DNA of 33,182 bases. Source: Flavobacteriales bacterium. GTDB lineage: Bacteria > Bacteroidota > Bacteroidia > Flavobacteriales > Flavobacteriaceae. Shown here piece by piece: positions 1 to 33,182 of the stretch; the first letter of the stretch is position 1; each line of letters begins with the position of its first letter. The translations under genes and the position numbers were made by a program. Location: NCBI GenBank assembly GCA_024641135.1, contig JAHEDS010000024.1, positions 1 through 33,182 on the forward strand, given 5' to 3'. The notes beneath the pieces were generated by a model. That model had not been told where the DNA came from. It worked only from the letters and a program-made list of their open reading frames with translations, and did no database searches.

Positions 1-361
1 TATGAGGTAAGGCTACGACTGAACCACAATTACCATCTTTATCCATAATGCAAGCATCCAGAGTAACATTGCCCTCCCTATCTGGTCGACCTCCCAGACC
101 AACCGTTTCGTTTAATGGATCGGCTTCTTCAACCATAACACCCTGCTCAACGGCATCCAGTGCATCGCCACCACTATTTAAAATGTCCCATGCTTTGGAA
201 GTAGCATTAGGAAAATTCCATGTACAAACAACCAATGGTTTAATCGATTTTATTGTTAAATTCTCATTAATAGTTGATGGTCTATTAGAGGCTATTATTG
301 ATGAAGAAACAATTCCCGTGATACTGAGAGCTGAATTTTTTATAAATTTTCGTCGTTGCAT
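1..361 (-). CDS. N4-(beta-N-acetylglucosaminyl)-L-asparaginase (glycosylasparaginase), N-terminal part only
   Basis: This reading frame runs off the left edge, so only about the first 120 residues are visible. The family cleaves the GlcNAc-Asn bond of N-linked glycopeptides and is an Ntn-hydrolase that self-processes into two chains. The start is the ATG reading 361 to 359. The N-terminus (MQRRKFIKNSALSITG) has a twin arginine and a hydrophobic stretch, suggesting Tat export to the periplasm. The following segments VVCTWNF, GGDALDAVE, GLGGRPDREG and VTLDACIMD agree closely with what I recall of the Elizabethkingia (Flavobacterium) meningosepticum enzyme. The catalytic Thr that starts the beta chain would lie outside the window. 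The gene is divergent from cutC, and neighbouring glycoprotein-degradation genes would be expected beyond the edge. An isoaspartyl peptidase of the same superfamily is the main alternative, but the GRPD segment favours glycosylasparaginase. Confidence 0.88.
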   Translation of the reverse strand, partial: MQRRKFIKNSALSITGIVSSSIIASNRPSTINENLTIKSIKPLVVCTWNFPNATSKAWDILNSGGDALDAVEQGVMVEEADPLNETVGLGGRPDREGNVTLDACIMDKDGNCGSVVALPH

Positions 362-534
362 GGCTGGGTTTTTAAATTTTCAATAGTAATACCTATTTCG
401 TTTTAAATGAAAAACTAAAATAGTGAGATACACTTAAATAATTAGCATTATTAGGCGAATATTAGTAGTTTTAACATAATAGGGAAAAGGCATTTTCTAG
501 ATTTTTCAATTTAACTTAAGGCGAAATGTAATTT

Positions 535-1266
535 ATGATTGTTGAAATTTGTGCGAATTCATTTGAGTCGGCTTATAATGCACAACTGGCAGGAGCACAA
601 CGTATTGAATTGTGTAGCGAACTTGCAGTAGGAGGTGTCACACCTTCATTTGGCTTAATGAGCCAGGTTAAATCCTCTCTAAGTATTCCAGTTTTTGTTT
701 TAATCCGACCTAGAAGTGGTGATTTTGTGTATTCTTCGGCTGAGTTTGAAATTATGAAAAAAGATGTTGAATTATGCAAAGAGTTAGGATGTTCAGGGGT
801 TGTCTCAGGCGTATTAAATACCGACAATTCAATAGATATAATAAGAACTCAGGAGCTTGTTAATCTGGCCAAACCGTTGCCATTTGTTTTTCATCGCGCT
901 TTCGATTTAGTTCCTAATCCTGTTAAGGCATTGAATCAGTTACTTCAGTTAGGTGTAATTCGTATTTTAACTTCGGGCCACGAAAGTTCAGCAATTAAAG
1001 GATTAAAACTACTTAATGAATTAAAAGAATTAGCAAAAGAGGCCATTACTATTCTACCTGGAGGTGGTATTACAGTAGAAAATGCCAAGCAATTTCAAGA
1101 AGCAGGATTTAAGGAGATTCATTGTTCCTTAACAGAATTTCACCCTTTTAACGTGCAACCAAAAATACATTTTAATAGCCCTAAGCATTTTATCGAATCG
1201 GGTAAATTTATTTCGGATACTTCAAAAATTAAAGAGATTTTACAATTATTAAATGAACCCAAATAA
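535..1266 (+). CDS. cutC: CutC family protein
   Basis: The 243-residue product has the usual length and appearance of CutC, a cytoplasmic TIM-barrel protein. Diagnostic segments are the N-terminal VEICANS, AQRIELCSEL with GGVTPS, FVLIRPRSGDF, FVFHRAFD and the late ILPGGGIT. The family was named for copper tolerance in E. coli, but its enzymatic role is unsettled, so the symbol reflects homology and not a proven copper function. The start ATG at 535 gives the standard N-terminus directly at the first beta strand. There is no Shine-Dalgarno, only an A-rich upstream stretch, as is normal in Bacteroidota. It is divergent from the glycosylasparaginase gene, a pairing that may reflect a role in sugar or glycan catabolism (inference). 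Confidence 0.9.
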   Translation: MIVEICANSFESAYNAQLAGAQRIELCSELAVGGVTPSFGLMSQVKSSLSIPVFVLIRPRSGDFVYSSAEFEIMKKDVELCKELGCSGVVSGVLNTDNSIDIIRTQELVNLAKPLPFVFHRAFDLVPNPVKALNQLLQLGVIRILTSGHESSAIKGLKLLNELKELAKEAITILPGGGITVENAKQFQEAGFKEIHCSLTEFHPFNVQPKIHFNSPKHFIESGKFISDTSKIKEILQLLNEPK

Positions 1267-1300
1267 ATAAAATCTTAAGAAATTATTTATTATAAATTGT

Positions 1301-1308
1301 TAATCTTG
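1301..1308 (+). promoter_or_regulatory. Possible -7 element for the metallophosphoesterase gene
   Basis: TAATCTTG differs by one base from the Bacteroidota -7 consensus TAnnTTTG and lies 56 bases before the start codon at 1364. No convincing -33 TTG is seen at the usual spacing, so this is a weak call. The rest of the 97-base gap after cutC is plain AT-rich sequence with no terminator hairpin. Confidence 0.25.
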
Positions 1309-1363
1309 CATTAAATACCATGTAATTATGTGTTTAACTTTTTACATTTGATAAAATTTATTT

Positions 1364-2599
1364 ATGTCCCGATTTTTTATTTCAGTATTAATATTTTCAA
1401 TATTATTTTTTGTTATTGAGTTTTATGCGTTTCAGGCACTCAAAACCATCACAAAAAATAAGTATGTAAAAATCTTTTGGGTTTTAATGGCCTTGGGTAT
1501 TTATGTGAATTTATTTTATACACTTTATTCGACACCCAGAAGTGCCGGACAAACGATTCGATTTCAACTAGCGGCTGGCTTTTTTCTAACCTTTTTAATT
1601 CCAAAATTGGTTATTGTAATCGTTATGTTTGGTGAAGATGCTGTTAGAGTTGTTCAAAAAACCATTTCTTATATAACACCTGGAACTACTCAACCTATGC
1701 CAAGTCGTCGCTTATTTGTTTCACAATTGGCGTTGGGATTGGCAGCCATTCCTTTTACTTCTTTTTTATACGGAATTATTAAGGGCCGATATAATTATAA
1801 GGTTTTAAAATATCAATTAACTTTTGATGATTTACCTGAGGCATTTGATGGGTTTAAGATTACCCAAGTTTCTGATATTCATTCAGGGAGTTTTACAAAC
1901 CCTGATAAAATTCAATACGGTATTGATTTAATTAATCAGCAAAAATCGGATGTGATTCTTTTCACTGGCGATATTGTAAATAATAAGGCCGATGAAATGG
2001 ATAATTGGATTGATTATTTTAAAAATTTTGAAGCATCTTATGGTAAGTTTTCAATTTTAGGAAATCATGACTATGGCGATTATGTAGATTGGACTACTAA
2101 AGAAGATAAGGCCAAAAATTTTGAAGCAGTTAAAGAAATACATCCCAAAATTGGTTTTGATTTATTGTTGAATGAAAACCGGTATATTGAAAAAGATGGA
2201 CAAAAAATAGCCATTATTGGTGTAGAAAATTGGGGAAAAGGCTTTAATAAAGCTGGAGATCTGGAAAAGGCAACTATTGGGTTGCAAAAGGAAGATTTTA
2301 AAGTGTTAATGACTCACGACCCATCGCACTGGGAATATAAAGTTAAGGAAGATGATTTTAATTATCATCTTACCTTAAGTGGACATACCCATGGGCTTCA
2401 AATGGGTATTGAGATTCCAGGATTTTTTAGATGGAGTCCTTCACAATATGTTTACAAGCAATGGGCTGGAATGTATTCAGAATTTGGAAGACATATAAAC
2501 GTAAATCGTGGTTTCGGATATCACGCCTTTCCTGGAAGAGTAGGTATTTGGCCAGAGATAACAGTAATTGAATTAAAAAAAGGAACAAATAGTGCGTAA
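1364..2599 (+). CDS. Membrane-anchored metallophosphoesterase (YkuE/YaeI-like)
   Basis: The 411-residue protein has an N-terminal membrane region with hydrophobic segments near residues 2-24, 38-56, 67-90 and 117-138. A calcineurin-like phosphoesterase domain follows from about 160. All metal-binding motifs are present: SDIH at 170-173, GD at 202-203, GNHD at 233-236, a His at 318 and GHTHG at 340-344. The dinuclear metal site should therefore be intact. Relatives hydrolyse phosphodiesters or pyrophosphates, and some act on lipid substrates such as UDP-diacylglucosamine. The substrate here cannot be told from sequence. The catalytic domain follows the last membrane segment, but its side of the membrane is not determined. 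The gene stands alone between cutC and the thioredoxin-like gene. Confidence 0.85.
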   Translation: MSRFFISVLIFSILFFVIEFYAFQALKTITKNKYVKIFWVLMALGIYVNLFYTLYSTPRSAGQTIRFQLAAGFFLTFLIPKLVIVIVMFGEDAVRVVQKTISYITPGTTQPMPSRRLFVSQLALGLAAIPFTSFLYGIIKGRYNYKVLKYQLTFDDLPEAFDGFKITQVSDIHSGSFTNPDKIQYGIDLINQQKSDVILFTGDIVNNKADEMDNWIDYFKNFEASYGKFSILGNHDYGDYVDWTTKEDKAKNFEAVKEIHPKIGFDLLLNENRYIEKDGQKIAIIGVENWGKGFNKAGDLEKATIGLQKEDFKVLMTHDPSHWEYKVKEDDFNYHLTLSGHTHGLQMGIEIPGFFRWSPSQYVYKQWAGMYSEFGRHINVNRGFGYHAFPGRVGIWPEITVIELKKGTNSA

Positions 2600-2723
2600 C
2601 AGGCTTGATATTATAAGAAAGTTGAGTTAAAAATGTTATAATTATATTGAAATTGTTTATTTTTAAATATTAATCATTATACACTAATATGATTGGATGT
2701 AAGTGTATTATGAAAAAATTACT

Positions 2724-2745
2724 TAGGTTTGTATAAGTACATTTG
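2724..2745 (+). promoter_or_regulatory. Two overlapping candidate -7 elements upstream of the thioredoxin-like gene
   Basis: TAGGTTTG (2724-2731) and TACATTTG (2738-2745) both match TAnnTTTG exactly and lie 32 and 18 bases before the start codon at 2764. Neither has a clear TTG at -33. The 164-base gap upstream is otherwise AT-rich with no evident hairpin. Confidence 0.45.
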
Positions 2746-2763
2746 ACTAATAAATAATAAAGT

Positions 2764-3060
2764 ATGTCAAAATTTGGGGAACTAATAGATGTAGACATTC
2801 CTGTTTTGTTAGATTTTTTCACTGATTGGAATGATCAATCCACAGCAATGCATCCGGTTTTAAGAGATGTAGCTGCTGCACTTGGAGACAAGGCAAAAGT
2901 TATTAAAATAGATGTCGATAAGAACCAAGAATTAGCAGAAGCCCTTAGAGTAAAAGGGTTGCCAACACTTATTATTTATAAAAACGGAGAAATGAAATGG
3001 CGTCAAAGCGGTGAGCAGGACGCTAATACTTTAATAGGGATTATTAAACAGTATCTGTAA
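2764..3060 (+). CDS. Thioredoxin-fold protein lacking the CxxC active site
   Basis: This 98-residue protein aligns along its whole length with thioredoxin. It has the strand VLLDFFTDW, the central VIKIDVDKN, the cis-proline loop GLPTL (residues 66-70) and the C-terminal helix. At the active site the canonical WCGPC is replaced by WNDQS (residues 22-26), so both cysteines are missing (Asn23 and Ser26). There is no cysteine anywhere in the protein. It cannot do thiol-disulfide exchange and more likely binds a partner (inference). There is no signal peptide, so it is cytoplasmic. From memory, similar short proteins occur in other Flavobacteriaceae, which would argue against a simple mutation. 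Its stop codon region overlaps the end of the convergent deacetylase gene by 17 bases. Confidence 0.85.
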   Translation: MSKFGELIDVDIPVLLDFFTDWNDQSTAMHPVLRDVAAALGDKAKVIKIDVDKNQELAEALRVKGLPTLIIYKNGEMKWRQSGEQDANTLIGIIKQYL

Positions 3061-3694
3061 ACTTCAAGGATTTAAAAACGAATCCCTTTTTAGCATAGTA
3101 TTCTAATACTTTAGGTAAAACTTCCATCATGTTTTTTGAAGCTTTAACACTATCGTGAAAAACGATAATACTTCCTTTTTCTATATTATCAATGGCGTTT
3201 ATTAAACATTTTTCAGGGCTTACAGTTTTATCCCAGTCAACTGTTAAAACATCCCACATAATGATATGATATCCAGAAGCTATAAGCTGGTTGGCCTGAC
3301 TTGGTTTTATACGCCCGTAAGGCGGTCGAAACAGATTTGTTTTGCAGCCAAGAGATTCCATTATGGATGCCGCTTGTGTAACATTTTTAAGATAATCTAT
3401 AGTTAATGTTTTCCAGCCTTTTAAATGATTATGTGTATGATTTCCGATAGTATGGCCATCATTTAAAATATCCTGAAAAATTTCGGGATGCTTTTCCACA
3501 TTATTACCAATACAAAAAAAGGTTGCTTTGGCATGATACTTTTTTAATTGGTTTAAAGTCCAGTTTGTAATTTCTGGCGTGGGGCCATCATCAAAAGTTA
3601 GATAAATAACAGCTTCAGTGGTAGGTCTGTTCCAAACATAATTTGGAAACATTTTTTTTACCACTGAAGGTGTTTTTACTGGTATTAGCAACAT
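3044..3694 (-). CDS. Polysaccharide deacetylase family protein (NodB homology domain)
   Basis: The 216-residue product is a compact carbohydrate esterase family 4 domain, which removes N-acetyl groups from chitin-like or peptidoglycan sugars. The motifs are TFDDGP (residues 33-38, with metal-binding Asp36), NHTHNH (85-90, metal ligands His86 and His90), FRPPYG, a WDV/VDW segment and the late IIVFHDS with a probable catalytic His. No signal peptide or membrane anchor is visible, so it may act in the cytoplasm or leave by an unusual route. The start at 3694 lies 2 bases after the stop codon of the DUF2723 gene, so the two are probably translationally coupled. Its 3' end overlaps the convergent thioredoxin-like gene. 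Confidence 0.88.
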   Translation of the reverse strand: MLLIPVKTPSVVKKMFPNYVWNRPTTEAVIYLTFDDGPTPEITNWTLNQLKKYHAKATFFCIGNNVEKHPEIFQDILNDGHTIGNHTHNHLKGWKTLTIDYLKNVTQAASIMESLGCKTNLFRPPYGRIKPSQANQLIASGYHIIMWDVLTVDWDKTVSPEKCLINAIDNIEKGSIIVFHDSVKASKNMMEVLPKVLEYYAKKGFVFKSLKFTDTV

Positions 3695-3696
3695 AA

Positions 3697-6600
3697 TTAT
3701 TCAGCGTCTATACTCGTGTCAGACGGTATGTCTTTATCCAAGTTTTCTTGGGAGCCTGAAGGATCTTCATAAAAATGACTAAACAATTTTAAATAGGAAT
3801 TGAATATTTCACTTTCGGTTTTAGCAAAATCAGGATCATAGGTTATTAGAACATCAACAAGACCTTTATAGCGTTGTATATCAGTATAAATATCTTCAAA
3901 CATATGCTCTTGATTGGCTTTTGTTAATCCACTGTAATAGGTAAGATTCTCTTGGTATTTATTAGCAACCTCCTTAAAAAGTTTTCCGGCTTTTTCTTTA
4001 TTACCTACTTCGTAATATGCACTTATGTAAGGTTCAAGTAAGGTGTAATATCCAAAATAGTCAACCGGCATGTTTTTCATGGCTATATCGGCTATTTCTT
4101 CTGCTTTTTCTAATTTATTTTCATTAATTAATTGTTCAATTAATCGAGCCAAATTACCTCTGTATGAAATAGAGTTTTTACGTGTTTCTGGATCATGGTA
4201 AATATCTGGACTACCACTGTTACCCCAATACCAGTTTTTAACTTTTTCATACATTAAATCGCTGTCAACTCGACCCATATCAAATGGATTTGCTTTATCT
4301 ACAGGTGTTTTTATAGGTACTAATTTATAACACATACCATCCAGTTGTAAATAGTCTTTCATCCAGATATAATCATCATCACCAAAACTGCCGCCAGTAA
4401 AATAAATAGAGCGTTTCCAGTCGTTATTAGCAATAATGTCCAGCATAAGCAATCTGTTTTTATAAATAGCACCATCTTTAATTTTTATAGTAATATAAGG
4501 CACTATTTTATCGGCATCTTTTGGATTTACATTCCCATATTTAAGGACATTTTCTTTATTAACTGGTAATTTTAAAAATTCTGTTGGTAAATAATTGGCA
4601 TTTAAATCTTGATTTCTTATCCCGCTAATATCAACACCTTGTTGCTCAAGCACATATTTATATTTTGTTCTGGGGTTGTCGCTGGTTATAAAATTTAGAA
4701 AATCCTTTATATCTAAAGTATCAGTAGTAACAGGGTCTTTAATAATATAATCTCGCGTTCCGTATTTATACTGATCATGCGTTAGCTGAGAAGGAACGGG
4801 ATCACTTTCATAAGCTTTCCGTTTCATTTGGTCAATATACCAGTCGGTTTGAAATAAACTTGTGTTTACAACCCGAACATCGGTTCTGTAGCCTTCAATT
4901 TCCTGAGCGTACCAAAGGGCAAAGGTGTCGTTATCTCCAATCGAAAATAAAATACCATTTTTTGCACAAGAATCCAGATACATTTTTGCCATTGAGTTGG
5001 CAGTATATTTATCCGACCTATCATGGTCGTTCCAGTTATTAGCCGCTAAAATCCCGGGTACTAAAACTAAACAGGTAATGGTAATCGCTGGTGCCAATAT
5101 CTTGGAAGGAATGTGTTTCTTTAAGCCATCAAATATTGCAAAAACCCCAAATCCAATCCAAAGTGCAAAGACATAAAAAGAGCCTACAACCGAGTAATCA
5201 CGCTCTCTTGGTTCAAAAGGGCGTACATTAGTGTAAAATTGAATTGCAAGTCCCGTAAAAAGGAAGAACACTAACATGATCCAGAATAATTTCTTGTCTT
5301 TATTGAATAAAAAGAACAAACCAATTAGCCCTAAAATGAGCGGTAGAAAGTAATAAGTATTTCGGGCTTTGTTATTTTTAACGTCATTTGGTAAATTATC
5401 CTGCGATAAGCCCAAATGCCATTCATCAATTGGTTTAATGCCACTTATCCAGTTACCATGATTGTCATATTTTCCCTGAACATCATCCTGTCTTCCAACA
5501 AAATTCCACATAAAATAACGCCAGTACATATAACCTAACTGGTATTGGATCATGTAAACAATGTTACTTGCTAGTGATGGTTTTTCAATATCTATATAGT
5601 TCTTGTAACGCTTTAAAAAATTATTGTAATCTTCATAATCCACATTGCCTTTTACAACATCATTTTTAAAATTAGCTACTAAAGTTCTAAGCTCATTTTG
5701 CATTTGGTAATCAGCCTTCAATTTAAAATCTAAATATCCTGAAAACATCATATAATTTTCGGCGTGTTCTGTACTCCACATTCTTGGAAGAATTGAGGCG
5801 TGTTTAGAATTATAATTTTGTTTGGCGTTCTTATAATCGTTTACAATAACATACTTGCCTTTTGCTTCATCTTTTTCATATTTTGGTTTGTCATCTACAT
5901 ATGGATTGTTTTCATCAAGATAAGCGTACTGATCTGTAAATTGCGGACCGTAAAACAAATGGGTCTCGGGGTATTGTTCTAAATTATAATAAGCCAATAA
6001 TTCCCTGGCACTTGAAGGGTCATTTTCGTTAATCACAACATTGGCATTGGCACGAATAGGTAAAAGCATCCAAGATGAAAACCCAATAATAATAAAAGTA
6101 ATACAAAGAATGCCCGTGTTTAAATGGATATACCCTTTTTTGTAAGTAAACGATAAGCCGTAATAAATTAAAGCGACTATAAATAAACCTGCAATGATAG
6201 ATCCGGAATTAAAAGGAAGACCAATCGAGTTGACAAAAAAGATTTCAAAATCACTAAAAATCTTTAAAATATTAGGTGCTAATAATTTAAATACAAATAA
6301 TAAAACGGCTACAGAAACCACATTCGCTATAATGAAGTTTTTTATGGTAACGGTTTTGTAATTTTTAAAAAAGTAAATGAGTCCTATAGCAGGAATGGTT
6401 AATAAGCCCATAAAGTGAACACCAAAGGATAGTCCTAATACAAAAGAAATTATAATAAGCCATCTGTTACCTCGTGGTTTGTCCATATCCTGTTCCCAAC
6501 GTAATCCTAACCAAAATAAAACAGCCATAATTAAGGTAGCCATGGCATAAACTTCTGTTTCAACAGCATTAAACCAAAAAGAATCTGTAAAAGTAAAAGC

Positions 6601-6990
6601 TAAACTACCAACCAAACCACTCCCAAGAATGGCGATTGCTTTTTGTTGAGTCAACTCATTTTTTTTAACAGCCATTTTTTTCAGAAGAAGTGTAATCGTC
6701 CAAAACATAAAAAGAATAGTAAATGCACTGGCCATTGCACTCATGAGGTTTAACATGTAACCTATTTTTGAAGGTTCGAATGCAAACAAAGAGAAAAAGG
6801 CTCCAAACATTTGAAACAAAGGTGCTCCCGGCGGATGACCAACCTGAAGTTTAGAAGAAGTTAAAATATATTCTCCAGCATCCCAAAAACTAACGGTAGG
6901 TTCTACTGTTAAACCATAGGTTATAAAGGCAATTAAAAAAGTGAACCAACCGGTTATGGTGTTCCATTTTTTAAAGTTTAAATAGGTCAT
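3697..6990 (-). CDS. DUF2723 family multi-pass membrane protein, putative O-mannosyltransferase-like (TMEM260-related)
   Basis: The 1097-residue product starts with a membrane helix and the loop SFWDAGEY (residues 34-41) followed by GHPPGAPLF, the signature of the DUF2723 family. Acidic residues in this first loop (Asp37, Glu40) resemble the catalytic position of GT-C glycosyltransferases. About a dozen hydrophobic segments fill the first two thirds. The last 200 or so residues are hydrophilic and helical, probably TPR-like (EKAEEIADIAMKNMP, EKAGKLFKEVANKY). The human relative TMEM260 is an O-mannosyltransferase, and Bacteroidota have general protein O-glycosylation, so a role in envelope glycosylation is plausible but not shown. 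It forms an operon with the downstream deacetylase. No clear TAnnTTTG promoter is visible on its side of the 239-base gap before the tRNA. Confidence 0.85.
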   Translation of the reverse strand: MTYLNFKKWNTITGWFTFLIAFITYGLTVEPTVSFWDAGEYILTSSKLQVGHPPGAPLFQMFGAFFSLFAFEPSKIGYMLNLMSAMASAFTILFMFWTITLLLKKMAVKKNELTQQKAIAILGSGLVGSLAFTFTDSFWFNAVETEVYAMATLIMAVLFWLGLRWEQDMDKPRGNRWLIIISFVLGLSFGVHFMGLLTIPAIGLIYFFKNYKTVTIKNFIIANVVSVAVLLFVFKLLAPNILKIFSDFEIFFVNSIGLPFNSGSIIAGLFIVALIYYGLSFTYKKGYIHLNTGILCITFIIIGFSSWMLLPIRANANVVINENDPSSARELLAYYNLEQYPETHLFYGPQFTDQYAYLDENNPYVDDKPKYEKDEAKGKYVIVNDYKNAKQNYNSKHASILPRMWSTEHAENYMMFSGYLDFKLKADYQMQNELRTLVANFKNDVVKGNVDYEDYNNFLKRYKNYIDIEKPSLASNIVYMIQYQLGYMYWRYFMWNFVGRQDDVQGKYDNHGNWISGIKPIDEWHLGLSQDNLPNDVKNNKARNTYYFLPLILGLIGLFFLFNKDKKLFWIMLVFFLFTGLAIQFYTNVRPFEPRERDYSVVGSFYVFALWIGFGVFAIFDGLKKHIPSKILAPAITITCLVLVPGILAANNWNDHDRSDKYTANSMAKMYLDSCAKNGILFSIGDNDTFALWYAQEIEGYRTDVRVVNTSLFQTDWYIDQMKRKAYESDPVPSQLTHDQYKYGTRDYIIKDPVTTDTLDIKDFLNFITSDNPRTKYKYVLEQQGVDISGIRNQDLNANYLPTEFLKLPVNKENVLKYGNVNPKDADKIVPYITIKIKDGAIYKNRLLMLDIIANNDWKRSIYFTGGSFGDDDYIWMKDYLQLDGMCYKLVPIKTPVDKANPFDMGRVDSDLMYEKVKNWYWGNSGSPDIYHDPETRKNSISYRGNLARLIEQLINENKLEKAEEIADIAMKNMPVDYFGYYTLLEPYISAYYEVGNKEKAGKLFKEVANKYQENLTYYSGLTKANQEHMFEDIYTDIQRYKGLVDVLITYDPDFAKTESEIFNSYLKLFSHFYEDPSGSQENLDKDIPSDTSIDAE

Positions 6991-7182
6991 CTTTTAATAT
7001 GTTTGTTTATGATGGCGAATTTAATAATAAATATGAAAAGAGGAACAAGTATTTAGTTACTGTTAACATAATTAATACCTACAGCAATAGTTCAATTTTG
7101 AAAACATAAGATTTTGAATTTCAAAATGAGACGCAAATTTCATTAAAACCGTAGTTTATCAATATTATTTTCAAAAAAATAC

Positions 7183-7212
7183 TTGTGCAAATAAAACTTT
7201 GTGCTAAATTTG
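7183..7212 (+). promoter_or_regulatory. Promoter of tRNA-Gln
   Basis: A TTG at 7183-7185 and TAAATTTG at 7205-7212 are separated by 19 bases, matching the Bacteroidota primary sigma factor consensus (TTG/TAnnTTTG). Transcription should begin near 7219, about 11 bases before the mature tRNA. This is the cleanest promoter in the window. Confidence 0.75.
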
Positions 7213-7229
7213 CACCCTCAATTACACAT

Positions 7230-7302
7230 TGGCCTATGGTGTAACTGGCAACACGTCTGGTTTTGGTCCAGAAGAGTCTAGGTTCGAGCCCTAGTAGGCC
7301 AA
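7230..7302 (+). tRNA. tRNA-Gln (anticodon TTG)
   Basis: The sequence folds into a full cloverleaf. The acceptor stem is TGGCCTA (7230-7236) with TAGGCCA (7295-7301) and discriminator A7302. The anticodon stem TCTGG/CCAGA (7256-7260 with 7268-7272) encloses the loop TTTTGGT, with anticodon TTG at 7263-7265. The T stem CTAGG/CCTAG (7278-7282 with 7290-7294) encloses TTCGAGC. The anticodon reads CAA (and CAG by wobble), hence glutamine. The encoded DNA continues with CA rather than a full CCA, so the 3' end is presumably completed by nucleotidyltransferase. It is a lone tRNA with its own promoter and terminator. Confidence 0.95.
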
Positions 7303-7309
7303 CAATATT

Positions 7310-7344
7310 AAAAAATCCTAATCTCATTGAGATTAGGATTTTTT
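7310..7344. terminator. Two-way palindromic terminator between tRNA-Gln and the stress protein gene
   Basis: A perfect inverted repeat of 17 bases per arm (7310-7326 and 7328-7344) has one central base. A run of A begins it and a run of T ends it, so either strand gives a stem of AATCCTAATCTC type followed by six U. It lies 7 bases after the tRNA and 30 bases after the end of the convergent stress protein gene. Confidence 0.85.
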
Positions 7345-7374
7345 GTTTATAATATATTGATTTTTAAGCTAATA

Positions 7375-8202
7375 TTATTCAATTTTAAAAGTCATTACGG
7401 GGCGTTTGGCATTGTTAACCAAGTCTTCACTTATGCTGCCATTGAAAAAACTTGAAAGGCCTTGTCTGCCATGGGTACACATGCCAATTAAATCGGCAGA
7501 AATAGATTGTGAAAAATTCATGATGCCCTTTTCAACATTAATATCGTTATAAATATTAACGGTATAATCATCAAATTTAGCTTTTTTTGCAAAGTCTTTA
7601 ATACGTGCTTCAGCATCTTGAGTAGTCATAAAATGGCTGGCGGTATTTACCATAAGCAGATGTATTTTGGCATCAAATAATTTTGCGAATTCTATTGCTT
7701 TCATAAACGGCGCTTTATAGTGGTCTTTAAAATTTGAAGCAAAAACCATATGATTCACTTTGAAAACAGGATGTTCTTTTTTGATCACTAAAACGGGCAC
7801 TTCAGAAGTACGAACAATTTTTTCAGTATTCGAGCCAATAAGCATTTCTTTAAAAGAGTTAGTACCATGAGAACCCATAACAATTAAGTCGATGTGATGC
7901 TTTTTACAGACTTGATACACACCTCTAAAAGGCTCGTAAAATTCAACAATTTCATGAACATTGATGCCTTTCAAGTATTCTTTCTCTAATAAGGTTTCAA
8001 AATGTTTATGCGCTAGTTTCATAAAGTACATAGCTTCAGGTAGCGTCTGAGCGGTGCTCAAAGGGTCTACTTTTTGCATCGGCAATTCAAGCGTATGCAG
8101 TAAGTAAATTTCTGCTTTTTCTTTTTTAGCTAATTGAGCAGCCACTTTTAATGCGTTTTCGGCTTGCTCTGAAAAGTCTGTAGGTATAAGTATTTTTTTC
8201 AT
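7375..8202 (-). CDS. Universal stress protein, tandem UspA domains
   Basis: The 275-residue cytoplasmic protein has two Usp domains, about 1-145 and 150-275. The first begins MKKILIPTDFSEQAENAL, which is typical, and carries the ATP-binding pattern MGSHG followed nine residues later by GSNTEKIV. The second has MCTHG followed by GSISEDLV, a close version of the same motif, so nucleotide binding by both halves is possible. Two-domain Usp proteins are common in Bacteroidota and respond to starvation or stress; no specific partner can be inferred. It is monocistronic on minus and ends at the shared terminator near 7330. No clear promoter motif is visible in the 80 bases before its start. Confidence 0.92.
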   Translation of the reverse strand: MKKILIPTDFSEQAENALKVAAQLAKKEKAEIYLLHTLELPMQKVDPLSTAQTLPEAMYFMKLAHKHFETLLEKEYLKGINVHEIVEFYEPFRGVYQVCKKHHIDLIVMGSHGTNSFKEMLIGSNTEKIVRTSEVPVLVIKKEHPVFKVNHMVFASNFKDHYKAPFMKAIEFAKLFDAKIHLLMVNTASHFMTTQDAEARIKDFAKKAKFDDYTVNIYNDINVEKGIMNFSQSISADLIGMCTHGRQGLSSFFNGSISEDLVNNAKRPVMTFKIE

Positions 8203-8279
8203 GGTATTTGGTTTACGTTAACAAAGTCAGTTATGTTATAAATTTATGAATATTACTTTAAAAATCCATTAAAAAATTA

Positions 8280-8287
8280 TATATTTG
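8280..8287 (+). promoter_or_regulatory. -7 element of the rimP-nusA-infB operon promoter
   Basis: TATATTTG matches TAnnTTTG exactly and is followed by GC-rich bases. Transcription would start near 8293 and leave a leader of about 57 bases that contains the hairpin at 8315-8335. A -33 TTG is not obvious. Confidence 0.6.
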
Positions 8288-8314
8288 CGCCGTTGTAAGG
8301 CAAAATTAGGAATT

Positions 8315-8340
8315 GAGGGGACGGAAAGTCCCCTCTTTTT
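8315..8340 (+). promoter_or_regulatory. Terminator-like hairpin in the rimP leader (possible attenuator)
   Basis: GAGGGGAC (8315-8322) pairs perfectly with GTCCCCTC (8328-8335) around the loop GGAAA, and TTTTT follows directly (8336-8340). That is the form of an intrinsic terminator, but it lies between the promoter and the rimP start codon at 8350. It could attenuate the operon, or hold the leader in a form sensed by RimP, NusA or the ribosome. It is too far from the stress protein gene, and on the wrong side of it, to end that transcript. Confidence 0.65.
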
Positions 8341-8349
8341 ATAAAAAAA

Positions 8350-8811
8350 ATGTTTAAAACTACCGTAAAAGATTTACTCGAAAAAGCGCTTTTAGAAAGA
8401 ACCGATTTGTTTCTTTTAAATATGTCTATTTCTGAAGACAATAAAATTAAAATTGTTTTGGATGGAGATAAGGGTGTTAGTGTTGAAGATTGTATGTTTA
8501 TTAGTAGAGCAATCGAGCATAATTTGGATAGAGAAGAGATTGATTTTGCGTTGGAGGTGGCTTCAGCTGGAGCTGCATCACCCATTGTCAACAAAAGACA
8601 ATACATAAAAAATATTGGAAGAACCCTTGAAGTTAAAACAGCATCAAGTAATATTGAAGCTAAACTTAAAGGAGCCTCTGATGAGGGAATTTCATTGGAG
8701 TGGAAAGTTAGAGAACCTAAACCCTTGGGAAAAGGTAAGGTAACTGTAAAAAAAGAAGCTATAATTGCTTATAGTGATATTGTAGAAGCAAAAGTGTTGA
8801 TTAAATTTTAA
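8350..8811 (+). CDS. rimP: Ribosome maturation factor RimP
   Basis: The 153-residue product matches the RimP family, needed for assembly of the 30S subunit. The N-terminal alpha/beta domain (about 1-80) holds VDGDKGVS-like and VEDCMFISRAIE segments and the family signature FALEVASAGAASP. An SH3-like domain follows (about 85-153, IGRTLEVKT). First in a rimP-nusA-infB operon, the standard order in bacteria; nusA begins 12 bases after its stop. The start ATG follows an A-rich tract rather than a Shine-Dalgarno and sits 14 bases after the leader hairpin. Confidence 0.95.
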   Translation: MFKTTVKDLLEKALLERTDLFLLNMSISEDNKIKIVLDGDKGVSVEDCMFISRAIEHNLDREEIDFALEVASAGAASPIVNKRQYIKNIGRTLEVKTASSNIEAKLKGASDEGISLEWKVREPKPLGKGKVTVKKEAIIAYSDIVEAKVLIKF

Positions 8812-8823
8812 TTCAAAAGAGTT

Positions 8824-10056
8824 ATGGAGAATATTGCGTTAATTGAATCGTTTTCAGAATTCAAAGACGATAAATTAATAGATCGTGTAACGTTAATGGC
8901 TATTTTAGAGGATGTCTTTAGGAGTGCATTAAAAAAGAAGTTTGGTGATGATGATAATTTTGATATTATTGTGAATCCAGATAAGGGCGATTTGGAAATA
9001 TGGAGAAACCGTGTTGTAGTTGCCGATGGTGAGGTTGAAGAACCAAACCAGGAAATTTCTTTGTCTGAAGCTCGAAAAATAGAACCAGACTTTGAAGTTG
9101 GTGAAGATGTTTCTGAAGAAGTGAAATTAGTCGATTTAGGAAGAAGAGCGATTTTAGCATTGCGTCAAAATCTTATTTCTAAAATTCACGAACATGATAA
9201 CACTATTATCTATAAACAATTTAAAGATTTAGTGGGTGAAATTTACACTGCTGAGGTGCACCACATTCGTCATAGAGCTGTTATATTGTTAGATGATGAA
9301 GGTAATGAGATTATTTTACCAAAAGAAAAGCAAATCCCATCAGACTTTTTTAGAAAAGGAGATAACGTAAGAGGAGTTGTTGATAGTGTGGAATTAAAAG
9401 GAGCAAAACCTACTATTATTTTATCAAGAAGTTCACCAGCGTTTTTAGAAAAGCTATTTGAACAAGAAATTCCAGAGGTTTTTGACGGGTTAATTACGGT
9501 TAAAAAAGTAGTTAGAATTCCAGGTGAAAAGGCTAAGGTGGCTGTAGATTCATATGACGACAGAATTGATCCTGTAGGTGCATGTGTTGGAATGAAAGGG
9601 TCGAGAATTCATGGAATTGTAAGAGAATTAGGGAATGAAAATATTGATGTTATTAATTACACCAATAATTTACAATTATATATTACCAGAGCTTTGAGCC
9701 CAGCGAGAGTTACTTCAATTAAAATTAATGAAGAAACAAAAAGAGCTGAAGTGATTTTAAAACCTGAAGAGGTAAGTAAGGCTATTGGTAGAGGAGGACA
9801 CAATATTAGATTAGCTGGTCAATTAACTGGTTATGAAATTGATGTGTTTAGAGAAGGTGCTGAAGAAGATGTAGAATTATCTGAATTTACTGATGAAATT
9901 GAAGGATGGATAATTCAAGAATTTAGCAAAGCTGGTCTTGATACAGCGAAGAGTATTTTAGAGCAGGATGTTGAAGATCTTGTTAAGCGAACAGATTTAG
10001 AAGAAGAAACAATTAGAGACGTTATTAGAATTCTGAGAGAGGAATTTGAAGAATAA
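8824..10056 (+). CDS. nusA: Transcription termination/antitermination factor NusA
   Basis: The 410-residue protein has the N-terminal RNA polymerase-binding domain (about 1-125), an S1 domain (about 130-200) and two KH domains: GACVGMKGSRIHGIV and, later, AIGRGGHNIRLAGQL, both GxxG-type RNA-binding loops. A short acidic helical tail ends the protein. It lacks the long acidic-repeat C-terminus of the E. coli protein, which is normal in this phylum. NusA modulates pausing, termination and antitermination on nascent RNA. It lies between rimP and infB, separated from infB by 28 bases. Confidence 0.97.
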   Translation: MENIALIESFSEFKDDKLIDRVTLMAILEDVFRSALKKKFGDDDNFDIIVNPDKGDLEIWRNRVVVADGEVEEPNQEISLSEARKIEPDFEVGEDVSEEVKLVDLGRRAILALRQNLISKIHEHDNTIIYKQFKDLVGEIYTAEVHHIRHRAVILLDDEGNEIILPKEKQIPSDFFRKGDNVRGVVDSVELKGAKPTIILSRSSPAFLEKLFEQEIPEVFDGLITVKKVVRIPGEKAKVAVDSYDDRIDPVGACVGMKGSRIHGIVRELGNENIDVINYTNNLQLYITRALSPARVTSIKINEETKRAEVILKPEEVSKAIGRGGHNIRLAGQLTGYEIDVFREGAEEDVELSEFTDEIEGWIIQEFSKAGLDTAKSILEQDVEDLVKRTDLEEETIRDVIRILREEFEE

Positions 10057-10084
10057 CGTATATTTGGTATATTAAAGGCAATTT

Positions 10085-12832
10085 ATGGCTGAGACAGTGA
10101 GATTAAATAAAGTATTACGCGAATTAAATATTTCTATTGATCGTGCAGTAGATTTCTTGGAATCTAAAGGTATCGATGTGGAAAAAAGTCCGAATACTAA
10201 AATATCAGAAAAGGTACATGCAATTCTTTTAAGCGAATTTCAAACAGATGCCAACAAAAAAGTAGCATCTCAAGAAGTTAGTGAGGCAAAACTTAAGGAG
10301 AAAGAAATATTGCGCGAACAACGTGAGCGTGAAATTGAAGAAAAACTTAAAGCAGAAGCTAAAAGAGAAGAGATTATAAAGGCATCTACAGTTATTTCTA
10401 GACCTAAACCTATTGGAAAAATAGATTTAGAGCCAAAAAAGAAAGAAGCCGCTCCTGTTGCAAAGGTTGAAGAAGTTAAGGAAGTTGTTCAAGAAGCACC
10501 TAAGAAAGAAGAAAAGGTAATTGCCAAACAAGAAATTGTAGAAAAACCAAAGGTTGTTCCTGTTGAAAAAAAGGAAGCTGCAAAACCGGTAGAACCTAAA
10601 CGTGAAAAATTAAATAGTGATGGCGAATTAGTTCCTGATGAAAAGGTAGCGACAAAATACCAAAAACTTACAGGTCCTAAAATTGCTGGCAGCAAAATAG
10701 ATCTTTCGCAATTTAATAAACCAAAGAAAAAGAAAGAAGATAAAAAGACCGATTCAAAGCCAGGTGAAAACACTGGAAATAAAAAGAAACGTCGACGTAT
10801 TAGTAAAGTTGGTGGGCCACAATCTGGAAATGATCAAAGTAGAGGTTCTGGACCTAATAGAGGTGGTAATGACAGATTCAAAGGTGGAAATCAAGGAACA
10901 AGAAGGCCAGTTATAAAAGAAGAGCCAAGTGAAGAAGATGTTCAAAAGCAAGTAAGAGAAACTCTTGAAAAACTTCAAGGGAAATCTAATAAGGGCAAGG
11001 GAGCAAAATACCGTAGAGAAAAAAGAGAACTTCACAAAGAACAATCAGAAAGAAGTTTAGAACAGGAAGCAGCAGATAGTAAAATCCTTAAAGTAACTGA
11101 GTTTGTTACTGCGAGTGAAGTTGCAACAATGATGGATGTGCCGGTAACTCAAATTATTTCTGCTTGTATGTCTCTTGGTATGATGGTAACCATGAATCAA
11201 CGATTAGATGCAGAAACCTTAAGTATTGTTGCTGAAGAGTTTGGTTATCAGGTGGAATTTGTAACTGCAGACATCGAAGAGTCTATTGAAGAATTTGAAG
11301 ATAAAGAAGAAGATTTAAAACCACGTGCCCCAATTGTTACAGTAATGGGTCACGTCGATCATGGTAAAACATCTCTTTTAGATTATATAAGAAAAGAAAA
11401 TGTAATTGCTGGTGAATCGGGTGGTATTACACAGCATATTGGAGCCTATGGTGTAGAACTGGATAACGGTCAAAAAATAGCATTTTTAGATACACCAGGT
11501 CACGAAGCCTTTACAGCGATGCGTGCCCGTGGAGCTCAAGTAACAGATTTAGCTATTATTGTTGTGGCTGCTGATGATGATATCATGCCACAAACAAAAG
11601 AGGCAATCGCACATGCACAGGCAGCTGGAGTGCCAATTATTTTTGCAATAAATAAAATTGATAAGCCAGATGCAAATCCTGAAAAAATTAAAGAGGGACT
11701 TGCTCAAATGAATTTATTAGTTGAAGATTGGGGTGGAAAAATTCAATCTCATGATATTTCGGCTAAACAAGGAACTGGTGTTAAAGAATTATTAGAAAAA
11801 GTATTGCTTGAAGCGGAATTATTAGAGCTTAAAGCTAATCCAGATAAACCGGCTAACGGAACTGTTGTTGAGGCATATTTAGATAAAGGCCGTGGTTATA
11901 TTTCAACTATTTTAGTACAAGCAGGAACCTTGAGAATTGGCGATTATGTATTGGCTGGAAAAAATAGTGGTAAAGTAAAAGCGATGCAGGATGAACGTGG
12001 AAATAATGTGCCTGAAGCAGGTCCTTCAACACCAGTATCTATATTAGGATTGGATGGAGCACCTCAAGCTGGAGATAAGTTTAACGTATTCCAGGATGAG
12101 CGTGAAGCGAAGCATATTGCTGCTAAAAGATCGCAGTTACAACGTGAGCAATCAGTGAGAACGCAACGCCATATTACACTTGATGAAATTGGTCGCCGTA
12201 TTGCACTTGGAGACTTCCAGGAATTAAATATTATTCTTAAAGGAGATGTGGATGGTTCTGTGGAAGCATTAACAGATTCATTCCAGAAATTATCGACTGA
12301 AGAGATTCAAGTAAACATATTACATAAAGGTGTTGGTGCCATTACTGAAAGTGATGTATTGTTAGCTTCTGCTTCTGATGCAATTATCATCGGATTTAAT
12401 GTGCGTCCTGTTGGAAATGCTAGAATGATTGCTGATAAAGAAGAAATTGATATTAGAACATACTCGATTATTTACGATGCTATTAATGACCTTAAAGATG
12501 CTATGGAAGGCATGTTGTCTCCAGAGTTTAAAGAGGAAATTACCGGTACTGCTGAAATTAGAGAAATATTTAAAGTAACTAAAATTGGTAGCATTGCAGG
12601 TTGTATGGTAACTAATGGTAAAATACTTAGAAATTCAGGTATTCGTCTTATTAGAGAAGGTGTGGTTGTATTTACTGGGGAATTAGCTTCTTTAAAACGT
12701 TTTAAAGACGATGCTAAAGAAGTAACCAAGGGTTATGATTGTGGTATGCAAATTAAAAACTATAACGACATTAAAGAAGGAGACATAATTGAAGCCTTCC
12801 ATGAAGTTGAAGTTAAAAAGAAATTAAAATAG
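10085..12832 (+). CDS. infB: Translation initiation factor IF-2
   Basis: The 915-residue GTPase places initiator tRNA on the ribosome. The first 60 residues form a helical domain ([19 protein letters not shown]). A long charged linker rich in Lys/Glu and then Gly/Asn/Arg follows (to about 330), typical of Bacteroidota IF-2. The G domain starts near 415 with GHVDHGKT (422-429), then DTPGHEAF, and NKID in the fourth motif. Domains II, III and IV follow to the C-terminus. The variable linker probably explains low similarity to other phyla in that part. It is the last gene of the operon, with a terminator 31 bases after the stop codon. Confidence 0.97.
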
Positions 12833-12863
12833 AAATAATTAAAAAAATAATTATCAACTAAAT

Positions 12864-12891
12864 AAAAAAGCGACCTATAGGTCGCTTTTTT
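12864..12891. terminator. Palindromic terminator after infB
   Basis: A perfect 28-base palindrome has GCGACCTA/TAGGTCGC at its core, flanked by six A on one side and six T on the other. The arms can pair with a small loop at TATA. It serves infB on plus and the convergent SPOR gene (ending at 12917) on minus. Confidence 0.88.
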
Positions 12892-12916
12892 ATTTGTCAT
12901 TTATATTATACTTAGT

Positions 12917-13306
12917 CTATTTTTTTGGTTTAAAAATAAAAGCACTGGGAAAACTACGTTTAACTTCTTTTAAGGCTCTGTCAGCTTCTAAACGTGTGGT
13001 AAAACTACCAGCCCAGATTTTAAAGTTAGGATATTCGTAAACTATATTTGATTTCCATTTTTCGAAATCAGAATTAAATTTAGTTTGTGTCGCTTCAGCT
13101 TCACTTCGGTTACCAGAATACACTTGTATTTTATAGCGGTCCGTGGCATTTTCTTTTAGATTCATTTCTTTTTTTAAATCTAACAAAACGTTGATATTTT
13201 TATCTTGATTAATGGAGACTGTTCCCTGTTGAGCGTGTCCGAAAGTTGAAAATACGAAAAAGTAAAGGCTTGCTAAAAAACTAAATTTTAAACTTAATGT
13301 TTTCAT
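12917..13306 (-). CDS. Small exported SPOR-domain protein
   Basis: The 129-residue protein begins with a signal peptide (MKTLSLKFSFLASLYFFVFS, cleavage probably after GHAQ near residue 26). A short spacer precedes a C-terminal SPOR domain (about 57-129) with YKIQVYSGNRSEA and, in its second half, FKIWAGSF followed by READ-like helix RLEADRALKEV. SPOR domains bind peptidoglycan denuded of stem peptides, often at division sites, so a periplasmic cell-wall role is likely. From experience such genes often follow infB in Flavobacteriaceae. It has its own promoter in the gap shared with the respiratory operon. Confidence 0.85.
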   Translation of the reverse strand: MKTLSLKFSFLASLYFFVFSTFGHAQQGTVSINQDKNINVLLDLKKEMNLKENATDRYKIQVYSGNRSEAEATQTKFNSDFEKWKSNIVYEYPNFKIWAGSFTTRLEADRALKEVKRSFPSAFIFKPKK

Positions 13307-13324
13307 TTTATATTATATTTGGTA

Positions 13325-13356
13325 CAAATGTATTAGTTATAAACTTAAATAGGCAA
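13325..13356 (-). promoter_or_regulatory. Promoter of the SPOR-domain gene
   Basis: Read on minus, TTG (13356-13354) and TACATTTG (13332-13325) are 21 bases apart, consistent with the Bacteroidota consensus. The start codon at 13306 is 18 bases further on. Confidence 0.5.
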
Positions 13357-13429
13357 CAATTTATTATTTAGAAACTGTCTAAATTATCAATTATAATTAG
13401 TCTGCATTTTCAAAATCGAGTTTAAATAT

Positions 13430-13437
13430 TACTTTTG
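13430..13437 (+). promoter_or_regulatory. -7 element of the act-cox operon
   Basis: TACTTTTG matches TAnnTTTG and lies 82 bases before the actA start codon. The -33 region has T-rich sequence but no exact TTG at the expected spacing. The leader that follows contains a weak inverted repeat (GTTTTTTCT at 13456-13464 with AGAAAAAAC at 13476-13484). Confidence 0.45.
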
Positions 13438-13519
13438 CCTACGTTTTATAAGTATGTTTTTTCTCTAATAAGTATAGAAAAAACCGTACCAAAGTTTAGA
13501 AGTTAATTTAACCAACAAT

Positions 13520-14800
13520 ATGAGACAGGTGATTCACTGTAAATTAAGTAGTAGCTTTTTAAGTTTAGCCTTAATTCTTTTATTAGCGTTTTCAACCTCA
13601 CTTTCAGCTCAGGAAGGTGATCCAGCAAAGGGAAAATCATTGTTCAATGCCAATTGTGCGGCTTGTCATCAATTAGACAAGAAAATGACTGGTCCGGCTT
13701 TACGCAACATTGAAACTCGAATTCAGGAAGATGCGGGTTTAGATAGAGTGTGGTTAGCTGCTTGGATTAGAAATAGTGCTGGTGTAATTAAATCTGGTGA
13801 TGCTTATGCTAACAAGATTTTTAATGAGTATGGTGGAACTGCTATGACTGCATTTCCTCAGTTGTCAGATGCAGATATTAATGATATTCTTGCTTATACA
13901 GCTGAAGTAAAGGCAGAGCCTGTTGCTGCGCCTGCTGCTGCAACTCAGGCTTCAGGAAATAATGGGGTTTCCAACGAACTTATATTAGGAGCTTTAGCAA
14001 TATTATTTATGCTATTGGCTTTTGGATTGTTTTTGGTTAATAAGACCTTGCGTCGTTTTGCTGCGGCTAAAGATATTGAGTTGCCTGATACACAAAGAAC
14101 ACCGCTTTGGAAAGCATTTGCTCAAAATCAGTTTTTAGTTCTAGTAACTTCAATATTTTTATTACTAGCAAGTGCCTATTTTGTTTATGGGTATTTAATG
14201 CAAATTGGTGTTGATCAGGGTTATCAACCAGTACAGCCAATACATTTTTCACATAAAATACATGCAGGTGATAATGCTGTTGATTGTAAATACTGTCACT
14301 CTTCTGCTAGGGTAAGTAAAACTTCGGGGATACCTTCATTAAATATATGTATGAATTGTCATAAATCTATTTATGAGTATAAAGGAGAAACTTCAGTAGA
14401 ATACTCTAAAGAATTTTATGACGGTGAAATCAAAAAATTATATGCTGCTGCCGGATGGGATGATGCTGCTCAACAATATACTGGAAATTCGCAACCTGTA
14501 AAATGGGTTAGAATTCATAATTTACCTGACTTTGTTTACTTTAACCATTCTCAACATGTTAGTGTTGCTGGTATAGAGTGTCAAACATGCCATGGCCCTA
14601 TAGAGGAAATGGAAATTGTAAGTCAGTTTTCACCATTAACAATGGGATGGTGTATTAATTGTCACAGAACAACTAATGTTAAAGTTGAAGACAATGCTTA
14701 CTATACTAAAATACATGAAGCGTTATCTAAAAAGTATGGTGTGGACAAGTTAACAGCTGCTCAAATGGGTGGATTGGAATGTGGTAAGTGTCATTATTAA
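13520..14800 (+). CDS. actA: Alternative complex III subunit ActA, six-heme cytochrome c
   Basis: The 426-residue product is a membrane-anchored multiheme cytochrome of quinol:cytochrome c oxidoreductase (alternative complex III). A signal peptide occupies about residues 1-30. A monoheme cytochrome c domain carries CAACH at 46-50. Two hydrophobic segments follow (about 152-174 and 203-228). A periplasmic domain then holds five more heme motifs: CKYCH 256-260, CMNCH 277-281, CQTCH 354-358, CINCH 378-382 and CGKCH 421-425, the last just one residue from the C-terminus. The family in Rhodothermus is pentaheme; the extra N-terminal monoheme domain resembles the flavobacterial form. It is the first gene of the operon and passes electrons between the iron-sulphur subunit and the downstream acceptor. 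Confidence 0.93.
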   Translation: MRQVIHCKLSSSFLSLALILLLAFSTSLSAQEGDPAKGKSLFNANCAACHQLDKKMTGPALRNIETRIQEDAGLDRVWLAAWIRNSAGVIKSGDAYANKIFNEYGGTAMTAFPQLSDADINDILAYTAEVKAEPVAAPAAATQASGNNGVSNELILGALAILFMLLAFGLFLVNKTLRRFAAAKDIELPDTQRTPLWKAFAQNQFLVLVTSIFLLLASAYFVYGYLMQIGVDQGYQPVQPIHFSHKIHAGDNAVDCKYCHSSARVSKTSGIPSLNICMNCHKSIYEYKGETSVEYSKEFYDGEIKKLYAAAGWDDAAQQYTGNSQPVKWVRIHNLPDFVYFNHSQHVSVAGIECQTCHGPIEEMEIVSQFSPLTMGWCINCHRTTNVKVEDNAYYTKIHEALSKKYGVDKLTAAQMGGLECGKCHY

Positions 14801-14830
14801 TTTATTAAAGAAGTAATTCAATTATATAAT

Positions 14831-17800
14831 ATGTCATCAAACAAGAAATACTGGAAAAGTGTTGAAGAGCTAAACGATAATAGCTCTATTGTTGAGGCGC
14901 TAAAACAAAACGAGTTTGTGGAAGAAATTCCTACTGATGAATTTTTAGGTAATAAAGAATCATTAGAAGCATCTTCTACAACACGTCGTGATTTCTTAAA
15001 ATATGTAGGTTTTAGTACTGCAGCTGCAACATTAGCTGCTTGCGAAGGTCCTGTCATTAAATCAATACCTTATGTTGTACAACCTAATGAGATTATTCCT
15101 GGGGTTGCCAATTATTATGCAACTACAATTGCAGACGGGTATGATTTTGCAAGTGTTTTAGTTAAAACTCGCGAAGGTCGTCCAATTAAAATTGAAAATA
15201 ACGCAATGGCGACTACTAATGGTAGTGCTAATGCCAGAGTAAATGCATCAGTTTTAGGGTTGTATGATAGCTTAAGAGTTCAAAGTCCTAGAAAAAATGG
15301 AACGTCTGTTTCTTGGGATGAATTAGATGCCGAGGTTGTTCAAAAATTATCAGCTTTAAAAGATTCTGGTAAAGATATTGTGTTGTTAACACAAACCTTT
15401 GCAAGTCCTTCTACCAGTAAATTAATTGCTGAATTCAAAGAAAAATATGGTAATGTTCGTCATGTAGTTTATGATGCTGTTTCAGAGTCATCTGCATTAG
15501 ATGCGTATCAGGCAAAATATGGAGAGCGCGCTTTAGCAAATTACGATTTTTCGAATGCTATGACCATTGTTTCTGTTGGGGCTGACTTCTTAGGAGATTG
15601 GCAAGGTGGTGGTTTTGATGCTGCATATTCTAAAAACAGAATTCCTCAAAATGGTAAAATGTCTCGTCATATTCAGTTTGAATCTAATATGTCGTTAACA
15701 GGTGCAAATGCCGATAAAAGAGTGCCATTAACTCCAAGTCAACAAAAAGTTGCTTTGGCAAAATTATACAGTTATGTTGTTGGTGGTTCGGTTTCTGGGA
15801 ACTTGCCAGAGCATATTGAAGAGGCTGTGAAAAAAGCTGCTTCTCAATTAAAACAAGCTGGAAGTAATGGGTTAGTGGTTACAGGAATTCAAGATGTAAA
15901 TGCACAAACAGTTGCTCTTGAAATCAATGAATACTTAAATTCAAAAGCTTTTAATAAAGCGACTCCTATAAAAACAAGACAAGGTAGTGATAAAGAAGTG
16001 ATGACTTTAATTGCTGATATGAAGGCAGGAAAAGTGGGAGCTATTATTATGAGTGGTGTTAATCCACTTTATACGTTACCAAATGCTTCAGACTTTGCTG
16101 AAGGATTAAAAAATACCGGCTTATCTGTTGCTTTTTCAATGAAAGAGGATGAAACCTCTTCTGAAGTTCAATTGATAGCTGCGGCACCACATTATTTGGA
16201 ATCTTGGGGTGATGTTGAAATTAGTAAAGGACATTATGCCTTAACCCAACCTGCTATTCGTCCCTTGTTTAATACAAGACAATTTCAAGACGCTTTATTA
16301 ATATGGAATGGTAATGATGTGTCTTATCATGATTATATAAAAGATGCTTGGGGAACTACTATTTTAAACGGTAGTTCATTTAATCAAGCATTGCATGATG
16401 GTATCTATGTTGGGGCTATTGCTACTGAAAATACAGATACAACTGCTGCTGCAGAAAATGCAGAAGTGCCATCTGGAGATGCAGCAAATGCTTTGGCAGG
16501 TTCTGTGAAAGCATCTGGAATGGAAATGACATTATATACCAAAACTGGTATGGGTGATGGTCAGCAAGCCAATAATCCTTGGTTGCAAGAGTTTCCAGAT
16601 CCAATTACAAGAGCCTCATGGGATAACTATTTAACGGTTTCAAAAGCAGATGCTGATGCCTTAGGTTTGGTAAATCACTATGTTGCAAATGGAGCATTAA
16701 ACGGTAGTTATGCTAAAGTTACAGCAAATGGTTCAACATTAACTGTTCCAGTTATAATACAACCAGGACAAGCGAAAGGGTCTGTTGGATTAGCATTGGG
16801 ATATGGAAGAACAAAAGGCTTGAAAAATGAAATGCAAACAGGTGTTAACGCTTACGCATTTTATAAAGATTTTAATAATGTTCAAGAAGTTACTGTTGAA
16901 TTAGCTTCTGGAGACCATGAATTTGCTTGTGTTCAATTGCAGAATACTTTAATGGGACGAGGGAGTATCATTAAAGAAACAACATTAGAAATTTTCAATA
17001 CCAAGGATAAAGAGCACTGGAATGCAATTCCAACGGTATCTTTAAATCATGAGGAAACACCGGTAACATCGCCAGAGGTTGATTTATGGGAAGAATTTGA
17101 TCGTTCAATAGGACATCATTTCAATTTGTCAATCGATTTAAATGCTTGTACAGGTTGTGGTGCTTGCGTTATTGCATGTCATGCTGAAAATAATGTGCCT
17201 GTAGTTGGTAAAACGGAGGTAAGAAGAAGTAGAGATATGCATTGGTTGCGTATTGATAGATATTATTCGTCTGAAGAAACTTTTCAAGAAGATATTGATA
17301 AAAAAGAAGATGCTGAAGGCTGGTTTACAGGTCAGAAGCAAGCTTTAAGAGAAATGGAAGAAGGAGCAGATAATCCGCAAGTTTCATTTCAGCCAGTTAT
17401 GTGTCAGCATTGTAACCATGCGCCGTGTGAAACTGTTTGCCCTGTGGCTGCGACATCACATAGCCATCAAGGTCAAAATCATATGGCATATAACCGTTGT
17501 GTAGGTACAAGATATTGTGCCAACAACTGCCCATACAAAGTACGTCGTTTCAACTGGTTCTTGTATAGTGAGAATGATGAGTTTGATTATTATATGAATG
17601 ATGACTTAGGCCGTATGGTATTAAACCCTGATGTAGTTGTTCGTTCTCGTGGTGTTATGGAAAAATGTTCAATGTGTATTCAAAAAACACAAAAAACAAT
17701 TCTTGATGCTAAACGTGACGGGCGTGTAATTAAAGATGGTGAATTCCAAACAGCTTGTTCTGCGGCTTGTAGCAATGGAGCAATGGTTTTTGGAGATATC

Positions 17801-17926
17801 AATGATAAAGAAAGTCAAGTTGCAAAACTTAAAGAAGATAACCGTATGTATCACTTGTTAGAAAGCGTTGGAACAAAACCAAACGTGATGTATCAAACGA
17901 AAGTGGTTAATACAACAGAAGCATAA
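14831..17926 (+). CDS. actB: Alternative complex III iron-sulphur/molybdopterin-like subunit ActB
   Basis: This 1031-residue subunit combines a large molybdopterin-oxidoreductase-like domain (about 75-740) with a C-terminal ferredoxin-like domain (about 755-1000). The N-terminus carries a twin-arginine motif (RRDFLKYVGF from Arg52) ending in the lipobox LAAC with Cys71, so it is probably Tat-exported and lipid-anchored in the periplasm after a long cytoplasmic leader. Cysteine groups for Fe-S clusters begin at Cys773 (CTGCGACVIAC) and continue with CNHAPCETVC, CVGTRYCANNC and CSMC plus CSAAC. In studied members the first domain holds no molybdenum, and the clusters are three 4Fe-4S and one 3Fe-4S. 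The order actA-actB-actC is the family standard. Confidence 0.94.
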   Translation: MSSNKKYWKSVEELNDNSSIVEALKQNEFVEEIPTDEFLGNKESLEASSTTRRDFLKYVGFSTAAATLAACEGPVIKSIPYVVQPNEIIPGVANYYATTIADGYDFASVLVKTREGRPIKIENNAMATTNGSANARVNASVLGLYDSLRVQSPRKNGTSVSWDELDAEVVQKLSALKDSGKDIVLLTQTFASPSTSKLIAEFKEKYGNVRHVVYDAVSESSALDAYQAKYGERALANYDFSNAMTIVSVGADFLGDWQGGGFDAAYSKNRIPQNGKMSRHIQFESNMSLTGANADKRVPLTPSQQKVALAKLYSYVVGGSVSGNLPEHIEEAVKKAASQLKQAGSNGLVVTGIQDVNAQTVALEINEYLNSKAFNKATPIKTRQGSDKEVMTLIADMKAGKVGAIIMSGVNPLYTLPNASDFAEGLKNTGLSVAFSMKEDETSSEVQLIAAAPHYLESWGDVEISKGHYALTQPAIRPLFNTRQFQDALLIWNGNDVSYHDYIKDAWGTTILNGSSFNQALHDGIYVGAIATENTDTTAAAENAEVPSGDAANALAGSVKASGMEMTLYTKTGMGDGQQANNPWLQEFPDPITRASWDNYLTVSKADADALGLVNHYVANGALNGSYAKVTANGSTLTVPVIIQPGQAKGSVGLALGYGRTKGLKNEMQTGVNAYAFYKDFNNVQEVTVELASGDHEFACVQLQNTLMGRGSIIKETTLEIFNTKDKEHWNAIPTVSLNHEETPVTSPEVDLWEEFDRSIGHHFNLSIDLNACTGCGACVIACHAENNVPVVGKTEVRRSRDMHWLRIDRYYSSEETFQEDIDKKEDAEGWFTGQKQALREMEEGADNPQVSFQPVMCQHCNHAPCETVCPVAATSHSHQGQNHMAYNRCVGTRYCANNCPYKVRRFNWFLYSENDEFDYYMNDDLGRMVLNPDVVVRSRGVMEKCSMCIQKTQKTILDAKRDGRVIKDGEFQTACSAACSNGAMVFGDINDKESQVAKLKEDNRMYHLLESVGTKPNVMYQTKVVNTTEA

Positions 17927-17958
17927 TAGATTAATTAAGAAATAATTAAAAAAGGATT

Positions 17959-19434
17959 ATGGCGTCTCATTACGAAGCACCTATTAGAAGACCTTTAGTT
18001 ACAGGAGAAAAATCATATCACGATGTATCGGTAGATGTGGCAAGACCTGTTGAAGGAAAAGCCAATAAATCTTGGTGGATAGTTTTCTCTATTTCACTAG
18101 CCGCTTTTCTTTGGGGTATTGGATGTATCATTTATACTATATCTACAGGGATTGGAACTTGGGGTTTGAATAAAACCGTTGGTTGGGCCTGGGATATTAC
18201 AAATTTTGTTTGGTGGGTAGGTATTGGTCACGCAGGAACACTTATTTCTGCAGTACTTTTATTATTCCGTCAAAAGTGGAGAATGGCAATTAACCGTTCT
18301 GCTGAGGCAATGACTATTTTCTCAGTTATTCAAGCAGGTTTATTCCCAGTAATTCACATGGGTCGTCCATGGCTTGGATATTGGGTGTTACCTATTCCAA
18401 ACCAGTTTGGATCCTTATGGGTAAACTTTAACTCACCTCTGCTTTGGGATGTATTTGCTATTTCAACTTATTTATCGGTGTCTCTAGTTTTCTGGTGGAC
18501 TGGTTTATTACCCGATTTTGCAATGATTCGTGATAGAGCGGTAAGACCATTTCAAAAGAAAATATATTCATTATTAAGTTTTGGTTGGTCTGGAAGAGCA
18601 AAAGACTGGCAACGATTTGAAGAAGTATCTTTGGTACTTGCAGGTTTAGCAACTCCACTTGTACTTTCTGTACATACTATAGTATCTTTTGACTTTGCTA
18701 CTTCGGTAATTCCAGGTTGGCATACAACAATATTCCCTCCATATTTTGTTGCTGGAGCGGTATTCTCTGGATTTGCAATGGTGAATACTTTACTTATTAT
18801 TATGAGAAAAGTATGTAACCTTGAAGATTATATTACAGTACAACACATTGAGTTAATGAACATTGTAATCATGATTACCGGTTCTATTGTTGGTGTGGCG
18901 TATATTACTGAGTTATTTATAGCTTGGTATTCTGGAGTAGAATATGAACAATATGCATTCTTAAACAGAGCTACAGGACCTTACTGGTGGGCATATTTAT
19001 CAATGATGACTTGTAATGTGTTTTCACCTCAATTCATGTGGTTTAAAAAATTAAGAACAAGTATCATGTTTTCGTTCTTTATCTCTATTGTGGTAAACAT
19101 TGGAATGTGGTTTGAACGTTTTGTAATTATTGTAACTTCATTACATAGAGATTATTTACCATCATCTTGGACTATGTTTCAGCCAACGTTTGTAGATATT
19201 GGAATTTTCATTGGAACAATTGGGTTTTTCTTCGTATTATTTTTATTATACTCAAGAACATTCCCTGTAATTGCGCAAGCTGAAGTAAAAACAATATTAA
19301 AATCGTCTGGCGAAAAATACAAAAAATTAAGAGAAGCAGGTGAAAGTTTAGTAGGGACTGGAGTAGATGCTAGAACCTCTGGAAAACATGTTTCAGGAGA
19401 AGATGATACGAACCAATCAAAAAATAAAAAGTAG
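17959..19434 (+). CDS. actC: Alternative complex III quinol-binding membrane subunit ActC (NrfD-like)
   Basis: The 491-residue product is a polytopic membrane protein of the NrfD/PsrC family with about ten hydrophobic segments (for example WWIVFSISLAAFLWGIGCII and FVDIGIFIGTIGFFFVLFLL). Family members bind quinol near the periplasmic face and have been proposed to translocate protons. Conserved-looking features are the early GVGIGHAGT-type loop (WWVGIGHAGT) and HMGRPW. The C-terminus is a hydrophilic charged tail of about 45 residues. The gene starts 32 bases after actB and actD follows after 3 bases, consistent with tight coupling. Confidence 0.94.
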   Translation: MASHYEAPIRRPLVTGEKSYHDVSVDVARPVEGKANKSWWIVFSISLAAFLWGIGCIIYTISTGIGTWGLNKTVGWAWDITNFVWWVGIGHAGTLISAVLLLFRQKWRMAINRSAEAMTIFSVIQAGLFPVIHMGRPWLGYWVLPIPNQFGSLWVNFNSPLLWDVFAISTYLSVSLVFWWTGLLPDFAMIRDRAVRPFQKKIYSLLSFGWSGRAKDWQRFEEVSLVLAGLATPLVLSVHTIVSFDFATSVIPGWHTTIFPPYFVAGAVFSGFAMVNTLLIIMRKVCNLEDYITVQHIELMNIVIMITGSIVGVAYITELFIAWYSGVEYEQYAFLNRATGPYWWAYLSMMTCNVFSPQFMWFKKLRTSIMFSFFISIVVNIGMWFERFVIIVTSLHRDYLPSSWTMFQPTFVDIGIFIGTIGFFFVLFLLYSRTFPVIAQAEVKTILKSSGEKYKKLREAGESLVGTGVDARTSGKHVSGEDDTNQSKNKK

Positions 19435-19437
19435 CAT

Positions 19438-19968
19438 ATGGAAGCTTCAAAAGTAATTCACGCTATTTATAATGATGATGATGTCTTAATGTCTGCTGTT
19501 AAAAAAGTTAAGGCAGAAAGATTTCATATTGAAGAGATATTTACACCATTTCCAGTTCATGGATTAGATAAAGCTATGGGGTTAGCGCCAACACGTATTG
19601 CTATAGCCTCGTTTATTTATGGATGTATTGGATTAACAGTGGCCATAGTAATGATGAATTTTATTATGATTGAAGACTGGCCTCAGGATATTGGTGGTAA
19701 ACCAAGTTTTAGTTACCTAGAAAATATGCCGGCATTTGTGCCAATTATGTTTGAATTAACTGTGTTTTTTGCAGCACATTTAATGGTTATTACATTTTAT
19801 TTAAGAAGTAGAATGTGGCCATTTAAGAATGCCGAAAACCCAGATCCACGGACAACAGATGATCATTTTTTAATGGAGATTGCTGTGGATGGTAATGAAA
19901 ATGAATTAACGGCCTTACTTAAAGAAACAGGAGCTGTAGAAATTAATTTAGTTGATAAAGCCCATTAA
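19438..19968 (+). CDS. actD: Alternative complex III subunit ActD (DUF3341)
   Basis: The 176-residue protein has a soluble N-terminal domain (about 1-50, with FTPFPVHGLD, the family hallmark), two membrane helices (about 54-77 and 98-120) and a soluble C-terminal part. ActD-type proteins are structural subunits of alternative complex III with no cofactor. The stop codon overlaps the actE start by one base (TAATG at 19966-19970), so translation of the two is probably coupled. Confidence 0.92.
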   Translation: MEASKVIHAIYNDDDVLMSAVKKVKAERFHIEEIFTPFPVHGLDKAMGLAPTRIAIASFIYGCIGLTVAIVMMNFIMIEDWPQDIGGKPSFSYLENMPAFVPIMFELTVFFAAHLMVITFYLRSRMWPFKNAENPDPRTTDDHFLMEIAVDGNENELTALLKETGAVEINLVDKAH

Positions 19969-20534
19969 TGAATCGTATGAAAAGCTTAATTAAAATATCG
20001 TTATTTCTAGTCGTATTGGTAACCATGACTTCATGTAGAAAGGATTCTGCGCCTAACTATCAGTTTATGCCAAATATGTATGAATCGGTTGGTTATGAAA
20101 CCTATAGTGAATCAAATGCTTTTGCTAATGGAGTAGAGGCTCAATTATCAGCTGAAGGAACTATTTCTAGAGGACACAGTCTTTTTGAATACGATAATAC
20201 AATAGAAGGATACACACTTGCAAAAGAAAATTTAAAAAGCCCTTTAGATTCAACGCAGGTTGACATGGCTAATGCAAAAGTATTATTTGATATTTATTGT
20301 GGTATTTGCCATGGTGTGAAAGGTGATGGACAAGGAAATCTTGTTAAAAGAGAGAAAATTCTTGGTGTTCCAAAATATGATGATGCAGGAAGAGCAATCA
20401 CCGAAGGAAGTATTTATCATGCCATGTATTATGGTAAAAATGCAATGGGATCCTATGCGAACCAATTGAATGAAAAAGAACGTTGGGAAGTAGTTTCCTA
20501 TGTACTTAAATTAAAGGCAGATTTAGAAAAGTAA
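19968..20534 (+). CDS. actE: Alternative complex III monoheme cytochrome c lipoprotein ActE
   Basis: The 188-residue product has a short signal peptide ending in the lipobox MTSC with Cys23, so it is likely a periplasmic lipoprotein. A cytochrome c domain holds the heme motif CGICH at 111-115; Met160 (NAMGSY) is a probable distal ligand. In alternative complex III this subunit is a candidate donor to the oxidase or to a soluble carrier. The ATG at 19968 overlaps the actD stop; the in-frame ATG at 19977 would still leave an intact signal peptide, so the exact start is uncertain. Confidence 0.92.
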   Translation: MNRMKSLIKISLFLVVLVTMTSCRKDSAPNYQFMPNMYESVGYETYSESNAFANGVEAQLSAEGTISRGHSLFEYDNTIEGYTLAKENLKSPLDSTQVDMANAKVLFDIYCGICHGVKGDGQGNLVKREKILGVPKYDDAGRAITEGSIYHAMYYGKNAMGSYANQLNEKERWEVVSYVLKLKADLEK

Positions 20535-20546
20535 GATTATATAGAT

Positions 20547-21869
20547 ATGTATACATTTTCAAATAAATTAAGAACATTTTCTTTCGCTCTAATAATTCTA
20601 GGGTTGTTAGGTGTTGGATATGGTTTTATGACATCTCATAAATCTTTAGAAGAAGTAAAAACCATGCTTACTGAAGAGGCTTCCGCACATGGAGGTGGGC
20701 ATGATGAAGCAGCGTCTCATGACGTGGTAAATGGATCTCACGAAGAAGAAGTACATGGTGATGCGCATGCAGAACATGTACAACATCAAATAGCTAACAG
20801 ACCTTGGTCTGCGCTTTATGTTGCGGCATTTTTCTTTATGATGATTTCTTTAGGGATTTTAGCATTTTATGCTATTCAAATAGCTTCACAAGCTGGTTGG
20901 TCTCCGGTTTTGTTTAGAGTTATGGAAGGCATGACGGCGTATTTATTACCTGGAGCCTTAATTGTTTTAGGTATCGCTATTGCTTCTGGGACTATTGGAC
21001 ATTACAATTTATTTATTTGGATGAATCCTGAAGTCGTGGCCGATGATAAATTAATTCAGGGTAAATCAAGTTGGTTAAACTTACCTTGGTTTGCTATTAG
21101 AGGATTAATATATATAGCAGGATGGAGTTTATATCGTTATTTCTCTCGTAAATTTTCAATTGCTCAAGATACAGCTGAAGATAAAAGTAATTTTAAAAAA
21201 TCATTCCGAATTTCGGCTGCATTCTTAGTATTCTTTATATACACAGAATCTATGATGTCTTGGGATTGGATTATGAGTGTAGATCCACACTGGTTTAGTA
21301 CATTATTTGGCTGGTATGTATTTGCAAGTATGTTTGTAAGCGGAATAACAGTGCTTTCATTAATAATTATTTACCTAAAATCTAGAAATTATTTAGAGTT
21401 TGTAAATGAAAACCATTTACATGATGTGGCTAAATTTATGTTTGCATTCAGTATTTTCTGGACGTATCTTTGGTTCTCACAATTTATGTTGATATGGTAT
21501 TCAAATATTCCAGAGGAGGTTACCTATTTTGTAACACGTTTTGGCGATTATAAATTACCATTCCTTGGTATGGTAGTTATGAACTTTGTATTCCCAATTT
21601 TAATGTTGATGAATGCTGATTTCAAACGTGTTCCGTGGTTTGTAGTGATGACAGGTTTAGTTATTTTAGCTGGACACTATATAGATATTTTCAACATGAT
21701 TATGCCAGCGACAGTTGGTGACAGATGGTATATTGGAATTCCTGAAATTAGTTCATTATTACTTTTTGCAGGATTATTCATATTCATTGTATTTACAGCT
21801 TTAACAAAAGCACCTTTACTTGTAAAAGGCTATCCTTTTAGAAAAGAAAGTGAAGATTTCCATTATTAA
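20547..21869 (+). CDS. actF: Alternative complex III membrane subunit ActF
   Basis: The 440-residue product is the second large membrane subunit, a paralogue of ActC with about ten hydrophobic segments after an N-terminal helix (about 11-28). Between that helix and the next (about 88) lies a loop with eight histidines between residues 48 and 80. The family is NrfD-like but is thought not to bind quinol, and it has been proposed to take part in proton translocation. Recognisable segments are SWLNLPWF and MSWDWIMSVDPHWFSTLFGWY. The gene begins 12 bases after actE and precedes coxB by 29 bases, linking complex III to the oxidase. Confidence 0.92.
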   Translation: MYTFSNKLRTFSFALIILGLLGVGYGFMTSHKSLEEVKTMLTEEASAHGGGHDEAASHDVVNGSHEEEVHGDAHAEHVQHQIANRPWSALYVAAFFFMMISLGILAFYAIQIASQAGWSPVLFRVMEGMTAYLLPGALIVLGIAIASGTIGHYNLFIWMNPEVVADDKLIQGKSSWLNLPWFAIRGLIYIAGWSLYRYFSRKFSIAQDTAEDKSNFKKSFRISAAFLVFFIYTESMMSWDWIMSVDPHWFSTLFGWYVFASMFVSGITVLSLIIIYLKSRNYLEFVNENHLHDVAKFMFAFSIFWTYLWFSQFMLIWYSNIPEEVTYFVTRFGDYKLPFLGMVVMNFVFPILMLMNADFKRVPWFVVMTGLVILAGHYIDIFNMIMPATVGDRWYIGIPEISSLLLFAGLFIFIVFTALTKAPLLVKGYPFRKESEDFHY

Positions 21870-21898
21870 TAAAATATAAATAAAGACGAACGATAACA

Positions 21899-22966
21899 AT
21901 GACTGCTTTATTAACAATTATAGTTTTAGTATTTATTTTAGTTGCCATTTGGCAAATGGTTAAGATTTTTGATTTAGCGCAAGCTAAGGCTGAAAATTCT
22001 CAGGTTGCCAATGATAAGGACAACAAAATAAATGGGTATTTAATGATAGCATTTTTAGCTTTCATTTATATTATCACCATAATTTCATTTGTTAAATGGG
22101 GTGATTTACCATTATTATCAAATGCAGCATCAGAACATGGTCCTCGAATTGATAATTTGATGATTATTTCAATGACCCTTATTTTTGTTGTACAAACAAT
22201 TACTCAGTTTTTACTGCATTATTTTGCTTATAAATATAAAGGTGAAAAGGGAAAAAAGGCTTTGTTTTTCGCAGACAACAATAAATTGGAAGCTATTTGG
22301 ACCATTATACCTGTAATAGTGTTAGCTGGATTAATTATCTACGGTTTAAGTACTTGGATTAACATTATGGGTGTTAATGAGGATGATGATCCATTGGTAA
22401 TTGAGCTGTATGCACAACAATTTAACTGGAAAGCAAGATATGGTGGTGAGGATAATACTTTAGGAAAATCTAATGTTCGTTTAATTGATATTGATCGTGC
22501 AAATATATTAGGTCTTGATGAGTCAGATCCTGATGCTCAGGATGATGTGATTACTACAGAACTTCATTTACCAGTTGGGAGACCAGTGTTATTTAAAATG
22601 CGCTCACAGGATGTATTACATTCTGCTTATATGCCGCATTTTAGAGCCCAAATGAATTGTGTTCCTGGTATGATTACTCAATTTGGGTTCACCCCTACGG
22701 TAACTACTACTGAAATGCGTCAAAAACCGGAAATTACAGATAAGGTTGCTAATATTAACAAAATTAGAGTTGAAAAGAGTAAAGAATTAGTTGCTAAAGG
22801 TCAGGAGGCCTTAGAACCTTATGATTTTGATTACCTATTATTATGTAATAAAATTTGCGGTAAGTCTCACTACAATATGCAAATGAAAATTATTGTAGAA
22901 ACTCAAGAAGAATATGATGCTTGGATGAAAGAGCAAAAATTATTTAAAAATTCTCTAATTAATTAA
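21899..22966 (+). CDS. coxB: Cytochrome c oxidase subunit II
   Basis: The 355-residue protein carries the CuA domain that accepts electrons from cytochrome c or alternative complex III. CuA ligands are His241 (VLHSAYMPHF) and the cluster CNKICGKSHYNM, giving Cys316, Cys320, His324 and Met327. The usual Glu between the cysteines, which gives CuA a backbone ligand and whose side chain binds the Mg/Mn site in proteobacterial enzymes, is Lys318 here. Four hydrophobic segments precede the domain (about 3-26, 48-70, 85-110 and 131-156) in place of the usual two, so there is an N-terminal extension. No signal peptide cleavage site or lipobox is seen. Confidence 0.93.
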   Translation: MTALLTIIVLVFILVAIWQMVKIFDLAQAKAENSQVANDKDNKINGYLMIAFLAFIYIITIISFVKWGDLPLLSNAASEHGPRIDNLMIISMTLIFVVQTITQFLLHYFAYKYKGEKGKKALFFADNNKLEAIWTIIPVIVLAGLIIYGLSTWINIMGVNEDDDPLVIELYAQQFNWKARYGGEDNTLGKSNVRLIDIDRANILGLDESDPDAQDDVITTELHLPVGRPVLFKMRSQDVLHSAYMPHFRAQMNCVPGMITQFGFTPTVTTTEMRQKPEITDKVANINKIRVEKSKELVAKGQEALEPYDFDYLLLCNKICGKSHYNMQMKIIVETQEEYDAWMKEQKLFKNSLIN

Positions 22967-22995
22967 ATTTAAAAAGATAAATACGATATAAGATT

Positions 22996-24786
22996 ATGTC
23001 AGCACACGAAGATACTCACGCTCACGAAGACCACGGACATCATCACAAAGAAACCTTTGTTACTAAATATATTTTTAGTCAAGACCATAAGATGATTGCT
23101 AAACAGTACCTTATCACTGGTACTATCATGGGGGTTATAGGTGTATTTATGTCTATGATGTTCCGTATGCAATTGGCATGGCCAGAAGAACCAAATGTTT
23201 TATTTGAGACATTTTTAGGTAAATGGGCGCCAAATGGCATTATGGATGCAGATATTTATTTGGCTTTAGTTACTATACATGGAACGATTATGGTATTCTT
23301 TGTATTAACTGCAGGTTTAAGTGGAACGTTTAGTAACCTATTAATTCCATTACAAATTGGAGCGAGAGATATGGCATCTGGTTTTTTAAATATGGTATCC
23401 TACTGGTTGTTTTTCCTTTCTAGTGTAATAATGGTAATTTCTTTATTTGTTGAAGCAGGACCGGCATCGGCTGGTTGGACAATATATCCTCCTTTAAGTG
23501 CATTACCTATGGCACAAGGCGGATCAGGTTTAGGAATGACGCTTTGGTTGGTATCTATGGCTATATTTATTGCTTCTTCTTTATTAGGATCTTTAAACTA
23601 TATAGTAACCGTTATTAATTTGCGTACAAAAGGAATGTCTATGACAAGACTTCCTTTAACTATCTGGACATTCTTTATTACGGCTGTAATTGGGGTAATT
23701 TCATTTCCGGTTTTATTATCTGCGGCGTTATTGCTTATTATGGATAGAAGTTTTGGAACTTCATTCTTTTTATCAGATATTTTTATTCAAGGAGAGGTTT
23801 TACATTACCAAGGAGGTTCACCAGTATTATTTGAACATTTATTTTGGTTCTTGGGGCATCCTGAAGTATATATTGTAATATTACCTGCAATGGGATTGGT
23901 TTCTGAAATTATGGCATCAAATTCAAGAAAACCAATTTTTGGTTATAGAGCGATGATCGCATCTATACTAGCAATTGCATTTTTATCTACAATTGTTTGG
24001 GGACACCATATGTTTGTTTCTGGAATGAATCCATTTTTAGGATCTGTTTTTACTTTCACAACTTTATTAATTGCCATACCTTCTGCAGTTAAGGCTTTTA
24101 ACTGGATAACGACTTTATGGAAAGGTAATTTACAGATGAATCCTGCGATGCTTTTTTCTATAGGCTTTGTTTCAACATTTATTACAGGTGGTTTAACAGG
24201 AATCATTCTTGGGGATAGTGCGCTTGATATTAATGTACATGATACTTATTTTGTTGTGGCACATTTCCATTTGGTTATGGGTATCTCGGCACTATATGGT
24301 ATGTTTGCAGGTATTTATCATTGGTATCCTAAAATGTTTGGCAGAATGCTAAATAAGAATTTAGGTTATATTCATTTCTGGGTAACAGCAGTCTGTGCAT
24401 ACGGAGTATTCTTCCCAATGCATTTTATTGGAATGGCTGGATTACCACGTCGCTATTATACAAATACTAATTTTCCACTATTTGACGATTTGGCTAATGT
24501 AAATGTTATTATTACCATTTTTGCTTTAATTGGTGGTGCAGTACAAATTGTTTATTTATATAATTTCTTCAGTAGTATTTTCTTTGGGAAAAAGGCTGTG
24601 CAAAATCCATGGAGGTCTAACACCTTGGAATGGACTGCTCCTGTAAAACATATTCATGGAAACTGGCCTGGTGATATACCTCATGTATACCGTTGGTCTT
24701 ATGATTATAGTAAGCCTGGTCATGATGAAGATTTTGTGCCACAGAATATTCCTTTAAAAGAAGGAGAAGAAGAGCTTCAACATTAA
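22996..24786 (+). CDS. coxA: Cytochrome c oxidase subunit I (aa3-type heme-copper oxidase)
   Basis: The 596-residue catalytic subunit reduces oxygen to water and pumps protons. Ligands are all present: heme a His95 and His425, heme a3 His423, CuB His288 (GHPEVY, residues 287-292), His337 and His338. Tyr292 is the residue expected to cross-link to His288. Glu290 marks a type A1 oxidase, and Asp125 with Asn132 fits the D proton channel. HD at 415-416 supplies the subunit I side of the Mg site. Residues 1-18 contain seven histidines. No subunit III or IV gene follows, since a terminator lies 20 bases after the stop; those subunits are presumably encoded elsewhere. Confidence 0.96.
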   Translation: MSAHEDTHAHEDHGHHHKETFVTKYIFSQDHKMIAKQYLITGTIMGVIGVFMSMMFRMQLAWPEEPNVLFETFLGKWAPNGIMDADIYLALVTIHGTIMVFFVLTAGLSGTFSNLLIPLQIGARDMASGFLNMVSYWLFFLSSVIMVISLFVEAGPASAGWTIYPPLSALPMAQGGSGLGMTLWLVSMAIFIASSLLGSLNYIVTVINLRTKGMSMTRLPLTIWTFFITAVIGVISFPVLLSAALLLIMDRSFGTSFFLSDIFIQGEVLHYQGGSPVLFEHLFWFLGHPEVYIVILPAMGLVSEIMASNSRKPIFGYRAMIASILAIAFLSTIVWGHHMFVSGMNPFLGSVFTFTTLLIAIPSAVKAFNWITTLWKGNLQMNPAMLFSIGFVSTFITGGLTGIILGDSALDINVHDTYFVVAHFHLVMGISALYGMFAGIYHWYPKMFGRMLNKNLGYIHFWVTAVCAYGVFFPMHFIGMAGLPRRYYTNTNFPLFDDLANVNVIITIFALIGGAVQIVYLYNFFSSIFFGKKAVQNPWRSNTLEWTAPVKHIHGNWPGDIPHVYRWSYDYSKPGHDEDFVPQNIPLKEGEEELQH

Positions 24787-24806
24787 CACGTTTATATTAT
24801 ATAATT

Positions 24807-24836
24807 AAAAAGCCCATTGAAAAATGGGCTTTTTTT
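24807..24836 (+). terminator. Terminator of the act-cox operon
   Basis: AAAAAGCCCATT (24807-24818) pairs with AATGGGCTTTTT (24823-24834) around the loop GAAA, followed by further T. It ends the operon. The 161 bases after it, up to 24997, are AT-rich with poly-T/poly-A tracts; TAAATTCG at 24891 is one base from the -7 consensus but no good -33 is seen, so the adhesin promoter is not identified. Confidence 0.9.
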
Positions 24837-24997
24837 ATGCTTCGAAAGTTTTTTTTGAAAAAAAAATACAAAAACTCGACGAAATACAAATAAATTCGTT
24901 AAATTGCACGACATTAGATTAATTATGGGTGTTTTTGTTGAAATATCCTACTATTATTTAAGAAGATAATATCTAATATAACGAATTAACCAAATCT

Positions 24998-27900
24998 ATG
25001 AAAACAAAATCCCTTTTTAGGTATGCATTAAAATATGCTGCTTATAGTTTTGTATTTTTATTGACTGCATTTTATGCAAATGCGCAGTGCCCAACAATTA
25101 TTCCTAACGCCACTATTTGTATCGCAGATGGTTATACATTTGCCGATTTAAGTGCAGATTATGCTACCGATAATGGTGGAGGAATTGTATGGTATAATGT
25201 GGCTTCGGGTGGAACTTCATTTAGTCCGTCTCAATTAGTAAATGAAGGCGTCTACTATGTTGATGATAGTTCTGGCACTTGTGTAATAAGAGAATCTATT
25301 ACAGTTGACTTTTCTGTTAATCCGACTGGAAGAAATCTTGATGCTGTTTATTGTAGCAACGAAAATGCAACCATTCAAACTTATATAAATGATGTTTTAG
25401 ATCCCAATAAGCCAATAGGAGGTTCTGTAGAAGTTTATTATGATTATGAATTGACAAGTTTAGCAAATTTAACCGATACAATACCAAATGGAGCGTATAA
25501 TTTCTATATTGTATTTATTGATAGTTCTTCTTGTAGAAGCCAGATAGAAATTGGAACAACAGCTTTATTCCCGGCTCCTGCTAATCCAACACCAGCAAGC
25601 CCACAGCTTTTTTGTTCAGATACCAACCCAACAGTTGGTAATTTGTCAAAAGGAACAACGGCTACTGTAAGTTGGTACCTCAATTTAGATAGTGGTGGGA
25701 ATCCTATTCTTCCAAAATTGTCCTTATCAACACCATTAGTAAATGGCAACACCTATTATGTTCAAATAGACGACGTGTTTTGTGATAGCCAGGCTATTCC
25801 TGTTGTCGTAACAATTAATGATCCTTTCGATCCAGGTACTTCAGGAAGTTTAGAATTTTGCCAAGATAATTTGCCAACTAGTGATTTTAATTTGTTTGAT
25901 GAACTTGGTGGGTCTCCGGATACTAATGGAACATGGTCTGGACCTTTACCAACCTCTGGAGCGAATCTTGGAACAGTTAATATTTCAACTTTAACCACTC
26001 CAGGAGCTTATACATTTACATATACAGTACCTGCAAATGGTGCTTGTCCAGAAAACACATCGAATGTTGCAATAACAGTTTTTGAAGTATTTTCTTCTGG
26101 AACAGTAGCAGCAATAAATCCAGCTACATTTTGTGAGTCTGGACTACCATCTAGTTTTGATTTATTTAGCTTATTAGATAATGAAGATCCTAGTGGTCAA
26201 TGGACACAAGGTACACAAAGTACAGATCCTGTTATATCATCACCTATTGATTTGTCAGGATTCACCTCAGGGACTTATAATTTTACATATACTCAAAATT
26301 TATTACCAAATCCTTGTACGGAAGCATCTACAACTGTTCAAATAGTTGTTTTACAAGATCCAAACGCAGGAATAGCAATAAATCAAACTTTTTGTGAGAA
26401 TGATTTAATTACAAATTCACCATTTGATTTATTTAATGCTTTAGATGGTTCACAAGATAATAATACAGGGATATGGACAGATGCAGCCTTGATTACTATA
26501 TCGAATAATTTAGATATAACAGGTCTTACAGTTGCTGGAAGTCCTTATCAATATACTTATACTATATCAAATGGTACTTGCGATGATACAGAAACAATTT
26601 CTATAACCATCGAACCGGCACCAGAATCAGGGGTTGCATTAGCCCCATTTGAAATTTGTGAAGAAGATCTCGCTTCAAATTCTCCGTTTGATTTATTTAC
26701 TTTATTAGATGGTACTCAGGATACAAATGGTACTTGGTATACAGGGACAGATACTTCAGGAACTGTTGTGACCAATTCAATTGATATTTCAAGTTTCACA
26801 GATGGAACTTACGATTATACTTATTCAGTTCCGGCAATTGGAAGTTGTACAGATGTAGATGTTACAGTACAAATAATAGTACATCCACAACCCAATACAG
26901 GAATTGCAACAGCTGCTGTATTTTGTGAAAATGACTTAGCATCAAATTCACCGCTAGATTTATTTGGTCAATTAACAGGAAATGATGCTGGAGGAACTTG
27001 GACAGACGACAATTCTACAGGTGCATTAACAGGAAGTAATGTTGATTTAACAGCACTAGCGGTTGGATTTTATGGATTCACATATAGTTTAACTAATGCC
27101 TTTGGATGCTCAAATAGTTCGACTGTAATAATTACTGTTGAACCAGCACCCGAATCAGGAGTTGCTTTAGCCCCAATTGAAATTTGCGAAGAAGATCTCG
27201 CTTCAAATTCTCCGTTTGATTTATTTACTTTATTAGATGGTACTCAGGATACAAATGGTACTTGGTATACAGGGACAGATACTTCAGGAACTGTTGTGAC
27301 CAATTCAATTGATATTTCAAGTTTCACAGATGGAACTTACGATTATACTTATTCAGTTCCGGCAATTGGAAGTTGTACAGATGTAGATGTTACAGTACAA
27401 ATAATAGTACATCCACAACCCAATACAGGAATTGCAACAGCTGCTGTATTTTGTGAAAATGACTTAGCATCAAATTCACCGCTGGATTTATTTGGTCAAT
27501 TAACTGGAAATGATGCTGGAGGAACTTGGACAGACGACAATTCTACAGGTGCATTAACAGGAAGTAATGTTGATTTAACAGCACTAGCTGTTGGATCTTA
27601 TGGGTTCTCTTATAGTTTAACTAATGCCTTTGGCTGTATCAACAGTTCAACAGTAACCATTACTATCGAGACAGCACCAGACTCTGGAACTGTTAATTCA
27701 CCAGCCGAATTATGTATTGCTGAAATATCATCCGGACAAACATATGATTTGTTCGATTTATTAGAAGGAGAAGATCAAGCAGGTGTTTGGAATGACGATG
27801 ACTCAACAGGAGCATTAAGTGGTAATTTACTAACAGTTGACGGTCTTTCTGCAGGAACTTATAACTTCACATACGATGTGGATGCTATAGGGACTTGTGA

Positions 27901-29686
27901 TGATGTACTAGTTACAGTTACAATTATTATAAATGATGCCTCTACACCTACAGGTGCTGTGTCTCAAGAATTTTGTGATTCGGCTACGGTTTCAGATTTA
28001 TTGGCAACAGGTATAAATATTAATTGGTATGATAATCCTTCTGGAGGAACTGCTTTAGCAGGTACAGTAAACTTAATTGATGGAGAAACGTATTATGCAA
28101 CACAAACTGATGCAACAAATGGGTGCGAATCTTCAGTTCGATTTGAGGTAACAGTTACTATTTATCAATCACCAAATTCTGGTAATGCAATCGCAATGGC
28201 CATTTGTAACGATAATAATGCAGTTGACCTCTTCACCGGGTTAGATGGAACTCAAGATGCAGGAGGAGTATGGCAAGATACTGATGGAACAGGTGCATTA
28301 ACAGGAAATAGTTTAGATGCTACTGCCTTGACACCAGGAAATTATCAGTTTACATATTATGTAACAGCGAATGCACCATGTGTTGATGCTTTCACAACTA
28401 TTACAGTTACAGTTGAAGCTCCCTTAAGTGCAGGTACTGATGCCGTATTAGATATTTGTAGTGATGGTGGTACAATTGATTTATTTACACTTATTGGAAG
28501 TGCAGATACAGGAGGAACTTGGTCACCCGCTTTAGCTAGTGGTACAGGAGTTTTTGATCCTTTAGTTGATCCTTCAAATACATATACTTATACATTGTCA
28601 AATGCATGTTCTGTTTATACTAGTAATGTGGTTGTAACAGTTACACAGGCGCCTGATGCAGGTTTAGATGCTTCAATTTCTATTTGTGTTATCGATGGGT
28701 CAATTGATTTATTGACTCAGTTAGGCGGAACACCCGACGCTACTGGTGTTTGGTCCCCAGCTTTAGCTAGTGGTACTGGGATTTTTGATCCTTTAGTTGA
28801 TGCACCTGGAATCTATACCTATTTGGTGGCTTCAGTTTCACCTTGTACGATAGATGCAAGTTCTCAAATAACGATAGCTGTAAATGATAGTCCACCACCT
28901 GTAGTTATAAACTCAAATCCTATATTTTGTTTAATAGAAAACCCTACGGTAGCAGATTTAGATGCTTCAATTTCAGCAACGGGTACAATTATATGGTATT
29001 CAGATGCAGCTTTAACAACCATTGTGAATGCGACAGATACCTTGGTAAATAACCAAGATTACTATGCAACCCAAACAAATGGAACAGGTTGTGAGTCATC
29101 TCAAAACATACAAGTTACTGTAACTATTAATGATGCCTTAACGCCTTCATTTATTGATCCAAATCAGGAATTATGTATAAATGATAATCCAACAATAATG
29201 GATTTAACCGTGAATATAGTTGAATACGATTCAAATTTAGATAATGTTATTTGGTACGATTCTGCTACAGGAGGGTCACCAATAGCAAGTAGTTCGGTAT
29301 TAATTTATGGTACAACATATTATGCGACCTTAATTGATGACGTTACTGGATGTGAAAGTAGTTTACGTTTAACGGTTAATCCAGATTTAACATCTTGTGG
29401 TAAATTGGTTTTACCTGATGGTTTTTCACCAAATGGAGATGGTGTAAATGATACATTTGATTACAATAATTTAGATATTTTATATCCGAATTTCGAAATT
29501 CAAATATTTAATAGATATGGTAATATAGTTTATAAAGGAAATGCTTCAACTCCTCGCTTTGATGGGATATCAAATCAATCGAGTCTGGGGAAAGGAAAAC
29601 TTCCAGTTGGAGTTTACTTCTATATTTTCAATTTCAATGATGGAGAAAACAAACCAGAACAAGGTCGCTTATACTTAAGCAGATAA
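24998..29686 (+). CDS. Large repeat-containing surface protein with gliding-motility/T9SS type-B C-terminal domain
   Basis: The 1562-residue protein has a signal peptide (about 1-30, ending ANAQ). A long array of roughly fifteen Ig-like modules of 80-90 residues follows. Many have the pattern FC/IC near the start, DLF..L.G, a GxW turn, G.Y.FTY and a second Cys. About residues 1470-1562 are a CHU_C domain (LPDGFSPNGDGVNDTF, IFNRYGNIVYKG, LPVGVYFYIF) ending in LYLSR. This type-B tail (TIGR04131) directs secretion across the outer membrane by the type IX system and holds the protein at the surface. It is probably an adhesin, but no ligand can be inferred. A 528-bp unit inside is duplicated. The next gene, PorP/SprF-like, is its expected secretion partner. 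Confidence 0.9.
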   Translation: MKTKSLFRYALKYAAYSFVFLLTAFYANAQCPTIIPNATICIADGYTFADLSADYATDNGGGIVWYNVASGGTSFSPSQLVNEGVYYVDDSSGTCVIRESITVDFSVNPTGRNLDAVYCSNENATIQTYINDVLDPNKPIGGSVEVYYDYELTSLANLTDTIPNGAYNFYIVFIDSSSCRSQIEIGTTALFPAPANPTPASPQLFCSDTNPTVGNLSKGTTATVSWYLNLDSGGNPILPKLSLSTPLVNGNTYYVQIDDVFCDSQAIPVVVTINDPFDPGTSGSLEFCQDNLPTSDFNLFDELGGSPDTNGTWSGPLPTSGANLGTVNISTLTTPGAYTFTYTVPANGACPENTSNVAITVFEVFSSGTVAAINPATFCESGLPSSFDLFSLLDNEDPSGQWTQGTQSTDPVISSPIDLSGFTSGTYNFTYTQNLLPNPCTEASTTVQIVVLQDPNAGIAINQTFCENDLITNSPFDLFNALDGSQDNNTGIWTDAALITISNNLDITGLTVAGSPYQYTYTISNGTCDDTETISITIEPAPESGVALAPFEICEEDLASNSPFDLFTLLDGTQDTNGTWYTGTDTSGTVVTNSIDISSFTDGTYDYTYSVPAIGSCTDVDVTVQIIVHPQPNTGIATAAVFCENDLASNSPLDLFGQLTGNDAGGTWTDDNSTGALTGSNVDLTALAVGFYGFTYSLTNAFGCSNSSTVIITVEPAPESGVALAPIEICEEDLASNSPFDLFTLLDGTQDTNGTWYTGTDTSGTVVTNSIDISSFTDGTYDYTYSVPAIGSCTDVDVTVQIIVHPQPNTGIATAAVFCENDLASNSPLDLFGQLTGNDAGGTWTDDNSTGALTGSNVDLTALAVGSYGFSYSLTNAFGCINSSTVTITIETAPDSGTVNSPAELCIAEISSGQTYDLFDLLEGEDQAGVWNDDDSTGALSGNLLTVDGLSAGTYNFTYDVDAIGTCDDVLVTVTIIINDASTPTGAVSQEFCDSATVSDLLATGININWYDNPSGGTALAGTVNLIDGETYYATQTDATNGCESSVRFEVTVTIYQSPNSGNAIAMAICNDNNAVDLFTGLDGTQDAGGVWQDTDGTGALTGNSLDATALTPGNYQFTYYVTANAPCVDAFTTITVTVEAPLSAGTDAVLDICSDGGTIDLFTLIGSADTGGTWSPALASGTGVFDPLVDPSNTYTYTLSNACSVYTSNVVVTVTQAPDAGLDASISICVIDGSIDLLTQLGGTPDATGVWSPALASGTGIFDPLVDAPGIYTYLVASVSPCTIDASSQITIAVNDSPPPVVINSNPIFCLIENPTVADLDASISATGTIIWYSDAALTTIVNATDTLVNNQDYYATQTNGTGCESSQNIQVTVTINDALTPSFIDPNQELCINDNPTIMDLTVNIVEYDSNLDNVIWYDSATGGSPIASSSVLIYGTTYYATLIDDVTGCESSLRLTVNPDLTSCGKLVLPDGFSPNGDGVNDTFDYNNLDILYPNFEIQIFNRYGNIVYKGNASTPRFDGISNQSSLGKGKLPVGVYFYIFNFNDGENKPEQGRLYLSR
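26612..27667 (+). repeat. 528-bp tandem duplication inside the adhesin gene
   Basis: Two adjacent copies, 26612-27139 and 27140-27667, are exactly 528 bases (176 codons) apart, residues 539-714 and 715-890. From 26660 to 26955, 296 bases are identical to 27188-27483. Similarity stays high to about 27060 and then drops, with mismatches concentrated at both ends of each copy. Each unit holds two Ig-like modules. This is a recent duplication or a gene-conversion tract; it also marks a place where short-read assembly could miscount copies. Confidence 0.95.
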
Positions 29687-29715
29687 TTTTTAGATAAATC
29701 AAAATTTAAGAAACA

Positions 29716-30672
29716 ATGAAAAATTTAAATATATATCATAAAATAGCTGCTTTGATAAGTTTGACTCTTTGGTCTTTACAAGGCTTCGCTCAACAAGATC
29801 CTCAATTCACTCAGTATATGTACAATATGAGTGTTGTAAACCCGGCTTATGCAACTGCAGATCAGGGAATTTTAAACCTTGGAGGTTTATACAGAACACA
29901 ATGGGTTGGCATAGATGGAGCACCAAAAACAGGAACCTTTTTTGCTCATACTCCGGTAAATGATAAAATTGAATTAGGCTTGTCTTTTACCAATGATAAT
30001 ATTGGTGATGTAGTCAACGAAAATAATATATATGCAGATTTTGCTTATGTATTACCAGTTAGCTTAGAAGGTAAATTATCACTTGGTTTAAAAGCCGGAT
30101 TTACCTTTTTTAACGCCAATTTTGATGGATTCATTTTGCAATCAGGAGATGTAAGTACAGATATTGCTTTTAATGAAAATGTTAGTAAAACCTTTCCTAA
30201 TTTAGGTATTGGGGCATTCTATTTCACAGACAACTATTATTTGGGTTTATCGGCTCCAAATATGTTATCTACAAAGCATTTGGAAAATGAAAATGGAATA
30301 AAATCAACGGGCGTTCAAAATGTTCACTATTTCATTACAGGAGGATATGTTTTCGATATAAATGAAAATTTAAAATTAAAACCCGCTTTTATGGGAAAAG
30401 CAGTGAAAGGATCGCCTTTTGCACTTGATATTACTGCAAATGTTCTTATTAATGAAAGATTAGAAGCTGGATTAGGTTATAGGCTTGGTGATGAGGTAAG
30501 CGCATTGGTTAATTTTAGAATAACTCCCGAATTAAGAATTGGTTATGCCTATGATTATACTACAAGCAACTTAGGGAATTTTAATTCAGGGTCACACGAA
30601 ATATTTATTTTGTTTGATGTTGATTTATTTAACTTCAAAAGTGGTTATGATCGTTCACCAAGATTCTTCTAA
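29716..30672 (+). CDS. PorP/SprF family type IX secretion system membrane protein
   Basis: The 318-residue protein has a signal peptide (about 1-26, ending GFAQ) followed by the family opening DPQFTQYMYNMSVVNPAYA and an all-beta region expected to form an outer-membrane barrel. The family signature continues with GLYRTQWVGIDGAPKT. Family members act with type-B T9SS cargo and, in gliding flavobacteria, SprF is needed for surface display of the adhesin SprB. Its position directly after the adhesin (29 bases) and before the OmpA gene (6 bases) is the classic arrangement and suggests it serves that cargo specifically. Confidence 0.93.
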   Translation: MKNLNIYHKIAALISLTLWSLQGFAQQDPQFTQYMYNMSVVNPAYATADQGILNLGGLYRTQWVGIDGAPKTGTFFAHTPVNDKIELGLSFTNDNIGDVVNENNIYADFAYVLPVSLEGKLSLGLKAGFTFFNANFDGFILQSGDVSTDIAFNENVSKTFPNLGIGAFYFTDNYYLGLSAPNMLSTKHLENENGIKSTGVQNVHYFITGGYVFDINENLKLKPAFMGKAVKGSPFALDITANVLINERLEAGLGYRLGDEVSALVNFRITPELRIGYAYDYTTSNLGNFNSGSHEIFILFDVDLFNFKSGYDRSPRFF

Positions 30673-30678
30673 TTAATA

Positions 30679-32577
30679 ATGATTACAATTATGAAAACAA
30701 ACAGATACATACTTGCAAGCCTTTTACTAGTTAGTGGAATCACATTAGCACAAAAGGCAAATTTAAATAGAGTTAATAAGCTTTTTGAAATGAGAGCTTA
30801 TAATCAAGCTGCAGAAATTTATGAAACGAAAGAACGCACACAAGAGGTTCTTCAAAATTTAGCAGATAGTTATTACTATAATACGCATTTACAGAATGCT
30901 ATAAAAACGTATAGAGAGTTGTTTCTTACCTATGGGGATTCTATAGATATTGAATATCATTTTAGATATGGTCAAGCCTTAAAAGGTGTTAAAGATTATA
31001 AGGAAGCAGATAGACAATTAAGCAGGTATTTTAACAAACCAGTTAATACAAATGCATTTATTGCCTCTTTGGAAAAAACAACGCCACATAACTTTAAGTT
31101 AAAAGAAATTGATAATCCGAATGTAGGAAGCGATTTTGGATTGTCTTTTTACGGAGATGATAAAGTAGCTTTTGCCTCGTCAAGAAATACAAATAATCCA
31201 TCTTATTCTTGGAATGATTTACCATATTTAGATTTGTATTACGCTACTATGGATAATAACGGAGTGATGGCAAATATTACCGCCTTTTCAGAAGCTATTA
31301 ATACAGATTCTCATGAGAGTAATGCGGTGTTTACGAAAGATGGTAAAACCATGTATTTTAATAGAACAAACACCTCTCGTAAAAAATCTGATGAAGAAAG
31401 AATTGCTCATATTAAAATTTATAAAGCAGAATTAGTTGATGGGAATTGGACAAATGTTTCAGCACTTCCATTTACTTCAAATGCCTATAGTACGGAGCAC
31501 CCTTCGCTAAGTAAAGATGAAAAAAGTTTATATTTTGCAAGCGATATGCCCGGAACTTTAGGTGGTTTTGATATTTATAAAGTAGCCATTAATAATGATG
31601 GTACTTATGGGGAACCAGAAAATTTAGGAGCAACAATTAATACTAAACACAGAGAACAGTTTCCATTTATGAGTGAAAATAATGTGTTGTATTTTTCTTC
31701 TGATGGACAAGAAGGTTTTGGAGGGCTCGACGTGTTTAGAAGCAATATGGTGAATAGTGTTTTTGATAAGCCAGTTAATTTAGGGGCTACCATAAACAGT
31801 AATGTTGATGATTTTGCATTTGTAATTAGAGAAAAAGATAACAAAGGATTTGTGTCATCAAACAGGACAGGTTACGACCGGATATATGGTTTTGCCAGAG
31901 AAGAAAATATGTTAACCAAATACCAAGTTGAAGGTATTGTACAAGATAAAAACAGTAAAGAATTATTAGTTGGTGCTTTGGTATCGTTATTTGATGAAGC
32001 AGGAAATGTTATTCAAGATACTATAGTTGGAGATAAGGCTTACTATATTTTCAAAATTGAACCAAATAAAAAGTACAAAGTTCGTGGAACCCGCAAAGCT
32101 TATATTCCGCAGGATATCGAATTCTCGACAGATAGTGAAGGAGCCATTCAACACAATATTTATTTAAGTTTAGAATCTTTTGCAGATGTAGAAGAGCGTG
32201 TTAAGGAAAATGAAAAAGGAGACGTTCAAGTTGAATTAGATAAAATTTATTTTGATTTTGATAAGTCTAATATTCGTGAGGATGCTTCAATAACATTAAA
32301 TGTTTTAGTTGATTTAATGAAAAAATATCCTTCAATGGAAGTGGAAGTATCAGCGCATACAGATGCTCGTGGAAAAGATCAATATAATTTAGATTTATCT
32401 AAACGTAGAGCAGCTTCTACTTTAGAGTATTTGGTGAGCCAAGGTATTGACAGAAACCGATTAAAAAGTATTGGTTATGGTGAAATGCAACCATTAAACG
32501 ACTGTATTAAAGACGAAGGATGTACTGATGAAGAATACGATATTAACAGACGTTGTGAATTTACAATATTGAATTAA
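30679..32577 (+). CDS. OmpA-family protein with TPR-like, beta-propeller (PD40) and carboxypeptidase-regulatory-like domains
   Basis: The long frame gives 632 residues, but the in-frame ATG at 30691 is the better start because it opens the signal peptide MKTNRYILASLLLVSGITLAQ directly. After it come a helical TPR-like part (about 30-125), a PD40/WD40-type propeller with repeated LYFASD and FSSDG strands (about 140-400), a carboxypeptidase-regulatory-like beta domain (about 410-500, VEGIVQDKNSKELLVGALV) and a C-terminal OmpA domain (about 520-632, IYFDFDKSNIRED, SAHTDARG, LSKRRA) that binds peptidoglycan. The architecture resembles PorE-type and related proteins linked to the T9SS. The third gene of the adhesin operon, it may tether the partner barrel to the cell wall (inference). 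Confidence 0.9.
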   Translation: MITIMKTNRYILASLLLVSGITLAQKANLNRVNKLFEMRAYNQAAEIYETKERTQEVLQNLADSYYYNTHLQNAIKTYRELFLTYGDSIDIEYHFRYGQALKGVKDYKEADRQLSRYFNKPVNTNAFIASLEKTTPHNFKLKEIDNPNVGSDFGLSFYGDDKVAFASSRNTNNPSYSWNDLPYLDLYYATMDNNGVMANITAFSEAINTDSHESNAVFTKDGKTMYFNRTNTSRKKSDEERIAHIKIYKAELVDGNWTNVSALPFTSNAYSTEHPSLSKDEKSLYFASDMPGTLGGFDIYKVAINNDGTYGEPENLGATINTKHREQFPFMSENNVLYFSSDGQEGFGGLDVFRSNMVNSVFDKPVNLGATINSNVDDFAFVIREKDNKGFVSSNRTGYDRIYGFAREENMLTKYQVEGIVQDKNSKELLVGALVSLFDEAGNVIQDTIVGDKAYYIFKIEPNKKYKVRGTRKAYIPQDIEFSTDSEGAIQHNIYLSLESFADVEERVKENEKGDVQVELDKIYFDFDKSNIREDASITLNVLVDLMKKYPSMEVEVSAHTDARGKDQYNLDLSKRRAASTLEYLVSQGIDRNRLKSIGYGEMQPLNDCIKDEGCTDEEYDINRRCEFTILN

Positions 32578-32593
32578 AATAAAAACCATTAAT

Positions 32594-32633
32594 AAAGAAA
32601 AAGCCTTTCTATTTTTAGAAAGGCTTTTTCTTT
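32594..32633 (+). terminator. Terminator of the adhesin operon
   Basis: An 18-base arm (32594-32611) pairs perfectly with 32616-32633 around a TTTT loop. The stem core is AAGCCTTTCTA/TAGAAAGGCTT, with A-rich and T-rich ends, so it could also act from the other strand. Its last base is the first base of the ruvB -7 element. Confidence 0.9.
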
Positions 32634-32640
32634 ATATTTG
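32633..32640 (+). promoter_or_regulatory. -7 element of ruvB
   Basis: TATATTTG matches TAnnTTTG exactly, and the start codon lies only 7 bases downstream. The expected transcription start is at or beside the ATG, so the transcript may be leaderless. No clear TTG at -33 is seen, as that region lies in the preceding terminator. Confidence 0.55.
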
Positions 32641-32646
32641 CTTGTT

Positions 32647-33182
32647 ATGAATGAAAACTTAGACCCAACAAGCGAAAACTTTTCTCCTGAAGAAATTGAT
32701 GTTGAAAGAAAGTTAAGACCCTTGTCTTTTGATGATTTTACGGGTCAGGATCAGGTTTTGGAAAACCTTCAGGTTTTTGTTCAGGCTGCGAATCTACGAA
32801 GTGAAGCTTTAGACCACACCTTGTTTCATGGTCCTCCAGGATTGGGCAAAACCACTTTAGCCCATATTTTAGCAAATGAATTAAATGTCGGGATTAAAGT
32901 TACTTCTGGTCCTGTCTTAGACAAGCCAGGAGACTTGGCGGGCTTATTAACCAATCTTGAAGAACGAGATGTATTGTTTATTGACGAAATTCATCGTTTA
33001 AGCCCTATAGTTGAAGAGTATTTGTATTCGGCAATGGAAGATTACAAGATTGATATCATGATTGAGTCTGGTCCTAATGCTCGAACCGTACAAATTAATT
33101 TAAATCCTTTTACGCTTATAGGAGCTACAACGCGTTCAGGTTTACTTACATCACCAATGCGTGCTCGTTTTGGAATTCAAAG
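32647..33182 (+). CDS. ruvB: Holliday junction branch migration ATPase RuvB, N-terminal part
   Basis: About 178 residues are visible before the window ends. RuvB is the hexameric ring motor that, with RuvA, drives branch migration of Holliday junctions in recombination and repair. The visible part has [15 protein letters not shown] near the start, Walker [10 protein letters not shown] (62-70), Walker [10 protein letters not shown] and the sensor-1-type segment [11 protein letters not shown]. All are standard for the family. The ATG at 32647 gives the usual N-terminus with a short acidic lead-in. Transcription appears independent of the adhesin operon because a strong terminator lies in between. 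Confidence 0.96.

Follow-up and report, generated by a model that had tools for sequence, protein, structure and literature searches.

What is left for a thioredoxin to do once its catalytic cysteines are gone? A gene in the window analysed here, a stretch of 33,182 nucleotides from a bacterium of the Flavobacteriaceae, raises this question: its 98-residue product, read from ATG to TAA, contains no Cys residue (Table 1), and on the opposite strand of the same interval the single-frame reading is interrupted by stops. A preliminary description of this DNA had proposed that the thioredoxin fold and its cis-proline loop are kept, that WCGPC has become WNDQS in a protein without any cysteine, and that the gene is under selection for another job. 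The fold assignment holds. The protein scores 62.6 bits (E 4e-17) against the Pfam thioredoxin profile PF00085, passing the gathering cut-off of 23.5, and the best of five structure predictions (pLDDT 84; 68, 44, 44 and 42 for the others) resembles thioredoxins from end to end (Foldseek TM 0.88; VIA-align Z 17.1 and rmsd 1.3 over 97 residues, with D. radiodurans Trx2 matched at Z 17.1). The presumed cis-proline corresponds to P67 within LPT and is present in 144 of 147 orthologues. The translation likewise agrees with the exchange of WCGPC for WNDQS. The predicted model lacks the strand with which typical thioredoxins begin and opens with helix 1, and relatives with a CxxC motif start at roughly the same point as the window protein. 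No signal peptide is evident by eye, and the protein is probably cytoplasmic.

Table 1. Coordinates of the Cys-free gene, of its conserved segments and of the neighbouring features in the window
Feature	Position	Strand	Basis
Cys-free thioredoxin-fold gene, 98 aa	2764..3060	+	ORF/translation; Pfam PF00085; 373/397 family genomes matched by profile
K-F-G, near-invariant start, codons 3-5 (K3 146, F4 147, G5 147 of 147)	2770..2778	+	alignment
WNDQS replacing WCGPC, codons 22-26 (W22-N-D-Q-S26)	2827..2841	+	translation; alignment with CxxC relatives
ALRVKGLPT with cis-Pro loop, codons 60-68 (P67 144/147)	2941..2967	+	alignment
MKWRQSG, codons 77-83 (W79 and R80 147/147)	2992..3012	+	alignment
Calcineurin-like phosphoesterase (PF00149), immediately upstream, same strand	1364..2599	+	neighbour annotation
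Polysaccharide deacetylase (PF01522), convergent; syntenic slot marker	3044..3694	-	neighbour annotation
DUF2723/TMEM260-like (PF11028); syntenic slot marker	3697..6990	-	neighbour annotation
TAGGTTTG, TAnnTTTG box beginning 40 bases 5' of the start codon; likely -7 element of the gene's promoter	2724..2731	+	motif

The loss of the CxxC motif is not peculiar to this copy. We read 147 distinct orthologous sequences from 179 loci, including 30 genomes from the weaker end of the matches. A Cys residue at position 23, the nucleophile, occurs in none of them, one at position 26 occurs in seven, and none has a CxxC anywhere within the 98 aligned columns. Read from these sequences, dithiol chemistry is excluded in all 147 orthologues, and in the 133 whose whole open frame is cysteine-less a thiol is absent altogether; the earlier claim that the protein cannot be a redox enzyme is thus borne out with respect to a CxxC enzyme. 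Close relatives with an intact CxxC, which would have marked this copy as a decaying mutant, were looked for and none was found; intact copies at this locus were found only in other families of the order. Being common to orthologues throughout the family, the CxxC-less state of the window protein is far beyond chance.

The Cys-free protein is also widespread. Among 397 genomes drawn evenly from the Flavobacteriaceae, 373 contain a profile match at E ≤ 1e-30, a count distinct from that of the sequences read, and the match is nearly always single (two matches in five rows). The proportion is similar where completeness is at least 90% and contamination at most 5% (316/330 genomes), and the protein is present even in genomes of ~1.2 Mb. 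In a scan of named species, the best 80 loci belong to Flavobacteriaceae (e.g., Psychroserpens, Winogradskyella, Formosa, Gelidibacter, Gillisia, Salinimicrobium) or to metagenome bins, a few of which are labelled other than Flavobacteriaceae. The similar proteins in other flavobacteria that the preliminary description mentioned therefore exist. A search of open-access published literature, covering listings with the beginnings of abstracts, returned no Cys-free flavobacterial thioredoxin and, again from the beginnings of abstracts, no transposon essentiality set for flavobacteria. The remaining 24 genomes lack a match at this threshold. Twenty of these 24 were searched again at 1e-6, and reading of the hits, a few weaker ones aside (e.g., L181 of G236), recovered diverged CxxC-less copies in G029, G118 and G381. 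A copy of the Cys-free type was not found in some nearly complete genomes, e.g., of the genera g73 and g148. In two g73 genomes a different gene occupies the place beside the deacetylase gene, indicating that the loss there was clean. Thus, the protein is dispensable in some lineages.

Several lines of evidence bear on whether the gene is simply a decaying or inactivated thioredoxin gene. Both catalytic cysteines are gone, the gene is missing from a few genera, and a congener contains a broken additional WCGPC-type copy, legible only across two frames (L225, G003:C8:33896-34176), though at a different locus. However, all 147 orthologues read gave open frames, none with a CxxC, their conservation comes close to that of NusA (see below), and in 21 within-genus pairs pN/pS was 0.000-0.041 at a dS of 0.2-1.8 (Nei-Gojobori method, own script). 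Because synonymous sites are well diverged, it is the protein and not the DNA that is constrained. We therefore reject decay, which is hardly credible in the face of such pN/pS values and of retention across the family, and the same evidence bears out the proposed selection for another job. The thioredoxin gene and the deacetylase gene converging on it share 17 bases at their 3' ends (3044-3060); constraint at the nucleotide level through this overlap is also discarded, given the dS values within genera.

Beyond the family, weaker matches were found in the order (148 genomes) and in the class (149 genomes), and the sequences read there carry a CxxC with the sole exception of G476. This thioredoxin from another family of the order (L164:5029-5325) reads WCGPF, and the absence of its second Cys represents an independent partial loss. 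In the family f15 of the same order, all seven genomes read have a CxxC thioredoxin (WCGPC, WCGSC or WCAPC), which adjoins the deacetylase gene in five genomes and the DUF2723 gene in one, and is one ORF removed from the deacetylase gene in another. In a further family, f7, a WCGPC or WCQPC protein occupies this slot in two of ten genomes read and lies elsewhere in the other eight. Since a CxxC thioredoxin can occupy the slot in both families, the Cys-free protein is its positional counterpart, and the syntenic CxxC copies likely mark the ancestor rather than decay. In our trees the Cys-free proteins form a single clade, lying on one side of a single branch (support 100/98; bootstrap not fully settled) that is retained when the columns of the site are removed (SH-aLRT 95) and when 30 more divergent members and a phage copy are added (support 98). 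Because these trees span ~98 columns and leave the deeper order among the CxxC relatives unresolved, it is position, and not the tree, that supports orthology to the syntenic copies. Altogether, a single loss of the cysteines, at the base of the family or earlier, is probable. Thus, one CxxC loss appears to have become fixed in a large bacterial family, while CxxC proteins still stand in the slot elsewhere in the order.

Conservation in the Cys-free proteins is inverted, the old active site being far more variable than the remainder. Over the 147 orthologues, mean entropy is 1.84 at positions 20-28 and 0.80 at the rest, and for a core set of 61 orthologues the values are 1.06 and 0.41, whereas 42 CxxC relatives show the reverse (0.55 and 1.37). 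The Trp of WCGPC, W22, is retained in 112 of 147 orthologues. Conservation of Asn23 and Ser26, a check put forward in the preliminary description, is seen only in part: both residues are common (105 and 116 of 147, respectively), but neither is invariant and their neighbours at positions 20-28 are highly variable. We therefore reject the idea that a new conserved motif has arisen at the old active site, and this variability points to a new function that does not depend on a fixed motif there. Compared to canonical TrxA (PF00085, TIGR01068), the protein shares the fold, the cis-Pro loop and, in other families, a slot held by CxxC relatives; it differs in having no cysteine, a variable site, clade-typical fixed residues and no first strand, and it scores 72.7 bits against the TIGR01068 equivalog, under the curated cut-off of 96.8.

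The constraint lies elsewhere. Positions conserved in at least 95% of the 147 orthologues include K3, F4, G5, A60, L61, K64, P67, T68, Y72, M77, W79, R80 and G83, and the clade-typical residues are absent or rare in the CxxC relatives. G5, for example, is present in all orthologues and in none of the 45 CxxC relatives compared, with two CxxC proteins from other families of the class (L307 and L308) also having it, and L66, E84 and A39 are found in 82-89% of orthologues and in none of the 45. In the numbering of E. coli thioredoxin, L66, P67, S82, G83 and E84 fall at positions 75-76 and 91-93, which we take to be the usual partner-binding rim. As judged from the alignment, the groove is retained but partly re-lettered, with extra conserved positions on helices 1, 2 and 3, and we infer that together these positions make up a face for binding.

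These findings support a model, to which we assign a probability of roughly 0.65, whereby a thioredoxin without redox function now serves as a constitutive adaptor or subunit, binding and holding a single partner protein. According to this model, a protein standing where an ordinary CxxC thioredoxin would be found dropped its CxxC on one occasion, no later than the base of the family, and was then kept as a protein-binding module. One main partner would be held via the retained cis-Pro groove together with clade-specific positions. Candidate contacts among the latter are the KFG residues that open helix 1, helix 2 from about H30 to K43, residues A60, L61, R62 and K64 where helix 3 ends, and the hairpin with its loop, M77-W79-R80-(Q-S-G)-E84-Q85-D86. 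Neither co-occurrence with the adjacent phosphoesterase in 34 genomes nor fusions among the matches listed revealed a partner. Retention in small genomes, the putative promoter and the phage copy (see below) also speak for the model, whereas the genomes without the gene, the three in which the WCGPC paralogue is better conserved and the lag behind NusA count against it.

The same surface could instead serve a general holdase or folding chaperone, with a groove that accepts many unfolded chains and needs no redox chemistry, much like the non-catalytic domains of PDI-like proteins. The kept groove elements (G83 in 145 orthologues, besides P67 and W79), the ability of thioredoxins to bind exposed peptides and the broad conservation of the protein in the family all fit such a role. 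However, a generalist groove hardly explains why K3, R62, K64, E84 and D86 are near-fixed and unlike the CxxC relatives, and we consider this explanation unlikely. A catalyst independent of Cys residues, or a ligand- or metal-binding protein, would need residues of its own, for which H30 (125/147) and D17 (115/147) are the candidates; because neither is invariant, each being substituted by several different residues, and no enzyme family besides the thioredoxin-like group scored above its cut-off for the window protein in the Pfam and NCBIfam scans, such an activity is very improbable.

The genome of origin also carries a WCGPC paralogue (G000:C91), 43% identical to the window protein, and a TrxA-type protein, and this active-looking paralogue in the same cell serves as an internal control. 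Like the Cys-free protein it has a short N terminus and a WRQSG hairpin, but it has kept the CxxC, lies at another genomic place and is the less conserved of the two in 16 of 20 genomes compared. In pairwise comparisons of the 20 genomes with both proteins, the Cys-free protein is the better conserved in 138 of 190 pairs; after G016, G028, G118 and G202 were set aside upon inspection, this is the case in all 120 pairs of the remaining 16 genomes (mean 0.83 versus 0.64). In G028, G118 and G202, unlike in G016, the WCGPC paralogue is the more conserved. The coexistence of these redox proteins with a Cys-free protein that takes the place of a CxxC thioredoxin at its locus and has kept its partner-recognition loops would suit a regulator of the redox system, i.e., a thioredoxin acting as a dominant negative by tying up thioredoxin reductase or redox targets with no turnover. 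Yet L66, E84, Q85 and D86, in the loops alongside the groove, are 82-90% conserved and unlike the CxxC relatives, suggesting a changed set of partners, and in those 16 genomes the supposed mimic is more conserved than the redox paralogue it would mimic. A regulator of this type is therefore also unlikely. WCGPC relatives have neighbours of their own: one adjoins an MBL-fold/rhodanese gene in a flavobacterium (L149:5985-7776), and another, found on a Pontibacter plasmid (L240), has an MBL-fold gene and a regulator of the ArsR type next to it. These neighbours suggest a role of the WCGPC relatives in sulfur-transfer redox. In another family of the order, tandem thioredoxins are found, one of them fused to a domain that by eye is rhodanese-like (L142:5281-6281).

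The proposed adaptor or subunit evolves slowly. In 29 genomes chosen without regard to similarity to the Cys-free protein, its mean identity to the window copy is 83.8% versus 88.8% for NusA, and NusA is the better conserved of the two in 25 of them, the Cys-free protein being at least as conserved in four. A comparison with neighbouring loci gave 0.915 for the Cys-free protein, 0.924 for NusA and 0.823 for IF-2 (351 pairs), these values being biased, as the 27 loci were picked for high similarity to the Cys-free protein. High expression alone could cause such slow evolution.

A copy is also present in a phage. The 51.5-kb viral contig IMGVR_UViG_3300048571_000060 encodes a Cys-free protein with WNDTS at the former site (L237:724-1020) that is 58% identical to the window protein and 64% identical to the nearest host copy in the tree. 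The contig contains primase-, helicase-, clamp- and exonuclease-like genes as well as genes of the deazaguanine pathway, and its clamp-like protein is its own; a search of the contig, which may be a fragment, for a family-A DNA polymerase was negative. Small genes surround the Cys-free gene, and close to it are a NUDIX gene and an ORF that by eye is MazG-like. The viral collection was scanned twice, and both scans led to this same contig and to no further one with the Cys-free type, and a broad phage family of this type is therefore out; the sequences read from the phage collection (the two best of five matches) and the plasmid collection (two of four) are all of the CxxC type. This single case shows capture but does not establish a rule. 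Phage T7 uses host thioredoxin without redox function. By analogy, we tentatively consider, as a less probable extension of the model, that the protein might belong, as a subunit that defines the lineage, to a core machine in the cytoplasm of the Flavobacteriaceae, having been recruited once for binding only and then kept almost as constant as NusA, and that it might matter enough for a phage to carry a Cys-free copy of its own.

Redox-dead thioredoxin folds are known, it seems mostly as scattered examples; what appears new here is a slowly evolving bacterial case of single origin that is nearly family-wide. Dim1/U5-15K (PF02966), a spliceosomal subunit, is likewise a thioredoxin fold turned structural subunit, a comparison that concerns the way of working only, as the window protein scores 14.3 bits against this profile, below the cut-off of 27. 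Bacterial protein-binding thioredoxin folds without a full CxxC include the HyaE/HupG hydrogenase maturation proteins and the chaperedoxin CnoX (YbbN), which occur in different taxa. HyaE/HupG proteins are recognized by a match to their family profile and by neighbouring hydrogenase genes, and CnoX has a TPR region C-terminal to its thioredoxin domain. The window protein, at 98 residues, consists of the thioredoxin domain only, without the TPR part; neither family appeared in its Pfam and NCBIfam scans down to E 1, and no hydrogenase-like gene was noticed by eye among the ORFs of positions 1-12000 of the window. The Cys-free protein thus offers a natural experiment on what a thioredoxin surface does when the chemistry is removed, and its description names a probable core flavobacterial protein for which an annotation as thioredoxin would mislead.

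Of 81 loci (the best 80 named loci and the window), 79 fall in the clustered set. Among these, the phosphoesterase gene immediately precedes the Cys-free gene in the same orientation in 73, the convergent deacetylase gene lies at +1 in 72 and the DUF2723 gene at +2 in 68. Co-occurrence of the phosphoesterase with the Cys-free gene is not strict: it is present in 22 of 34 genomes searched, it occurs without a Cys-free match in G022, G082, G141, G186, G244, G279 and G301, and G010 has the Cys-free gene and no phosphoesterase. As an obligate partner it is therefore out, and it is probably a common neighbour. The Cys-free gene probably has its own putative promoter: a TAnnTTTG box, which presumably fits the -7 promoter element of Bacteroidota, starts at -46 to -32 in 67 of 78 loci, compared with 1.3 in mono-nucleotide shuffles, the loci being related and hence non-independent.
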